This document shows, one piece after another, positions 1 through 64,000 of a stretch of DNA of 64,000 nt. A program made the translations under genes and the position numbers. Source of the stretch: Agromyces allii (lineage in GTDB: Bacteria > Actinomycetota > Actinomycetes > Actinomycetales > Microbacteriaceae); assembly GCF_009749385.1 (NCBI RefSeq), contig NZ_WBIN01000002.1, positions 248,001 to 312,000 of the forward strand, read 5' to 3'. Every line of letters begins with the position of its first letter. Position 1 is the stretch's first letter. Under the pieces are notes generated by a model. That model was not told the DNA's origin. It worked only from the letters and a program-made list of their open reading frames with translations, and did not search any database.

Positions 1-737
1 CTCGTCTCGATCTCGATCGTGCCGCCGTCGGGGCGGTGGAACGAGACGCGGTGGTAGTGGCCGGGCTGCTCGCGGTCTTCGAGCTCCGCCTGGGCGACGG
101 CCGTGCGGAACGTGACGTCCCACAGGGTGGGTGCGAGCGCCTGGTAGGCCTCGCCGCGCTCGACGTTGCGCACGAACGCGAGCTGCGAGGTGAAGATCGC
201 CTCGTCGGCGATGGTTCGGTAGCTCTGCTTCCAGTCGACCGAGAGGCCGAGCGAGCGCCAGAGCGCCTCGAACTGCTTCTCGTCTTCGACGGTGAGCCGC
301 TCGCACAGCTCGATGAAGTTGCGACGGCTGATGGGCTTCTGATCGGCCGCCTTGGTCGACTTGCCGTCGCCTCCCTCGAAGGGGGGAACGAAGTCGGCCT
401 CGTAGGGCAGCGTCGGGTCGCAGCGCACGCCGTAGTAGTTCTGCACGCGCCGCTCGGTGGGCAGGCCGTTGTCGTCCCAGCCCATCGGGTAGAACACGTG
501 GCGGCCGCGCATGCGCTGGAATCGCGCCATGACGTCGGTGTGCGTGTACGAGAACACGTGGCCGATGTGCAGCGAACCGGATGCCGTGGGCGGGGGCGTG
601 TCGATCGAGTAGATCGTCTCGCGGGTGGCCTCGGCGCGGGGGAAGTCGTAGACCCCGTCGCGCTCCCACGCGTCGGCCCAGACCGTCTCGAGCCCTTCGA
701 GGGCGGGCTTGTCGGGGATGCGCGACGTGTCGGTCAT
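1..737 (-). CDS. valS: Valyl-tRNA synthetase, N-terminal part
   Basis: Class I aminoacyl-tRNA synthetase that charges tRNA-Val with valine in the cytoplasm. The gene runs off the left edge, so only about 245 N-terminal residues are visible. Reading the minus strand from ATG at 737 gives MTDTSRIPDKPALEGLE, then the class I nucleotide-binding motif HIGH at residues 57-60 (context SGSLHIGHVFSY) and the Val-type stretch YPMGWDDNGLPTERRV. DDNGLPTERR fits ValS rather than IleS or LeuS, which is the basis for the call. The KMSKS loop and anticodon-binding domain lie outside the window. It is transcribed away from the peptide-transporter operon, which lies upstream on the same strand. Confidence 0.93.
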   Translation of the reverse strand, partial: MTDTSRIPDKPALEGLETVWADAWERDGVYDFPRAEATRETIYSIDTPPPTASGSLHIGHVFSYTHTDVMARFQRMRGRHVFYPMGWDDNGLPTERRVQNYYGVRCDPTLPYEADFVPPFEGGDGKSTKAADQKPISRRNFIELCERLTVEDEKQFEALWRSLGLSVDWKQSYRTIADEAIFTSQLAFVRNVERGEAYQALAPTLWDVTFRTAVAQAELEDREQPGHYHRVSFHRPDGGTIEIET

Positions 738-804
738 GATGCTCCGGTTCGATATCGGCGGCACCGAGTCAATGGTGAGGTGCCTGAATGTGCGACGCTC
801 AAGC

Positions 805-2511
805 CTAGCGGAACCCGGCTGACCCATCGCCGCGCGCGAGCCGCGGCGAGTCCCGGATGAGGGCGGCGGTGACCTCGTGCTCGGGCGCGGTGAACACCCG
901 CTCCGCGTCGCCGTGCTCGACGATGCGGCCGCTCCGCATGACCGCGACGGTGTCGCTCATGTGGCGGATCACGCCGAGGTCGTGCGAGATGAAGAGCATC
1001 GCGAGGCCGTGATCGCGCTGCAGCTCGTCGAGGAGATCGAGCACGCGCGCCTGCACGGTCGCGTCGAGCGCCGAGACCGGTTCGTCGCACACGAGCACGT
1101 CGGGGGATCCGGCCAGGGCGCGGGCGATGGCGATCCGCTGGCGCTGCCCTCCCGAGAGGGCGAGCGGATGCCGCGCCGCGGCGTCCGTCGGCACGTGCAC
1201 CTGGTCGAGCAGGGCCGTGACCGCGGCGTCCGACGGATCGCGTCGAGCGGCGACGAGCGCGTCGCGGAGGATGCGCCCGACGCTCCACCGTGGATCGAAG
1301 GAGCCGAACGCATCCTGGTAGACGGCGCCGATGCGGGAGCGGCGGGTCCGTCGATCCCGCTCCGGCAGGGGCGACCACGGCTCGCCCGCCAGGCGCACCT
1401 CGCCCGCGTCGGGTGCGGCGAGCGCGAGCGCGAGGCGCGCGATCGTGGTCTTCCCAGACCCGGACTCGCCGACCAGTCCGAGCGTGCGGCCGCGCTCGAC
1501 GCGGAACGAGACGTCCTGCACCGCATGGGTCGTGCCGGCCCCGACGCGGAACGACTTCGAGAGTCCGATGCCCTCGAGCGCCGGGGCGGGCGGCGGCGGC
1601 GGCGTCCGCCCGGTCGTGGAGGCGGCCGATGCGGTTCGCGCCGCTTCCACGACCGGCTGAGCCGATCGGACCGGCCGGTCGCGGGTCGTGAGGCCCACCC
1701 CGCGCGGCACCTCGGTCGGCACGGCCTCGATGAGCGCGCGGGTCACCGGATGCCGCGGTGCGCCGAGGATCTCGGCCGTCGGCCCGGTCTCGACCACGGC
1801 GCCCCGGTCGAGCACGATCACGGTGTCGGCGATGCGCGAGACCACGGCGAGGTCGTGGCTGATGAGCAGCACGCCGGCGCCCCGTGCGCGCGCCTCGTCG
1901 AGCAGCCCCAGCACGCGGGCCTGCACGCCGACGTCGAGCGCGGTCGTCGGCTCGTCGGCGATGAGCAGCGGCGGGTCGAGGGCGAGGGCCGAGGCGATCA
2001 GGGCCCGCTGTCGCATGCCGCCCGAGAGCTCGCCCGAGCGCCGGTCGACGGTGATCGTGGGATGCGGCATGCCGACGAGCTCGAGCAGCTCGATCGCCCT
2101 GGCGCGGGCGGCGGCGTGCGACATCCGCCGGTGGATGCGGAGCGGATCGCCGATCTCGCGGCCGATGGTGCGCAGCGGGTCGAGCGAGACGAGCGCGTCC
2201 TGCAGCACGAGCCCGGCGCCGACCCCGCGCGTGCGGCGCCACTCGCGTTCGCTCGCGTCGCGGCGGTCGGCCCACGCCACCGTGAGGCGATCGGCCCGCA
2301 CGAGGGCGCCAGAGCCGGCGAGCCCCAACAGGGCTCGGGCCGTGACGGACTTGCCCGACCCCGACTCGCCGACGATCGCGACGCAGGTGCCGGCCTCGAC
2401 GGTGAGATCGACGCCGCGCACGACCTCGACCGCGTCGCGCGCGCCTCGGCGGCGGCCGTCGCCGCCGAACGCCACCGAGAGTCCGCGGACCTCGAGCACG
2501 GGGGCGCTCAT
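805..2511 (-). CDS. Dipeptide ABC transporter ATPase, two fused nucleotide-binding domains
   Basis: Energises the oligopeptide/dipeptide importer encoded with it. The 568-residue protein holds two complete ABC ATPase domains in tandem, a DppD-DppF fusion common in actinobacteria. The first has Walker A GESGSGKS at 48-55 and signature LSGGMRQR; the second, in the C-terminal half, has GESGSGKT and LSGGQRQR, with Walker B LVCDEPVSALD. A Pro/Ala-rich linker separates them. The ATG at 2511 shares an ATGA overlap with the stop of the upstream permease, so translation is probably coupled. Longer in-frame extensions run through the permease gene and are not real. Substrate is inferred from family only; nickel or another oligopeptide is possible. 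Confidence 0.93.
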   Translation of the reverse strand: MSAPVLEVRGLSVAFGGDGRRRGARDAVEVVRGVDLTVEAGTCVAIVGESGSGKSVTARALLGLAGSGALVRADRLTVAWADRRDASEREWRRTRGVGAGLVLQDALVSLDPLRTIGREIGDPLRIHRRMSHAAARARAIELLELVGMPHPTITVDRRSGELSGGMRQRALIASALALDPPLLIADEPTTALDVGVQARVLGLLDEARARGAGVLLISHDLAVVSRIADTVIVLDRGAVVETGPTAEILGAPRHPVTRALIEAVPTEVPRGVGLTTRDRPVRSAQPVVEAARTASAASTTGRTPPPPPAPALEGIGLSKSFRVGAGTTHAVQDVSFRVERGRTLGLVGESGSGKTTIARLALALAAPDAGEVRLAGEPWSPLPERDRRTRRSRIGAVYQDAFGSFDPRWSVGRILRDALVAARRDPSDAAVTALLDQVHVPTDAAARHPLALSGGQRQRIAIARALAGSPDVLVCDEPVSALDATVQARVLDLLDELQRDHGLAMLFISHDLGVIRHMSDTVAVMRSGRIVEHGDAERVFTAPEHEVTAALIRDSPRLARGDGSAGFR

Positions 2512-3362
2512 CGGCGGGCCCCGTCGCGGGCGGCGAGGGCACGGCCGAGCACGGTCGTCGTGATGGTCGTCAGCACGATCATGAGGCCGGGGAAGACCGT
2601 GAGCCACCAGGCCGTGGTGATGTACGTGCGCCCCGCCGAGAGCATGGCGCCCCATTCGGGAGCGGGCGGCTGCGCGCCGAGGCCGAGGTAGCTGAGCGCC
2701 GAGGCCCACACGACCGCCTGCCCGATGCCGAGCGTGGCGAGCACGACCATGGGGGCGAGCGCGTTGGGCAGGATGTGGCGCGCGAGCACGCGTGCGCGCC
2801 CGTGGCCGAGCACGCGCGCCGCCTCGACGTACCCCGAGGAGCGCACGGTCACGAGCTCGCCGCGGATGATGCGCGCATACCCCGGGGCCGTCGAGAGCCC
2901 GACCGCAATCGTCGCGGTCACCGGGCCCGGCCCCCAGAGCACGATGATGAGCAGTGCGAGCAGGATGCCCGGGAACGCGAACAGCACCTCGTTGACGCGG
3001 CCGACGACGAAGTCGAGCACGCGTCCGCCGAGACCGGCGAGCCCGCCGAGCAGCAGGCCGAGCGCGAGGCCGATCGCGGTCGCGCTGACGCCGATGAGCA
3101 GCGACGTCGCGGTGCCCTCGATCACGCGGCTGTAGACGTCGCGTCCCGATTCGTCGGTGCCGAACCAGTGCGCCGCCGACGGCGGCTCGAACGCCTCGCG
3201 CGGTGCGATCGCGAGCGGGTCGGCGGTCTGCAGCAGCCAGGGTGCGACGGTCGCGACCGCGAGGAACGCGACGAAGGCGAGTGCCGCAACCGTTCCGGCA
3301 CGAGGCGGTCGGGGGAGCGCACGGCCCCGGACGGCGCGGTTGGAGAGCTCGAGGTCGCTCAT
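2508..3362 (-). CDS. ABC transporter permease, DppC/OppC type
   Basis: One of the two membrane subunits of the peptide importer. The 284-residue protein starts with a cytoplasmic tail, then a transmembrane helix (AALAFVAFLAVATVAPWLL), followed by HWFGTDESGRDVYSRVIEG, the hallmark of DppC-type permeases. About five more helices follow, with the EAA-type loop (EAARVLGHGRARVLARHILP) that contacts the ATPase. It overlaps both neighbours by 4 nt: its ATG lies in the stop of the DppB-type gene and its stop in the start of the ATPase gene. This points to one tightly coupled mRNA. Confidence 0.94.
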   Translation of the reverse strand: MSDLELSNRAVRGRALPRPPRAGTVAALAFVAFLAVATVAPWLLQTADPLAIAPREAFEPPSAAHWFGTDESGRDVYSRVIEGTATSLLIGVSATAIGLALGLLLGGLAGLGGRVLDFVVGRVNEVLFAFPGILLALLIIVLWGPGPVTATIAVGLSTAPGYARIIRGELVTVRSSGYVEAARVLGHGRARVLARHILPNALAPMVVLATLGIGQAVVWASALSYLGLGAQPPAPEWGAMLSAGRTYITTAWWLTVFPGLMIVLTTITTTVLGRALAARDGARR

Positions 3363-4309
3363 GCACGCTCCTCGAGGGCGATGCGCGGGTCGATCGCGCG
3401 CGAGACGAGGTCGGTCAGCACGGTCATGGCCACGTAGACGAGCGCGACGACGAGCACGACGCCGATCACCACGGGTACGTCGCGCAGCTCGGTCGCGCGC
3501 AGCAGGGTTCGACCGAGTCCGGGCCTCGCGAAGATCGTCTCGACGACCACGGCGCCCGAGATGAGATAGCCGATCGCCCAGCCCGAGAGGTTCACGGCGG
3601 GCAGCGCCGCATGACGCAGGGCGTGCCGCAGCCGGATGCCGGCCGCGGTCTCGCCTCGTGCGAGCGCCGAGGTCGTGAACGGCTGCTCGAGCGCGTCGAG
3701 CATCTGCTCGCGCATGAGCTGGGCGAGGAACCCCGCGAGCGGCACCGCGAGCGTGAGCACCGGCAGCACGAGCCCCGACGGCTGGTCGTTGGCGACCGGA
3801 GGCAGCCAGCCGAGGGAGGTCGAGAACACCGCGATGAGCACCGTCGCCAGCCAGAAGTGGGGGAGTGCGGCCGCCGTCAGCTCGATGCCAGCGGCGATCG
3901 CGCGCCCGATGCGCCCGGCCGAGGTCGACCAGAGGGCGAGGCCGATCGCGAGCACCCAGGCGACGACGAGCGCCAGCAGTGCGAGCGTCAGGGTGCCGAG
4001 GAGCTGCCCGGCGATCAGATCGGCGACGGGCGTCTTCAGCGCGTAGGAGTCGCCGAGGTCGCCCGAGGCGAGGCGGCCGAGCATCGCGAGGTACTGCACC
4101 GCGAGAGGCCGGTCGAGCCCGTAGTCGGCGCGCACCTGATCGAGCGCCTCCTGCGATGCCTGGGAGCCGGGGCCGCCGAGGATCGCCTGCGCGGGATCGC
4201 CCGGCACGAGATGCACGGCGAAGAAGGTCAGGGTCGCGACCGCCCAGAGCACGAACACCGCTCCGGCGAGTCGCAGGGCGACCCGCCGGAGCGTTCGGCT
4301 TCGTGGCAT
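3359..4309 (-). CDS. ABC transporter permease, DppB/OppB type
   Basis: Second membrane subunit of the peptide importer, 316 residues. The N-terminus MPRSTRT-like basic run is followed by a helix (GAVFVLWAVATLTFFAVHLV) and the family motif PGDPAQAILG, then further helices and an EAA loop near the C-terminus (ALARGETAAGIRLRHALRHAALP). I chose ATG 4309, which lies 4 nt after the stop of the binding-protein gene. An in-frame upstream extension reads through that gene and lacks family-like sequence. The stop overlaps the DppC-type gene by 4 nt. Confidence 0.93.
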   Translation of the reverse strand: MPRSRTLRRVALRLAGAVFVLWAVATLTFFAVHLVPGDPAQAILGGPGSQASQEALDQVRADYGLDRPLAVQYLAMLGRLASGDLGDSYALKTPVADLIAGQLLGTLTLALLALVVAWVLAIGLALWSTSAGRIGRAIAAGIELTAAALPHFWLATVLIAVFSTSLGWLPPVANDQPSGLVLPVLTLAVPLAGFLAQLMREQMLDALEQPFTTSALARGETAAGIRLRHALRHAALPAVNLSGWAIGYLISGAVVVETIFARPGLGRTLLRATELRDVPVVIGVVLVVALVYVAMTVLTDLVSRAIDPRIALEERA

Positions 4310-4313
4310 CCGA

Positions 4314-5966
4314 TCAGTCTGCCAGCCAGGCGTCGGCGAAGGTCGGCGTCGACACGGTCGGCATCGCACGCACGCCCTGGAGCTTCGGCGAGTGCAGGAA
4401 GTGGTTCTGCTGGTCGTAGAGCGGCAGCGCGTAGAACCCGCCGAGGATGATCTGCTGCGCCTGCTCGTAGAGCGCGGCACGGGCGTCGGGATCGGACTCG
4501 GATGCCGCCTCGGTCAGCAGTGCGTCGAGTTCGGGGTCGTCGAGCTGGGCGAGGTTGGCGAAGTACCCGCTCGGCGCCGGCGTGATGGAGTCGGAGTGGT
4601 AGAGGATGCGCAGCACGTCGGGGCCGACCTTCGTGTACGGCGCGCTGACGGCCTCGTACTCGTGCGTGAAGAGCGCGCCGTACCAGCCCGAGAGGTCGAG
4701 CGGCTCGAGCTGCACGTCGAATCCGGCTTCTTTGGCGGTGGCCTGGATCTGCTCGAAGAGCGACTGCTCGGCCGGGATCGACTGGTTCGTCGACACCGGG
4801 AAGCGCACGGTGAGCGGCACGCCGTCCTTCGAACGGATGCCGTCGGCATCGCGCTCGGTCCAGCCGGCCTCGTCGAGCAGGGCGTTCGCCTCGTCGAGGT
4901 CGGTGGCGAAGAGCGTCTCGTCGGAGTAGGCGAGCGGCTCGACGCTCGAGAGCACCGAGAAGGAGCGCTCGGCCGTGCCGAAGAAGAGCGCGTCGATGCC
5001 GTCGTTCACGTCGGCCGCGCGGATGAACGCCTCGCGCACACGCACGTCGTCGAACGGCGCCTGGCCGGAGTTCAGCTCGATGCGGTTCGAGGCACCGGGG
5101 CGAGGGGCGTCGATCTCGACGAGCGTGCCCGACTTCGCGGCCTGGTCGAGCGTGTCGGGCTGGGCGTTGTCGATGATGTCGACCTCGCCGGCCTGCAGCG
5201 CGGCGTAGCGCGACGCCGAGTCGGGGATGAACCGCCACTCGATGCCGTCGAGGTAGGCGGCGCCGTCGTGGGCCCGGTCGGCGGGGCCGGTGTCGTAGTC
5301 GTCGTTGCGCACGAGCGACACGTGGTCTTGGGGCACCCACTCGTCGACGATGAACGGTCCGGTGCCGATCGGCGCGAGGCAGTTCTCCTCCATGCCGCGG
5401 GCGATGCCGGCCGGCGACTCGATCGCGTTCCACGGCTGGGTGAGCGACTCGAGCAGGGCGCTGTCGGGGGCGCTGAGGTGGAAGCGGGCGACGGTGTCGC
5501 TCACGACCTCGACCGAGTCGACCTTGCCCAGGGCGAGGTACCCGGTCGAGGACTGCGTGTCGGGATCCTTCAGGTGCTCGACGTTGACCTTGACGGCCTC
5601 GGCGTTCAGCGGCGTGCCGTCGGTGAAGCTCACGTCGTCGCGCAGCGTGAAGTCCCACGTGAGGCCGTCGTCGCTCGCGGTCCACTCGGTCGCGAGCCAC
5701 GGGATGACCTCGCCCGAGTCGTCGAGCGAGACGAGCGACTCGAGGAACTGCCCGGCGATGAGCGCCTGGGGGTAGTTGCCGCCGACATGCGGGTCGAGGC
5801 AGCTCGGCTCGCCGTCGCCCGAGGCGTACACGAGGGTGCCGCCGGTGACGGGATCGCCGGATGCCTCGGGCGACTCGGCTGCGGGCGTGCAGCCCGCGAG
5901 CACGAGCGCGCTCGCTGCCGCGAGTGCGGCGAGCGGCAGGGTGCGGATGATTCGACGCGACGTCAT
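4314..5966 (-). CDS. Extracellular solute-binding lipoprotein, peptide-transporter family 5
   Basis: Captures the substrate outside the membrane and delivers it to the importer. The 550-residue precursor begins MTSRRIIRTLPLAALA and has a lipobox LVLAGC, so it should be lipid-anchored. The mature part is typical of SBP family 5: GGTLVYASGDGEPSCLDPH near the start and WLATEWTASDDGLTWDFTLRDDVSFTDG in domain I. ATG 5966 follows an AGAGGAG ribosome site; an in-frame start at 6047 would add residues that are not signal-peptide-like. It is first in a four-gene operon. The divergent TetR gene next to it is the likely regulator (inference). Confidence 0.94.
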   Translation of the reverse strand: MTSRRIIRTLPLAALAAASALVLAGCTPAAESPEASGDPVTGGTLVYASGDGEPSCLDPHVGGNYPQALIAGQFLESLVSLDDSGEVIPWLATEWTASDDGLTWDFTLRDDVSFTDGTPLNAEAVKVNVEHLKDPDTQSSTGYLALGKVDSVEVVSDTVARFHLSAPDSALLESLTQPWNAIESPAGIARGMEENCLAPIGTGPFIVDEWVPQDHVSLVRNDDYDTGPADRAHDGAAYLDGIEWRFIPDSASRYAALQAGEVDIIDNAQPDTLDQAAKSGTLVEIDAPRPGASNRIELNSGQAPFDDVRVREAFIRAADVNDGIDALFFGTAERSFSVLSSVEPLAYSDETLFATDLDEANALLDEAGWTERDADGIRSKDGVPLTVRFPVSTNQSIPAEQSLFEQIQATAKEAGFDVQLEPLDLSGWYGALFTHEYEAVSAPYTKVGPDVLRILYHSDSITPAPSGYFANLAQLDDPELDALLTEAASESDPDARAALYEQAQQIILGGFYALPLYDQQNHFLHSPKLQGVRAMPTVSTPTFADAWLAD

Positions 5967-6038
5967 GCGGACGTGACTCCTCTGGGTGGTGCGACGTTGG
6001 GGTGGGTGCTGCGGGGAGCGGACGACCGGTTTCGGTAC

Positions 6039-6055
6039 TGAGTCCATAATGAGTC
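6039..6055. promoter_or_regulatory. Direct repeat over the tetR promoter, candidate operator
   Basis: Two TGAGTC copies start at 6039 and 6050, 11 bp apart, about one helical turn. They flank and overlap the CATAAT -10 box (6045-6050) of the TetR gene, which starts at 6057. The site lies in the 90-bp gap between the divergent regulator and transporter operon, so it could serve autoregulation. TetR operators are usually inverted rather than direct repeats, which lowers confidence. Confidence 0.35.
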
Positions 6056-6056
6056 T

Positions 6057-6722
6057 ATGACGGATTCAGACGCCCTCGGCACGGACGCCCGAACCGAGGC
6101 GCCACGCGCCAGGGGCGGCCGCCCGCGCGCGTCGTCGCGGCGCACGCTCGAAGACGCGGCGAGCGAGCTGTTCCTCGAGCAGGGGTACGCCGGTACGACC
6201 ATCGACCAGATCGCGCAGCGCGCGGGCGTCGGCCGCAACACGTTCTTCAACTACTTCGCGGCGAAGTCCGACCTGCTCTGGCTCGACGTCGACGAGACCA
6301 TCGCGGCGCTGCCCGGCGTCCTCGACGAGACGTCCGAGGACGTCTCGCCGTCGGCGGCGCTCGAGCGCGCCGTCACCGCGCTCGCCGCGAGGCATCCGCA
6401 CAGCGCCGTTCCGATCGCGCTCAGCCAGCGCGAGCCGATGGCGACGCAGGAGGAGTTCCTCTCGGCCGGCCTGAGCCGATTCCTGGCCGTCGCGCACGCC
6501 CTCGCGGGCTTCCTCGCGGAACGCGTCGAGGGGCACGTCGACCCGACGATCGTCCGCGCCGCGGCGAACGCCACGACGGCAGCCGCCGCGACCGCCGCCG
6601 GAGCGTGGGCGCTCGCGGGCGTCGAGCGCGGCGACCTCGCCGCCGAGGTCGACCGGGCGATCGCGCCCGTGTGCCGCGGTTTCGCCTCCCAGCTCGACGC
6701 GAGACGCCCCACCGGAGCGTGA
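6057..6722 (+). CDS. TetR/AcrR family transcriptional regulator
   Basis: Dimeric DNA-binding repressor of 221 residues. After a basic stretch (RARGGRPRASSRR) comes the TetR helix-turn-helix: ASELFLEQGYAGTTIDQIA then AGVGRNTFFNYFAAKSDLL, about residues 30-77. The C-terminal two-thirds is helical and variable, as expected for a ligand-binding domain. It is divergent from the peptide-transporter operon with 90 bp between starts and probably controls it, itself, or both (inference). CATAAT lies 6 nt before the ATG, so the mRNA may be leaderless. The gene ends 7 bp from the stop of the convergent glycosidase, with no clear terminator between. Confidence 0.92.
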   Translation: MTDSDALGTDARTEAPRARGGRPRASSRRTLEDAASELFLEQGYAGTTIDQIAQRAGVGRNTFFNYFAAKSDLLWLDVDETIAALPGVLDETSEDVSPSAALERAVTALAARHPHSAVPIALSQREPMATQEEFLSAGLSRFLAVAHALAGFLAERVEGHVDPTIVRAAANATTAAAATAAGAWALAGVERGDLAAEVDRAIAPVCRGFASQLDARRPTGA

Positions 6723-6729
6723 GCGGGGC

Positions 6730-8232
6730 TCAGGCCGACGAGACGGCGTTCGACGCGATGACGTCGGAGAAGAACCCGGCGCTCGCCTTCGGCATCCGCT
6801 CCTGCGTGTCGAAGTCGACCGCGACGATGCCCCAGCGCTGCGCGTACCCCTCGGCCCACTCGAAGTTGTCGAGCAGCGACCAGACGAAGTGCCCGATGAG
6901 CGGCACGCCTTCGCCGATCGCCCGCGCCGCCTGCTGGAAGTGCGTGCGCAGGTAGTCGACGCGGTACGGGTCGTCGACCGTGACCGCCGGCAGGGGATCC
7001 GGCATGCCGTTCTCGGTGATGAGCAACGGGATGGCCGGATACTCGTCGCGCAGACGGGTGAGCAGGTCGTAGAGCCCCTCAGCCCGGATCTGCTGCCAGC
7101 TCGCCGCCGAGGTCGGCTCGATGGTCACGGTGTTGCCGCCCGGGTCGACCCCGGTCACGCCGTAGTACTGGATCGCGAGCAGGTCGCACGGCTCCGAGAC
7201 GACGTCGAGGTCGCCGGGCTGCTGGAGCGCCTCGAACGCCGCCGCATCCGCCGGGAGCGAGCCCGGGTACGGCCCGATCGCCTCGACGGGGTACGTGCCG
7301 AGCAGCACCGGATCGAGGAACAGCCGATTCTCGCTCGCGTCGACGCGATCGGCGCCGCCGGTGGCATCCGGGTCGGTGGCATACACGGGCAGGAGGTTGA
7401 GCGCGATGCCGATGCGTCCTCGGGCGCCCGAGGCGCGGAAGGCCTGCACGGCGAGCCCGTGCGCGAGCAGCTGGTGGTGCACGGCGGCGGCCGCGGCATC
7501 CGGATCGGTCAGTCCCGGCGCGTGCACGCCGTACCAGTGGCCCACGAACGCGTGCGTCTTCGGTTCGTTGATCGTGAACCAGTCGGCCTCGACGTCGCCG
7601 AGCGCGTCGAACAGCGTGCGCGCGTACTCGGCGAAGCGCGTCGCGGTGTCGCGTTCCTGCCAGCCGCCGCCGTCCTGGAGCGCCTGCGGCAGGTCCCAGT
7701 GGAAGAGCGTGATCGCCGGGCGGATGCCGCGGGCCACGAGTGCTTCGACCAGCGCCCGGTAGTGGTCGACGCCCGCCCGGTTGACCTGGCCGGCCCCGGT
7801 CGGGAAGATGCGCGACCACGAGATCGAGAACCGGTAGGCGCCGACGCCGAGATCGCTCATGAGGTCGGCGTCCGACTCGTACCGGCGGTACTGGTCGGCA
7901 CCGGGCTCGCCGGTCGCCCCGCCCCGGATGTTGGCCTTCACCGCGGTGAAGGCGTCCCAGATCGACGGGCCGCGACCGTCGACCGTCGTGGCTCCCTCGA
8001 CCTGGAACGCGCTGGTGGCCGTGCCCCAGAGGTAGTCGGCCGGAAAGCCCATGGGTTCGGCCGGCGGCGCCCACGGCGGAGGGGTCGCGCTCGTCGAAGC
8101 GCCCGCGCCGACCGGCGGCTGCGCGGTGCAGGCGGCGAGCGCCGCGGCGGCGGCCGATCCGGTCAGAGCGAGGAACCCGCGGCGGGCGATCGTCGCGGCC
8201 GCTCGGGCGGGGGAGTCGTGCGGGGTGGTCAT
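6730..8232 (-). CDS. Secreted family 1 glycoside hydrolase (beta-glucosidase-like)
   Basis: Retaining glycosidase, probably hydrolysing beta-glucosides or cello-oligosaccharides outside the membrane. The 500-residue precursor begins with an Arg-Arg export signal ([10 protein letters not shown], residues 16-25) and a lipobox-like LAAC with Cys35, so Tat export and lipid anchoring are likely. GH1 landmarks are AFQVEG near 75-80, the acid/base TINEP with Glu223, the nucleophile ITENG with Glu407, and NFEWAEGY at 456-463. ATG 8232 has GGAG at a usable distance; upstream in-frame sequence is not conserved in type. GH1 enzymes are more often cytoplasmic, so the signal is notable. A LacI-type operator sits just downstream of its predicted transcription start. 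Confidence 0.92.
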
Positions 8233-8292
8233 CGAGGGCTCCGGAGTTCGTCGTCGAAGTCGTGCAGCGTTGGGGCGGTGCGCGGATCCATC

Positions 8293-8310
8293 CGTGAGAG
8301 CGCTCTCACG
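8293..8310. promoter_or_regulatory. LacI-family operator, 18-bp perfect palindrome
   Basis: CGTGAGAGCGCTCTCACG is a perfect inverted repeat with the central CG typical of LacI-family sites. It closely resembles the Streptomyces CebR operator TGGGAGCGCTCCCA, which controls cellobiose use (known). It lies about +5 to +22 relative to the predicted start of the glycosidase transcript, a classic repression position. The repressor gene is not in this window. Confidence 0.8.
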
Positions 8311-8320
8311 ACCATCCCGG

Positions 8321-8349
8321 AGCCTATCGCGACGCCGCGACGCGTACAA
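8321..8349 (-). promoter_or_regulatory. Promoter of the GH1 glycosidase gene
   Basis: On the minus strand, TTGTAC (8349-8344) and TAGGCT (8326-8321) are separated by 17 bp, a good housekeeping-sigma promoter. The -35 overlaps the TACAAT -10 box (8345-8350) that I assign to ileS on the plus strand. The two divergent promoters therefore share the same DNA and may interfere with each other. Confidence 0.6.
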
Positions 8350-8353
8350 TCGT

Positions 8354-8572
8354 GTGACAGACATCGATCCGGCCATCACCGGGGAGTCTTCGGAAGAACG
8401 CGAACGGATGCCACGGCCGCCGCTCGTCACTAGAGCCGAACGGGTCGGCCCGTCACAGCCGTTCAGAGAGGTCGTGCGACGCAGGTCGCCCGACAAGCGA
8501 GGTGGTACCGCGGCGGCGGCTCGACGAGCATCCGGCGTCCTCGTGCAAGCTTCGCTCACCCAAGGAGCCCGC
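8354..8572 (+). promoter_or_regulatory. T-box leader sensing tRNA-Ile, upstream of ileS
   Basis: RNA element that reads the charging state of tRNA-Ile. The T-box core AGGTGGTACCGCGG lies at 8500-8513; its TGGT can pair with the ACCA end of uncharged tRNA-Ile. A short stem I is formed by GTGA and TCAC around the specifier ATC (8363-8365, an isoleucine codon). GGGGAGTCTTCGGAAGAACG (8381-8400) is typical of actinobacterial ileS leaders. No run of T follows the T-box; instead AAGGAG at 8562-8567 lies 5 nt before the GTG start, so control should be translational, by sequestering the ribosome site, as known for this class. The -10 TACAAT at 8345-8350 sets the 5' end. Exact RNA ends are approximate. 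This element fills most of the 340-bp gap. Confidence 0.9.
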
Positions 8573-11500
8573 GTGTACCCGCGTACCCCCGACGAGAACG
8601 GCGTCGCCGCGTCGCCCGACTTCCCCGCAGGCGAGCGCGACGTGCTCGCCTACTGGAACGCCGACGGAACCTTCCAGGCGTCGATCGACCAGCGCGAGGG
8701 CTCGCCCGAGTGGGTCTTCTACGACGGCCCGCCGTTCGCCAACGGCCTGCCGCACTACGGCCACCTCCTCACGGGCTACGCGAAAGACGTCTTCCCGCGC
8801 TTCCAGACCATGCGCGGCAAGCAGGTGCACCGCCGCTTCGGCTGGGACACGCACGGCCTGCCCGCCGAGCTCGAGGCCGAGCGCCAGCTCGGCATCACCG
8901 ACAAGGTGCAGATCGAGGAGATGGGCATCGCGGCATTCAACGAGGCCGCACGCTCATCGGTGCTCCGTTACACCAAGGAGTGGCAGGAGTACGTCACGCG
9001 CTCCGCGCGCTGGGTCGACTTCGACAACGACTACAAGACGCTCGACACGACCTACATGGAGTCCGTGATCTGGGCGTTCAAGCAGCTGCACGAGAAGGGG
9101 CTCGCCTACGAGGGCCACCGCGTGCTCCCGTACTGCTGGCGCGACCAGACGCCGCTGTCCAACCACGAGCTGCGCATGGACGACGACGTCTACAAGATGC
9201 GTCAGGACCAGACCGTCACGGTGACCTTCCCGCTCACGGGCGCGAAGGCCGAGTCGCTCGGCCTCACCGCCGTGCGCGCGCTCGCCTGGACGACGACCCC
9301 CTGGACCCTCCCCACCAACTTCGCCCTCGCCGTCGGACCCGACATCGAGTACGCCGTCGTCCCCGCAGGGCCCAACGGCACCCCCGACGCCACGGTGCTG
9401 CGCGAGAAGGCCGCGGGCGCGGCATCCGACACCGAGGTGCTCGGCGGCGAGTACCTGATCGCCGTCGACCTGCTCGGCGGCTACGCGAAGGACCTCGGGT
9501 ACGAGTCGGCCGACGACGCGCGCGCCGCGGTCTCGCGCACCGTGCGCGGCTCCGAGCTCGAGGGCGTCACCTACGATCGCCTGTTCGACTACTACGCCGA
9601 CGTCGACGAGTACGGGCTCCAGAACGCCTGGCAGATCCTCGTCGCCGACTACGTCACGACCGAAGACGGCACGGGCATCGTGCACCAGGCGCCCGCCTAC
9701 GGCGAGGAGGACCAGAAGATCGGAGAGGCCGCCGGCATCCCCGTGATCCTCTCGCTCGACGAGGGCGGCCGCTTCAAGGCCGAGGTGACGGATGTCGCGG
9801 GCGAGCTGTGGAGCGACGCGAACAAGCCGCTCACGCAGCTGCTGAAGGCCGAGGGCCGGCTGCTGCGCCAGGCGAGCTACGAGCACTCGTACCCGCACTG
9901 CTGGCGGTGCCGCAACCCGCTGATCTACAAGGCCGTGTCGAGCTGGTTCATCCGCGTTCCCGAGTTCCGCGACCGCATGGGCGAGCTCAACCAGGAGATC
10001 AGCTGGGTGCCCGAGAACGTCAAGGACGGGCAGTTCGGCAAGTGGGTCGCGGGCGCCCGCGACTGGTCGGTCAGCCGCAACCGCTACTTCGGCTCGCCGA
10101 TCCCCGTGTGGAAGAGCGACGACCCCGAGCACCCCCGCGTCGACGTCTACGGCTCGCTCGAGGAGATCCAGCGCGACTTCGGGCGCCTGCCGCTGAACGC
10201 GGCGGGGGAGCCCGACCTGCACCGGCCGTACATCGACGACCTCACGCGCCCGAACCCCGACGACCCGACGGGGCGCTCGACGATGCGCCGCATCCCCGAC
10301 GTGCTCGACGTCTGGTTCGACTCGGGATCGATGCCGTTCGCGCAGGTGCACTACCCGTTCGAGAACCGCGACTGGTTCGACACGCACCACCCGGCCGACT
10401 TCATCGTCGAGTACATCGGGCAGACGCGCGGCTGGTTCTACGTCATGCACGTGCTGTCGACCGCGATCTTCGATCGCCCCGCGTACAAGAACGTCATCAG
10501 CCACGGCATCGTGCTGGGCAGCGACGGCCAGAAGATGTCCAAGTCGCTGCGCAACTACCCCGACGTCTCCGAGGTCTTCGACCGCGACGGCTCCGACGCC
10601 ATGCGCTGGTTCCTGATGTCGAGCCCGGTGCTGCGCGGCGGCAACCTCATCGTGACCGAGGAGGGCATCCGCGAGGGCGTCCGACAGGTCATGCTGCCGC
10701 TCTGGAGCACGTGGTACTTCTTCTCGCTCTACGCCAACACGGCGCGAGCGGGCGGCTACGAGGCATCCGCTCGCACCGACTCGACCGACGTGCTCGACCG
10801 GTACCTCTTCGCGAAGCTTCGCGACCTGGTGGCCGACGTGACCACCGATCTCGAGAACCTCGACTCGACGCTCGCCTCGGCGAAGCTCCGCGACTTCGCC
10901 GATGTGCTCACGAACTGGTACGTGCGCCGGTCGCGCGACCGGTTCTGGGCGGGCGTGCCCGACGGCGCCTCGTCGAGCGAGGCGTTCGACACGCTGTTCA
11001 CCGTGCTCGAGACGTTCACGCGCCTCGCCGCGCCGCTGCTGCCGCTCACGAGCGAGCAGGTCTGGCGCGGGCTCACGGGCGGGCGCAGCGTGCACCTGAC
11101 CGACTGGCCCGAGGCCGAGCAGTTCCCGGCCGACGATGCGCTCGTCGCCGCCATGGACGCCGTGCGCGAGATCAGCGGATCCGTGCTCGCACTGCGCAAG
11201 CAGGCCGGTCGCCGCGTGCGGCTTCCGCTCGCCTCGCTCACGGTCGTGACGACGGATGCCGCGGCGCTGGCGCCGTTCGAATCGATCCTGCGCGACGAGC
11301 TCAACGTCAAGGCGGTCTCGCTCGTCGAGCTCGACGCCTCGAGCGCCGAGGCCTACGGCGTGACCAAGCGCCTCAGCGTCAACGCGCGCGCGGCCGGACC
11401 CCGTCTCGGCAAGACCGTGCAGCAGGCGATCCAGGCGGCCCGCACGGGCGACTGGACCCTCGACGGCGACACGGTCGTCGCGGGCGGCATCGCGCTCGAA

Positions 11501-11881
11501 CCCGGCGAGTACGACCTCGTGCTCGAGGCCGGGGGAGCGGGCGAGGGCTCGCGGGCGCTCGCACTGCTCGCCGACGGCGGCTTCGCGATCCTCGACACCG
11601 ACACCACGCCCGAGCTCGAGGCCGAAGGCGTCGCACGCGACCTGGTGCGCGCCGTGCAGGAGGCCCGCAAGGGCGCAGGGCTCGAGGTCGGCGACCGCAT
11701 CGCGCTGGCGCTGACGCTCGACGCCGCATCGCTCGCGGCCGCCGAGACGCATCGCGACCTCATCACGGGCGAGACGCTCGCCGTGTCCCTCGACCTCGTC
11801 GGGCTCGCCGACACGGCCGCCGCCGACCTCGCCCCGCTCGCCGGCGGGACGAAGGTCGTCATCGGATTGGAGCAGGCATGA
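8573..11881 (+). CDS. ileS: Isoleucyl-tRNA synthetase
   Basis: Charges tRNA-Ile and edits mis-activated valine. The 1102-residue protein has the HIGH-type motif HYGH at 61-64 (context [12 protein letters not shown]), the CP1 editing domain in the middle ([18 protein letters not shown]), and KMSKS at 654-658 ([11 protein letters not shown]). Length and [13 protein letters not shown] match the long actinobacterial/eukaryote-like IleS type. The start is GTG 8573, 5 nt after AAGGAG; earlier in-frame codons lie in the T-box leader. It is the first gene of an ileS-folC-DUF4233-ndk run and its stop overlaps folC by ATGA. Confidence 0.97.
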
Positions 11882-13386
11882 CCGACGCACCCGACCAGAC
11901 GCCCGAGCCCGGCGAAGAGCCGTTCGACGCCCGCGAGGCGCTCGACGCGCTCGGACTCTCCGACGACGTCGGATCCGCTGCGGCCGGCGACGCCGACGCG
12001 TCCGGCGACGACGTCGAGACCGACGAGGAGTTCGACGCCGAGGCGCGCGACGCCGCAGACGCCGTGTACGCGGCCCTGCTCGAGCGCGTCGGCGAGGGAG
12101 CGCCCCGGCCCCGGCTGGAGCCCACGCGACGTGCCGTCGAGCTCCTCGGCGACCCGCACCGCTCTGCACCCGTGATCCACCTCACGGGCACCAACGGCAA
12201 GACCTCGACGAGCCGCATGATCGAGAGCCTCCTGCGCGCCTCCGGGCTCCGCACCGGCCTCCTCACGAGCCCGCACCTCGAGCGCTTCACCGAGCGCATC
12301 CGCATCGACGGCGAGTCGGTCCGCGACGAGGCGCTCGCGCGCAACTGGGAGGAGATCGAGCCCTTCATCGCGATCGTCGACGCCGAGCTCGAGGGCGCCG
12401 GCGAGTCGCCGCTGACCTTCTTCGAGGCGTTCACGGTGCTCGCGTTCGCGTGCTTCGCCGACGCGCCCGTCGACGTCATGGTCCTCGAGGTCGGCATGGG
12501 CGGCGAGTGGGACTCGACGAACGTGGCCGACGGACAGGTCGCCGTGATCACGCCGATCGACCTCGACCACCAGAGCCGGCTCGGCAACGACGTCGTCGAG
12601 ATCGCGCGCACGAAGTCGGGCATCATCAAGCCGTCGGCTTCGGTGGTCTCCGCGCGCCAGCACGACGAGGTCCTGAAGGTGCTCGAGAACGCCGCCGACC
12701 TCACCGAGTCGACGCTCGCCGTCGAGGACGACGCCTTCGCGGTCATCTCGACGACGATCGCCGTCGGCGGCCAGCTCGTCTCGATCCGCGGACTCGCCGG
12801 CTCCTACCACGACATCGCCCTGCCGCTCTTCGGCAGCCACCAGGCCCAGAACGCCGCCGTGGCGGTCGCGGCCGTCGAGGCCTTCATCGGCGGCGGCAGC
12901 GTCCGCCTGGCCGACGAGGTCGTCGAGGTCGGCCTCGGGTCGGTCACCTCGCCCGGCCGGCTGCAGATCGTCGGGTCGGGCCCGACCGTCATCGTGGATG
13001 CCGCCCACAACCCGCACGGCGCCCGCTCGCTCGTCGCCTCGATCCGGGAGTCGTTCGACTTCGACGAGATCGCCATCGTCCTCGGCGTGCTCGGCGACAA
13101 GGACGCGACGGGCATCGTCGACGTGCTGGCCGGTCTCGACGCGCAGTTCATCGTCACGAGCCCCGACTCCGACCGCGCCACCGCCGCCGACGGGCTCGCG
13201 GGCATCGTCGCCGCGAAGGTCGGCGCCGACCGCCTCACGGTGATCGAGCGACTCGACGACGCACTCGACGAAGCACGCGACTGGGCGACCGAGGGCGAGA
13301 AGCGCGCCGTCGTCGTCACCGGATCCGTCGTGCTCGTGGGCGACGCGATCCGCATCGCCGGCGACCGCGGTTGGAACGACCGATGA
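11878..13386 (+). CDS. folC: Folylpolyglutamate/dihydrofolate synthase
   Basis: Mur-ligase-family ATPase that adds glutamate to dihydropteroate and to folates. The 502-residue protein has the P-loop [13 protein letters not shown] at 101-113, the folate-binding [13 protein letters not shown], and the C-terminal ligase domain motif [13 protein letters not shown]. The first 55 or so residues are very acidic and low-complexity, an extension beyond the usual 420-450-residue enzyme. ATG 11878 overlaps the ileS stop (ATGA), and the folC stop overlaps the next start likewise. Coupling of folC to a synthetase gene is a common actinobacterial arrangement (valS-folC or ileS-folC). Confidence 0.94.
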
Positions 13387-13859
13387 GCGGCCTGCCCATC
13401 GACCCCGAGGCGCGGGGCGACGGCGCCCACGGCGACGCCACGCCCGCCGAACCGGAGACGGATGCCGCGGCATCCGCCCCCCGTTCGGTTCGGGCCAGCC
13501 TCGCCTCGATCGTGCTCGGCTTCGAGCTGATCGTCGTGTTCCTCGCCGCACTCGTGATCTGGGGCCTGACCCCCGACGAGGGGAGCGCCTTCGGTCTCCC
13601 GCGCTGGGCGCCGCTCGTCGCCGGCGGGGTCGTCATCGTGCTCATGATCGCCACGATCGGCCTGCTGCGCCACCGCTGGGCCTACCTGCTCGGCTGGATC
13701 ACGCAGGCGCTCATCCTCCTCGCCGGCTTCCTGAACCCCGGGATGTTCTTCATCGGAGCACTCTTCGGCGGCATCTGGGCCTACTGCATGATCGTCGGCG
13801 AACGCATCGACCGAGAGAAGGCGGCCGCAGTGGCCGCCTACCGAAAGGAACAGGAATGA
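13383..13859 (+). CDS. DUF4233 membrane protein
   Basis: Small integral membrane protein of unknown function, 158 residues. After an acidic, Ala-rich cytoplasmic N-terminus of about 35 residues there are four predicted helices (ASIVLGFELIVVFLAALVIW; PLVAGGVVIVLMIATIGLL; WAYLLGWITQALILLAGFL; MFFIGALFGGIWAYCMIVG) and a charged tail. DUF4233 proteins typically sit between folC and ndk in actinobacteria, exactly as here, with ATGA overlaps on both sides. No catalytic motif is visible. A role in folate or nucleotide metabolism is suggested only by position. Confidence 0.88.
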   Translation: MSGLPIDPEARGDGAHGDATPAEPETDAAASAPRSVRASLASIVLGFELIVVFLAALVIWGLTPDEGSAFGLPRWAPLVAGGVVIVLMIATIGLLRHRWAYLLGWITQALILLAGFLNPGMFFIGALFGGIWAYCMIVGERIDREKAAAVAAYRKEQE

Positions 13860-14278
13860 CCACCGCAATCGAAGAGACCCTCGTCCTCGTCAAGCCCGAC
13901 GGCGTCGCCCGCAACCTGACCGGTGAGATCCTGCGCCGCATCGAGGCGAAGGGCTACTCGCTCGTCGACATCCGCCTCGTGCAGGCCGACCGCGAACTGC
14001 TCGCGAAGCACTACGCCGAGCACGAGGGCAAGCCGTTCTACGAGCCGCTCGTCGAGTTCATGGAGTCCGGCCCGGTCGTCGCGATCCGCGTCGCCGGCAA
14101 CCGCGTGATCGAGGGCTTCCGCTCGCTCGCGGGCACCACCGACCCCACGACCGCCGCCCCCGGCACGATCCGCGGCGACTTCGGCCGCGACTGGGGCCTC
14201 AAGGTGCAGCAGAACCTCGTGCACGGCTCCGACTCGGTCGAGTCCGCCGATCGCGAGCTGGCACTCTGGTTCGCCTGA
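13856..14278 (+). CDS. ndk: Nucleoside diphosphate kinase
   Basis: Transfers the gamma-phosphate of ATP to nucleoside diphosphates through a phospho-histidine. The 140-residue protein has TLVLVKPDGVARN at the N-terminus and the active-site NLVHGSDSVESA with His123; length is normal for the family. It overlaps the DUF4233 gene by ATGA, so it is translationally coupled to the ileS-folC run. A long hairpin follows its stop. Confidence 0.97.
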   Translation: MTTAIEETLVLVKPDGVARNLTGEILRRIEAKGYSLVDIRLVQADRELLAKHYAEHEGKPFYEPLVEFMESGPVVAIRVAGNRVIEGFRSLAGTTDPTTAAPGTIRGDFGRDWGLKVQQNLVHGSDSVESADRELALWFA

Positions 14279-14308
14279 CCCGCGATCTTCGCGGGCTCGA
14301 GACGCCCT

Positions 14309-14361
14309 GAACGACGGATGCCGCGTCGACGCACCTCGCGTCGACGCGGCATCCGTCGTTC
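14309..14361. terminator. Bidirectional hairpin between ndk and the VKOR gene
   Basis: A perfect 23-bp inverted repeat (14309-14331 with 14339-14361) has a 7-nt loop. It lies between two convergent genes and can stop transcription from both sides. No T-run follows, which is usual in high-GC actinobacteria. Each arm contains the GGATGCC/GGCATCC word that recurs throughout the window. Confidence 0.8.
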
Positions 14362-14393
14362 GACTCAGCGCTCGGTGGTCGGCGCCGCGATGC

Positions 14394-15020
14394 TCAGCGC
14401 CAGAAGTTCTGCAGGTCGATGATGACGCGGGGGATGGCGTTCATCTGCGCCTGGGCGAGCAGGATCACGACGGCGTAGCAGACGACGGTGATCACGGGGA
14501 TCCAGCCGTACCAGCCTGCGGCCAGCCGGCGGACGCGTTCCGACGCGAGAATATGACCCGAACGCAGGTTGTGCAGGGTCACGATCCAGAAGACCGGGAT
14601 GGTCACGGCCCAGGTCAGCATGCACCAGGGGCAGAGCACGTCGAGCACGTAGATGCTCTGGAAGATCAGCCAGCCGACGAACACGAGGGCACCGGCCACA
14701 CCGACGTTGAAGCCGATCCAGAACCAGCGGGAGAAGGTCGCCCCGGCGAGCAGCGCCACGCCGATCGTGATCACGACGGGCCAGGCCATCATGCCGACGA
14801 ACGGATTCGGGAAGCCGAACACCGAGCCCTGCCACGATGCGAGGTTCGTGCTGCAGCCCACGAGCACGCCGACATTGCAGTTCGGGATGTGGGTCGGATC
14901 GGCGAGCGTGAGCACCTTCTCGAGCGAGAGTTCCCACGCTGCGAGGAGCCCGAACGCTCCGAGGACGATGAGGCTGATGGCGAGCCCGATGGGCTTCGGG
15001 CGAGCGGGGGCATCCGACAT
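14394..15020 (-). CDS. Vitamin K epoxide reductase family protein
   Basis: Membrane quinone-linked thiol oxidoreductase that probably drives disulfide-bond formation in exported proteins, as shown for mycobacterial VKOR. The 208-residue protein has about five helices. The active-site pair is CPWC at 130-133; the loop pair is Cys48 and Cys56 (CNVGVLVGC). ATG 15020 begins MSDAPARPKP and precedes the first helix by a suitable distance. No DsbA-like partner is adjacent. It is convergent with ndk and divergent from rne. Confidence 0.92.
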   Translation of the reverse strand: MSDAPARPKPIGLAISLIVLGAFGLLAAWELSLEKVLTLADPTHIPNCNVGVLVGCSTNLASWQGSVFGFPNPFVGMMAWPVVITIGVALLAGATFSRWFWIGFNVGVAGALVFVGWLIFQSIYVLDVLCPWCMLTWAVTIPVFWIVTLHNLRSGHILASERVRRLAAGWYGWIPVITVVCYAVVILLAQAQMNAIPRVIIDLQNFWR

Positions 15021-15067
15021 GTCTCGATTCTGACATGGCCAATCGGACGGTTCGGCGCCGGTCGTGC

Positions 15068-15293
15068 GATAATCGAGGAAGTCGACCGGGCCCGGCCCGG
15101 AAACGGCGACAGACGAACTTCCCGGATGCCGCGCATCCGAATGAGCGGTGAGACGCACCGCAAGACGTGGCGACAAGGCAAACCTGCCGGTCGCCGGTGA
15201 CGAGAATTGACGGTTCGGCGTACGCCGCCGAACCGCACGAGAGTACGGAAGGGATGGCGCGGCCGTCCCGACCGAAGTAGGAGTGCACCAGAG
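15068..15293 (+). promoter_or_regulatory. Promoter region and long leader of the RNase E/G gene
   Basis: GATAAT at 15068-15073 is a good -10 box with no convincing -35. It would give a leader of about 215 nt. The leader holds a 10-bp hairpin, CGGTTCGGCG (15211-15220) with CGCCGAACCG (15226-15235), loop TACGC. In Escherichia coli the rne leader mediates feedback control of RNase E; a similar role here is inference. Confidence 0.45.
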
Positions 15294-18086
15294 ATGGTGG
15301 AAGGCAACGAGCACCAGACCAACCGACCCGATCCGAAGGGCGCGCCCAAGCGGCGCGGCGGACTGTTCGGCGGACGACGCGGTCGTGGCCGCGCCGCGCA
15401 GCCGGCCGTCGACGAGCAGGTCGCACCCCCCGAGGTCGACGCGGTCGTGACGCCGGCCGACGAGACGGCGGAGGTGCCGGCGCCCGTCTCCGCCTCCGCG
15501 CATCACGCGGGCCGCCACGTGGCGTCGCCCGCCGACGCGGATGCCGACGCGGTCGCCCTCGACGACGATGCCGAGACGGCACCGGTCGATTCCGAGACGA
15601 CGGCCGCGGCCGGCGAGGCGGATTCCGCTCCCGCGGTCTCGCCGATTCCGTCGAACCTCACCACGACGTCGCTGATCTTCCACGCGCCGCCCGTGCTCGT
15701 GACGGCCGACCGGCCCGAGCGGCCGGAACGGGACCGCCCCGATCGCGGCGAGCGTCCCGATCGCGGCGAGCTCCCGGGCGCCGACCGCGACGACGAGGGA
15801 TCGAGCGTTCGCCGCCGCACGCGTCGTCGTACCGGCGAGGAGCCGCGTTCGACCGGCGACCAGCCGGCGAACACGGTCGTCAAGGTGCGCACGCCCCGCG
15901 AGCCCGAGCTCATCACCGAGCCCCAGCGCGTCAAGGGCTCGACCCGGCTCGAGGCGAAGAAGCAGCGCCGCCGCGACGGTCGCGACGCCGGTCGCCGCCG
16001 CACGATCATCACCGAGTCCGAGTTCCTCGCCCGCCGCGAGTCCGTCGACCGCTCGATGATCGTCCGCGAGAAGAGCGGCCGCATCCAGATCGGCGTGCTC
16101 GAAGACGGCGTGCTCGTCGAGCACTACGTCGCGCGCAATCAGGACGCCTCGCTCATCGGCAACGTCTACCTCGGCCGCGTGCAGAACGTGCTGCCGAGCA
16201 TGGAGGCCGCGTTCGTCGACATCGGCCGTGGCCGCAACGCCGTGCTCTACTCGGGCGAGGTCGACTGGGACGCCGCCGCCGAGAACGGCGAGAAGAACCA
16301 GCCGCGCCGCATCGAACTCGCGCTGAAGCCTGGCGACCGCGTGCTCGTGCAGGTCACGAAGGATCCCGTGGGCCACAAGGGCGCACGACTGACGAGCCAG
16401 ATCTCGCTGCCCGGCCGCTACCTCGTGTACGTGCCGAACGGCTCGATGAACGGCATCAGCCGCAAGCTGCCCGACACCGAGCGCGCTCGCCTCAAGAAGA
16501 TCCTCAAGGAGGTGCTGCCCGAGAACCAGGGCGTGATCGTGCGCACCGCCGCCGAGGGCGCCACCGAGGAGCAGCTCACCCTCGACGTCAACCGCCTGCT
16601 CGCGCAGTGGGCCGACATCTCGACGCAGCTCGAGAAGGCCCAGGCGCCGTCGCTGCTGCACTCCGAGCCCGACCTGCTCATCAAGATCGTCCGCGACGTC
16701 TTCAACGAGGACTTCCAGAAGATGATCATCGAGGGCGATGAGGCGCGCGGCACGATCGAGCGCTACCTCCGCGCCGTCGCACCCGACCTGCTCGAGCGCG
16801 TCGAGGCCTACGAGGGCGACCGCGACTCGTTCGACTCGTTCCGCATCAGCGAGCAGATCGAGAAGGCGCTCGACCGCAAGGTCTGGCTGCCCTCGGGCGG
16901 CTCGCTCGTCATCGACCGCACCGAGGCGATGACGGTCGTCGACGTCAACACGGGCAAGTTCGTCGGCTCCGGCGGAAACCTCGAAGAGACCGTCACGAAG
17001 AACAACCTCGAGGCGGCCGAGGAGATCGTGCGCCAGCTGCGTCTGCGCGACATCGGCGGCATCATCGTCGTCGACTTCATCGACATGGTGCTCGAGTCCA
17101 ACCGCGACCTCGTGCTCCGCCGTCTCATCGAGTGCCTCTCGCGCGACCGCACGAAGCACCAGGTGGCCGAGGTCACCTCGCTCGGCCTCGTGCAGATGAC
17201 GCGCAAGAAGTTGGGCCTCGGCCTGCTCGAGACCTTCAGCGAGCCGTGCGAGGTCTGCGCGGGTCGCGGCATCGTCGTGCACCACGAGCCGATCTTCAAG
17301 CACCGCGGCACGGGCGCTCCCCAGCAACAGCAGCAGACCGATCGCCGTCGCGGCGGACGCGGCGGCACGCCGAACTCCGGCGGCGGCAACTCGGGTGGCA
17401 ACGGCGGGGGCGGCAACGGCGGCGGAAGCAGTCAGCACGCCGCGCCGTCCGAGCCGAAGGCCCACACCGGAACGCACGCGATCACCGAAGACGTCAAGCA
17501 CGCCCTCGCGCAGATCGCCGCATCGACGATCCCGCACGCCGAGCACCACGAGGGCGGCGCGCCCATCGCCACGGGCGAGGCCGCATCCGGCGCAGCGCCG
17601 TCGGCCGAGGCCGCCGGCGAGGAGTCGGCCAACGGCACCCGGCAGGGTCGACGCCGTGGTCGCGGTCGGCGCGCGTCGCGCGAGCAGACCACGGCCGGGG
17701 CATCCGAGACCGTGAACGCATCGCCTGGTTCCGACGACACGACGGCACCGGATGCCGCGGCCGACGAGGCGGCCCCCGCGACGGACGCAGCCGAACCGGC
17801 CGAGGTCGTCGTCGAGGCCGCCGAGCCGACGCCCGCCGTCGCGATCCTCGACCTCCCGGTCGTCGCCGCACCGCGCACCCGGCCCGAGCCCGCCGCTGCC
17901 ACGGCGGAACTCCTCGACTCGGTGCTCGACGCGCTCCCCGCGCCGAAGAAGGCCGGCGAGGGCCGCTCGCGCAGCCGCCGCGTCTCGACCGCCGCGCTGT
18001 CTCCCGCGGGCGGGGCGCCGGTCATCACGCGCGCCGACGGCACCGAGGCGAACCCCGCCGACGGCGAGGCACCCGAGGCCGGCTGA
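15294..18086 (+). CDS. rne: Ribonuclease E/G
   Basis: Endoribonuclease for mRNA decay and rRNA/tRNA processing. The 930-residue protein has a disordered, acidic then Arg-rich N-terminal region up to about residue 250, an S1-type RNA-binding domain (QNVLPSMEAAFVDIGRGRNA), the DNase-I-like catalytic core with VVDVNTGKFVG near 548 and VVDFIDMVLESNRD near 596, and the zinc-link CEVCAGRG near 652. A Gly/Asn- and Ala/Glu-rich tail follows. Disorder on both sides of the core fits actinobacterial RNase E rather than RNase G. ATG 15294 has AGGAG about 10 nt upstream; a TTG at 15207 is in frame but lacks a site. It precedes rplU-rpmA, the usual order. Confidence 0.95.
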   Translation: MVEGNEHQTNRPDPKGAPKRRGGLFGGRRGRGRAAQPAVDEQVAPPEVDAVVTPADETAEVPAPVSASAHHAGRHVASPADADADAVALDDDAETAPVDSETTAAAGEADSAPAVSPIPSNLTTTSLIFHAPPVLVTADRPERPERDRPDRGERPDRGELPGADRDDEGSSVRRRTRRRTGEEPRSTGDQPANTVVKVRTPREPELITEPQRVKGSTRLEAKKQRRRDGRDAGRRRTIITESEFLARRESVDRSMIVREKSGRIQIGVLEDGVLVEHYVARNQDASLIGNVYLGRVQNVLPSMEAAFVDIGRGRNAVLYSGEVDWDAAAENGEKNQPRRIELALKPGDRVLVQVTKDPVGHKGARLTSQISLPGRYLVYVPNGSMNGISRKLPDTERARLKKILKEVLPENQGVIVRTAAEGATEEQLTLDVNRLLAQWADISTQLEKAQAPSLLHSEPDLLIKIVRDVFNEDFQKMIIEGDEARGTIERYLRAVAPDLLERVEAYEGDRDSFDSFRISEQIEKALDRKVWLPSGGSLVIDRTEAMTVVDVNTGKFVGSGGNLEETVTKNNLEAAEEIVRQLRLRDIGGIIVVDFIDMVLESNRDLVLRRLIECLSRDRTKHQVAEVTSLGLVQMTRKKLGLGLLETFSEPCEVCAGRGIVVHHEPIFKHRGTGAPQQQQQTDRRRGGRGGTPNSGGGNSGGNGGGGNGGGSSQHAAPSEPKAHTGTHAITEDVKHALAQIAASTIPHAEHHEGGAPIATGEAASGAAPSAEAAGEESANGTRQGRRRGRGRRASREQTTAGASETVNASPGSDDTTAPDAAADEAAPATDAAEPAEVVVEAAEPTPAVAILDLPVVAAPRTRPEPAAATAELLDSVLDALPAPKKAGEGRSRSRRVSTAALSPAGGAPVITRADGTEANPADGEAPEAG

Positions 18087-18119
18087 TCCCGTTCGAACCC
18101 GACGGGGCCCTGATCGACG

Positions 18120-18419
18120 TCAGTCGGTCGGGGCCTCGCGGCGTTCCCGGAGTGCACGACGCTCGCGGGGGAGCACTCGCAATCCGCTCGCCGCGAGCCG
18201 CCGCACGAGCTCGCGGGGCGGCACGGGCACCGCGCCGGCGGCGACGAGCTCCTCGTAGCGCTCGACCGGCACGTCGTAGTGGTCGAGGTCGAAGGCCCGC
18301 GACGGGAGCCCGGCCGCATCTGCGAAGGCTCGCAGCTCGGCGATCGACTCGTCGCTCACGAGGTGCGCCCACACCGTGCCGTGCTTCGGCCAGAGCGGCG
18401 TGTCGATGAGCACGGTCAT
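18120..18419 (-). CDS. DUF4031 domain protein
   Basis: Small cytoplasmic protein of 99 residues, function unknown. It begins MTVLIDTPLWPKHGTVWAHL, typical of DUF4031, followed by SDESIAELRAFADAAGLP and a basic C-terminus. ATG 18419 is preferred over an in-frame start at 18482 because the family begins at MTVLID. It is convergent with rne, with 33 bp between stops and no strong terminator visible. Confidence 0.85.
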   Translation of the reverse strand: MTVLIDTPLWPKHGTVWAHLVSDESIAELRAFADAAGLPSRAFDLDHYDVPVERYEELVAAGAVPVPPRELVRRLAASGLRVLPRERRALRERREAPTD

Positions 18420-18467
18420 GCACTCGATCCTAGGCGCGGCGTGCGCGACGCGCCGGTGGCCGCTCGT

Positions 18468-18496
18468 TTGACCGAGTCGCATACATCCGGTAAACT
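18468..18496 (+). promoter_or_regulatory. Promoter of rplU-rpmA
   Basis: TTGACC (18468-18473) and TAAACT (18491-18496) are separated by exactly 17 bp, the best sigma-70-type promoter in the window. It predicts a start near 18503 and a leader of about 150 nt before rplU. Confidence 0.8.
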
Positions 18497-18502
18497 CGAC
18501 CG

Positions 18503-18651
18503 TTGGTGCCGCCGCTTATCACGGCGTGCCCCCATCGCAGTTCGACTGCAACGTTTTCTGGCTTGGCCCTCCTTCCCATTGGGGTCCCGCGCAGTGACAC
18601 CCCATCAGACAGTCGGAACCCTCAGCGGTTCCCCAGAGATAGGTACGAGTA
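18503..18651 (+). promoter_or_regulatory. Structured 5' leader of rplU
   Basis: The leader contains two visible hairpins: TGGGGT (18580-18585) with ACCCCA (18599-18604), and GGAACC (18615-18620) with GGTTCC (18627-18632). Ribosomal-protein leaders often bind the encoded protein for feedback. L21 leaders are known in other phyla; whether this is one is inference. Confidence 0.4.
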
Positions 18652-18960
18652 GTGGTTTACGCAGTAGTGCGCGCCGGCGGTCGGCAGGAGAAGGTCGAAG
18701 TTGGCACCATCGTGACGATGGACCGCATCAAGGCTGACAAGGACGGCAACGTCCAGCTCGCCGCGGTGCTCCTCGTCGACGGCGAGAACATCACCTCCGA
18801 CGCCAAGTCGCTTGCCAAGGTCACCGTCACGGCCGAGGTTCTCAACGACCTCCGCGGCCCGAAGATCGTGATCCAGAAGTTCAAGAACAAGACCGGCTAC
18901 AAGAAGCGCCAGGGCCACCGTCAGGAGCTCACGCGCGTCAAGGTCACCGGCATCAAGTAG
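18652..18960 (+). CDS. rplU: 50S ribosomal protein L21
   Basis: Large-subunit protein that binds 23S rRNA. The 102-residue product starts [18 protein letters not shown] and ends with [18 protein letters not shown], matching L21 throughout. The start codon is GTG 18652 with a weak upstream AGG. It has its own strong promoter and is followed by rpmA 28 bp downstream. Confidence 0.98.
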
Positions 18961-18988
18961 CAGCAGCGGCTCGCAAGGAGAATCAGAC

Positions 18989-21709
<2,721 letters not shown>

Positions 21710-21718
21710 GCTGATGCC

Positions 21719-22987
21719 ATGGAGCAGCCCGACCTCGACACGTCCGTGCTCGACACCCGGCTCGCCGCCGCGAAAGAGGCGTCGTACCGCCTCGCCCGCG
21801 CGACGACCGCCGAGAAGGACGCCGCGCTCGAGCGCATCGCATCCGACCTCCGTGCCCGCGCGGCCGAGGTGATCGCGGCGAACGCGCTCGATCTCGAGGC
21901 GGGGCGCGCAGCCGACATCGGCACCGGACTCCTCGACCGACTCGCGCTCGACGAGCAGCGCATCGACGCCCTCGCCGACGCCGTGCTCGACGTCATCGGG
22001 CTCACCGATCCCGTCGGCGAGACCCTCACCGGCCGCACCCTGCCGAGCGGAGTCCGCATCGATCAGGTGCGCGTGCCGCTCGGCGTGGTCGGCGCGATCT
22101 ACGAGGCGCGGCCCAACGTCACGATCGACATCGCCGTGCTGGCCCTGAAGAGCGGCAACGCCGTGGTGCTGCGCGGAGGCACGGCGGCCGAGCAGACCAA
22201 CCGGGTGCTCGTCGACGTGCTCCGCGGCGCACTCGACGCCGTCGGCCTGCCGGCCGAGGCCGTGCAGACGGTCGACGACTTCGGACGTGCCGGGGCGCGT
22301 CATCTCATGCAGGCGCGCGGCTATGTCGACGTCCTGATCCCACGGGGGAGCGCCGGCCTCATCCGAGCCGTCGTCGACGAGGCGCGCGTGCCCGTCATCG
22401 AGACCGGCGCAGGCGTCGTGCACATGTTCCTCGACGCCTCGGCGCCCGAGCACTGGGCGATCGAGCTCGTCCACAACGCCAAGGTGCAGCGGCCGAGCGT
22501 CTGCAATGCCCTCGAGACCCTCCTCGTCCATCAGGATGCCGCGGAGCGCCTGCTTCCCGCGGTGCTCGACCGCCTGACCGATGCCGGCGTCACGATCCAC
22601 GCCGACGAGCGCGTGCGCGCCATCCGGCCCGATGCCCTGCCCGTCACCGACGAGGACTTCGCGACCGAGCACATGAGCCTCGACATCTCGGTCGCCGTCG
22701 TGGACTCCCTCGACGACGCACTCGAGCACATCCGGCGCTTCTCGACGAAGCACACCGAGTCGATCGTGACGAACGACCTGGCCAACGCCGAACGGTTCCT
22801 CAACGAAGTCGACTCGGCGGCCGTCATGGTGAACGCCTCGACCAGGTTCACCGACGGCGCGGAGTTCGGCTTCGGGGCCGAGGTCGGCATCTCCACGCAG
22901 AAGCTGCACGCCCGCGGGCCCATGGGCCTTCCCGAACTCACGAGCACCAAGTGGATCGTGCGCGGCGCGGGTCACGTGCGCGCCTAG
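21719..22987 (+). CDS. proA: Gamma-glutamyl phosphate reductase
   Basis: NADPH-dependent reduction of glutamyl-5-phosphate to the semialdehyde, second step of proline synthesis. The 422-residue protein is an ALDH-fold enzyme: PLGVVGAIYEARPNVTID, KSGNAVVLRGG, and the catalytic RPSVCNALET with Cys262. TAGGCT lies 6 nt before the ATG, so besides read-through from proB there may be a leaderless transcript. Length and motifs are complete. Confidence 0.96.
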   Translation: MEQPDLDTSVLDTRLAAAKEASYRLARATTAEKDAALERIASDLRARAAEVIAANALDLEAGRAADIGTGLLDRLALDEQRIDALADAVLDVIGLTDPVGETLTGRTLPSGVRIDQVRVPLGVVGAIYEARPNVTIDIAVLALKSGNAVVLRGGTAAEQTNRVLVDVLRGALDAVGLPAEAVQTVDDFGRAGARHLMQARGYVDVLIPRGSAGLIRAVVDEARVPVIETGAGVVHMFLDASAPEHWAIELVHNAKVQRPSVCNALETLLVHQDAAERLLPAVLDRLTDAGVTIHADERVRAIRPDALPVTDEDFATEHMSLDISVAVVDSLDDALEHIRRFSTKHTESIVTNDLANAERFLNEVDSAAVMVNASTRFTDGAEFGFGAEVGISTQKLHARGPMGLPELTSTKWIVRGAGHVRA

Positions 22988-22991
22988 CCGC

Positions 22992-23021
22992 GTGACCACG
23001 TCGACGCGACCTCGCTAGACT
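22992..23021 (+). promoter_or_regulatory. Promoter upstream of the small membrane protein and nadD
   Basis: GTGACC (22992-22997) and TAGACT (23016-23021) are spaced by 18 bp, giving a start near 23028 and a short leader with AAAGGA before the ATG at 23059. It would drive the small gene, nadD and downstream genes. Confidence 0.5.
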
Positions 23022-23058
23022 GTCACGAGCAACACAGCAGGCTTCGAAAGGAACACGA

Positions 23059-23280
23059 ATGAGCTTCACGAGCACGGCACTGACCGGCATCCTCACGTCG
23101 GAGTCGGTGCACGCGGTCGAACTGCCGATGGCGACGTGGGCCTACGGGCTCGTGGCCCTCATCATCTTCGCGCTGCTCGCATTCGTGACGGCCTCCTACC
23201 GCGATGTCGCCAACCGCCACCGCGCGAAGGCCGAGGCCTACGCCGCCCGCCACGGCGGCGACGAGCACGGCGGACACTGA
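23059..23280 (+). CDS. Small single-span membrane protein
   Basis: Protein of 73 residues with one predicted helix ([19 protein letters not shown]) and a basic, His/Gly-rich cytoplasmic tail ending GDEHGGH. AAAGGA lies 5 nt before the ATG and codon use is normal, so it is a real gene. I do not recognise a characterised family; similar small proteins sit between proA and nadD in related genomes (recollection, not searched). The His-rich tail could bind metal, but this is speculation. nadD starts 18 bp downstream. Confidence 0.75.
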
Positions 23281-23297
23281 GCGAGGGTTCGCGCACC

Positions 23298-23900
23298 GTG
23301 ACCGGAGGCGAGCAGCGTCGACCGCGGGTCGGCGTGATGGGCGGAACGTTCGACCCCATCCATCACGGTCACCTCGTCGCGGCGAGCGAGGTCGCGCAAT
23401 CGCTCGACCTCGATGAGGTCGTGTTCGTGCCGACCGGTCAGCCGAGCTACAAGTCGAACGTCACGCAGGCCGAGCACCGCTACCTCATGACCGTCATCGC
23501 GACGGCGTCGAACCCGAGGTTCACGGTGAGCCGCGTCGACATCGACCGCGCGAAGCCGACCTTCACGATCGACACGCTGCGCGATCTCCGTCGCGAGCGC
23601 GGCGACGCCGATCTCTTCTTCATCACGGGAGCCGATGCGATCGCGCAGATCCTCTCCTGGAAGGATGTCGCGGAGCTCTGGGACCTCGCCCACTTCGTGG
23701 CTGTGAGTCGGCCGGGACATGTCCTCTCCGTTCGCGGATTGCCGGAGCAAGACGTAAGCTTGCTCGAAGTCCCGGCACTGGCGATCTCGTCGACCGACTG
23801 CCGGGAAAGGGTGCGCCGGGGTTTCCCGGTGTGGTACTTGGTGCCCGATGGGGTCGTCCAGTACATCTCCAAGCACCATCTCTATCGGAGTGTCGCATGA
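23298..23900 (+). CDS. nadD: Nicotinate-nucleotide adenylyltransferase
   Basis: Makes deamido-NAD from nicotinate mononucleotide and ATP. The 200-residue protein has [15 protein letters not shown] at 13-27 with the nucleotidyltransferase HxGH signature, and [13 protein letters not shown] near the C-terminus, the ISSTxxR motif. GTG 23298 has GAGGG upstream and gives the usual length. The stop overlaps the next gene by ATGA, linking nadD to the Pro-rich protein and rsfS, as nadD-rsfS are linked in many bacteria. Confidence 0.94.
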
Positions 23901-25060
23901 CGTCGTCGCAGGAACCGCAGCTGACGCGCCGCGAAATGCGCGAGCGCGAACGTCTGCAAGAGCAGGTCGCTGCTTCGCCGACCCCGATTCCCGCGCAGCA
24001 GGCTCCTCAGCAGCCGCCCGCACCGGCAGCACCTGCCGCCCCGATCCAGTCGCCCGCACCGCAGCCCGTTCCCGCGTACGGCGGCCCGACCCAGGCCGCA
24101 GGCGCAGCGCAACCCGCGCCGGGCGCCCCGTACGGGTCGACTCAGCAGCCGGCGCCCGTCTTCCCGACCGCGGCCCCGCTGCCCGCTCCCGTGTCCTCGG
24201 CGTTCGCGCCGACGCCCGCGGTGGCGCCGGTGCCCCCGGTCCAGGCCGCCCCCGTGCAGGCCACCCCCGTGCAGCCCGCTCCGACGCAGGCTCCGATGCC
24301 GTCGTCCGAGGCCGCCGCGCCGGCTCCCCGACAGTCGTCGACCCCCGAGCGCACGCTCACGAGACGCGAGCTCCGGGCCCTGCTCGACGGCGACGCCGGC
24401 ACCGACGGCGAGGAGTTCGACGACCTCGATCACGAGATCGCGGGCGCCTCGGCCATGGACGCACCGCGCCCGCCGGCAGCCATCCCGCCGTCGGCCGCGC
24501 AGAGCGCCCCGCCGGCGTCCTCGCCTCATCAGCCCCAGCCGACGGCGCTCAACGAACAGCCCGTCGTCGCCCCGAAGCCCGTCGGTCATTGGACCGCGCA
24601 GCTCGACGCACCCGTCGAATCGGCCCAGCCGTACGACCAGATGCTCTCGCGCGGAGGTGTCGGGCGCGGTGTGCCGACCACCACGAACGCGCTCATCCTG
24701 CCGTCGCTTCCCGATCACGCCGGCATCCCGGCGCCGATCACGAACAACGGCAACGGCGAGGTCATCGTGACCGGCTCGATCGACCTGCCGCGCAGTTACG
24801 GCGCGACCGGGGTGCACCCGAGCCAGATCGACTCGTCCGACGTCGATCACCTCTTCGACCAGGTCGAAGACGGCGCCGGCATCGGCGCACCGGTCGCGGC
24901 GACACGCGCGATCAGCACGCAGAGCGCGAGCAAGGCCGTCGTCGCCCCGCCGTCGAAAGAGGGCATGAACGTGCCGCTCGTGCTCGCGGTGACCGCTGGC
25001 GTCCTGGCCCTCGGCGTCGTCGGCACCCTCGTCATCGGCGCCCTCACCGGCCTCTTCTGA
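23897..25060 (+). CDS. Pro/Ala-rich tail-anchored protein with two LTRRE motifs
   Basis: Unrecognised 387-residue protein. It has no N-terminal signal; residues 25-150 and 185-225 are Pro/Ala/Gln-rich and probably disordered; a single helix near 358-383 ([20 protein letters not shown]) lies at the very C-terminus, so most of the protein should be cytoplasmic. The motif [10 protein letters not shown] at 9-18 recurs as [10 protein letters not shown] at 154-163, hinting at two short helical binding elements. A more ordered stretch ([27 protein letters not shown]) follows. It overlaps nadD by ATGA and rsfS follows 32 bp later. Confidence 0.85.
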
Positions 25061-25092
25061 TTTCGAATCGCACCACAACCGGAAATGAGCGT

Positions 25093-25461
25093 ATGACCGC
25101 AACCGACCAGGCTCTCGACGCCCTCGCCCGCGCGGCTCGCGCGGCGGACTCAAAGGGCGGCGACGACCTCGTCGCGCTCGACGTGTCCGGCCCGCTGCCG
25201 TTCACCGACGTGTTCCTCCTCGTGAGCGGCAACTCCGAGCGCAACGTGATCGCCATCGCCGACGAGATCGAGGACACCCTCCGCGAGGCCGGCATCTCGA
25301 CGCTCCGCCGCGAGGGGCACAGCACCGGGCGGTGGATCCTGCTCGACTTCGGCGACCTCGTCGTGCACGTCTTCCACCCCGAAGACCGCCTGTACTACGG
25401 GCTCGAGCGCCTCTGGCTGGACTGCCCGGCAGTGCCCGTGGCGCCCCTCCTGGCAGGCTGA
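25093..25461 (+). CDS. rsfS: Ribosomal silencing factor RsfS
   Basis: Binds L14 and blocks joining of ribosomal subunits during starvation. The 122-residue protein has the conserved DVSGPLPFTDVFLLVSGNSERN, REGHSTGRWILLDFGDLVVHVF and YYGLERLW of the RsfS/Iojap family. ATG 25093 follows GGAAATGAG. It is the last gene of the nadD operon. Confidence 0.95.
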   Translation: MTATDQALDALARAARAADSKGGDDLVALDVSGPLPFTDVFLLVSGNSERNVIAIADEIEDTLREAGISTLRREGHSTGRWILLDFGDLVVHVFHPEDRLYYGLERLWLDCPAVPVAPLLAG

Positions 25462-25573
25462 ACGGAGCCCACACCGGCCGAGCATCCCTCAATTTCATTT
25501 GTGGCGCGAGGCTGGTGTAAGCTCAAACCATCGCCTGAAGCGCGGTGAGAAATCACTGAGACAAGGCGAGAAC

Positions 25574-25646
25574 GGGTCTGTGGCGCAGCTGGTAGCGCAC
25601 CTGCATGGCATGCAGGGGGTCAGGGGTTCGAGTCCCCTCAGATCCA
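25574..25646 (+). tRNA. tRNA-Ala (GGC)
   Basis: A 73-nt cloverleaf. The acceptor stem GGGTCTG/CAGATCC contains G3-U70, the alanine identity pair. The anticodon arm CCTGC-ATGGCAT-GCAGG gives anticodon GGC, reading GCC, and the T arm has GGTTCGAGTCC. CCA is not encoded. A strong hairpin terminator begins 4 nt after it. The 110 bp upstream, after rsfS, show a TAAGCT box (25518-25523) but no good -35. Confidence 0.96.
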
Positions 25647-25649
25647 CCG

Positions 25650-25684
25650 AAAGCCCCGGTGAACGCAAGTTCACCGGGGCTTTT
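25650..25684 (+). terminator. Intrinsic terminator after tRNA-Ala
   Basis: AAAGCCCCGGTGAAC (25650-25664) pairs perfectly with 25669-25683 around a GCAA tetraloop and continues into TTTT, a textbook factor-independent terminator. The following 165 bp to the next gene show nothing further I can name. Confidence 0.93.
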
Positions 25685-25848
25685 CCGTACCCTCCGCGAC
25701 TGGCCTCCCTTCGTTGCGGCCGCGCCGATCGGTCGGGCATTCCGCGGCGGCTCCGGGCATCCGGCCTGTCGCATCGTGATCGCCGTGGGACAGAATTGCG
25801 GTCAGGTGCGCGACGGGCGCATCGCACCGCATCGACGCTCCAGGAGGC

Positions 25849-26469
25849 ATGGTGGCGCACGCTCGCACCGAACGCGGACTCGATCGGCTCGTGAACTTCT
25901 CCGATGCCGCGGTCGCGATCGCGATCACGCTGCTGATCCTGCCGCTCGTCGACCTGGCCGGCGACCTCGACGGCGTCGACTTCGCCGAGTTCGCCCGTGC
26001 GCACTTCGGGGCGTTCATCGCCTTCGTCGTCACGTTCGCCGTGATCGGGCGCTTCTGGGTGATCCACCATGGGGTCTTCGAGTCGGTCCGCGACTACTCG
26101 CCGCGCCTCATCTGGGCCAACATGCTCTGGCTCGCGAGCATCGTCTTCCTCCCGTTCGCCGCGAACGCCGTCTCGAGCATCGACACCGCCAACGGCAGCT
26201 TCGACGCCGTCTACATCGGCACCATGCTCGTGACCACGACGGCGATGCTGCTCATCGAGCTCGAGTTGCTGCGGCATCCGGAACTCGTCGAACCCGGCAC
26301 GTCGTTCGACCTCGGCCGCACCGTCTCCGTGCTGATCGTGCTCGTGATCGCCGGGGTGCTCGCGTTCCTGTTCCCGGCGATCGGCATGCTGTGGGTGCTG
26401 CTCCTCTTCGCCGCACCGCTCGTGACCGCCGTGCTGCGGTTCCTGCCCGCATTCCGCCGAACGTCGTGA
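25849..26469 (+). CDS. TMEM175 family (DUF1211) membrane protein, putative K+ channel
   Basis: Integral membrane protein of 206 residues. The first helix carries RLVNFSDAAVAIAITLLILPL, the FSDAVFAIAxTLL-type signature of TMEM175 potassium channels, and about five further helices follow (one repeat, as expected of bacterial members that assemble as tetramers). AGGAGG at 25842-25847 is only 1 nt from ATG 25849 and 4 nt from an adjacent GTG 25852, so the true start could be either. Channel activity is inferred from the family. Confidence 0.85.
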   Translation: MVAHARTERGLDRLVNFSDAAVAIAITLLILPLVDLAGDLDGVDFAEFARAHFGAFIAFVVTFAVIGRFWVIHHGVFESVRDYSPRLIWANMLWLASIVFLPFAANAVSSIDTANGSFDAVYIGTMLVTTTAMLLIELELLRHPELVEPGTSFDLGRTVSVLIVLVIAGVLAFLFPAIGMLWVLLLFAAPLVTAVLRFLPAFRRTS

Positions 26470-26536
26470 CCCGGCCCGCCCGCGGCATCCGTTCGCATCG
26501 ATGCGGATGACGGATGCCGCCGCCCGGCGCGGTTCC

Positions 26537-26565
26537 TTGACCCCCATCGGGGTGCGGCCCACAAT
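26537..26565 (+). promoter_or_regulatory. Promoter of the membrane protein gene at 26617
   Basis: TTGACC (26537-26542) and CACAAT (26560-26565) are 17 bp apart. The predicted start near 26572 lies after the in-frame GTG at 26569, which argues for ATG 26617 as the real start. Confidence 0.6.
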
Positions 26566-26616
26566 TGGGTGTCGGACAACGATCAGGTGTCCGGCAACAG
26601 GGGAGCAGGGGAGAGC

Positions 26617-27132
26617 ATGAGCGACGCGAACACTCGTCCGGTCTACGGCCAGCAGGATCCGCTCGGCGGGAGCATCCCCGACGAGGTCGAGTCGGGCGCA
26701 CCCGACGACGTCGAGGAGCCGGCCGCAGTCCCGGCCGACCCCGAGCGTCGATCGTGGAGCCGCGACCTGCGGTTCATGCTCGTCGTGCTGGCCGCGATCG
26801 CGGCCCTGTTCCTGGCGTTCGCGCTGCTGATCGCCTTCAGCCCGACCGGCGCGGCGATCAGCGCCCTGGCGGTCATCGCCGCTCCGATCGCGACCATGGT
26901 CGCCGCGTACTACGGCATCTCCCTCGCGCTGCGTCAGGTGGCCGACGCCCGCAACGCCGCCGTCACCGCCGAGGCCCGTGCCCGAGCCGCCGAGGCGAGC
27001 GCGCACGAGTCCGATGCGTGGGCCGCGCAGATGGAATCCGGGCTCCGGGTCGCGGTGTCGAAGCTCAAGGGCGCCGGCGTCAGCACGAGCGACGTCGAGC
27101 GCGCCGCCGGCACGCCCGACGAGTTCTTCTGA
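26617..27132 (+). CDS. Hypothetical membrane protein with C-terminal Ala-rich helix
   Basis: Unrecognised 171-residue protein. It has an acidic N-terminus, two adjacent helices (RFMLVVLAAIAALFLAFALLI and ISALAVIAAPIATMVAAYYG), and a long Ala-rich amphipathic region (ARNAAVTAEARARAAEAS) that may form a coiled coil. It ends GVSTSDVERAAGTPDEFF. ATG 26617 follows GGGGAGAG. It is transcribed alone from a good promoter and is convergent with the Lrp gene. Confidence 0.7.
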   Translation: MSDANTRPVYGQQDPLGGSIPDEVESGAPDDVEEPAAVPADPERRSWSRDLRFMLVVLAAIAALFLAFALLIAFSPTGAAISALAVIAAPIATMVAAYYGISLALRQVADARNAAVTAEARARAAEASAHESDAWAAQMESGLRVAVSKLKGAGVSTSDVERAAGTPDEFF

Positions 27133-27178
27133 TCGTCCTGATCCTCCGCCCGACTCAGGGCGGCTGAGCCCGACGATC
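27131..27178. terminator. Hairpin between convergent genes
   Basis: CCGCCC-GACTCA-GGGCGG (27146-27163) is nested inside outer arms GATCGTC (27131-27137) and GACGATC (27172-27178). It lies directly after the membrane-protein stop and before the convergent Lrp stop. Confidence 0.5.
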
Positions 27179-27226
27179 GGGCCCGGCCGTCGAGCGCGCC
27201 GCGCTGGGCGAGCGCCACGACCTGCG

Positions 27227-27727
27227 CTACGGCCGCCAGATGTCGAGCGACTGCGCCGGAGGACGGCCGTCGAACTCGGCGAGGATCAGGTGCGACCTGG
27301 TCGAGAGCACACCGGGCATCACGTGGATGTCGCGGAGGATCGCCTGGCTCAGCTGCTCGTGATCGGGCGCGCTGACCGTCAGCATCAGGTCGATGTCGCC
27401 CGAGACGGCCTGCACCTTCTCGACGAACGGCAGTTCGGCGAGGCGGGCGGCGACGGCCTCCCAGCCGCTGTCGGGGGAGATGCGCACGACGACGAGCGCC
27501 GAGATGCGAAGCCCGATGGACGTGCGATCGATCTTCGCGCCGAACCCGGTGATGACGCCTCTCTCGACGAGGTGCTGCACGCGATTGTGCGCGGCCGTGC
27601 GGGAGATGTGCACGCGCTCGGCCAGGGTGCGCACCGAGAGACGGCCGTCACGGCTGAGCTCCGCGACGATCCGGCGATCGATGTTGTCGATCGCCTCGCC
27701 ATGGTGTGCCGCATGCTCGGTCATCAT
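27227..27727 (-). CDS. Lrp/AsnC family regulator
   Basis: Amino-acid-responsive transcription factor of 166 residues. The N-terminal winged helix is at about 14-62 (IDRRIVAELSRDGRLSVRTL, ERVHISRTAAHNRVQHL), and the RAM ligand domain follows (VEKVQAVSGDIDLMLTVSAP). The ATG at 27727 overlaps the stop of the MpaB-like gene, so the two are co-transcribed. The target is unknown. Confidence 0.92.
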   Translation of the reverse strand: MMTEHAAHHGEAIDNIDRRIVAELSRDGRLSVRTLAERVHISRTAAHNRVQHLVERGVITGFGAKIDRTSIGLRISALVVVRISPDSGWEAVAARLAELPFVEKVQAVSGDIDLMLTVSAPDHEQLSQAILRDIHVMPGVLSTRSHLILAEFDGRPPAQSLDIWRP

Positions 27728-28563
27728 CGTCCTCGGTGCACACGCTCAGCGTACCGGCGACGGGCCCGATGGAGCGAGACCCGCATCGGGGCATGCCGGA
27801 CGATCCGCGGCAACCACGGCCAGACGGCGGCCACCGCGGCGAGCCACGCCTGCGCGACGCGTCGTGCTCGCGGAGTCCACCGGAATCCGTAGGCATCCCT
27901 CAGCGCCGGCGGCAGCAGCTCCGCGGTGACCAGGCGAACGGGCGGCAGCAGGAACGAGAGCCCCCGCAGCGCGTCGGATGTCGAGAGCAGCGTCCGCGCG
28001 ACATGGCGCGCCTCGTCGGTGACCCGCAGCGTGCCGAGGCGCGCGTTCCACCAGGCGTCGAACTCCTGCCGGGTATCGGGCCACCCCTCTCGGGAACCCT
28101 GCAGCCGGAACCCGAGCGGCGCGTACCCGCGGACGATCGCATCGGCATCCGTGGGCGGAAGCGGCCCGTAGACGCGCTCGTGGATGTCGAGGGCGACCGC
28201 GAGCAGCGTCGAGGCCACCCATCGCTGGGCGTCGGCGTCGAAGGCGCTGTACGCGGCATCCGTCGACTCGTCGGTCGCCCCGGGTCGGCTGCGAACCGGC
28301 GCATGTCGCGCATTCACCCTTCGCACGGCCGCGGCGGCGATCTCGTCGTCGCCGAACCCCACGGCGTAGACGTAGTCGAGCGTGCCGATGAGCCGGTCGA
28401 GCGGTCTCGAGGCGAAGTCGCTGTGCCTCGCGACACCGCGCGCGACCCGGGGGTCGGCCAACTGCAGGAGGATCGCCGCGGCGCCGCCGAGCAGGAGCAC
28501 GGCCTCCGCACCGTGTCTGCGGAAGACCGCGTGATCGTCGTGCTCGGCGTCAGCGGGCTCCAT
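27724..28563 (-). CDS. Oxygenase MpaB family protein (DUF2236)
   Basis: Probable haem-containing oxygenase of the family that includes latex-clearing protein and fungal MpaB. The 279-residue protein has the family stretches GGAAAILLQLADPRVARGVA, HSDFASRPLDRLIGTLDYVY and FRLQGSREGWPDTRQEFDAWW. His42-region HSDF is a possible haem ligand (inference). Co-transcription with an Lrp regulator through an ATGA overlap suggests that the regulator controls it. Substrate unknown. Confidence 0.8.
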   Translation of the reverse strand: MEPADAEHDDHAVFRRHGAEAVLLLGGAAAILLQLADPRVARGVARHSDFASRPLDRLIGTLDYVYAVGFGDDEIAAAAVRRVNARHAPVRSRPGATDESTDAAYSAFDADAQRWVASTLLAVALDIHERVYGPLPPTDADAIVRGYAPLGFRLQGSREGWPDTRQEFDAWWNARLGTLRVTDEARHVARTLLSTSDALRGLSFLLPPVRLVTAELLPPALRDAYGFRWTPRARRVAQAWLAAVAAVWPWLPRIVRHAPMRVSLHRARRRYAERVHRGR

Positions 28564-28569
28564 ACCCCA

Positions 28570-29706
28570 TCAGTACCAGTTCACGGCCTCGGAATGCGCC
28601 CAGGCGGCGCACGGGCTGCCGTACCGCGACGAGATGTACGAGAGTCCCCACTCGATCTGGGTGTTCGCATTCGTGCGCCAGTCGGCGCCGGCGGCGGCCA
28701 TCTTGCTGCCGGGCAGCGACTGCGGAATTCCGTATGCGCCGCTCGAGGCGTTGTAGGCGTCGGCGCGCCAACTCGATTCGCGCATCCACAGCAGGTACAG
28801 GCACTGGTACTGGGCGTCGCTCCAGCCGTATCGGGCGACGGCCGCGGCCGCGTAGTTCTGTGCCGCAGTGCGGTCGACGACCACGCCGGGCGGGGGAGCG
28901 GCGGTGAGCCCGCCCGCAGCCTCGGCTGCGGCAGCGGCGGCCGCTTCGGCTGCGGCCTCGCGCGCCGCCCGCTCGCGCGCTTCCTGCTCGCCGATGCGGT
29001 ACTGGCGCTCGACCTCCACGGAGCGATCGCGCAGGCTCGCGAGCTGGGCGTAGAGCGTGTCGAGGGCGGCCTGCTGCTCGACGACGCGCTCCTGCGCCGC
29101 CTCGTGCGCCGCCTCTGCCGCCTCGGCCGCCTCGACGGCTGCCGCAGCGAGCCGGGTGCGTTCGGCCTCGGCGCGGTCGGCCTGATCGCGAACGGCGGCC
29201 GCGTCAGCTTCAGCAGCCTGCGCACGCGATGCGACCCCGCCGATCACGGTCGTGAGCTGGGCCGCGCGCGAGAGGCCCATCAGCAGTCGCGTCGACGCGT
29301 CTCCGTCGAGCAGGAGCCGCAGGCCGACATCCGCTCCGCCGGTGCGGGCCAGGACGGCGCCCGCCCGCCCGAGGGCGGCGGTCGCGGCCTCGGCCTCGGC
29401 CTCGGCCGCCGCGGCCTGTTCCGCGAGCGTCGACGCCCGCGCCGCGGCATCCGCCCTCGCCTGCTCGGCGATCGCCGACTCCGCCGCCGCAGCGACCGCG
29501 GCGTCTCCGAGCCGACCGGACTCGGCTTCGAGCTGGTCGACGAAGGCGGTGATGCGGGTCGCCTCGGCCTCGCTCGCGCCGACCTGCGCCTTCGCAGCCT
29601 CGACCTCGTCCCACGTCGGATAGTCCTCGGCGCTCGCGCTCGTGGCCGGCGCGAGCAGCAGGGCGCCGACGAGCGCCACGATCACGGAACCCCTGACAAC
29701 GCGCAC
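28570..29706 (-). CDS. Secreted coiled-coil lytic transglycosylase-like protein
   Basis: Predicted cell-wall enzyme of 378 residues. A signal peptide (SVIVALVGALLLAPATSASA) is followed by about 230 residues of Ala/Glu-rich heptads typical of a coiled coil, an Ala/Glu spacer, and a C-terminal lysozyme-like domain: YGWSDAQYQCLYLLWMRESS, then AYGIPQSLPGSKMA and a final AWAHSEAVNWY. The Glu in WMRESSW is the likely catalytic acid. This resembles the aggregation-promoting/resuscitation-type muralidases that need complex formation at septa. GTG 29706 is 6 nt after AAGGGGG. It is divergent from the GH3 gene. Confidence 0.85.
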   Translation of the reverse strand: MRVVRGSVIVALVGALLLAPATSASAEDYPTWDEVEAAKAQVGASEAEATRITAFVDQLEAESGRLGDAAVAAAAESAIAEQARADAAARASTLAEQAAAAEAEAEAATAALGRAGAVLARTGGADVGLRLLLDGDASTRLLMGLSRAAQLTTVIGGVASRAQAAEADAAAVRDQADRAEAERTRLAAAAVEAAEAAEAAHEAAQERVVEQQAALDTLYAQLASLRDRSVEVERQYRIGEQEARERAAREAAAEAAAAAAAEAAGGLTAAPPPGVVVDRTAAQNYAAAAVARYGWSDAQYQCLYLLWMRESSWRADAYNASSGAYGIPQSLPGSKMAAAGADWRTNANTQIEWGLSYISSRYGSPCAAWAHSEAVNWY

Positions 29707-29785
29707 GAACACCCCCTTCGAGCCCGGTGAGTCTACCCAGCGGTCGCGCGGTCGGCGGGTGGACACGCAGCGTAGACTCGGTCGG

Positions 29786-30961
29786 ATGCGCACCCGGCTC
29801 ATCCTCGGCACCGCGGCGGTGCTCGCGATCTCGCTCCTCTCCGGATGCTCAGGCGCGGCGCCCGCGGCCGAATCGACCCCGACGTCGACCCCGAGCCCGT
29901 CGGCGACACCCACACCGACGCCCGTCGATCCGATCGCCGCCTTCGTCGAATCGCGGATGTCGCAGATGGCCGTCGAGCAGAAGGCCGCCGCGCTGCTCAT
30001 GCTGCACGCGCCGGGCGTCGACCCGGCCCCGCTCCGCGCCTACGTCGACCAGGGCGCATCCGGCCTCATCCTCATGGGCGACAACGTGCCGGCCACGCCC
30101 GAGGAGCTCTCCGCGCTCGTCGCCGGCGCCCAGGTCGATGCCGAGTTGCCGGCACTCGTCGCGATCGACGAGGAGGGCGGCGACGTGCAGCGTCTCCCGT
30201 GGGACGCCGCGCCCGGCGCCGAGACGTTGCGGGCCGAGCCGGCGGCCGCCACGACCGACGCCTTCGCGGCGCGCGCGGCCACCCTCGAGGCATCCGGCGT
30301 GAACCTGAACTTCGGCATCGTGGCGGATGTCACCGACGACCCCGACTCGTTCATCGCGTCGCGCGTGCTCGGCACCGACCCGGCTGCTGCCGGGGAGCGG
30401 GTCGCCGCGGCTGTCGACGGCGAGCACGGCACCGTGTACAGCACGCTGAAGCACTTCCCCGGACACGGCGCCGCGCCCGGCGACTCGCACTCGAGCGTGC
30501 CGAGCGCGCCCCTGACCCTCGACGAGTGGCGGGCGGGCCCGGCGATCCCGTTCCGGAGCGGCATCGACGCGGGCGCCGAACTCGTGATGACGGGACACCT
30601 CGCCTATCCGGCGGTCGACGCGCTTCCCGCGTCGCTCTCACCCGAATGGCACCGGATCCTGCGCGAGGATCTCGGCTTCGAGGGCGTCGTCGTGACCGAC
30701 GACATGCTCATGCTGGCGGACAACGGGCTGCCCGAGTACGCCGACCCGAACGAGAACGCGGTGCGAGCGGTGGCATCGGGCGCGGACCTGCTGCTCTACG
30801 TGCTGCCGGCCGACCCCGCCGATGCCGGAATCTCGGTCGACGGGCTCGTGGGCGCGATCGCCGCGGCCGTGTCCTCGGGGCGCATTCCGCAGGCCCGACT
30901 CGACGATGCCGTCGAGCGCGTGCTCACGCTTCGACGCGAGCTCGTCGAAGAAAGTTCCTGA
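29786..30961 (+). CDS. Family 3 glycoside hydrolase lipoprotein (NagZ-like)
   Basis: Probable beta-N-acetylhexosaminidase acting on peptidoglycan fragments outside the membrane. The 391-residue precursor has a lipoprotein signal (LAISLLSGC) and a Thr/Pro-rich linker, then a GH3 barrel: VAIDEEGGDVQRL, KHFPGHGAAPGDSHSS at 222-237 with the NagZ-type catalytic His loop, and the nucleophile VVTDDMLM with Asp305. It lacks the second domain of larger GH3 enzymes. TAGACT lies 7 nt before the ATG, so the transcript is probably leaderless. It neighbours another cell-wall enzyme on the opposite strand. Confidence 0.9.
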   Translation: MRTRLILGTAAVLAISLLSGCSGAAPAAESTPTSTPSPSATPTPTPVDPIAAFVESRMSQMAVEQKAAALLMLHAPGVDPAPLRAYVDQGASGLILMGDNVPATPEELSALVAGAQVDAELPALVAIDEEGGDVQRLPWDAAPGAETLRAEPAAATTDAFAARAATLEASGVNLNFGIVADVTDDPDSFIASRVLGTDPAAAGERVAAAVDGEHGTVYSTLKHFPGHGAAPGDSHSSVPSAPLTLDEWRAGPAIPFRSGIDAGAELVMTGHLAYPAVDALPASLSPEWHRILREDLGFEGVVVTDDMLMLADNGLPEYADPNENAVRAVASGADLLLYVLPADPADAGISVDGLVGAIAAAVSSGRIPQARLDDAVERVLTLRRELVEESS

Positions 30962-31044
30962 ATCTCGGAATACCTCCGGATTTACATGCGTTCGCATTGA
31001 TGTGGCGCGCATGCCACGTCGACATCGAATACGGAGAACCGCAC

Positions 31045-31608
31045 ATGACGAACACCGCCACCGGCATCGAGATCCCCGGCTACCGCACCGGCACCTGGAT
31101 CATCGACCCCACCCACAGCGAGGTCGCCTTCAGCATCCGACACCTCATGATCAGCAAGGTCAAGGGCAAGTTCGAGCGCTTCGACGCAACCTTCGTGACC
31201 GCTGAGAACCCCCTCGACTCGACCGTCACGGCGACCGCCGAGGTCGCCTCGGTCAACACGAACGAGCCGAACCGCGACGCGCACCTGCGCACCGGCGACT
31301 TCTTCGAGGCCGAGACCCACCCGACGATCTCGTTCGTCTCGACCGGCGTTCGCCTCGAGGACGGCGACTTCAAGGTCGACGGCGATCTCACCATCCGCGG
31401 CATCACCAAGCCCGTCACCTTCGACTTCGAGTTCGGCGGCTTCGGCGGCGACCCCTACGGCAACTACAAGGCCGGCGCCGCAGCGAAGACCGTCATCAAC
31501 CGCGAGGACTTCGGCCTGCACTACAACGCGGCCCTCGAGACCGGCGGCGTGCTGCTCGGCGACAAGGTCACCATCACGCTCGAACTGCAGGCGGCCCTGC
31601 AGCAGTAA
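31045..31608 (+). CDS. YceI family protein
   Basis: Lipocalin-like protein of 187 residues expected to bind a polyisoprenoid or similar lipid. It starts near GYRTGTWIIDPTHSEVAFSI and has VKGKFERFDATF, FEAETHPTISFVSTGV and GDLTIRGITKPVTFDFEF, all classic YceI. There is no signal peptide, so unlike Escherichia coli YceI it should be cytoplasmic. GGAG lies 8 nt upstream of the ATG. The short upstream gap holds inverted repeats (ATGCGTTCGCAT) that might be an operator. Confidence 0.95.
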   Translation: MTNTATGIEIPGYRTGTWIIDPTHSEVAFSIRHLMISKVKGKFERFDATFVTAENPLDSTVTATAEVASVNTNEPNRDAHLRTGDFFEAETHPTISFVSTGVRLEDGDFKVDGDLTIRGITKPVTFDFEFGGFGGDPYGNYKAGAAAKTVINREDFGLHYNAALETGGVLLGDKVTITLELQAALQQ

Positions 31609-31630
31609 GGCGCGCTGCGCCGTTCACGAG

Positions 31631-31657
31631 GGGTCGGATGCCGCGGGCATCCGGCCC
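31631..31657. terminator. Hairpin after yceI-like gene
   Basis: Arms 31631-31642 and 31646-31657 form 12 bp (one G-T) around a 3-nt loop, between the convergent YceI and winged-helix genes. Both arms contain GGATGCC/GGCATCC. Confidence 0.7.
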
Positions 31658-31702
31658 TTCGTCATCCTCGGGCATGCAGGGCCGGCCGTCGGCGATGGCG
31701 CG

Positions 31703-32818
31703 TCAGCGGTCGGCCGCCGTGACCTCTCCGAGGCCGGTCGACCAGAACTCGGCCCAGCGCCTGAAGGCCGGCTCGAACTCGTCGAGGGGCGGAGCGCCGC
31801 CGAATCGGGTGACCTCGATCGCCGTCGACCCGCGTCGCTCGGGGGAGCGCCGCCACGTGCCGACGACCTCGCCGTCGGCCACGAGGATCGGCAGGAAGAG
31901 CCCGTTCTTGCCCGGGACGACGCGTGCAGCATCGTCGACCGAACACGACGCCGTGCGATCGCCGTAGCCGAGGAAGAACTCGTCGAACGGGGCGAGCACG
32001 TGCCGCGACGCACGCGCCGTCATCGAGGACGCAGCGTCGGCGTCGGCGGCCGCCAGCAACTCGTCGGTCACGGCGACGACCTGATCACCGGCGGCACCCA
32101 CCGCGGCTCTGGCCTGCGTGAGCGTGAGGCCGGTCCACCACGCGAAGTCCCGCGCCGTGGCCGGGCCGTGTCCGCGTAGATAGCCCGTGAGCAGCCTCGC
32201 CAGCGTCTCGTCGGGGTCGGCGGGCTCGTCGGCCCGTGCAGGAGACCATTCGTCGAGCAGTGCGATCCGCTGCCTGGCCCTCGTGTCGACCGGCCCGCAG
32301 CAGAGCACGCCCTCGACGGCGAGGCGCCAGATCAGGTGGTAGCCGCGCTGACCGGCGATCGGGATGCCGGCGGCGCCCCATGCCGCCTGCAGCTCGTCGC
32401 GAGAGGCCGATCGGCCGCCCTCGAGCTCGTGGATCGTCACCGCTCGCGCGTGTGCGTGCACGTCGTCGTCGATGCCCTCGTCGCGATGGACCTTCGCCGC
32501 CCGCTGCATGAGCCGCGCCGCGGTCAGCCGCAGGATCGGCCGCAGCATGCCGGGATCGACGAAGTGCAGGGTGCCGCGCATCGGCCACGACCGCAGCAGC
32601 GTGCGGTCGTCGATCGCGGCGTCGATCGTCGCCTCGAGAGAACCGGGAACGCGGGCGCCGAGCACCCACTTCGCCGCAGCCAGGTCTTGCGCCTGCACGC
32701 ACACCAGCCGCTCGACGGCGTCTCGCGGTGACGACAGCCCGCCGACGAGACCCTGGGCGGCGAGGCGTGCGGCCCTGAGCTCCACGATCGATGGGTCGGC
32801 CGCGGCATCCGTCGTCAT
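31703..32818 (-). CDS. Winged-helix DNA-binding domain protein (HTH_42 family)
   Basis: Protein of 371 residues of the HTH_42/YcaQ-AlkZ superfamily; characterised relatives are DNA glycosylases that unhook interstrand crosslinks or alkylated bases. It starts LRAARLAAQGLVG, with LVCVQAQDLAAAKWVLGAR and SWPMRGTLHFVDPG (the QxQ-like site of AlkZ is QAQD here), and ends with APFDEFFLGYGDR and WRRSPERRGSTAIEVTRFGG. CAGACT 6 nt before ATG 32818 suggests a leaderless start; ATG 32836 is an alternative. Repair activity is inference. Confidence 0.85.
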   Translation of the reverse strand: MTTDAAADPSIVELRAARLAAQGLVGGLSSPRDAVERLVCVQAQDLAAAKWVLGARVPGSLEATIDAAIDDRTLLRSWPMRGTLHFVDPGMLRPILRLTAARLMQRAAKVHRDEGIDDDVHAHARAVTIHELEGGRSASRDELQAAWGAAGIPIAGQRGYHLIWRLAVEGVLCCGPVDTRARQRIALLDEWSPARADEPADPDETLARLLTGYLRGHGPATARDFAWWTGLTLTQARAAVGAAGDQVVAVTDELLAAADADAASSMTARASRHVLAPFDEFFLGYGDRTASCSVDDAARVVPGKNGLFLPILVADGEVVGTWRRSPERRGSTAIEVTRFGGAPPLDEFEPAFRRWAEFWSTGLGEVTAADR

Positions 32819-32969
32819 GGTGCGAGTCTGGTGCATGTCGGGTGACCGGCGCATGCTGCGAGTCTGCCGCGCCCCGCCGACATCGGCGCGACGGTCGCCC
32901 CGTGAACGATAGACTGGGCGGCTGTGCCACGTCGGCACGATCCCACCCCACACCTGCCGGAGGCTCCCT

Positions 32970-34568
32970 GTGCTCGCCGTTCACGATCTCGAGATCCGCG
33001 TCGGCGCACGCGTCCTGATGGAGCACGTGAACTTCCGCGTCTCCGACGGCGACAAGATCGGCCTCGTCGGCCGCAACGGCGCCGGCAAGACGACGCTCAC
33101 GAAGACGCTCGCCGGCGAGACGCTGCCGACCGACGGCCGCATCGACCGCTCCGGCGAGATCGGCTACCTTCCGCAGGACCCCCGCTCGGGCGACCCCGAG
33201 ATGCTCGCCCGCACGCGCATCCTCGACGCGCGCGGGCTCGGTTCGATCGTGCTCGACATGCACCAGGCATCGATCGACATGGGCAGCGACGACCCCGTCA
33301 TCGCCGAGAAGGCGATGAAGAAGTACGGCAACCTCACCGACCGCTTCAACGCGCTCGGCGGGTACGCAGCCGAGGCCGAGGCCGCGTCGATCGCCTCGAA
33401 CCTGAACCTGCCCGATCGCATCCTCGACCAGCCGCTGAAGACCCTCTCCGGCGGGCAGCGCCGTCGCATCGAGCTTGCGCGCATCCTGTTCTCCGACGCT
33501 GGCACGATGATCCTCGACGAGCCCACGAACCACCTCGACGCCGACTCGGTCGTCTGGCTCCGAGAGTTCCTGAAGGGCTACAAGGGCGGCGTCATCGTCA
33601 TCTCGCACGACGTCGTGCTCGTCGACGAGGTCGTCAACCGCGTGTTCTACCTCGACGCGAACCGTTCGGTCATCGACATCTACAACATGGGCTGGAAGCA
33701 CTACCAGCGCCAGCGGGCCGCCGACGAGGAGCGCCGCAAGAAGGAGCGCGCCAACGCCGAGAAGAAGGCCGGCGTGCTGCAGATGCAGGCCGCCCGCTTC
33801 GGCGCGAAGGCCTCGAAGGCCGCGGCCGCGCACCAGATGGTCGCGCGCGCCGAGAAGCTGCTCGCGGGCCTCGACGAGGTGCGCGCCGTCGACCGGGTGG
33901 CCAAGCTCCGGTTCCCGACGCCCGCGCCCTGCGGCCGCACGCCCATCACCGCGAGCGACCTGTCGAAGAGCTACGGCTCGCTCGAGATCTTCACGGCCGT
34001 CGACCTCGCGATCGACCGCGGCTCGAAGGTCGTCATCATCGGGTTCAACGGTGCGGGCAAGACCACCCTGCTCCGCATCCTCGCGGGCGTCGACCAGCCC
34101 GACACGGGCACGGTCGAGGCCGGGCACGGCCTGCGAGTGGGCTATTACGCCCAGGAGCACGAGACCATCGACGTCAAGCGCAGCGTGCTCGAGAACATGG
34201 TGAGCTCGTCGCCGAACCTCACCGAGACCGAGGCGCGCAAGGTGCTCGGCTCGTTCCTCTTCACGGGCGACGACGTGCACAAGGCCGCCGGCGTGCTCTC
34301 GGGCGGCGAGAAGACGCGACTCGCCCTCGCGATGATCGTCGTCTCAGGCGCGAACGTCCTGCTCCTCGACGAGCCCACGAACAACCTCGACCCCGCCAGC
34401 CGCGCCGAGATCCTCGACGCGCTCGCGCACTACGAGGGCTCGGTCGTGCTCGTCTCGCACGACCCCGGCGCGGTCGAGGCGCTGAACCCCGAGCGCGTGC
34501 TCATCATGCCCGACGGCACCGAAGACCACTGGAGCGCCGACTACCAGGAGCTCATCGAGCTGGCTTAG
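32970..34568 (+). CDS. ABC-F family ATPase
   Basis: Soluble ribosome-associated ATPase of 532 residues with two ABC domains and no membrane part. Domain 1 has GRNGAGKTTLTK and LSGGQRRRIELARIL; domain 2 has GFNGAGKTTLLRIL and LSGGEKTRLALAM. Both Walker B segments read LDEPTNHLD/LDEPTNNLD. A basic coiled linker (EERRKKERANAEKKAGVL) between them is the P-site tRNA interaction motif region. The C-terminal arm is short. It starts with GTG 32970 after CCGGAGG. A role in translation or low-level antibiotic protection is inferred from the family. Confidence 0.93.
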   Translation: MLAVHDLEIRVGARVLMEHVNFRVSDGDKIGLVGRNGAGKTTLTKTLAGETLPTDGRIDRSGEIGYLPQDPRSGDPEMLARTRILDARGLGSIVLDMHQASIDMGSDDPVIAEKAMKKYGNLTDRFNALGGYAAEAEAASIASNLNLPDRILDQPLKTLSGGQRRRIELARILFSDAGTMILDEPTNHLDADSVVWLREFLKGYKGGVIVISHDVVLVDEVVNRVFYLDANRSVIDIYNMGWKHYQRQRAADEERRKKERANAEKKAGVLQMQAARFGAKASKAAAAHQMVARAEKLLAGLDEVRAVDRVAKLRFPTPAPCGRTPITASDLSKSYGSLEIFTAVDLAIDRGSKVVIIGFNGAGKTTLLRILAGVDQPDTGTVEAGHGLRVGYYAQEHETIDVKRSVLENMVSSSPNLTETEARKVLGSFLFTGDDVHKAAGVLSGGEKTRLALAMIVVSGANVLLLDEPTNNLDPASRAEILDALAHYEGSVVLVSHDPGAVEALNPERVLIMPDGTEDHWSADYQELIELA

Positions 34569-35425
34569 CGCCGATCCAGCACGCCGTCCTCGAGATCGGC
34601 GTCGGAGTCGCGCCGCTGCGTGCGGTTCACCTGCCGCTGCACGGGGCGTCGACGGTCGGGCAGCACTCCGGATGCCTCGGCGATCGCCTTGCGTTCCCGG
34701 TTCGCCGCCCAGGCGAGGCCGATGAACCCCATGATCGCGAACACGAACCACTGCAACGCGTACGACAGGTGGGGGCCCTCGTCGCGGAGGGGTCGGGTCG
34801 CGGCGATCGGCGGCTCCGCGGCATCCGCCCCGGACTGGATCAACAGGCCGTATGCACCCGTGAAGGTCGGTTCGTCGAGCCTCCCGGCGAGTTCGTCGAG
34901 GTCGATCGTGGCGAACTCGTCGCCGGCGGAGGTGCGGCCGTTGATCTGACCTTCACCCGCCTTCAGGCGGGCCTCGACGTCGACGGGTCCGGCCGGGGGA
35001 GCGGCGTACTCGCTCGGCCGGCCGTCGGAGCCCTGCGCGACCCATCCGCGATCGACGACGAACACCGTTCCGTCGTCGAGCAGCATGGGCGTCAGCACCT
35101 CGAAGCCGGCGCCGCCCTGGCCGGGTCGGTTGCGCACGACGACCTCCTCGTCGAGGAGGTATTCGCCGGAAAGCGCGACGACCTGCCAGCGCTGGTCGAC
35201 GTCGAAGCCGTCGAGCTCGGGCAGTGCGTCGGAGACGGGGATCGCCTGCGCGTCGTAGTTCGCGTCGATGCGGGCGATCTCGGCGCGGGCCTCCGCCCGG
35301 CGGGCGAACTGCCACATGCCGAGCGCGCAGCACACGAGCGCGAACACCACGACGATGGCGAGGTAGCCCGCCCAGCGTCGGGATCTCAGGAACGACCAGT
35401 CGTTCGCGAACGGGCGCCCGCTCAC
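34565..35425 (-). CDS. SURF1 family cytochrome oxidase assembly protein
   Basis: Membrane protein of 286 residues that helps insert haem into cytochrome c oxidase. Two helices flank an extracytoplasmic domain: AGYLAIVVVFALVCCALGMW near the N-terminus and SYALQWFVFAIMGFIGLAW near the C-terminus. Between them are VVVRNRPGQGGAGFEVLTP and VFVVDRGWVAQG, the typical SURF1 signatures. The start is GTG 35425 in a GTGA overlap with the upstream zinc-protein gene. The stop overlaps the ABC-F stop region on the other strand by 4 bp. Confidence 0.92.
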   Translation of the reverse strand: MSGRPFANDWSFLRSRRWAGYLAIVVVFALVCCALGMWQFARRAEARAEIARIDANYDAQAIPVSDALPELDGFDVDQRWQVVALSGEYLLDEEVVVRNRPGQGGAGFEVLTPMLLDDGTVFVVDRGWVAQGSDGRPSEYAAPPAGPVDVEARLKAGEGQINGRTSAGDEFATIDLDELAGRLDEPTFTGAYGLLIQSGADAAEPPIAATRPLRDEGPHLSYALQWFVFAIMGFIGLAWAANRERKAIAEASGVLPDRRRPVQRQVNRTQRRDSDADLEDGVLDRR

Positions 35426-35661
35426 GAGTCGACCTCGGCCGCGTCGTCGAGGGATCCGGCGAACTCGGCGACACGCACCGGGAAGGAGCGGGCCTCGAGG
35501 AACCCGCGCAGGTACTCGACATGCTCCTCGCACGCGAGCCAGGTCTTCCAGCGGTCGCCGGTGTGGATGCGGGGGTTCTGCCAGTCGATGCGCCACGCGG
35601 CGGCCTCCTGGCAGCCGGCGCGCGAGCAGACCGCGCCGTCGGGCGCCAGGCCGCCGATCAC
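35422..35661 (-). CDS. Small putative zinc-binding protein
   Basis: Protein of 79 residues with CSRAGCQEAAAWRIDWQNPR followed by CEEHVEYLRGFL. The spacing C-x4-C ... C-x2-H looks like one zinc site. Related short proteins of unknown function are widespread in actinobacteria; some are labelled acetone carboxylase by mistake. GTG 35661 overlaps the DUF3099 stop and its own stop overlaps the SURF1 start, so three genes form one coupled operon. A role in cytochrome oxidase biogenesis is a guess from position. Confidence 0.78.
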   Translation of the reverse strand: MIGGLAPDGAVCSRAGCQEAAAWRIDWQNPRIHTGDRWKTWLACEEHVEYLRGFLEARSFPVRVAEFAGSLDDAAEVDS

Positions 35662-36020
35662 GCGGCGTTCCGATCGTCGTCGTCGCGCGGCATCCGCTCG
35701 GATTCGCCGTTGCTCGCGTCGCCCGTCGTCGGGGGCGCACCCGCGCCCGTTGCCGACGCCTGACCCGCGACGGGCACGACGGTGCCGGGCCGCTCGACCG
35801 CACCCCCGAGACCGGAGCCGCCGACGTTCGCGATGACGACCGCGATGTACGGGAGCACGATCGCGCCCACGGCGCAGACCGCGAGCCACCACCCCTGCAC
35901 GAAGAGCATCGCGAGGATGCAGAGCAGCCTGATCGCCATGGCGATCGAGTACTTGATCATGCGCGAACGCCGCTCCGCCTCGGGGGAGGGCGGCAGACTC
36001 GTGATCGATTGCTGCTTCAT
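35658..36020 (-). CDS. DUF3099 membrane protein
   Basis: Membrane protein of 120 residues, function unknown. It starts MKQQSITSLPPSPEAERRSR, the DUF3099 signature, followed by two helices (IKYSIAMAIRLLCILAMLFV and WWLAVCAVGAIVLPYIAVVI) and a disordered acidic tail. ATG 36020 is preferred to the TTG 3 nt upstream. It heads the DUF3099-zinc protein-SURF1 operon; TAGGCT about 45 nt upstream is a possible -10. Confidence 0.88.
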   Translation of the reverse strand: MKQQSITSLPPSPEAERRSRMIKYSIAMAIRLLCILAMLFVQGWWLAVCAVGAIVLPYIAVVIANVGGSGLGGAVERPGTVVPVAGQASATGAGAPPTTGDASNGESERMPRDDDDRNAA

Positions 36021-36230
36021 CAACGTCGTCGCAGTTCGGTGCGGCGCTCCTCTGCCTCAAGCCTACGTCTCCTGCGCCGCGGCGGCGTTCCCCGAGAGCC
36101 GTTCGGCACCGGCTCCGACCGAGCGGATGCCGCGGGCCGGCGCCGTGCGAACCCGGCGCGGCATGCCGGCCTCACTATGCTGAGACAGGCTCGTGTCGAG
36201 CCGAAGATCCCTCGTGAATGGAGTCACCGC

Positions 36231-36941
36231 ATGACCACGCCCCGCACCGTCCTCGTCACCGGCGGAAACCGCGGCATCGGCTTCGCCATCGCCCGCGAGT
36301 TCGTCGCCCAGGGGCACCGCGTCGCCGTCACCGCCCGTTCGGGCGAGGGCCCCGAGGGAACGCTGACCGTGCGCGCCGACGTGACCGACGCCGCATCCGT
36401 CGACCGCGCCTTCGGCGAGATCGAGGCCGCGCTCGGCCCGGTCGAGGTGGTCGTCGCGAATGCCGGCATCACGCGCGACATGCTGCTGCTGCGCATGAGC
36501 GAAGAGGACTTCACGAGCGTCATCGACACGAACCTGACAGGCTCGTTCCGCGTGGTCAAGCGCGCATCGAAGGGCATGCTCAAGGCGCGCTTCGGTCGGG
36601 TCGTGTTCATCTCGAGCGTGGTCGGCCTCTACGGGTCGCCCGGCCAGATCAACTACTCCGCCTCGAAGGCGGCACTCGTCGGAATGGCCCGCTCGCTCAC
36701 CCGAGAGCTGGGCGCCCGCAACATCACGGCGAACGTCGTCGCACCCGGCTTCATCGAGACCGACATGACCGACGAGCTGCCCGAGGCCCAGCAGGCCGAG
36801 TACAAGAAGAACATCCCGCTCGGCCGCTTCGCCTCGCCCGACGAGGTGGCGCGCGTCGTCGCGTGGCTCGCGGGCGACGACGCCGGCTACATCTCGGGTG
36901 CCGTCATCCCCGTCGACGGCGGTCTCGGCATGGGGCACTGA
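36231..36941 (+). CDS. fabG: 3-oxoacyl-ACP reductase-like SDR
   Basis: NADPH-dependent short-chain dehydrogenase of 236 residues, likely in fatty-acid elongation. It has TGGNRGIGFAIA at 10-21, NAGITRDMLLLRMSEEDF, the catalytic Ser at 128-129 (VVFISSVVG), YSASK with Tyr142 and Lys146, and GFIETDMT. The shortened region after NAG and the NAGITRDMLLLRM text match the mycobacterial MabA/FabG1 subgroup. No inhA-like gene follows, so paralogue assignment is tentative. GGAG precedes the ATG at 36231. Confidence 0.9.
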   Translation: MTTPRTVLVTGGNRGIGFAIAREFVAQGHRVAVTARSGEGPEGTLTVRADVTDAASVDRAFGEIEAALGPVEVVVANAGITRDMLLLRMSEEDFTSVIDTNLTGSFRVVKRASKGMLKARFGRVVFISSVVGLYGSPGQINYSASKAALVGMARSLTRELGARNITANVVAPGFIETDMTDELPEAQQAEYKKNIPLGRFASPDEVARVVAWLAGDDAGYISGAVIPVDGGLGMGH

Positions 36942-36957
36942 CCGCAGCCCTGCTGCA

Positions 36958-37005
36958 ACGGCGAAGGCCGCGGCGCACCGACCCGGTGCCCGCGGCCTTC
37001 GCCGT
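36958..37005. terminator. Hairpin between fabG and serB
   Basis: Arms 36958-36973 and 36990-37005 pair perfectly over 16 bp, with a further 5-bp inner stem after a bulged C. It separates two convergent genes. Confidence 0.85.
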
Positions 37006-37022
37006 CTCACGAGTTCGCGATC

Positions 37023-37685
37023 TCAGCCGCGCAGGCCGAGCAGTGCGAGCGCCTGCGAGAGGTCGGGTGTCGTGATCGCGACATGCGCCTGGGCGCGCAC
37101 GACGGGCTTCGCGCAGAACGCCACCCCGAGCCCGGCCTTCGCCAGCATGCGGAGGTCGTTCGCCCCGTCGCCGATGGCGACCGTGTACTTCAGGGGCACG
37201 GATGCCGCGGCCGCCCACTCCTCGAGCGCGACGGCCTTGGCCTCGGCGTCGACAATCGGGCCGTCGACCCGCCCGGTGAGCCGGCCGTTCTCGAGCTCGA
37301 GGCGGTTCGCGCGGCAGAAGTCGAGCCCGAGTCGCTCGGCGAGCGGATCGAGCAGCTCGTGGAACCCCCCGGAGACGACACCCACGACGCCGCCGGCGGC
37401 GTGCACGCCGTCGATGAGCTCCTGGACGCCGGGCGTCGGCGTCATGCGGGTGCGGGCGTACGCCAGGTCGTCTTCGCCGAGCCCCGCGAGCGTCGCGACG
37501 CGTTCGCGCAGGCTGGCGGCGAAGTCGAGCTCGCCGCGCATGGCTCGCTCGGTCACCTCGGCGACGAGCGGAAGGCTGCCGGCGGCCTCGGCGAGGAGCT
37601 CGATGGCCTCCTCGCGGATGAGCGTGGAGTCGGCGTCGAGCACGACGAGCGGGCCGCCGAAGCGGCCGGGTGCTGCTGCGTTCAC
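37023..37685 (-). CDS. serB: Phosphoserine phosphatase
   Basis: HAD-family enzyme for the last step of serine synthesis. The 220-residue protein has motif [13 protein letters not shown] near 15-26, the SerB cap ([18 protein letters not shown]), [20 protein letters not shown], and motif [22 protein letters not shown]. It lacks the N-terminal ACT domains present in mycobacterial SerB. GTG 37685 overlaps the glgC stop (GTGA), so it is read with glgC, an unusual metabolic pairing. Confidence 0.92.
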
Positions 37686-38932
37686 GCGCCGGCCGCCCGG
37701 ACCCGCGAGCCCTTGCCGACGACCGTGATGCCACTGTCGGTCACGATGAACCCGCGTGCGAGGTCTTCGGCGCGGTCGACCCCGATGCGGGCACCCGCCT
37801 CGACGACGACCTCCTTGTCGAGGATCGCGCGCTGCACGGTCGCACCGGCGTCGATGCGTGCGCGGTCGAACAGGATCGAGTCGGCGACATGCGCGCCCGA
37901 GCCCACGACCGCCCACGGGCCGAGCACGCTGCGCTCGACATGGGCGCCCGAGATCACGGAGCCGAGCGACACGATCGAGTCGATGACGGTGCCGAGCGTG
38001 CCGCGCGCGTCGCGCGTGAACTTCGCGGGCGGGGAGTTCAGCTGCTGGCTGAAGATCGGCCACTCGCGGTTGTAGAGGTTGAAGACGGGCATCACCGAGA
38101 TGAGGTCCTGGTGCGCCTCGAAGAACGAGTCGATCGTTCCCACGTCGCGCCAGTAGTAGCGGTCGCGGTCGGTCGAACCGGGCACGTCGTTGCGGTTGAG
38201 GTCGTAGACGCCGGCCGCGCCCTGCGCCACGAACGCCGGGATGATGTCGCCGCCCATGTCGTGGCTCGAGTCGGTCAGCTCGCCGTCGCGGAGCACTGCG
38301 TCGATGAGCGCGTCGGCGTTGAACACGTAGTTGCCCATCGAGGCGAGCACCTCGCCGGGGGAGTCGGGCAGCCCCACGGGGTCGGACGGCTTCTCGAGGA
38401 ACCGGTGGATGTGCTCGGGGTTGTTCGGGTCGACCTCGATGACGCCGAACTGGTCGGCGAGCGAGATGGGCTGGCGGATCGCGGCCACGGTCGCCGCCGC
38501 GCCCGACGCGATGTGCGCGTCGATCATCTGGCTGAAGTCCATGCGGTACACGTGGTCGGCGCCGACGACGACGATGATGTCGGGCTGCTCGTCGTAGATG
38601 AGGTTGAGGCTCTGCAGGATCGCGTCGGCGGACCCCGAGAACCACCGCTTGCCGAGCCGCTGCTGCGCGGGCACCGAGGCGACGTAGGAGTTCAGGAGCC
38701 CGCTCATGCGCCAGGTCTGCGAGACGTGGCGGTCGAGGCTGTGCGACTTGTACTGCGTGAGCACGACGATCTGGCGCAGACCCGAGTTCAGCAGGTTCGA
38801 CAGGGCGAAGTCGATGAGTCGGTACTGGCCGCCGAACGGCACCGCGGGCTTCGCCCGGTCTTCGGTGAGGGGCATGAGTCGCTTGCCCTCTCCGCCAGCG
38901 AGAACGATGCCGAATACCTTGCGCGTGACCAT
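37682..38932 (-). CDS. glgC: Glucose-1-phosphate adenylyltransferase
   Basis: Makes ADP-glucose for glycogen. The 416-residue protein has the pyrophosphorylase motif [43 protein letters not shown], and the C-terminal left-handed beta-helix repeats ([20 protein letters not shown]). ATG 38932 is 6 nt after TACAGT on the minus strand, so the mRNA may be leaderless. It is divergent from glgA with 82 bp between starts. Confidence 0.96.
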
Positions 38933-38938
38933 GCCCCA

Positions 38939-39007
38939 ACTGTAGTCAGGAGCGGGCGTCTTGCGGCGTCCGGAGTCCACACATGTCGGATGCCGCTGCG
39001 CTAGCGT
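38939..39007. promoter_or_regulatory. Divergent leaderless-type promoters of glgC and glgA
   Basis: The 82-bp gap has TACAGT (minus strand, 38944-38939) ending 6 nt before the glgC ATG and TAGCGT (39002-39007) ending 7 nt before the glgA ATG. Neither gene has a Shine-Dalgarno site. The -35 regions are not obvious; a shared regulator could bind between the -10 boxes. Confidence 0.5.
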
Positions 39008-39014
39008 GTGCTGC

Positions 39015-40202
39015 ATGCGCGTCGACCTCCTCACCCGTGAATACCCGCCCGAGATCTACGGAGGAGCCGGCGTGCACGTCGCCGAGCTCGTGCGGGCGCT
39101 CCGGCGCGACATCGAGGTGGTCGTGCGCGCGTTCGGCGCGCCGCGCGACGAGGCCGACACCCACGGCTACGCGACGCCAGAGGCCTTCGACGGCCGCAAC
39201 GCGGCGGTCGGCACCATGGGCGTCGACCTGCTCATGGCTGCGGATGCCGCGGGCGCCGACCTCGTGCACTCGCACACCTGGTACGCGAACTTCGCGGGCT
39301 TCACCGCGAAGCGCCTGCACGGCATCCCGCACGTCGTCACGGCCCACAGCCTCGAACCGCTCCGCCCCTGGAAGGCCGAGCAGCTCGGCGGCGGCTACCG
39401 CCTCTCCTCGTGGGTCGAGCGCACGGCCTTCGAAGACGCCGACGCCGTGATCGCGGTGAGCGAGGGCATGCGCCGCGACATCCTGCGCGCCTATCCCGCG
39501 ATCGACCCCGCGAAGGTCGAGGTCGTCTACAACGGCATCGACCTCGAGGACTGGAAGCCGAACCCCGACCCCGAGCTGGCCCGCGCCCTGGGCGTCGACC
39601 CCGATCGCCCGTCGATCATCTTCGTCGGCCGCATCACACGCCAGAAGGGCCTGCCCTACCTGCTGCGCGCAGCCCGCCTGCTGCCGCCTGAGGTGCAGCT
39701 CGTGCTCTGCGCTGGCGCTCCGGACACGCCCGAGATCATGGCCGAGGTCACGGGTCTCGTCGACGAGCTCCGGACCGAGCGCGACGGCGTCATCTGGATC
39801 GACCGGCACCTGCCCCGAGCCGAGCTCACCGCACTGCTCACGGCCGCGACGGCCTTCGTGTGCCCGTCGATCTACGAACCGCTCGGCATCGTGAACCTCG
39901 AGGCCATGGCCTGCGGCGCGCCCGTCGTCGGAACGGCAACCGGCGGCATCCCCGAGGTCGTCGACGACGGCGTGACGGGAGTGCTCGTGCCGATCGACCA
40001 GTCGGACGACGGCACCGGCACCCCGACCGATCCCGAGCAGTACGTCGCCGACCTCGCCGAGGCGCTCGTGCGCGTCGTCTCGGATCCCGCTCGCGCCGCC
40101 GAGATGGGTGCCGCAGGCCGGGTCCGCGCCGAGCAGCACTTCGCCTGGGACGCGATCGCGGTGCGCACGCGCGAGGTCTACGACCGCGTGCTCGCTCGGT
40201 GA
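39015..40202 (+). CDS. glgA: Glycogen synthase, actinobacterial GT4 type
   Basis: Glycosyltransferase using ADP-glucose; in mycobacteria the homologue (GlgM/GlgA) makes maltose-1-phosphate or extends alpha-glucan. The 395-residue protein starts [20 protein letters not shown], has [40 protein letters not shown] and the donor-binding [18 protein letters not shown]. It is shorter than GT5 glycogen synthases and matches the coryne type. It is divergent from glgC, which supplies the donor. Confidence 0.93.
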
Positions 40203-40294
40203 ACGCCGTCCGACCGCGTGTCGGCGACCCCGCGAGACCTCCCGTGAGCCCCGGCGGCGCTTCGAGGGTCCATGCGCCAGATAGCATGGTGGAC

Positions 40295-41080
40295 ATGGCG
40301 AGTACGGTGCTGCAGTTCCGGGATGTTTCGGTGGTTCGCGACGGGAATTCGATCCTCGATTCCGTGACGTGGAGCGTCGAATCCGACGAACGCTGGGTCG
40401 TTCTCGGACCGAACGGCGCCGGCAAGACCACGTTGTTGCAGATCGCGGCCGCGGCGATGCACCCGACGAGCGGCGAGGCCGCCGTGCTCGAGGAGAAGCT
40501 CGGCAAGGCCGACGTCTTCGAGCTCCGCCCGATGATCGGCTTCGCCTCCACGGCCATGGCCCGCAAGATCCCTCGCAACGAGACGGTCATCGACACCGTG
40601 CTCACCGCCGCGTACTCGGTCACGGGTCGCTGGAACGAGGAGTACGAGGAGATCGACGTGCGTCGCGCTCAGCGCGTGCTCTCCGAGTGGGGCCTCGAGG
40701 GCTTCGCTGACCGCCGGTTCGGCAGCCTCTCCGACGGCGAGCAGAAGCGCGTGCAGATCGCCCGGTCGGTCATGACCGACCCCGAGCTGCTGCTGCTCGA
40801 CGAGCCGGCCGCGAGCCTCGACCTCGGCGCGCGCGAAGAGCTCGTCGCGCTGCTCGGCGGCTACGCGTCGTCGTCGGCATCACCGGCGATCGTCATGGTC
40901 ACGCACCACGTCGAGGAGATCCCCAACGGGTTCACGCACGCCCTGCTGCTCGCCAAGGGCGGCGTCGTGGCTGCAGGCCCCCTCGCCGAGGCGCTCACGA
41001 GCGAGACGCTCACGAACGCGTTCGGCATCACGATCGAGCTCAGCGAGGCGAACGGCCGCTACACGGCGCGCGCGAGCTGA
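40295..41080 (+). CDS. ABC transporter ATP-binding protein
   Basis: Single ABC ATPase of 261 residues: GPNGAGKTTLLQ, signature LSDGEQKRVQIARSV (Asp in place of the usual second Gly), and LLLDEPAASLDLGAREEL. No permease gene is adjacent, so it may be a soluble or orphan ATPase; the group is close to YlmA/ModF-like ATPases. TAGCAT ends 7 nt before ATG 40295, a leaderless arrangement, so I prefer it to ATG 40286, which overlaps the -10 box. Function unknown. Confidence 0.85.
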   Translation: MASTVLQFRDVSVVRDGNSILDSVTWSVESDERWVVLGPNGAGKTTLLQIAAAAMHPTSGEAAVLEEKLGKADVFELRPMIGFASTAMARKIPRNETVIDTVLTAAYSVTGRWNEEYEEIDVRRAQRVLSEWGLEGFADRRFGSLSDGEQKRVQIARSVMTDPELLLLDEPAASLDLGAREELVALLGGYASSSASPAIVMVTHHVEEIPNGFTHALLLAKGGVVAAGPLAEALTSETLTNAFGITIELSEANGRYTARAS

Positions 41081-41212
41081 GCCTGACCTGAATCCGCTCG
41101 CGGTTCTGCTAGAATCGTTAGCTGGCCCCCTTGGGCCGACATGCTTTCCCGCCGTGCTGCACACGTCGCCGGCGGGATTCACGAGAAAAATCCGATCAGC
41201 AAGGAAGTCACC

Positions 41213-41461
41213 ATGAAGACCGACATCCACCCCGAGTACGCTGCCGTCGTCTTCCGCGACCTCGCCTCGGGCGCAACGTTCCTCACCCGTTCGACGGTGT
41301 CGAGCGACAAGACCATCGAGCTCGACGGCGAGACCTACCCGGTCATCGACGTCGAGATCTCCTCGGAGTCGCACCCGTTCTACACGGGCAAGCAGCGCAT
41401 CATGGACTCGGCCGGCCGCGTCGAGAAGTTCAACCAGCGCTTCAAGAGCTTCGGCAAGTAA
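41213..41461 (+). CDS. rpmE2: 50S ribosomal protein L31 type B
   Basis: Large-subunit surface protein of 82 residues. It begins [20 protein letters not shown] and ends [10 protein letters not shown]; there is no CxxC pair, so it is the zinc-free type B. In many bacteria type B replaces the zinc form under Zur control, but I see no Zur-like site here. AAGGAAG precedes the ATG, and TAGAAT (41110-41115) is a good -10, giving a leader of about 90 nt. Confidence 0.97.
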
Positions 41462-41482
41462 GTTCCGTCAGGAACCCGCCGA

Positions 41483-41520
41483 ACGAAGGGGCGGTCGACT
41501 TCGGTCGACCGCCCCTTCGT
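41483..41520. terminator. Terminator hairpin after rpmE2, UUCG loop
   Basis: A perfect 17-bp stem (41483-41499 with 41504-41520) is closed by C(TTCG)G. It lies between rpmE2 and a convergent gene and can serve both. Confidence 0.9.
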
Positions 41521-41570
41521 CGTTCGCCGGAGCGATCCGGGTCAGCGGCCCTCCAGGCGCCCGACCCCGG

Positions 41571-42272
41571 TCAGCGAACCGGCCAGGCACCCGACGTCGT
41601 GAACTCGGGCTCGCCGTTCTTGCGGCGCCACTCCTGGTAGCTCGCGGCCTGCTCGCGGCTCCAGTCGATCTGGCGCGAATGCAGGTCGCCGAGCGCGATC
41701 GCCGCGAGCTCGGGGTAGGTGCGCGCGATCGCCTGGGCCACTCGGCCCGCCGCGACGGCGTCGGCGCCCGCGTCGTGGGCGTCGTCGAGACGGACCCCGT
41801 AGTGCTCGCAGGTCGCCGTCAGCGTTCGCTTGCCGCGACGGTACTTGTCGACGGCCTTGTCGATGACGAGGGGGTCGACGACCGCGTCGGGCCCGGGCAG
41901 GCCGACGAGTGCGTACCGCTCGGCCTCGCGAGCGAGCACCGTCAGGTCGTAGGCCGCGTTGTACGCGACGATCGGCAGCCGGCGCGCCGCGGCATCCGCC
42001 AGGGCGGCGATGATCTCGGCGACCGCCGTGGGAGCCGCAGCACCCTCGAGACGCGCGCGCTCGGTCGAGACGCCGTGGATCAGCGAGGCGGCCGTGGGGA
42101 TCTCGACACCGGGGTCGACGATCCACTGGCGACGCTCGAGCTCCTCGCCGTCGCGCCCGATCACGCCGACGTGCGCCGTGACGATGCGGCAGGTGTCGAC
42201 GTCGATCCCCGTGGTCTCGAGGTCGAAGACGGCGAGGGTGTCGGCCCAGTGTGCGGCGTTCGCGGAATCCAT
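41571..42272 (-). CDS. DnaQ-like 3'-5' exonuclease
   Basis: Exonuclease-fold protein of 233 residues. Exo I is VFDLETTGIDVD near residues 15-26, followed by IVDPGVEIPTAASLIHGVST, VAYNAAYDLTVL (Exo II) and HDAGADAVAAGRV (Exo III), so the DEDDh residues appear complete. It could be a polymerase III epsilon-like proofreader or an oligoribonuclease-type enzyme; it has no other domain. TAGCCT ends 6 nt before the ATG, so a leaderless mRNA is likely. Confidence 0.92.
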   Translation of the reverse strand: MDSANAAHWADTLAVFDLETTGIDVDTCRIVTAHVGVIGRDGEELERRQWIVDPGVEIPTAASLIHGVSTERARLEGAAAPTAVAEIIAALADAAARRLPIVAYNAAYDLTVLAREAERYALVGLPGPDAVVDPLVIDKAVDKYRRGKRTLTATCEHYGVRLDDAHDAGADAVAAGRVAQAIARTYPELAAIALGDLHSRQIDWSREQAASYQEWRRKNGEPEFTTSGAWPVR

Positions 42273-42431
42273 GGTGGAAGGCTACGGGCGGGCACCGACA
42301 TCGGCGGGGGGGTGCGTCGCGTGTCCCTCGGATCGGGCGTCGCGCCGCCGTGGGCCGAGCTCCCGTCGACTCGTTCCGCGCCTGTGGACACCGACCGACG
42401 CCCAGCCGCGGCGCCGTAGACTGACGAGGTT

Positions 42432-43346
42432 ATGATCGCCTCCCCGTACGCCGAGCAGCTCGCGCGCATCCCAGTCAGCGAGCACCGCCTCGACGTCGAC
42501 GGCACCGAGACCTCCTGGTGGGAGTACGGCCCCGCCGACGCCCCCGTGCTCGTGCTCGTGCACGGGTTCCGCGGCGACCACCACGGGCTCGAGCCCGTCG
42601 TCGCGCAGCTGCCCGGGTTCCGCATCATCTCGCCCGACCTCCCGGGGTTCGGCGCCTCCGACACGTTCGCCAGCGACCCCCACGACCTCGACGCCTACAC
42701 GGCCTGGCTCGACGCGTTCATCTCCGGGGTCGGCATCCAGGGCCCCTACACGCTGCTCGGTCACTCGTTCGGCTCGATCGTGACGTCCGCCGCGGTGGCC
42801 CGCGGCCTGGCCGTCCCGCCGGAGCGCCTCATCCTCGTCAACCCCATCGGGGCGCCGGCCCTCGAGGGCCCGCGCGGCGTCATGACGCGACTCGCCGTGC
42901 TCTACTACCGGGCGGCTGCCGCGCTGCCCGAGCGACCGGGCTTCGCGCTGCTGCGCAACGGCGCGGTCGTACGGGTCATGAGCGTCACCATGGCCAAGAC
43001 CAAGTCCAAGCCGCTGCGCCGCTGGATCCACGATCAGCACGACACCTACTTCTCGGCCTTCGGCACCCGCGACTCGGTGCTCGAGGGGTTCACGACCTCC
43101 GTGAGCCACGACGTCAGCGAGGTCGCCGCCGACATCCGCGTTCCGACGCTGCTCGTCGCCGCCGAGCGCGACGACGTCACGCCGCTCTCGGCCCAGCAGC
43201 GGCTCGCGACGCTCTTCCCCGATGCACGGCTCGAGGTGATCCCCGAGGTCGGCCACCTCATCCACTACGAGACCCCGCAGGCGGCAGCGGCGATGATCCT
43301 CGATTTCCTCGGGTCAGACCACCTCGACTCCGAGGCGCGCGCGTGA
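42432..43346 (+). CDS. Alpha/beta hydrolase
   Basis: Serine hydrolase of 304 residues. The oxyanion motif is LVHGFRGDHHG, the nucleophile elbow LLGHSFGS with Ser112, the acid is likely in AERDDVTPLS and the His in EVGHLIHYE. No signal peptide. TAGACT ends 9 nt before the ATG. The stop overlaps the glycosyltransferase start by GTGA, so the two are made together, perhaps in one envelope-lipid or capsule pathway (inference). Substrate unknown. Confidence 0.9.
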   Translation: MIASPYAEQLARIPVSEHRLDVDGTETSWWEYGPADAPVLVLVHGFRGDHHGLEPVVAQLPGFRIISPDLPGFGASDTFASDPHDLDAYTAWLDAFISGVGIQGPYTLLGHSFGSIVTSAAVARGLAVPPERLILVNPIGAPALEGPRGVMTRLAVLYYRAAAALPERPGFALLRNGAVVRVMSVTMAKTKSKPLRRWIHDQHDTYFSAFGTRDSVLEGFTTSVSHDVSEVAADIRVPTLLVAAERDDVTPLSAQQRLATLFPDARLEVIPEVGHLIHYETPQAAAAMILDFLGSDHLDSEARA

Positions 43347-44443
43347 AGGTCGTCGTCGACTGCCGCTACACCCGCATCGGGCGTCACGACGGCATCAGCC
43401 GCTTCACCGCGGGCATCGTCACGGAGCTCGCGAAGCGGCATCCGCTCACCATGCTCGTGAACGACCACCGCCAGCTCGAGATGCTGCCCGATCTGCCCTG
43501 GCAGCTCGTGAGCGGGCCGACGAGCATCCGCGAACCCCTCGTCGCGCTGCAGGTGCGACGGTTGAAGCCCGACATCGTCTTCTCGCCGATGCAGACCATG
43601 GGGTCGTGGGGCCGCACCTACAAGCTGCTGCTCACGCTGCACGACCTCATCTACTACGAGAACCCCACGCCGCCGCGCGACCTGCCCTGGCCCGTGCGCC
43701 TGCTCTGGCGCCTCTACCACCTCGCCTGGTGGCCGCAGCGCCTGCTGCTGAACCGCGCCGATGCCGTCGTGACCGTCTCCGAGACGACGGCCGGCCTCAT
43801 CCGCGAGCACGCGCTCACCGACCGGCCGGTCACGGTCGTGCCGAACGCGGCCGACGACCTCGCGGTGCCCGACCTGCCGCGCGTGCGGCCAACGGGCCAC
43901 CGACTCGTCTACATGGGCTCGTACATGCCGTACAAGAACGTCGACACGCTCGTGCGGGCGGTCGGCGCCCTGCCCGAGCACGAGCTGCACCTGCTCAGCA
44001 GGATCGGCCGCGACGAGCGCGCGCGGCTCACGCGCCTCGCCCCGCAGGCCCGCCTCGTGTTCCACAACGGCGTGACCGACGCCGAGTACGCCGAGCTGCT
44101 GGGCGGCGCGAGCGCGCTCGTGCATGCGTCGCGTGCGGAGGGGTTCGGCATCCCGTTGGTCGAGGCCATGCGCCTCGGCACGCCCGTCGTCGTCAGCGAC
44201 ATCCCGATCTTCCGCGAGATCGGCGGCGACGCGGCCATGTACTTCGACCCCGATTCGCCCGAGTCCCTCGTCGCGGCGCTCTGGGCGCTCGAACGCGGCG
44301 ACGAGTGGGAGCGGCGCTCCGCGGCATCCGTCGACGTCGCGGCGAAGTACACGTGGGCCGCGTCGGCCGAACGGCTGCTCGAGCTCATGCGACACACGGC
44401 GGGCCCCGGCGGCCGACGGCGCCGCTCGCGACGACGACGCTGA
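43343..44443 (+). CDS. Glycosyltransferase family 4 protein
   Basis: Retaining glycosyltransferase of 366 residues. It starts VKVVVDCRYTRIGRHDGISR, has TLHDLIYYENPTPPRD, VPNAADDLAVPD, VYMGSYMPYKNVDTLVRAV and the nucleotide-sugar motif ASRAEGFGIPLVEAMRLGTP (EGFGIPLVE). The C-terminus ends in an Arg-rich tail (RRRRSRRRR). GTG 43343 overlaps the hydrolase stop. Probably transfers a sugar such as mannose from GDP-sugar to a lipid or glycan; donor not determinable from sequence alone. Confidence 0.9.
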   Translation: MKVVVDCRYTRIGRHDGISRFTAGIVTELAKRHPLTMLVNDHRQLEMLPDLPWQLVSGPTSIREPLVALQVRRLKPDIVFSPMQTMGSWGRTYKLLLTLHDLIYYENPTPPRDLPWPVRLLWRLYHLAWWPQRLLLNRADAVVTVSETTAGLIREHALTDRPVTVVPNAADDLAVPDLPRVRPTGHRLVYMGSYMPYKNVDTLVRAVGALPEHELHLLSRIGRDERARLTRLAPQARLVFHNGVTDAEYAELLGGASALVHASRAEGFGIPLVEAMRLGTPVVVSDIPIFREIGGDAAMYFDPDSPESLVAALWALERGDEWERRSAASVDVAAKYTWAASAERLLELMRHTAGPGGRRRRSRRRR

Positions 44444-44473
44444 CCGCGGACTCCGCACCACGCCCCGTCGGCG

Positions 44474-45082
44474 TCAGCCCGCGGTGCCCGTGGCGGCGCC
44501 CGGCAGCACGAGGGTCAACTCGGCGCCGTCGACGATCACGTCGTGCACCGAGCCGTTGCCGATCACGTAGTCGGGCGTCGGGAAGGTCCAGTCGCTGAGG
44601 TCGAGCATGAGCGCGTGGATCACGCCGCCGTGCGTCACCACGATGACGTCCCCGCCCGGATGCGCGGCCGCGATCTCGAGGAGCGCGGCCCTGGCCCTGG
44701 CGATCACCGCCGATCTCGGCTCGAGGCCGTCGATCGTCGCCGCCTGAGCCTCGACGGCCGCGCGCCCGCCGTGGTCGAGTCCCTCGAGCACCCCGTAACT
44801 GCGCTCCGCGAGCGACGCGACCGGCACCGGCTCGGCCAGGCCCAGCTCGGCGGCGATGATCTGCGCCGTCTCCGCTGCTCGCGAGAGGGTGCTCGCGTAG
44901 ATCCCGCTCCACGGGACGTCGTGGAGTCGGGATGCCGCGTCGACCGCCTGCGCGCGCCCCGCGTCGTTCAGGGGGATGTCGGTGGCGCCCTGGATGCGGC
45001 GCGCCGCGTTCCAGTCGGTCTCGCCATGACGGACGAGGGCGAGTCTGGTCGGCGAGGTGCGGGGGAGGGCGGCAAGCGTCAT
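44474..45082 (-). CDS. Histidine phosphatase family protein
   Basis: Phosphoglycerate-mutase-like phosphatase of 202 residues. The catalytic LALVRHGETDWN (RHG, His near residue 19), STLSRAAETAQII, LAERSYGVLEG and VTHGGVIHALM carry the usual two His, two Arg and Glu. Small molecules such as phosphosugars are typical substrates; this one is unknown. CAGAGT 6 nt before the ATG may be a leaderless -10. Confidence 0.91.
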   Translation of the reverse strand: MTLAALPRTSPTRLALVRHGETDWNAARRIQGATDIPLNDAGRAQAVDAASRLHDVPWSGIYASTLSRAAETAQIIAAELGLAEPVPVASLAERSYGVLEGLDHGGRAAVEAQAATIDGLEPRSAVIARARAALLEIAAAHPGGDVIVVTHGGVIHALMLDLSDWTFPTPDYVIGNGSVHDVIVDGAELTLVLPGAATGTAG

Positions 45083-45150
45083 CCCCACACTCTGGCAGAC
45101 CGAGCGGGTCGCCGACCGCGCGTCACGGACCGGGGCGACCGCGGCGAGCG

Positions 45151-45996
45151 TCAGGCGATGAGCGCCTCGGCGAAGGCGGCGAGCGTCTCGCTCGTGCCTG
45201 CGTCGACCTTCACGGCCGCCCGGCTGTCGCCCTTCGTGATGCCGCGATTCACGACCACGATGGGCATGCGCCGCCGGCGCGCGAGCTCGATGAGCCGCAT
45301 GCCCGAGTTCACGACGAGCGACGAACCGGCGACGAGCAGCACGTCGGATCCGCGCACGATCGAGGCCGCCGCGTCGAAGACCTCGACCGGCACGAACTCG
45401 CCGAAGAAGACCACGTCGGGCTTGAGGATGCCGCCGCACACCGTGCACTCGGGGATCACGAGCGACGCCGCGTCTTCGACGTCGACGTCGCCGTCGGGGT
45501 TCGCGCGGATCGCGCCCTCGAGCTCGAGGCCGGGGTTGAGCGACGCGAGGCGGTCGGCGATCGCCTCGCGGGCGAACTGCTGCCCGCAGGTGAGGCACAG
45601 GACGCGGTCCATGCCGCCGTGGAGCTCGACGACGCGACGACTGCCCGCCTTGCGGTGCAGCCCGTCGACGTTCTGGGTGACGAGGCCGTTCACGATGCCG
45701 GCGGCCTCGAGCTCGGCGAGGGCTCGATGCCCCGTGTTCGGACGCGCGGTGCCGAAGGCGCGCCAGCCGAGATGACTGCCGGCCCAGTAGCGCTTGCGGG
45801 CGGCCTCGGAGGCGAGGAACGCCTGGAAGGTCATGGGCGTGCGCACAGGTGCCCCCTCGCCGCGGTAGTCGGGGATGCCCGAGTCGGTGCTGAGGCCCGC
45901 GCCGGTGAGCACCGCGAGGCGCGACCCGCGGAGCACGTCGATGGCTCGGTCGAGCGTCGCGTCGCCGCGAACGGGGATTTCGAGGTCGGATGTCAC
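45151..45996 (-). CDS. Sirtuin, NAD-dependent protein deacylase
   Basis: Removes acyl groups from protein lysines using NAD. The 281-residue protein has TGAGLSTDSGIPDYRG at 31-46, TQNVDGLH at 107-114, catalytic His126 in VVELHGG, zinc cysteines Cys134, Cys137, Cys184 and Cys187, and the NAD-binding GSSLVVNSG. The set is complete. GTG 45996 follows GGGAG; the ORF could extend to 46083 but those codons overlap the divergent gene's start. The divergent gap holds TAGAAT on this strand. Confidence 0.94.
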   Translation of the reverse strand: MTSDLEIPVRGDATLDRAIDVLRGSRLAVLTGAGLSTDSGIPDYRGEGAPVRTPMTFQAFLASEAARKRYWAGSHLGWRAFGTARPNTGHRALAELEAAGIVNGLVTQNVDGLHRKAGSRRVVELHGGMDRVLCLTCGQQFAREAIADRLASLNPGLELEGAIRANPDGDVDVEDAASLVIPECTVCGGILKPDVVFFGEFVPVEVFDAAASIVRGSDVLLVAGSSLVVNSGMRLIELARRRRMPIVVVNRGITKGDSRAAVKVDAGTSETLAAFAEALIA

Positions 45997-46075
45997 CGGT
46001 TCTCCCTTCGAATCGTCTGATTCTATTCGCGTCGGTTTTCGGGTTTGTTTCGGGGACTGGCAGGCTGGAAGAACC

Positions 46076-46933
46076 ATGCACATCGAACGAGTCCGCGATG
46101 CGGCATCCGACAGCGTCGCAGACTATGCGAATCTGACGGATGTCTCGCTGCGCAGCGCGCACGAGCCCGCGAACGGCCTGTACATCGCCGAGTCCGCGAA
46201 GGTCATCCTGCGCGCGATCCGCGCCGGCCACCGACCGCGCTCGGTGCTCATGGAGGAGAAGTGGCTCGCGGGTCTCGAAGCCGCGCTCGAGCCCTTCGAC
46301 GTGCCCGTGCATCTCGCCGACGCCGACCAGCTCGAGGCGATCACCGGCTATCGCGTGCACCGCGGCGCCCTCGCCGCGTTCGAGCGCCCCGAGCTGCCCG
46401 ATCCGGCCGAACTGCTCGCGACGGCGCGTCGCGTCGTGGTGCTCGAGGACATCGTCGACCACACGAACGTCGGCGCGATCTTCCGGTCGGTCGCCGCGCT
46501 CGGCGCCGACGCCGTGCTCGTGACCCCGCGGTGCGCCGACCCGCTCTACCGCCGCAGTGTGCGCGTGAGCATGGGCACGGTCTTCCAGGTGCCGTGGACC
46601 CGACTGCCCGACTGGGGCGACGCGGTCGGCCTGCTGCACGACGCCGGCTTCACGATCGCCGCGCTGGCGCTCTCCGACCGCTCGATCTCGCTGCAGCAGC
46701 TCGCCGCCGATGCGCCCGAGCGGCTCGCGCTCGTGTTCGGCGCCGAGGGCGACGGGCTCAGCCGCACCGTCCTCGAGGCGGCCGACGAGGTCGTGCGCAT
46801 CCCGATGGCGCACGGCGTCGACTCGCTGAACGTCGCTGCCGCGGCCGCGGTCGTGCTCTACGCGCTCCCCGCGGGCCCTGCACTCGCGGCCGACGCGGCA
46901 TCCGCCCTGCCCGACCGAGGAGGCGAGGCGTGA
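46076..46933 (+). CDS. SpoU-family RNA 2'-O-methyltransferase
   Basis: SPOUT methyltransferase of 285 residues that modifies rRNA or tRNA ribose. The C-terminal domain has VVVLEDIVDHTNVGAIFRS (motif 1), ALVFGAEGDGLS (motif 2) and VRIPMAHGVDSLNVAAAAAV (motif 3), the knot that binds SAM. The N-terminus is an L30e-like substrate domain (ESAKVILRAI). Target not determinable. The stop overlaps the next start by GTGA. Confidence 0.93.
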   Translation: MHIERVRDAASDSVADYANLTDVSLRSAHEPANGLYIAESAKVILRAIRAGHRPRSVLMEEKWLAGLEAALEPFDVPVHLADADQLEAITGYRVHRGALAAFERPELPDPAELLATARRVVVLEDIVDHTNVGAIFRSVAALGADAVLVTPRCADPLYRRSVRVSMGTVFQVPWTRLPDWGDAVGLLHDAGFTIAALALSDRSISLQQLAADAPERLALVFGAEGDGLSRTVLEAADEVVRIPMAHGVDSLNVAAAAAVVLYALPAGPALAADAASALPDRGGEA

Positions 46934-48210
46934 CGGAGGCACCCGCGAAGCCGCGACCGGATGCGAAGGTCTACCGCCGGCGGCGCATCGCCGTATTCAC
47001 GACCCTCGCCGTGCTGCTCGGCCTGCTGACCACGGCGGGCGTCTACACCTCGAACGCCCTCGGCGCACCGATCCCGACCGCGACCCCGCAGGTCGAGGAC
47101 CCGGCTCCTGTCGTGGCCGCGGCCCAAGCGCTCGTGTTGCCCGGCTTCGGCGCCTACGCGGTCGGTGCGGTCGGCTTCGACGGCCTGCTCGCTGCGGGCA
47201 ACGACCAGACGCCGATGGCGCTCGCGAGCATCACGAAGGTCATCACGGCGCTCACGGTGCTCTCGGAGCATCCGATCCCGGCCGGCGAGAACGGGCCCGA
47301 CATCGCCTACACCGATGCCGACGTCGACATCTACTGGGACATGGTCGCCCAGAACGGCTCGGTCGCCCCGGTCGAGGCCGGCGCGACCCTCTCGCTGAAG
47401 GAGAGCCTCGAGGCGCTGCTCATCCCGTCTGGCAACAACTACGGCATCTCGATCTCGAACTGGGCGTTCGGCTCCGAGGCCGCGCTGGCCGAGAAGGCCA
47501 ACGCCTGGCTCGCGGAGCACGGGCTCGCGAACACGCATGTCGTCGACTCCAGCGGCATCTCCGACGACAACGTGGGCACCGCCGCCGACATGGTGAAGCT
47601 CGGCGAGATCGCGCTCGAAGACCCGACGATCGCCGCGATCGTCGCGTCGAAGAGCGTCGAGATCCCCGAGCTCGGCACGCTCACGAACTCGAACAAGCTG
47701 CTCGGCACCCACGGCATCGACGGCATGAAAACCGGCACCACGGATGACGCGGCCAACCTGCTGTTCACGGCCGACTACGCGGTCGGCTCGTCGACCGTGA
47801 CCGTCGTCGGCGTGCTGCTCGGCGGCGAGACCCACGACATCATCGATGCGGCCATCGCCGCCATGCTGGACTCGGTCGTTCCGGGGTTCCACGAGGTCGC
47901 GCCGCTCGAGGCCAACCAGGTGCTCGCCGAGTACGACACGCCGTGGGGCGAGACCGCGAGGGCCCGCGCCGCATCGGGAGCGTCGCTCGTGGTGTGGAAC
48001 GACACGCCCGTCGACGTCGAGGTGAACGCCGATCCCATCACGCTCGCCGTGCGAGGCGACGAGGTCGGCACCGCGATCGTGCGCGCCGGAAGCCAGGAGA
48101 TCATGGTGCCGCTCGTGCTCGACGCGACGCTCAGCGACCCCGGTGCGTGGTGGCGGCTCACCAACCCCGGCGCGCTCGACGAGCAGACGGCTCAGTCCGG
48201 CACGGAGTAG
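46930..48210 (+). CDS. D-alanyl-D-alanine carboxypeptidase
   Basis: Low-molecular-mass penicillin-binding protein of 426 residues that trims peptidoglycan pentapeptides. After a cytoplasmic basic tail there is one helix (FTTLAVLLGLLTTAGVYTS), then the serine-peptidase S11 domain: SITK with Ser100 and Lys103, SGN at 167-169, and KTG at 267-269. A C-terminal beta domain follows. The uncleaved-looking N-terminal helix suggests anchoring by that helix. The 3' end overlaps the convergent SGNH gene by 19 bp. Confidence 0.93.
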   Translation: MTEAPAKPRPDAKVYRRRRIAVFTTLAVLLGLLTTAGVYTSNALGAPIPTATPQVEDPAPVVAAAQALVLPGFGAYAVGAVGFDGLLAAGNDQTPMALASITKVITALTVLSEHPIPAGENGPDIAYTDADVDIYWDMVAQNGSVAPVEAGATLSLKESLEALLIPSGNNYGISISNWAFGSEAALAEKANAWLAEHGLANTHVVDSSGISDDNVGTAADMVKLGEIALEDPTIAAIVASKSVEIPELGTLTNSNKLLGTHGIDGMKTGTTDDAANLLFTADYAVGSSTVTVVGVLLGGETHDIIDAAIAAMLDSVVPGFHEVAPLEANQVLAEYDTPWGETARARAASGASLVVWNDTPVDVEVNADPITLAVRGDEVGTAIVRAGSQEIMVPLVLDATLSDPGAWWRLTNPGALDEQTAQSGTE

Positions 48211-48977
48211 GGCCCGGCATCCGGCCGCTTCGCCGTGATGAAGTCGCCGGACGACTGGTGGCGCACGCGGCGCAGCACCCACGGCACGAGGTACTCGCGC
48301 GCCCACGACAGGTCTTCGACCCTGGCCTGGCGCCACGTCGAACCCGGAACCGGCTCGGGGTTCGACGGCTCGAGCGAGTTCTCGACGTTGAGCGCCTCGA
48401 GCACCATTCGCGCGACGGTGTGGTGCCCGAGCGAGTTCAGGTGCAGGCGGTCGGGCGCCCACATGCGCTGGTCCTGGATCTCGGTGAGGGCCCACTGGTC
48501 GGCGACGATGCAGTCGTACTTCTTGGCGACGATGCGGAGGTTCTCGTTGTAGATCGCGACCTTGCCGCGGAGGCTGCGGAACACCGGCGAGAACCCGACG
48601 TCGACGCCCGTGAAGATCACGATGGTGGCGTGGTCGCGCGAGAGCCGGTCGACCGCGTACTCGAATCGCGCGGCGATCTCGTCGGGGTCGGTGCCGGGGC
48701 GGATCACGTCGTTGCCGCCCGCCGAGATGGTGATCAGGTCGGGTCGCAGCGCGAGCGCGGGCTCGAGCTGCTCGTCGATGATCTGGCGGATGAGCTTGCC
48801 GCGCACGGCGAGGTTCGCGTAGGCGAAGTCCTCGGTGCCCTGACTCAGCTCCTCGGCGACGCGGTCGGCCCAGCCGCGGTTGCCGCCGGGAACGCCGGGC
48901 TCGGGGTCGCCGATGCCCTCGGTGAACGAGTCGCCGATCGCGACGTACCTTGACCAGGGGTGCTGCTGCGTGACCAT
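48192..48977 (-). CDS. SGNH/GDSL hydrolase
   Basis: Esterase/lipase-like enzyme of 261 residues. Block I is YVAIGDSFTEGIG with Ser17, block III SAGGNDVI, and block V APDRLHLNSLGHH with the catalytic Asp and His. No signal peptide, so it is cytoplasmic. CAGAAT ends 6 nt before ATG 48977, a leaderless layout. The C-terminal 60 residues are an Arg/Trp-rich extension whose last codons overlap the carboxypeptidase gene on the other strand. Confidence 0.92.
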   Translation of the reverse strand: MVTQQHPWSRYVAIGDSFTEGIGDPEPGVPGGNRGWADRVAEELSQGTEDFAYANLAVRGKLIRQIIDEQLEPALALRPDLITISAGGNDVIRPGTDPDEIAARFEYAVDRLSRDHATIVIFTGVDVGFSPVFRSLRGKVAIYNENLRIVAKKYDCIVADQWALTEIQDQRMWAPDRLHLNSLGHHTVARMVLEALNVENSLEPSNPEPVPGSTWRQARVEDLSWAREYLVPWVLRRVRHQSSGDFITAKRPDAGPYSVPD

Positions 48978-49050
48978 GCCCCTATTCTGCCAACCTCGCC
49001 CCGTGCGTCGAATTCGGGGATGTCGGCGGCCTCGACTACCCTCGAATCCA

Positions 49051-50850
49051 GTGAGCACAGCGACCCCTTCCGGAGCCCAATCGGGCACCTCGGCCGCCGA
49101 ACACCTCTCCCCGTCGTTCCCCGAGCGCGCGGCCTGGGGCACGGCGAGCAAGCTTCGGGCCTGGCAGGCCGAGGCCCTCGAACAGTACCTCGCCGAACTT
49201 CCGCGCGACTTCCTCGCCGCCGCGACGCCGGGCGCCGGCAAGACCACGTTCGCGCTGCGTCTCGCGGCCGAGCTCCGTTCCCGGCGCATCATCGACCGCA
49301 TCACGGTCGTGGCCCCCACCGACCACCTCAAGCGCCAGTGGGCGGATGCCGCGGCCCGCGCCGGCATCCGGCTCGACCCCGGGTTCCGCAACGCCCACGG
49401 CAGCATCGCCCGCCACTTCCACGGCGTGGCCGTGACCTATGCGCAGGTCGCCATGCGTCCGGCGCTGCATCGCGAACTCACGGTCTCCGGCCGGACCCTC
49501 GTGATCCTCGACGAGGTGCACCATGGCGGCGATGCGCTCTCGTGGGGCGACGCGATCCGCGAGGCGTTCGAACCCGCGACCAAGCGCCTCTCGCTCACCG
49601 GTACCCCGTTCCGCTCCGACACCGCGCCGATCCCGTTCGTGCAGTACGAGCAAGACGCCCACGGCGTGCGCCTCTCGCAGACCGACTACGCCTACGGCTA
49701 CGGGCGCGCTCTCGCCGACGGCGTCGTGCGCCCGGTGCTCTTCATGGTCTACGCCGGCCACATGCGCTGGCGCACCAAGGCCGGCGACGAGATGGAGGCC
49801 AGGCTCGGCGAAGACAACACGAAGGACATCACCTCCTCGGCCTGGCGCACGGCGCTCGAACCGACCGGCGAGTGGATCCCCGCCGTGCTCGCGGCCGCCG
49901 ACCGGCGCCTCACCGAGGTGCGCCACGGCATCCCCGACGCCGGCGGGCTCGTCATCGCGACCGACCAGACCGTCGCCCGCGCCTACGCGAAGACGCTCGA
50001 GGAGATCTGCGGCGAGCCCGTCACGGTCGTGCTCTCCGACGAGAAGGAGGCGAGCGCGCGCATCGAGGAGTTCTCGGGCAACACGCGTCGGTGGATGGTC
50101 GCCGTGCGCATGGTGTCCGAGGGCGTCGACGTGCCCCGGCTCGCGGTCGGCGTGTACGCCACGAGCAGTTCGACGCCGTTGTTCTTCGCGCAGGCCATCG
50201 GCCGCTTCGTGCGCGCCCGCAGGCGTGGCGAGACGGCATCCGTGTTCCTGCCGAACGTGCCGATCCTGATGGCGCTCGCCTCGCAGATGGAGCTCGAGCG
50301 CGACCACGCGCTCGACCGCCGCGGCGGCGACGACGCCGACGACGACGGGCTCGACGACAGCCTCCTCGAGTCGGCGAACCGCGAGGAGCGCGCATCGGAG
50401 GAGCTCGAACTCGGCACCTGGCAGGCCATCGAGTCCGATGCCTCGTTCGACCGCGTCATGTACGACGGCACCGAGTTCGGCACGCTCGCCGAGCCCGGCA
50501 GCGACGAGGAGTTCGACTTCATCGGCATTCCGGGGCTGCTCGAACCCGAGCAGGTGTCCGAACTGCTGCGCCACCGTCAGGCACGGCAGTCCCGGCGCGC
50601 CGGCGAACGGCGCAAGCACGTCACCGAGGAGGAGAACCCCGAACCGGTCGCCCTCTACCGCACGCTGAAGGAGCAGCGCGCGCTGCTCAACAGCCTCGTC
50701 GGGCTCTGGGCGCGTCACACGGGCGAGGCGCATTCGCTCGTGCACGCCGAGCTCCGGCGCGTGTGCGGCGGCCCGGCGGTCGCCCAGGCCACGGTCACGC
50801 AGCTCCAGTCCCGCATCGAACTGCTGCGCAAGCGCCTCGGGCGCAGCTGA
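49051..50850 (+). CDS. DEAD/DEAH-box superfamily 2 helicase
   Basis: ATP-dependent nucleic-acid translocase of 599 residues. Walker A is ATPGAGKTTFAL at 58-69, motif Ia VVAPTDHLKRQW, Walker B ILDEVHHGG with DEVH at 154-157, motif III SLTGTPFRSD, and motifs V-VI VSEGVDVPRLAVGVYAT and AIGRFVRARR. This is an ERCC3/RadD-like helicase core with a roughly 200-residue C-terminal part (acidic DDADDDGLDD, then helical). TACCCT ends 8 nt before GTG 49051, suggesting a leaderless start. Specific pathway unknown; DNA repair is plausible. Confidence 0.9.
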   Translation: MSTATPSGAQSGTSAAEHLSPSFPERAAWGTASKLRAWQAEALEQYLAELPRDFLAAATPGAGKTTFALRLAAELRSRRIIDRITVVAPTDHLKRQWADAAARAGIRLDPGFRNAHGSIARHFHGVAVTYAQVAMRPALHRELTVSGRTLVILDEVHHGGDALSWGDAIREAFEPATKRLSLTGTPFRSDTAPIPFVQYEQDAHGVRLSQTDYAYGYGRALADGVVRPVLFMVYAGHMRWRTKAGDEMEARLGEDNTKDITSSAWRTALEPTGEWIPAVLAAADRRLTEVRHGIPDAGGLVIATDQTVARAYAKTLEEICGEPVTVVLSDEKEASARIEEFSGNTRRWMVAVRMVSEGVDVPRLAVGVYATSSSTPLFFAQAIGRFVRARRRGETASVFLPNVPILMALASQMELERDHALDRRGGDDADDDGLDDSLLESANREERASEELELGTWQAIESDASFDRVMYDGTEFGTLAEPGSDEEFDFIGIPGLLEPEQVSELLRHRQARQSRRAGERRKHVTEEENPEPVALYRTLKEQRALLNSLVGLWARHTGEAHSLVHAELRRVCGGPAVAQATVTQLQSRIELLRKRLGRS

Positions 50851-50896
50851 GCGGCGCCCGCGCGGGGGAGGCGCGGGCGACCCGCGGTCTGCCAGC

Positions 50897-52285
50897 ATGG
50901 CCCACATGGACCGCACCACGCGCGTGCTCACCGTCGCGATCATCGTCTCGTTCATCGCGTTCCTCGACGGCGCCGTCATCAACGTCGCACTCCCGTCGAT
51001 CGAGGAAGAGCTGGGCGGCGGCCTCGCACTGCAGCAGTGGGCGGTCGACGCCTACCTGCTGACGCTGGGGTCGCTGATCCTGCTCGCGGGTTCGCTCTCC
51101 GATTCGTTCGGGCGCCTGCGGATCATCCGCATCGGGCTCTGGGGCTTCGCCGCGACCTCGGTGCTCTGCGCGATCGCCCCGACGGGGGAGTTCCTCGTCG
51201 TCTCGCGCGCGCTCCAGGGGGCCGCCGGCGCACTGCTCGTGCCGAGCTCGCTCGCGCTCATCATCGCCACGTTCTCCCCGGCCGATCAGGGTCGCGCGAT
51301 CGGGCGCTGGACCGCGTGGACGACCTCGGCGTTCTTCGTGGGGCCGCTGCTCGGCGGCATCCTCGTCGACCTCGCGACGTGGCGCCTCGTCTTCTGGATC
51401 AACGTGCTGCCGATCGCCGTCGCGCTCGTGATGATGCGTCCCCTCGGCCGCGACGAGCCGCGCACCGAACCGGCCCGCATCGACTGGCTCGGGGCCGCCC
51501 TCGGCGTCGTGGGGCTCGCCGGCACGGTGTTCGCGCTCATCGAGCAGGGCCGGTTCGGCTGGACCTCGCCCGTCGTGGCCGTGCCCCTCGTCGTCGGACT
51601 CGTCGCGCTCGTGCTGTTCGTGCTGCAGGAGCGGCGCTCGCGGCATCCGATGCTCCCGTTGGGCCTCTTCGCCCGACGCAACTTCGCGGCCGGCAACCTC
51701 GCCACCGTGTTCATCTACGCGTCGTTCTCGCTCGGACCGTTCGCGATGACCATCTTCCTGCAGGAGTTCGGCGGGTTCAGCGCCACGATGGCCGGCATCG
51801 CGACCCTGCCGCCGACGATCATGATCGTGCTCCTCGGCTCGCGCTTCGGCGCGCTCGCCGGGCGGCTCGGCCCGCGCCTGTTCATGACGGCCGGCCCGAT
51901 CATCGTGGGCGGCGGGTACCTGCTCACCCTCGCGGTGCAGGACGCGTTCGTCTACTGGTGGCAGTTCCTTCCCGGCATCCTCGTGATCGGCCTGGGCATG
52001 GCGATGACCGTCGCGCCGCTGACCTCGGCGATCCTCGGCGCGGTCGACCCCGTGCACGCCGGGATCGGCTCGGCCGTGAACAACGCGGTCGCGCGCATCG
52101 CCGGGCTCGTCGCGATCGCGAGCATCAGCGTCATCGCCGGATCCCAACTGGATGTGGCGGGGTACCGGCGTACCGCACTCGCGGTCGCCGTCATGCTCGT
52201 GGTCGGCGGGCTCGTGTCGTGGTTCGGCATCCGGAACCCGAAGGTGGAGCCCATCGGCGACGCCGCACCGTCGCCCGCGTCGTAA
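50897..52285 (+). CDS. MFS transporter, DHA2 drug-exporter type
   Basis: Proton-driven exporter of about 460 residues with 14 predicted helices. It starts VAIIVSFIAFLDGAVINVAL, the DHA2 motif with Asp in helix 1, then GSLSDSFGRLR (loop 2-3 motif A), WRLVFWINVLPIAV and VPSSLALI (motif C region). Related proteins export drugs or dyes. The start may instead be ATG 50906, which follows CAGCAT by 7 nt. The Lrp-type regulator gene follows and may be related to it. Confidence 0.92.
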   Translation: MAHMDRTTRVLTVAIIVSFIAFLDGAVINVALPSIEEELGGGLALQQWAVDAYLLTLGSLILLAGSLSDSFGRLRIIRIGLWGFAATSVLCAIAPTGEFLVVSRALQGAAGALLVPSSLALIIATFSPADQGRAIGRWTAWTTSAFFVGPLLGGILVDLATWRLVFWINVLPIAVALVMMRPLGRDEPRTEPARIDWLGAALGVVGLAGTVFALIEQGRFGWTSPVVAVPLVVGLVALVLFVLQERRSRHPMLPLGLFARRNFAAGNLATVFIYASFSLGPFAMTIFLQEFGGFSATMAGIATLPPTIMIVLLGSRFGALAGRLGPRLFMTAGPIIVGGGYLLTLAVQDAFVYWWQFLPGILVIGLGMAMTVAPLTSAILGAVDPVHAGIGSAVNNAVARIAGLVAIASISVIAGSQLDVAGYRRTALAVAVMLVVGGLVSWFGIRNPKVEPIGDAAPSPAS

Positions 52286-52401
52286 CGGCCGGCCTGCCGT
52301 CCGGCCGTCATCTGGCCGGGCCGATGTGCGGCGCCTCGTATGATTCGGGGATGGGCCGCACGCGAAGGGTCCGGCAACCCGACCCGACGGAGGCACCACC
52401 C

Positions 52402-52878
52402 ATGGCCGAGAAGCCCGAACTCGACCGCGTCGACCGCGCGCTGCTCCAGGCGCTCTCCACGAACGCCCGCGCCTCGGGCGCGGCCCTCGCCGCCGAGGTG
52501 GGCGTGGCCGAGTCGACCGTGTCGCTGCGCCTGCGCCGGTTGCAGAGCCTCGGCACCGTGCGCGGCTATCGCGTCGAGGTCGACCTCGCCTCGCTCGGCG
52601 TCTCGCTGCAGGCGCTCATCGCGATCCGGCTCGTCAAGCACGACCGCGCCGAGATCGACGCGTTCCGGCAGCAGGTGCCGCACCTGCCGGGCGTGCTGTC
52701 GGTGTACCACATGGCCGGCGCCGAGGACTACCTGCTGCACGTCGCCGCGCGCGACGCCGAGGAACTGCGCGAGTTCGTGCTCGCGCACCTCACCGGGCAC
52801 CCTGCCGTCGCGCACACCGAGACGAACCTCATCTTCGAGCACGTCGACGGCGACGGCTGGAACAAGCTCGTCGGCTGA
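52402..52878 (+). CDS. Lrp/AsnC family regulator
   Basis: Amino-acid-type regulator of 158 residues: winged helix at about 5-60 (LDRVDRALLQALSTNARASG, VAESTVSLRLRRLQSLG) and RAM domain (LPGVLSVYHMAGAEDYLLHV). ATG 52402 has GGAGG 8 nt upstream. TATGAT (52339-52344) ends 6 nt before another in-frame ATG at 52351, so a leaderless longer form starting MGRTRRVRQP is possible. Target unknown; the MFS exporter upstream or itself are candidates. Confidence 0.9.
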   Translation: MAEKPELDRVDRALLQALSTNARASGAALAAEVGVAESTVSLRLRRLQSLGTVRGYRVEVDLASLGVSLQALIAIRLVKHDRAEIDAFRQQVPHLPGVLSVYHMAGAEDYLLHVAARDAEELREFVLAHLTGHPAVAHTETNLIFEHVDGDGWNKLVG

Positions 52879-52917
52879 CGTCGAGCCAGGGCGAGCCGGC
52901 CGAGGCCGAGTCGCGCA

Positions 52918-54024
52918 TCAGCCGATCGTGGTGCCGAACGCGAGACCGAGCGCGTAGGTGATGGCCGCGGCACCGAGCCCGATGGCCAGCTGCCGCAGGG
53001 CGCGCTTCATCGGCGACGCTCCCGAGAGCACGCCGACGGTGGCGCCCGTGGCGAGCAGCGCGATGCTCACGAGCACGGTCGCCAGGACGGTCGCCGCAAC
53101 GCCGCTCATGCCGAAGATCCACGGCAGCACGGGAATGAGCGCGCCCGAGGCGAAGAACAGGAAGCTCGAGACGGCGGCCGAGAGGCCGGTGCCGATCGCC
53201 TCGTCATCGTCGGGTACGACGGCGAGCGCGTCGGTCGCGCCGGCCGTGACCCCGCCGGCGGCCTGCACGCGCGCCACGAGCATCGCGGCCTGCTCCTGCG
53301 CCTCTGCCTCGTCCATGCCGCGGGCTCGGTAGACGAGGGCGAGCTCGTTCGCGTTGACGTCGAGGTCGACCAGGGCCTCGCGCGTGGTCGGGTCGGGGGC
53401 GGATGCCTCGAGCAGCTCGCGCTGGGACCGCACCGACACGTACTCGCCCGCTCCCATCGACAACGCGCCCGCCAGCAGTCCTGCGACGCCCGTGAAGAGC
53501 ACGACCGACGGCGCGACCCCCGTCGCGCCGATGCCGAGCACGAGCGCCAGGTTCGAGACGAGGCCGTCGTTCGCACCGAACACGGCGGCCCGGAAGGTCC
53601 CTGCGAGCGAGCGGCGCCCGCGCGCCGCGAGGCCGCGCACCACCTCGCCGTGGATCCGCTCGTCGGCGGCCATCGCCGGGGTCGCGTGCGGGTCGGCCGC
53701 GTAGGGCGAACGAGCCTCGGCCTGCTGCGCGAGCGCGAGCACGAAGATCGAGCCGAACCGGCGCGCACCCCAGCCGAGCAGCCGCGTGCGCACGTCGGCG
53801 CGGGGGATGCCTCGTTCGTCGCCGCCGAGGAGGCCCAGCCAGTGCGCCTCGTGGCGCCCCTCGGCTGCGGCGAGGGCGAGCAGGATCTGCTGCTCCTCAC
53901 CGGTGCGGCGCGCCGCGAGCTCGCGGTAGACGGCGGCCTCCGCGCGTTCGTCGGCGAGGTAGCGACGCCACTTCGCGCGGTCGGCGGGCGTGCCCTGCAG
54001 GGCGGGTTCGTTCGAGTCGGCCAT
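52918..54024 (-). CDS. VIT1/CCC1 family transporter with N-terminal ferritin-like domain
   Basis: Fe2+/Mn2+ transporter of 368 residues. The N-terminal 130 or so residues are a ferritin-like helical bundle (YLADERAEAAVYRELAARRT, EEQQILLALAAAEGRHEAHW) with Glu and His residues for iron. The C-terminal part is VIT1-like: FGANDGLVSNLALVLGIGAT, LLAGALSMGAGEYVSVRSQREL, and helices near VLPWIFGMSGVAATVLA. It probably exports or stores iron at the membrane. ATG 54024 has AGAGGA 8 nt upstream; ATG 54033 is an alternative. Confidence 0.92.
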   Translation of the reverse strand: MADSNEPALQGTPADRAKWRRYLADERAEAAVYRELAARRTGEEQQILLALAAAEGRHEAHWLGLLGGDERGIPRADVRTRLLGWGARRFGSIFVLALAQQAEARSPYAADPHATPAMAADERIHGEVVRGLAARGRRSLAGTFRAAVFGANDGLVSNLALVLGIGATGVAPSVVLFTGVAGLLAGALSMGAGEYVSVRSQRELLEASAPDPTTREALVDLDVNANELALVYRARGMDEAEAQEQAAMLVARVQAAGGVTAGATDALAVVPDDDEAIGTGLSAAVSSFLFFASGALIPVLPWIFGMSGVAATVLATVLVSIALLATGATVGVLSGASPMKRALRQLAIGLGAAAITYALGLAFGTTIG

Positions 54025-54241
54025 CGTTCGCATCCTCTGCGGGAGTCGCGATGCGCCCCCGCTCCATCACGTCGTGGCCGCTCGTGCGGCCGTCTGCCAC
54101 GATATCGACGCGCCGGGTGGCCAGGAGGCCGATTCGCCCGGATTGGCAGCATTTCGGATCCCCGAACGGTGCGGCGGCCGGCCGCGCAGGCCGCGCGCGT
54201 CCAGGGCGGAGACACCGGCGGACACGTGCCACGATGGTCGG

Positions 54242-54994
54242 ATGAGTGCTCGCATCGCCCTGGTCACCGGTGTCGGTCGTGCGAACGGCATCGGGCACGC
54301 CACCGTGCTCGCACTCGCGCGCGACGGCTGGGACGTCGCATTCACGTTCTGGCGCGCCTACGAACGCCGGGTCCCGCTCGGCGCGGACCCCGAGCGCGAC
54401 CCCGAGCGGCTGGAGGCGGCGGTCGAGGCCCTCGGGCGACGTGCGATCGGAATCGAGGCCGACCTCGCGGATCCCGAGACGCCCGAGCGCCTGATCGCGT
54501 CGATCGACGAGCGGCTCGGGCCGGTCGACGCGATCGTGCTCGCGCACTCCGAGAGCGTGGACTCCGGCATCCTCGACACGAGCGTCGAGAGCTTCGACCG
54601 GCACTTCGCGGTCAACACGCGCGCCGCCTGGCTGCTGATCCGCGCGTTCGCGGGCCAGGCGCCGGGCCCGGGCGGGCGCATCGTCGCGTTCACGAGCGAT
54701 CACACCGTCGGCAACCTGCCGTACGGCGCGAGCAAGGGCGCGCTCGACCGCATCGTCATCGCCGCCGCCCGCGAACTCGCGCCGCTCGGCATCACGGCGA
54801 ACGTGCTGAATCCGGGACCGGTCGACACCGGGTGGATGGACGAGGCCACGCGCACCGCCCTTGCGGCGCATCAGCCGGGCGGGCGCCTCGGCACGCCGGA
54901 GGACGCGGCGAGGCTCGTGCGGTTCCTGCTCTCCGACGATGGCCGATGGATCTCGGGACAGCTCATCACGAGCGACGGGGGCTTCTCGGTCTGA
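54242..54994 (+). CDS. Short-chain dehydrogenase/reductase
   Basis: SDR of 250 residues. The nucleotide-binding motif is TGVGRANGIGHATVLALA with the longer G-x6-GIG spacing seen in enoyl-reductase-like SDRs. The Tyr/Lys pair is YGASK with Tyr161 and Lys165, and the conserved NVLNPGPVDTGWM and SGQLITSDGGFSV follow. The region around FTSDHTVGN offers Ser as the third catalytic residue. Substrate unknown; it could be a carbonyl or oxoacyl reductase. Confidence 0.89.
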   Translation: MSARIALVTGVGRANGIGHATVLALARDGWDVAFTFWRAYERRVPLGADPERDPERLEAAVEALGRRAIGIEADLADPETPERLIASIDERLGPVDAIVLAHSESVDSGILDTSVESFDRHFAVNTRAAWLLIRAFAGQAPGPGGRIVAFTSDHTVGNLPYGASKGALDRIVIAAARELAPLGITANVLNPGPVDTGWMDEATRTALAAHQPGGRLGTPEDAARLVRFLLSDDGRWISGQLITSDGGFSV

Positions 54995-55089
54995 GCGGCC
55001 CCTGCCGACCGGATGCAACAACGCAGGCAGATGGAGCCGCAGGCGAGCGGATGTCGTCGGCCGACGGATCTCTCAGGCCGGCGGATGTC

Positions 55090-55962
55090 TCAGGCCGGCG
55101 CCGTGACGAAGTCGATGAGCTCCTCGACGCGCGCCAGCAGCGCGGGTTCGAGGTCGCCGTACCCGCGCACCTGGCCCAGGATGCGCTGCCAGGCCCTCGC
55201 GATGTCGGCCTGTTCGGCGTGCGGCCAGCCGAACGCCTCGCAGACCCCGTGCTTCCACTCGGTGCCTCGGGGAATGACCGGCCACGCCTCACGGCCGATG
55301 CGCGCAGGCTTCACGGCCTGCCAGACGTCGATGTACGGGTGACCGACGACGAGCACGTTCGCTCGGTGCGGCCCGCGCATGACGGCGTCGGCGATGCGCT
55401 GCTCCTTCGAGCCGGGCACGAGGTGGTCGACGAGGATCCCGGCGCGACGCCCGGGGCCGGGCTTGAAGTCGTCGAGTTGCTCGGCGAGCACGTCGACGCC
55501 CTCGAGGTACTCGACGACGACGCCCTCGACGCGGAGGTCGGCACCCCACACCTTCTCGACGAGCTCGGCGTCGTGCCGGCCCTCGACGAAGATGCGGCTC
55601 GGCAGCGCGACCTTCGCCTTCGCCTGCGCCGCGTCGACGGCGAACGACCCCGAGGCGGTGCGCAGCCGCCCCGCGGGCGCCTTCGGCTTGGGGCGCACGA
55701 GCTGCACGGCCTCGCCGTCGACGAGGAACCCGTGGCCGAGCGGGAACATGCGGGTCTTGCCGAAGCGGTCCTCGAGGGTCACATGCTGCGCGTTCACGGC
55801 GACGACCGCGCCGCAGTACCCGTCGGACGCGAGCTCGACGACGAGATCGCGCTCGGCCTCGACGGTCGGGATCACGCGTCGCCCGCGCGCCTTCCAGTCG
55901 CCGGCGAGCACATCGTCGCCGTAGCGGTCGGGTCCGTTCGAGGTGTGGGTCGGGTTCGGCAC
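55090..55962 (-). CDS. DUF3097 protein with a Toprim-like segment
   Basis: Cytoplasmic protein of 290 residues found across actinobacteria; function unknown. The N-terminal part (VIPTVEAERDLVVELASDGY, VTLEDRFGKTRMFPLGHGF) looks like a small beta-barrel. The middle has LPSRIFVEGRHDAELVEKVW followed by ILVDHLVPGSKE, which resembles the Glu motif and following Asp of Toprim nucleotidyl-transfer domains, although the second Asp of DxD is not evident. A role in nucleic-acid metabolism is inference. It lies 9 bp downstream of dnaE2 on the same strand and may belong to the SOS operon. Confidence 0.88.
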   Translation of the reverse strand: MPNPTHTSNGPDRYGDDVLAGDWKARGRRVIPTVEAERDLVVELASDGYCGAVVAVNAQHVTLEDRFGKTRMFPLGHGFLVDGEAVQLVRPKPKAPAGRLRTASGSFAVDAAQAKAKVALPSRIFVEGRHDAELVEKVWGADLRVEGVVVEYLEGVDVLAEQLDDFKPGPGRRAGILVDHLVPGSKEQRIADAVMRGPHRANVLVVGHPYIDVWQAVKPARIGREAWPVIPRGTEWKHGVCEAFGWPHAEQADIARAWQRILGQVRGYGDLEPALLARVEELIDFVTAPA

Positions 55963-55971
55963 CGGACGAGG

Positions 55972-58900
55972 CTAACGGAAGTCGCGTGACCGCAGCGGCG
56001 CCGACACGGTGAGCCGTTCGAACCGGTCGGCGACGAGGTTCACGACCCCTTGCTCGGAGCGTTCGAGGATGCCGCGGATGACCATCGCGGGCGCCTCCCG
56101 CGCCACGCGCCGGTACCGCTGCCACACGCCGACGCTCGCGATCACGTTGACCGTGCCGGCTTCGTCTTCGAGGTTCATGAACGTGATGCCGCTCGCCGTC
56201 GCAGGCCGCTGCCGATGCGTGACCACGCCCGCGATCTCGATGCGCCGGCCGTTCTCGGTCGTGCGCAGCAGGTCGCTGCGCACCACCCCGCGTTCGTCGA
56301 GGCGTTCCCGCACGTGGCGCATCGGGTGGTCGTCGGGCGAGATGCCCGTGGCCCACAGGTCGTACACGACCTGCTCGGCGGGGGAGAGGAACGGCAGCAA
56401 CGGCGGCTGCACCACGACGACCGAGCCCTCGAGGAACTCCTCGCGGTCCTGCGCGGCCTCGCCCGCGAGCCAGAGCGCCTGGCGACGCCCGAGGCGGAAG
56501 CCGGCGAACGCCCCGGCCGCGGCGAGCGCCTCGAGCTGCTCCGTCGAGAGACCTGCCCTGCGGGAGACATCCGCCATGTCGCGGTACGGCCCGCGGGCAT
56601 CGCGCTCGGCCACGATGCGCTCGGCCACGGCGAGGCCGATCGAGGAGACGTCGGCGAGGCCGAGCCGCACCGCGAACGCGCCGTCGCGCCGGTGCTCCGC
56701 CGAGCGATCGGGTGCCTCGCGCACGAACTTCTCGACGGGCGGCTGCACGGGGTCGGCGCACGAGGGCATGCCGGTCGGCTCGCGGCATCCGTCGTCCGAT
56801 GCTCCGGATGCCGCAGCAGCACCTGATGCGCCCGGCACGCCCTGAGCACCGCCACCGAGCGGTTCGAGCCCCGCATGCACGCCGGACCGCAGGATGTCGG
56901 GCCGACGCACCTCGACGCCGTGGCGGCGGGCGTCGGCCGTGAGGGTCTGCGGCGAGTAGAAGCCCATGGGCTGGGCGCGCAGCAGCGCCGCGAGGAACGC
57001 CGCGGGGTGGTGCAGCTTCAGCCACGAGCTCGCGTAGACCAGCAGGCCGAAGCTCAGCGCATGGCTCTCGGCGAACCCGAAGTTCGCGAACGCCTCGATC
57101 TTGGCGTAGATGGAGTCGGCGACCTCGGGCTCGATGCCGTTCTCGGCCATGCCCTTGTAGAGCTTCGCGCGCAGCCGGTCGATCTTCTCGACGCCGCGCT
57201 TGGAGCCCATGGCGCGGCGCAGCAGGTCGGCATCGGCGGCGCTGCAGTTGCCCACGGCGACGGCCATCTGCATGAGCTGCTCCTGGAAGAGCGGCACCCC
57301 GAGCGTGCGCTCGAGCACCGGCTCCAGCTTGGGATGCAGGTAGCTGATCTTCTCCTCACCCGTTCGACGGCGGATGTAGGGATGCACGGCACCGCCCTGC
57401 ACCGGGCCGGGCCTGATGAGCGCGATCTCGACGACGAGGTCGTAGAAGCACCGCGGCTGCAACCGGGGGAGCGTGCCCATCTGCGCGCGGGACTCGACCT
57501 GGAACACGCCGATCGAGTCGGCACGGCACAGCATGTCGTAGACCGCGGCCTCCTCTTTCGGGATGGTGGCGAGCTCCCACGTCTCGCCCGTGTGGTCGCG
57601 CACGAGGTCGAACGTGTACTGGAGGGCGGCGAGCATGCCGAGGCCCAGCAGGTCGAACTTGACGAGGCCCATCCACGCGCAGTCGTCCTTGTCCCATTGG
57701 AGCACCGTGCGGCGCTCCTTGCGCGCGTGCTCGATGGGGCACACCTCGCCGACCGGTCGGTCGGTGAGCACCATGCCGCCCGAGTGGATGCCGAGGTGCC
57801 GTGGGAAGCTCAGCAGCTGCGAGGCGAGCTCGACCACCGGCTCGGGGATGTCGTGGTCATCGGTGTTCACGACCGCGCCCCAGCGCTCGACCTGCCGGCT
57901 CCAGGCGTCTTGCTGACCCGTCGAGAAGCCGAGCGCCTTCGCCATGTCGCGCACCGCGGCCTTCGGGCGGTAGCTGATGACGTTCGCGACCTGGGCGGCG
58001 TTCATGCGCCCGTACTTCTCGTAGACGTACTGGATGATCTCCTCGCGACGGTCGGAGTCGAAGTCGACGTCGATGTCGGGCTCCTCGTCGCGGAGCGCCG
58101 AGAGGAACCGCTCGAACGGCAGGTCGTAGAAGATCGAGTCGACCGCGGTGATGCGCAGCACGTAGCAGACCGCCGAGTTCGCCGCCGACCCGCGCCCCTG
58201 GCAGAGGATGCCCCGCCGCCGGGCCTCGTGCACCAGGTCGTGCACGATGAGGAAGTAGCCGGGGAAGTCCTTCTGCTCGATGACGTCGAGCTCGCGCGCG
58301 AGGCGTTCGCGCACGTGCTCGGGCACGCCGGGGTAGAGCTCGGCCGCACCTCGCCAGGTGAGCTCGCGCAGCCAGCTCATGGGCGTGTGCCCCTCTGGGA
58401 CCTTCTGCTTCGGCAGCCGCGGCCTGGCGCTGCGCAGCGTGAACCCGAGCTCGGCCGCGAGCGTCGCCGACCGCGCGACCGCACCGGGGTAGCGGGCGAA
58501 CCGCTCGGCCATCTCGGCCCCCGAGCGCAGGTGCAGGCCGTCGGATGCGGGCAGCCACCCGTCGAGCTCGTCGAGGCTGCGCCGGGCGCGCACCGCGGCG
58601 AGCGCCGACGCGAGCCGGTGCTCGCCCGGCGTGGCGTAGTGCACGGCGTTCGTCGCGAGCAGCGGCAGGCGCGCGCGTTCGGCGAGCGCGGCGAGCTGGT
58701 CGTTGGCCTGCTGGTCGAGCGGATGCCCGTGGTCGAACAGCTCGACGACGACGTGGTCGCGCCCGAAGAGGGCGATCAGCCGGTCGAGCTCGCGCCACGC
58801 GGCATCGGGTCCGACGCTCGCGAGCGCACGGCGGACCATGCCCTTGCGGCATCCGGTGGGGATGATCCATTCATCGCCGGAATGCTCGGCGAGCGCCTCG

Positions 58901-59436
58901 AGCGAGTACACGGGCCGCCCCTTCTCGCCGCCGGCGAGCTGGCCCTCGGTGATCGCGCTCGCGAGACGGTGGTAGCCCTCCTGCTGCCTCGCGAGCACGA
59001 GCAGGTGCTCGCCCTCGGGGTCGGCGGCGCCCATCTGCGGCTCGGTGAGGCCGAGCGAGAGCTCGGCGCCGAAGACGGTCTCGAGCTCGGGGAAGCTCTC
59101 GGCGGCCTCGGCGAACCGCACGACGCCGTAGAACCCGTCGTGGTCGGTGACCGCGAGTCCCGTGAGACCCAGTCGGTGCGCCTCCTCGACGAGCTGCTCG
59201 GGTGCCGAGGCGCCGTCGAGGAAGCTGTACGTGGAGTGCGCGTGCAGCTCGGCGTACGGGACGACCGGCCCGGTCGGCGCCTCGAGGCCCTCGGAAGGGC
59301 GGTACGGATGCCGCTTGCGGCTGAACGCCGGACCGTCGCCGCCGTCGGCGATGAGCGCGGGCGCCCCCGGTCGCCGCCGATCGGAGAGCTTGCGTTCGAG
59401 CTCCGACCACGGGATGCCCGGATTGTTCCAGCCCAT
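55972..59436 (-). CDS. dnaE2: Error-prone DNA polymerase DnaE2
   Basis: C-family polymerase for mutagenic translesion synthesis with ImuA' and ImuB. The 1154-residue protein starts MGWNNPGIPWSELERKLSDR, typical of DnaE2. The PHP domain has AELHAHSTYSFLDG (HAHS 65-68) and TDHDGFYG; the polymerase site is PDIDVDFD at 453-460; the region near 550-560 is IHSGGMVLTDR. The tail has an OB domain (VVTHRQRPATASGITFMNLEDE). Residues about 858-916 are an Ala/Gly/Pro-rich insert ending in acidic/basic text, unlike the rest. ATG 59436 is used; imuB's stop is 28 bp upstream. Expected to be LexA-controlled. Confidence 0.95.
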   Translation of the reverse strand: MGWNNPGIPWSELERKLSDRRRPGAPALIADGGDGPAFSRKRHPYRPSEGLEAPTGPVVPYAELHAHSTYSFLDGASAPEQLVEEAHRLGLTGLAVTDHDGFYGVVRFAEAAESFPELETVFGAELSLGLTEPQMGAADPEGEHLLVLARQQEGYHRLASAITEGQLAGGEKGRPVYSLEALAEHSGDEWIIPTGCRKGMVRRALASVGPDAAWRELDRLIALFGRDHVVVELFDHGHPLDQQANDQLAALAERARLPLLATNAVHYATPGEHRLASALAAVRARRSLDELDGWLPASDGLHLRSGAEMAERFARYPGAVARSATLAAELGFTLRSARPRLPKQKVPEGHTPMSWLRELTWRGAAELYPGVPEHVRERLARELDVIEQKDFPGYFLIVHDLVHEARRRGILCQGRGSAANSAVCYVLRITAVDSIFYDLPFERFLSALRDEEPDIDVDFDSDRREEIIQYVYEKYGRMNAAQVANVISYRPKAAVRDMAKALGFSTGQQDAWSRQVERWGAVVNTDDHDIPEPVVELASQLLSFPRHLGIHSGGMVLTDRPVGEVCPIEHARKERRTVLQWDKDDCAWMGLVKFDLLGLGMLAALQYTFDLVRDHTGETWELATIPKEEAAVYDMLCRADSIGVFQVESRAQMGTLPRLQPRCFYDLVVEIALIRPGPVQGGAVHPYIRRRTGEEKISYLHPKLEPVLERTLGVPLFQEQLMQMAVAVGNCSAADADLLRRAMGSKRGVEKIDRLRAKLYKGMAENGIEPEVADSIYAKIEAFANFGFAESHALSFGLLVYASSWLKLHHPAAFLAALLRAQPMGFYSPQTLTADARRHGVEVRRPDILRSGVHAGLEPLGGGAQGVPGASGAAAASGASDDGCREPTGMPSCADPVQPPVEKFVREAPDRSAEHRRDGAFAVRLGLADVSSIGLAVAERIVAERDARGPYRDMADVSRRAGLSTEQLEALAAAGAFAGFRLGRRQALWLAGEAAQDREEFLEGSVVVVQPPLLPFLSPAEQVVYDLWATGISPDDHPMRHVRERLDERGVVRSDLLRTTENGRRIEIAGVVTHRQRPATASGITFMNLEDEAGTVNVIASVGVWQRYRRVAREAPAMVIRGILERSEQGVVNLVADRFERLTVSAPLRSRDFR

Positions 59437-59464
59437 CAGCGGCACCGCCCCGTCATCATGTGCA

Positions 59465-61117
59465 TCAGTCGTACCTCGCCTCGGCCCACCAGCCGTCGCC
59501 GTCGCGCACGAGCAGCCACGCGCACCCGTCGTCGTCGACGATCTGGAAGCGGTGCACGCGCTTGGCCGCCGCCGGATCCCACCAGCGCTCGACGACCGGC
59601 CACGGGCCCGCCCAGGCGCGCACGGGCCGTGCTCCGAACCCGTCGGTGCGGCGAGCGGGGCCGCCGCTCGTCGCACCGCCCACGGCGAACCGCTCGGGCA
59701 CCGCCGAGATGACCCCACGGGCGTCGATCGCGACATCCGCCCCTCTCGCATCGAGCAGCGCGACGGGCCGCCGTTCGCGGAACACGCTCGCAGGGGCGAG
59801 CGCCGGCAGGCTGCCGGGCCACGGCGCGTCGCCCTCCCGGCCGGCCCCGCGCTCGGGCGGGCGGTCTCCCCACGGCACGAGCACCTGGCGGTCGGCGAGC
59901 ATGCGCCCGCCGCCGACCGACGCGGTGACGACGGCGTCGTGGCCGAGCATGCTCTGCACGCGCGTGAGCCCGTGATGCACGCGTTCGTCGGGGCCGCCGC
60001 CCCAGAGCCCCTCCTCGTGGTTGCCCGTGGAGTCGATGCGTTCGGGGATCACGCGCAGCCGCACGATCGGCGAGGCCAGGCCCGCATCGGCCATGCCCGC
60101 GCCCTGCAGCTGCCAGCGCACCCGGTCGATGACGTCGGCGGGCGTGAACCACCGCGGGTGCAGCCAGCTCCGGCTCGAGCGCCCGCCGCGCTCGTCGTCG
60201 ATCTCGACCCGGAGCCCGGTGCACACGAGGCGGACGTCGCGCATGCGCTGGATGAAGCCCTCTGCGCCGACGCGGAACGCGAACGCGAGCTGGTCGATGC
60301 GGTCGAGCGGCGGCTCGAAGTGCTGCTCGACCTCGAACTCGGGCGGGGGAGTGCGAGCGAGCACCCGGGCCTGTTCGCGGCCGGCGGCACGGTCGTGGGC
60401 GAACGCGCCGGCCGCGCCGAACCTGCGGCGCACGTCGGCCTCGGGCAGTGCGGCGAACTCGCCCAGGGTGCGCACGCCGAGGCGGTTCAGCAGGGTGCAC
60501 GTGCGCTGGTCGGTCACGAGCGCCACGGGCAGCGGGGCGATGAAGGCGGCGGATGCCCCGGGCTCGACGATCTCGACCCGGGCGCCCATGTCGGCCCCGC
60601 CGTCGGCCCCGCGCGCGGCTGCGCTCGGCTTCGCGGCCCGGGCTGCACGGGCCGCACGGGCCGCCTGTTCGGCCGCGAACGGCCCGTCGGCGATGCCGAC
60701 CCCGGAGCCCTCGAGGCCGAGGGCCTCGAGGGTCGCGAGCAGCGCGGATGCCGCGGCGGACTCGCTCCCGTAGTAGCGGGCGGGCCCACGGGCGCGCATG
60801 GCGAGCGTGCCGGGTCGCACGACCTGCACTCCGGGCACGGTCTGCTCGACCTGGCGCACGACGGGTTCGAACACGCGCACGTCGAGTTCGACGTCGTACT
60901 CGTGCACCGCGAGCTCCGGACACCGCAGCTGGGCCTCGCGGAGCTTCAGCCCCCGCATGACCCCGGACGCGCGAGCGGCGGCCGAGCAGGCGAACACGAG
61001 CCCGTGGTCGATGAGCGCGATCGGGGTGTCTGCGTCGAGGCCGAGGTCGCGGCAGACGGCGCGGATCGGCCAGTCCGGGCACCACAGCACGATCGTGCGG
61101 CCGGGTTCGACGTTCAT
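59465..61117 (-). CDS. imuB: ImuB-like inactive Y-family polymerase
   Basis: Adapter of the mutasome that binds the beta clamp and recruits DnaE2. The 550-residue protein has a Y-family fold but the first acidic motif is IVLWCPDWPIRAV (residues 9-21) instead of DxDxFFA, and the later motif reads RYYGSESAAASALL; the catalytic aspartates are missing, as in mycobacterial ImuB. HhH-like and little-finger regions follow (LNRLGVRTLGEFAALPEADV). An AAR tripeptide repeat occurs at about 151-163. ATG 61117 overlaps the imuA' stop by ATGA. Confidence 0.92.
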   Translation of the reverse strand: MNVEPGRTIVLWCPDWPIRAVCRDLGLDADTPIALIDHGLVFACSAAARASGVMRGLKLREAQLRCPELAVHEYDVELDVRVFEPVVRQVEQTVPGVQVVRPGTLAMRARGPARYYGSESAAASALLATLEALGLEGSGVGIADGPFAAEQAARAARAARAAKPSAAARGADGGADMGARVEIVEPGASAAFIAPLPVALVTDQRTCTLLNRLGVRTLGEFAALPEADVRRRFGAAGAFAHDRAAGREQARVLARTPPPEFEVEQHFEPPLDRIDQLAFAFRVGAEGFIQRMRDVRLVCTGLRVEIDDERGGRSSRSWLHPRWFTPADVIDRVRWQLQGAGMADAGLASPIVRLRVIPERIDSTGNHEEGLWGGGPDERVHHGLTRVQSMLGHDAVVTASVGGGRMLADRQVLVPWGDRPPERGAGREGDAPWPGSLPALAPASVFRERRPVALLDARGADVAIDARGVISAVPERFAVGGATSGGPARRTDGFGARPVRAWAGPWPVVERWWDPAAAKRVHRFQIVDDDGCAWLLVRDGDGWWAEARYD

Positions 61118-61917
61118 CCGGCCCTCCGTCGTGCTTCGCCGACGAGTCCGAGCGCCGGGTTCGCCCTCGCCCGTCGCCTGAGCGAGAGGGCCGAAGACGG
61201 GGCCGCAGGCGCCGCCCCGCCGAACGAGGGAGCTGCGGGCAGGCGTTCGACGGGCACGGCCGCGAACTCGAGCGACCGCCCTGGCAGGCGCAGCCGGGAG
61301 CCGGCCCGGCGCACGAACTCGCCCCGACCCGCGACCTCCACGACCGCCTCGCGGTCGACGAGATGCCCGTGCCCGCGTTCGATGCCGTGCCACTGGCTGG
61401 CCGAGACCCCGAGCCGCGCGTCGCTGCCGGGCCACGCACCCGCCACGAGGAGCGTGGTGCCGCGCTGACGGAGCCGGGCCTGCAGTCGACTCGCCTCGGC
61501 GGGGGAGACCTGCCCCACGGGCCGCACGGCGACAACGGGGATCACATCGGCGAGCGCCGCGGCGACGGCGAGCCACTGGTCGCCCGGGTCTGGGACGAGC
61601 GCGAGGCGTTCGAGCGCGATGCCGAAGCGCGCGGCCGCCTCGACCCCGAACTCGGGCATGCCGACGACGGCCGCCCAGCGCCCGTCGGCGCTCGGCCCGG
61701 CGAGCAGCGCCATGAGGAGGGTCATCGACCCCTCGACCTGCACGATCGTGCCCTCGCGGAGCGTGCCGCCCGGCAGCACGTCGGCGAAGGCTGGATGCGT
61801 CGGCACGGCCTTGGTCTCGAGCCGCGTGCTCTGCATGCCGCGGATGCGGGCCTGCAGCTCCTCGACGCGCGCGGCACGGGGTGCACGCGGTGCGGCGTCG
61901 GGGAGGGGAGCGGTCAT
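61114..61917 (-). CDS. ImuA'-like mutasome protein
   Basis: RecA-fold partner of ImuB, 267 residues. ADVLPGGTLREGTIVQVEGS is the degenerate P-loop region of ImuA-type proteins (no GKS/T), followed by WAAVVGMPEFGVEAAARFGI and RQRGTTLLVAGAW. Residue similarity to ImuA' is distant, and position before imuB-dnaE2 supports the call. I chose ATG 61917, 9 nt after GGAG; upstream in-frame ATGs at 61953 and 61941 fall in the LexA box or its flank and are rejected. First gene of the SOS operon. Confidence 0.8.
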   Translation of the reverse strand: MTAPLPDAAPRAPRAARVEELQARIRGMQSTRLETKAVPTHPAFADVLPGGTLREGTIVQVEGSMTLLMALLAGPSADGRWAAVVGMPEFGVEAAARFGIALERLALVPDPGDQWLAVAAALADVIPVVAVRPVGQVSPAEASRLQARLRQRGTTLLVAGAWPGSDARLGVSASQWHGIERGHGHLVDREAVVEVAGRGEFVRRAGSRLRLPGRSLEFAAVPVERLPAAPSFGGAAPAAPSSALSLRRRARANPALGLVGEARRRAG

Positions 61918-61932
61918 GGTCACCGCTCCAGT

Positions 61933-61950
61933 TTCGAACATATGTTCGAA
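61933..61950. promoter_or_regulatory. LexA (SOS) box
   Basis: TTCGAACATATGTTCGAA is an 18-bp perfect palindrome containing TCGAAC-ATAT-GTTCGA, the actinobacterial LexA consensus (known for Mycobacterium). On the minus strand it lies between TTGCCG (61958-61953) and GAAACT (17 bp later), so LexA would cover the promoter core. It is 16 bp upstream of the imuA' ATG. Confidence 0.93.
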
Positions 61951-62098
61951 CACGGCAAGTCGGATGCACCGAACGTCCGCATCCGGAGTGGAACCGGGGC
62001 GAGCATGGCGGTGCGCCGGGAGTGAGCGCGGAAGGGAGCGGGGAAGCGCCCACGGGATGAACCCAGGAACCGAGCCGGGAAACGACCCCGGAAATGCA

Positions 62099-62132
62099 AG
62101 AAGGCCCGGATCGAAACCGATCCGGGCCTTCT
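62099..62132 (-). terminator. Terminator after tRNA-Leu
   Basis: Arms 62099-62113 and 62118-62132 pair perfectly over 15 bp around AAAC. Placed 11 nt after the tRNA-Leu 3' end on the minus strand, it should end the tRNA transcript. The remaining 180 bp up to the imuA' promoter show nothing I can name. Confidence 0.8.
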
Positions 62133-62143
62133 CGACACAAGCG

Positions 62144-62229
62144 TGCGCGAGGGGGGACTTGAACCCCCACGCCCGTTAGGGCACTAGCACCTCAAGCTAG
62201 CGCGTCTGCCATTTCCGCCACCCGCGCTT
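62144..62229 (-). tRNA. tRNA-Leu (GAG)
   Basis: An 86-nt class II tRNA with a long variable arm. The acceptor GCGCGGG pairs with CTCGCGC, discriminator A. The anticodon stem is CTAGC-TTGAGGT-GCTAG, anticodon GAG, reading CTC, and the T arm is GGGGGTTCAAGTCCCCC. CCA is not encoded. The 200 bp between it and the divergent M20 gene show TAATGT as a possible -10 on the minus strand, with no clear -35. Confidence 0.95.
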
Positions 62230-62436
62230 GTGTCTGCCTCGCGATTTCTCGCTCGGCAACGAGATGAAACATTAGCACGGTTCCGAACGCGCTTTTGACC
62301 ACGGGGGTCGTTTGCACCGCGGGATTCAGGACTTTCCGAGCCTGAAGCGCCGATCAGGGCCATGTTCCGATTTTCGCATGTCGCCGCATCGCGACAGCCG
62401 TCGCCCCGATCGACGGCGGCGGCTACGGTGAAGGGC

Positions 62437-63789
62437 ATGGCCGAGACATCCGCACCGCTGCCCGAGCCCCGCCTCGAGAACGAGCAGAACGAGACCTCCG
62501 AACTCGAGGAGACCGCGCTCATCGCGCGCGACCTGATCAGGTTCGACACGTCGAACTACGGCGGGGGCAAGGCGGAGGGCGAGCGCGAGGCCGCCGAGTA
62601 CGTCGAGGCGCGCCTTGCGGCACTGGGCCTCTCGCCGCAGATGTTCGAACCCGAGCCGCGGCGCACGAGCGTCGTGGCCCGCGTACCGGGTCGCAACCCC
62701 GAGAAGCCCGCGCTCGTGCTCCACGGCCACCTCGACGTGGTGCCGGCCGATGCGCGCAACTGGAGCGTCGACCCGTTCGCGGGCGAGATCCGCGACGGCA
62801 TGCTGTGGGGGCGGGGCGCCGTCGACATGAAGGACATGGACGCCATGATGCTCACGGCGCTCGGCGACATCCTGGGCTCGGGGCGCCTGCCCGAGCGCGA
62901 GATCGTCGTCGCGTACTTCGCCGACGAGGAGGCCGGTGGCGGTGTGGGCGCGAGCCGGCTCGTCGACGACCACCCCGAACTCTTCGCGGGCGCGACCGAG
63001 GCGATCAGCGAGGTCGGCGGCTACTCGATCACGGTCGGCGGCACGCGCGCCTACCTGCTGCAGACGGGGGAGAAGTCGCTGCTCTGGATCCGGCTTGTCG
63101 CCCGAGGCACGGCCGCGCACGGCTCGCGCCTGATCCGCGACAACGCGATCACGAAGCTCGCCGGCGCGATCGCGCGCATCGGCTCGACCGAGTGGCCTGT
63201 ACGCCTCACCGGCACGACGCGCGAACTGCTCGACCGGGTCGCCGACACGCTCGGCGTCGACCCGCAGCAGGTCTCGCCCGACGAGCTCGCCCTCGCCACG
63301 GGGTCGGCTTCGGGCTTCATCACGGCGACGCTGCGCACGACGTCGAACCCGACGGGCCTCGAAGCGGGCTACAAGCACAACGTGATCCCCGACCGCGCCG
63401 AGGCGCTCATCGACATCCGCACGCTGCCCGGCGAGGAGGACGCGGTGCTCGCCGAGATCGCGCGCATCGCGGGCGACGACATCGAGATCCAGATCGTGCA
63501 CCGCGACGTCGGCCTCGAGTCGCCCACCTCGGGCGCCCTCGTCGACGCCGTGCACACGGCGATCCACGCGCACGACCCCGGCGCGCCCGTGTTCCCGTAC
63601 CTGCTCTCGGGCGGCACCGACAACAAGTCGCTCAGCCGACTCGGCATCACCGGCTACGGCTTCGCTCCGCTGCGCCTGCCGGAGGGTCTCGACTTCCCGG
63701 CGATGTTCCACGGCGTCGACGAGCGGGTGCCGCTGGACGCGCTATTCTTCGGGAGGCAGGTCCTGCGCGACCTCCTCCTCGACTACTGA
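62437..63789 (+). CDS. M20 family metallopeptidase
   Basis: Zinc-dependent di-/tripeptidase or deacylase of 450 residues. Metal ligands and catalytic residues are [11 protein letters not shown] with His98 and Asp100, [11 protein letters not shown] with Asp130, and FADEEAGG with the catalytic Glu at 164 and ligand Glu165; later His residues ([15 protein letters not shown]) complete the set. The dimerisation domain is present. TACGGT ends 7 nt before the ATG, a leaderless layout. Substrate not determinable. Confidence 0.94.
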
Positions 63790-63838
63790 CGGTCCACGCG
63801 AGCTCCGGGCCTCCGGAGAGGAAAGGCGGCCCAGCCAC

Positions 63839-64000
63839 GTGATCGAAGCGCTCATCCTCGGATTCGTCCAGGGACTCACCGAGTTCCTCCCCATCTCCTC
63901 GAGCGCCCACCTGCGCATCCTCGGCGAGTTCCTGCCCGGAGCCCAAGACCCCGGAGCCGCGTTCACCGCCATCACCCAGCTCGGCACCGAGACCGCGGTC
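63839..64000 (+). CDS. uppP: Undecaprenyl-diphosphatase UppP, N-terminal part
   Basis: Membrane phosphatase that recycles undecaprenyl pyrophosphate for cell-wall synthesis and gives bacitracin tolerance. Only the first 54 residues are inside the window. From GTG 63839 it reads [20 protein letters not shown] then [14 protein letters not shown], and the [13 protein letters not shown] motif is diagnostic of BacA/UppP. GAAAGG lies upstream. The gene continues past the right edge. Confidence 0.94.

Follow-up and report, generated by a model that had tools for sequence, protein, structure and literature searches.

We asked whether the three mutagenesis genes imuA', imuB and dnaE2 in a 64-kb stretch of Agromyces allii DNA (hereafter the window) are switched as a single SOS unit, and where such a unit would begin and end. 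In the available text of the mycobacterial literature, the mutasome genes are under LexA control (PMC10421592, PMC12926913) and the cassette is split into imuA'-imuB and dnaE2 (PMC10421592), which confirms the background that the first-pass annotation of this DNA had given, namely LexA-controlled imuA'-imuB with a separate dnaE2. Contiguous or split imuA-imuB-dnaE2 cassettes are described for other bacteria in the text available from PMC3919608 and PMC8072749. The features of the cassette in the window are:

62143-62227, minus strand: tRNA-Leu(gag), nearest gene upstream of the cassette
61953-61958, minus strand: candidate -35 hexamer TTGCCG, its TTG position common in family promoters
61933-61950: LexA operator from a motif scan, the 18-bp perfect palindrome TTCGAACATATGTTCGAA, filling the 17-bp promoter spacer
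61930-61935, minus strand: candidate -10 hexamer GAAACT, its first two bases common to the 16-bp operator core
61114-61923, minus strand: imuA', 269 aa from GTG 61923 (NF058630, 182 bits for a 267-aa version, cut-off 65)
59465-61117, minus strand: imuB, 550 aa, a catalytically dead Y-family homologue (PF00817 IMS, 41.6 bits)
55972-59436, minus strand: dnaE2, an error-prone C-family polymerase (NF004225, 1458 bits, cut-off 939, with the query started one codon upstream at 59439)

The coordinates bear out the gene junctions first described: imuA' and imuB share the ATGA at 61117-61114, and a gap of 28 bp separates the imuB stop, ending at 59465, from the dnaE2 ATG at 59436. No minus-strand terminator-like site was found within imuA'-imuB-dnaE2. 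DnaE2 scores 696 bits against the DnaE1 equivalog model NF004226, below its cut-off of 1002, and passes the general superfamily model TIGR00594 (615 bits, cut-off 434). Aligned to RecA (E 1.9e-05), the ImuA' profile shows a gap of five residues, and lacks a lysine, where RecA has its Walker A motif GPESSGKT. When the ImuB profile is set against DNA polymerase IV, the acidic SIDEA stretch faces non-acidic residues; this alignment does not reach the first acidic motif, which was assessed by eye only. The single ImuB sequence gave 0 matches to the PDB at E 0.001.

Upstream of imuA', the palindrome lies between TTGCCG and GAAACT, as the first-pass annotation had placed it, and the description of a perfect LexA box holds: the palindrome is exact and its 16-bp core, TCGAAC-N4-GTTCGA (61949-61934 in minus-strand reading), occurs exactly only once within the window. 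Allowing up to two mismatches there are 14 cores in the window against 4.07 expected, a number reached in 0/100 shuffles. Genome-wide we found 5 exact cores and 0 copies of the reversed pattern, with ~0.08 exact cores per genome expected from the window's simple base composition. The A. allii genome encodes one LexA, with lexA on another contig (C17); recA is preceded by boxes with 1 or 2 mismatches and lexA by boxes with 2. Two-mismatch boxes are no rarity, the 18 kb surrounding lexA and recA having 11 sites with at most two mismatches. The two hexamers resemble the consensus weakly, and a sigma-70 scan of the region returned 0 promoters. A TTG at the -35 place together with an xAnnnT -10 is present in 81 of 95 family promoters.

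The LexA-type operator at this promoter is kept in relatives. In the Microbacteriaceae sample imuA' and dnaE2 share a contig in 100 genomes, and every one of these shows imuA', imuB and dnaE2 in line, with an ImuB match at 100/100 loci; a box with at most one mismatch was found at 95 of these 100 loci, the window's included (scan ~460 bp wide), compared with 28 of 3600 random 270-bp control windows. Since the sampled genomes are related, these counts are non-independent events. A further 7 of 107 genomes carry imuA' and dnaE2 on separate contigs and were excluded from the locus counts; G245 has imuA' but yields no dnaE2 match above the cut-off, and a second imuA' and dnaE2 copy in G157 was excluded from the gene-order and linkage count. 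In other families of the order the cassette is contiguous at 18 of 20 chosen loci. Contiguity is thus the family norm and no special feature of the A. allii genome: the cassette of this soil bacterium has the usual family layout. The earlier interpretation of all three genes as one LexA-controlled unit is therefore largely right, being supported by conservation of the box, yet it is not new, and the arrangement cannot be called distinctive.

Where imuA' begins has consequences for its mRNA. The -10 element of a leaderless gene ends ~6-7 bases ahead of the start codon. GAAACT is followed by 6 bases and then by an in-frame GTG at 61923, 10 bp past the 16-bp core. Across the family the first in-frame ATG or GTG lies exactly 10 bp past the box in 77/95 loci and 9-11 bp past it in 85/95, whilst at 91 shifted control positions the same spacing had a mean of 1.1/95 and a highest value of 31. 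On the opposing side, 31 of the 95 loci have an extra in-frame GTG just 5′ of the -35, and among the 20 loci from elsewhere in the order only 6 have their first in-frame ATG or GTG 9-11 bp past the box, or 8 if the second is allowed. The start proposed originally, ATG 61917, 16 bp past the box, stands as an alternative only; a GGAG 8 bp upstream could serve it as a ribosome site if transcription starts earlier than assumed. GTG 61923 is probably the true start and, as transcription probably begins at or beside it, the imuA'-imuB-dnaE2 mRNA is probably leaderless, judging from this spacing. The compact operator-spacer geometry recurs where dnaE2 is displaced and has its own exact box, with an in-frame GTG 9-10 bp downstream in 4/4 cases. 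By eye, lexA and recA of the A. allii genome appear leadered. It is possible, though less likely than not, that the Microbacteriaceae run the mutagenesis branch of the SOS response from leaderless mRNA, the LexA operator acting as promoter spacer and the start codon as first transcribed base. If true, mutagenesis would also be gated by how ribosomes handle leaderless mRNA under stress. The constant spacing of operator and start codon opens a leaderless mutasome mRNA to direct test.

Displacement of dnaE2 from the operon offers a natural test of whether it shares the imuA' promoter. A second box with at most one mismatch precedes dnaE2 in 0/84 genomes with an imuB-dnaE2 gap below 150 bp (dnaE2 starts being estimates, four of these values fall below -100), but in 5/16 with a larger gap (Fisher P 5.8e-5), the other 11 of the 16 having no second box. 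Some lineages in which dnaE2 has left the operon therefore carry the same LexA promoter ahead of it, which supports a single LexA-controlled transcript where the genes are close. It is very improbable that dnaE2 in the window is expressed separately from imuA'-imuB, from a promoter of its own at the 3′ end of imuB or within the 28-bp gap: such a gap can hold some elements, and the mycobacterial cassette is split in the text available, with dnaE2 standing apart, but besides the absence of boxes in the close-gap genomes, the -10 pattern TANNNT precedes dnaE2 in 0/31 testable starts (31 of 100 were covered) and scanning found no promoter-like match in the region. Additional control by PafBC seems unlikely. 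The PafBC motif is TTGTCRGTG and, unlike in mycobacteria, it was not found near the imuA' promoter (61900-62300, up to one mismatch), the nearest matches lying at 59141 and 63615; the family's form of the motif may differ. The case for such control is that the mycobacterial genes are under both PafBC and LexA in the available text of PMC10421592.

The 3′ border of the unit is less obvious, as a further gene, absent from the first-pass annotation, starts 9 bp behind the dnaE2 stop codon (TAG, 55974-55972):

55969-55974, minus strand: putative DUF3097 -10 TAGCCT, whose TAG is the dnaE2 stop codon
55090-55962, minus strand: DUF3097 gene, 290 aa, GTG start (PF11296 257.6 bits, PF22845 85.1 bits)

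Owing to this 9-bp gap we initially preferred to read DUF3097 as a true fourth cistron of the SOS operon, working with the mutasome. The gap has no terminator-like site by scanning, DUF3097 lies downstream of dnaE2 in 31 of the best 80 named loci matching the window's DUF3097, and, of 101 family genomes that possess both, 13 have it on the cassette's strand no more than 20 kb away (13 of 51 with both on one contig). However, it is unlinked in 38 of those 51, and it carries a promoter pattern of its own: TANNNT is present at 34/34 testable linked genes but at only 8/2000 random positions, and the dnaE2 starts lack it. Genes without a recognisable anchor were omitted from this test (4/38 downstream, 14/68 unlinked, 1/6 upstream, 4/20 from other families). 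With up to one mismatch allowed, a LexA box precedes unlinked copies in 0/40 and 0/48 cases, an MFS gene stands between the dnaE2 cassette and DUF3097 in Agromyces ramosus, and at 17/17 compared cassette-free Cryobacterium sites DUF3097 is kept between the same flanks (compared with L134 and L161), one of these loci, L142, having ~1 kb of other sequence at the site. Co-occurrence was also rejected as a sign of partnership, for DUF3097 is found in 101 of 108 imuA' genomes (including G269, a partial match under the cut-off) but also in 24 of 42 others, family genomes with no ImuA' match. The promoter test, the box test on unlinked copies and the cassette-free loci thus demote the fourth-cistron reading, which we now regard as quite unlikely. 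DUF3097 looks to have its own leaderless-type promoter, starting on the dnaE2 stop codon, and we treat it as a neighbour and unproven operon member that SOS read-through may reach.

These counts have some bounds. The named and unnamed sets overlap (L127 is L078, L153 is L222), and L127/L078 (downstream) and L153/L222 (unlinked DUF3097) are counted twice in the tree and -10 tests. Of the 80 named loci, six span less than 12 kb, and in L151 only 3.7 kb precede DUF3097, so some unlinked assignments are uncertain. Alignment A1 of DUF3097 omits L207, L215, L218, L217, L220, L221 and L227 of the 40 fetched, the quick tree used a simple model and has 41/111 open branches, and hrcA and lepA were recognised by eye.

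Among the folds listed, the predicted DUF3097 model (pLDDT 87.5) is most like the TOPRIM domain of OLD-family nucleases; the first five structural matches listed are all OLD proteins (Z 8.6-9.8), with unrelated receiver domains reaching Z 6.6 and all Foldseek E values above 0.001. Its sequence found nothing significant in the PDB, with two matches at E 0.8-1.0. The acids E127, D179, E187 and D212 are invariant in 43 sequences. In contrast to OLD nucleases, DUF3097 has a small barrel-like N-terminal domain and, at just 290 aa, is too short to include the OLD ATPase domain. By this model it looks like a TOPRIM-like nucleic-acid enzyme, a resemblance that also lends something to the fourth-cistron reading, and a family named in one paper of the searched literature receives an initial structural hint.

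Taken together, we consider it very likely that the window holds an actinobacterial SOS mutasome cassette, imuA'-imuB-dnaE2, forming one LexA-repressed unit that is probably leaderless, with DUF3097 separately promoted. LexA on the palindrome would cover the -35/-10 spacer and shut the promoter. DNA damage triggers RecA-driven self-cleavage of LexA, which would free the imuA' promoter, and transcription would then start at or beside GTG 61923. The polymerase DnaE2 would be co-produced with the RecA-like ImuA', which lacks the Walker A lysine, and with ImuB, an inactive Y-family adaptor, and the three would together carry out error-prone lesion bypass. The conservation described above points to stress mutagenesis being switched as one unit across a large actinobacterial group.

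Compared with the mycobacterial mutasome, as far as the available text describes it, the cassette has the same three protein families and, as predicted from its operator, the same LexA control, and it would presumably fall in the actinobacterial ImuA2-ImuB2 type. However, the A. allii genes are contiguous behind one operator, whereas the mycobacterial cassette is split. In this it resembles the contiguous imuA-imuB-dnaE2 cassettes described for other bacteria, likewise one LexA-controlled unit in the text available, and it differs from these in that lexA of A. allii lies outside the unit.

The imuA'-imuB-dnaE2 cassette lies on the minus strand of the window, where the sequence reads, in order, tRNA-Leu(gag), TTGCCG, palindrome, GAAACT, imuA', imuB and dnaE2. 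The elements ahead of imuA' are as follows.

62227-62143, minus strand: tRNA-Leu(gag), upstream of the imuA' promoter
61958-61953, minus strand: -35 element, TTGCCG
61950-61933, minus strand as read: 18-bp perfect palindrome, the LexA operator
61935-61930, minus strand: -10 element, GAAACT

The first-pass annotation had placed the palindrome between TTGCCG and GAAACT ahead of imuA', and these coordinates were confirmed on the minus strand, as were the ATGA overlap of imuA' and imuB and the 28 bp between the imuB stop and the dnaE2 start. Profile searches matched ImuA' to NF058630 (182 bits), ImuB to PF00817 (41.6 bits) and DnaE2 to NF004225 (1458 bits, cut-off 939). By pattern scan the window holds no exact TCGAAC-N4-GTTCGA other than the operator, and the 4.36-Mb genome holds five in all, where base composition predicts approximately 0.08; the reversed operator pattern had no site in the genome.

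Among 150 genomes of the Microbacteriaceae, ImuA' exceeded its cut-off in 107 and DnaE2 likewise in 107. Of the 107 genomes having both, 100 carry imuA' and dnaE2 on one contig and seven on separate contigs. In all 100 single-contig loci, the window's own included, dnaE2 is downstream of imuA' on the same strand and ImuB is found between them, again on the same strand. The best box before imuA', from a scan some 460 bp wide, has 0, 1, 2 or 3 mismatches in 64, 31, 4 and 1 of these loci, respectively; boxes with at most one mismatch occurred in 28 of 3600 random 270-bp windows, some of which may overlap real boxes. In 84 loci the imuB end and the dnaE2 start are under 150 bp apart, and none of these has such a box in the 250 bp ahead of dnaE2. 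Among the 16 loci with a larger gap, the same search found a second box in five and none in 11 (Fisher P 5.8e-5 against close-gap loci, a value that overstates the strength because the genomes are related). Four of the five are exact and lie 23-25 bp before the estimated dnaE2 start; they belong to loci L021, L059, L075 and L098 (genomes G164, G216, G243 and G277), where the imuB-dnaE2 gap is 0.75-2.2 kb. Twenty loci from other families of the order, picked for spread, all contained imuA' and imuB, and 18 had dnaE2 in the same stretch; the best box within 500 bp had no mismatch in 14 loci, one in 3 and two in 3. Therefore, a contiguous cassette with a LexA box is the rule in the genomes examined. 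The earlier proposal that the three genes form one LexA-controlled transcript thus appears mostly right, judged on contiguity and box conservation among relatives.

The promoter itself is compact. Ninety-five family loci have a box with no more than one mismatch; in 81 of them TTG stands at the -35 position and an xAnnnT -10 follows at a 17-bp spacer. The consensus runs from TTGAC through three bases and the box to the final bases of the -10. Downstream of the box, an in-frame ATG or GTG first appears at exactly 10 bases in 77 of the 95 and at 9-11 bases in 85. A control shifted to 91 positions 30-120 bases further upstream gave a mean of 1.1, a median of 0 and a highest count of 31 of 95, the maximum arising because an in-frame GTG sits just upstream of the imuA' -35 in those 31 loci (within L013-L108, for example L023, L024 and L035). 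The imuA' start had been assigned to ATG 61917; the likelier start in the window is the family-conserved GTG 61923, two codons earlier, which puts the -10 six bases before the start codon. Actinobacterial leaderless transcripts are marked by a -10 at this distance. The imuA' promoter is thus probably leaderless, as well as LexA-filled. At displaced dnaE2 genes, each of the four exact second boxes is followed by an in-frame GTG at 9 or 10 bases, unlike the fifth box, which has one mismatch (genome G280). Outside the family, the first in-frame ATG or GTG lies 9-11 bases past the box in 6 of the 20 loci, or 8 if the second is allowed, and the geometry is therefore not general in those families. 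Judged by eye, lexA and recA of this genome are without it. Their boxes also match less well: two with two mismatches precede lexA, and two with one mismatch and one with two precede recA, in a stretch that holds 11 sites of at most two mismatches in 18 kb. Among the papers listed by the literature searches, no title concerned leaderless SOS promoters in actinobacteria, and the word "leaderless" occurs in PMC8072749 and PMC13388538 in the reference lists only.

Exact boxes were also seen elsewhere in relatives. In locus L005 (1-1520) one precedes an ORF with intein-type matches (LAGLIDADG_3 above cut-off; Intein_splicing at 32.6 bits, below the cut-off of 35.8) that by eye resembles a radical SAM protein. 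In locus L001 (1501-1794) another is followed 17 bp later by the ATG of a short ORF of 87 aa with no Pfam match.

Nine bases past the dnaE2 stop begins a gene for a 290-aa DUF3097 protein (PF11296 and PF22845), a family named in one paper within the literature searched. It gives a single match per genome in 124 of the 149 genomes sampled from the order, 125 of the 150 from Microbacteriaceae and 40 of the 60 from the class; the closest named relatives by the window's DUF3097 are from Agromyces (85% identity in L109, 87% in L110). Of 101 family genomes with both DUF3097 and the cassette, which share one contig in only 51, 13 have them within 20 kb on the same strand, with DUF3097 downstream of dnaE2 in seven and upstream of imuA' in six. 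Among the best 80 named DUF3097 matches, 31 are downstream of dnaE2 and one is upstream of imuA'. On a quick tree of 116 rows, with many weak branches, the linked, upstream and unlinked states require at least eight changes. In 20 loci outside the family, hrcA was recognised by eye near DUF3097 in 18 and lepA in 14. In Agromyces ramosus (L110, 7724-8914) dnaE2 and DUF3097 are separated by an MFS transporter gene on the same strand, and in several further Agromyces loci 1.3-1.6 kb lies between the two.

DUF3097 as a further SOS cistron was considered and judged unlikely, being opposed by a -10 pattern of its own, by unlinked copies that lack a box and by its persistence at cassette-free Cryobacterium loci. 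A TANNNT placed 5-8 bases ahead of an in-frame ATG or GTG occurs in 34/34 testable downstream DUF3097 genes, 5/5 upstream, 38/54 unlinked and 13/16 in other families, compared with 0/31 dnaE2 starts and 8/2000 random positions. The pattern remains with DUF3097 at dnaE2-DUF3097 distances of 21-3246 bp. In the window the corresponding element is:

55969-55974, minus strand: putative DUF3097 -10, TAGCCT, its first half being the dnaE2 TAG stop codon

Counting the window, 15 of the 38 downstream loci show this overlap, one genome entering the 38 twice (L127 and L078). At unlinked DUF3097 genes, boxes with at most one mismatch numbered 0/40 and 0/48. Several Cryobacterium loci (L140, L143 and L153 among them, at approximately 8850-9000) have no cassette beside DUF3097. 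In all 17 cassette-free loci compared, DUF3097 is kept and both flanks match cassette-bearing relatives, with approximately 1 kb of other sequence between the flanks in one (L142). In both loci tested (L134 and L140; 207 and 203 bits), the gene at the other flank belongs to the SRAP family, which PMC3765255 already links to the cassette, and its presence favours cassette loss over gain at the site.

A DUF3097 model built from 43 sequences (mean pLDDT 87.5, pTM 0.63) suggests an OLD-like TOPRIM domain and a small barrel-like N-terminal domain. OLD proteins occupy the top five Foldseek rows against the PDB, with E values between 1.4e-3 and 3.4e-3 that all exceed 0.001, and also rows 1-5 of VIA-align (Z 8.6-9.8). 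Below these in VIA-align come the T7 primase TOPRIM domain (7.0), a small TOPRIM protein (6.7) and GajA (6.6), a score that is also reached by receiver domains of a different family, DivK for example. The N-terminal part weakly resembles small barrels such as Rpp29 (Z about 6). Invariant E127, D179, E187 and D212 are compatible with a TOPRIM-type site, and we infer that DUF3097 may have nuclease or related activity.

The features of most experimental interest are the LexA-filled, probably leaderless promoter and the putative promoter that overlaps the dnaE2 stop codon. ImuA' aligns with RecA but lacks the Walker A lysine, and ImuB aligns with DNA polymerase IV but lacks its acidic SIDEA residues; the active polymerase is expected to be DnaE2. 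Clearance of LexA would be followed by mutasome assembly and error-prone bypass, the mechanism published in PMC10421592, PMC12926913 and PMC6511836. The cassette is the standard arrangement for this group, and both contiguous and split cassettes are on record in PMC3919608 and PMC8072749.
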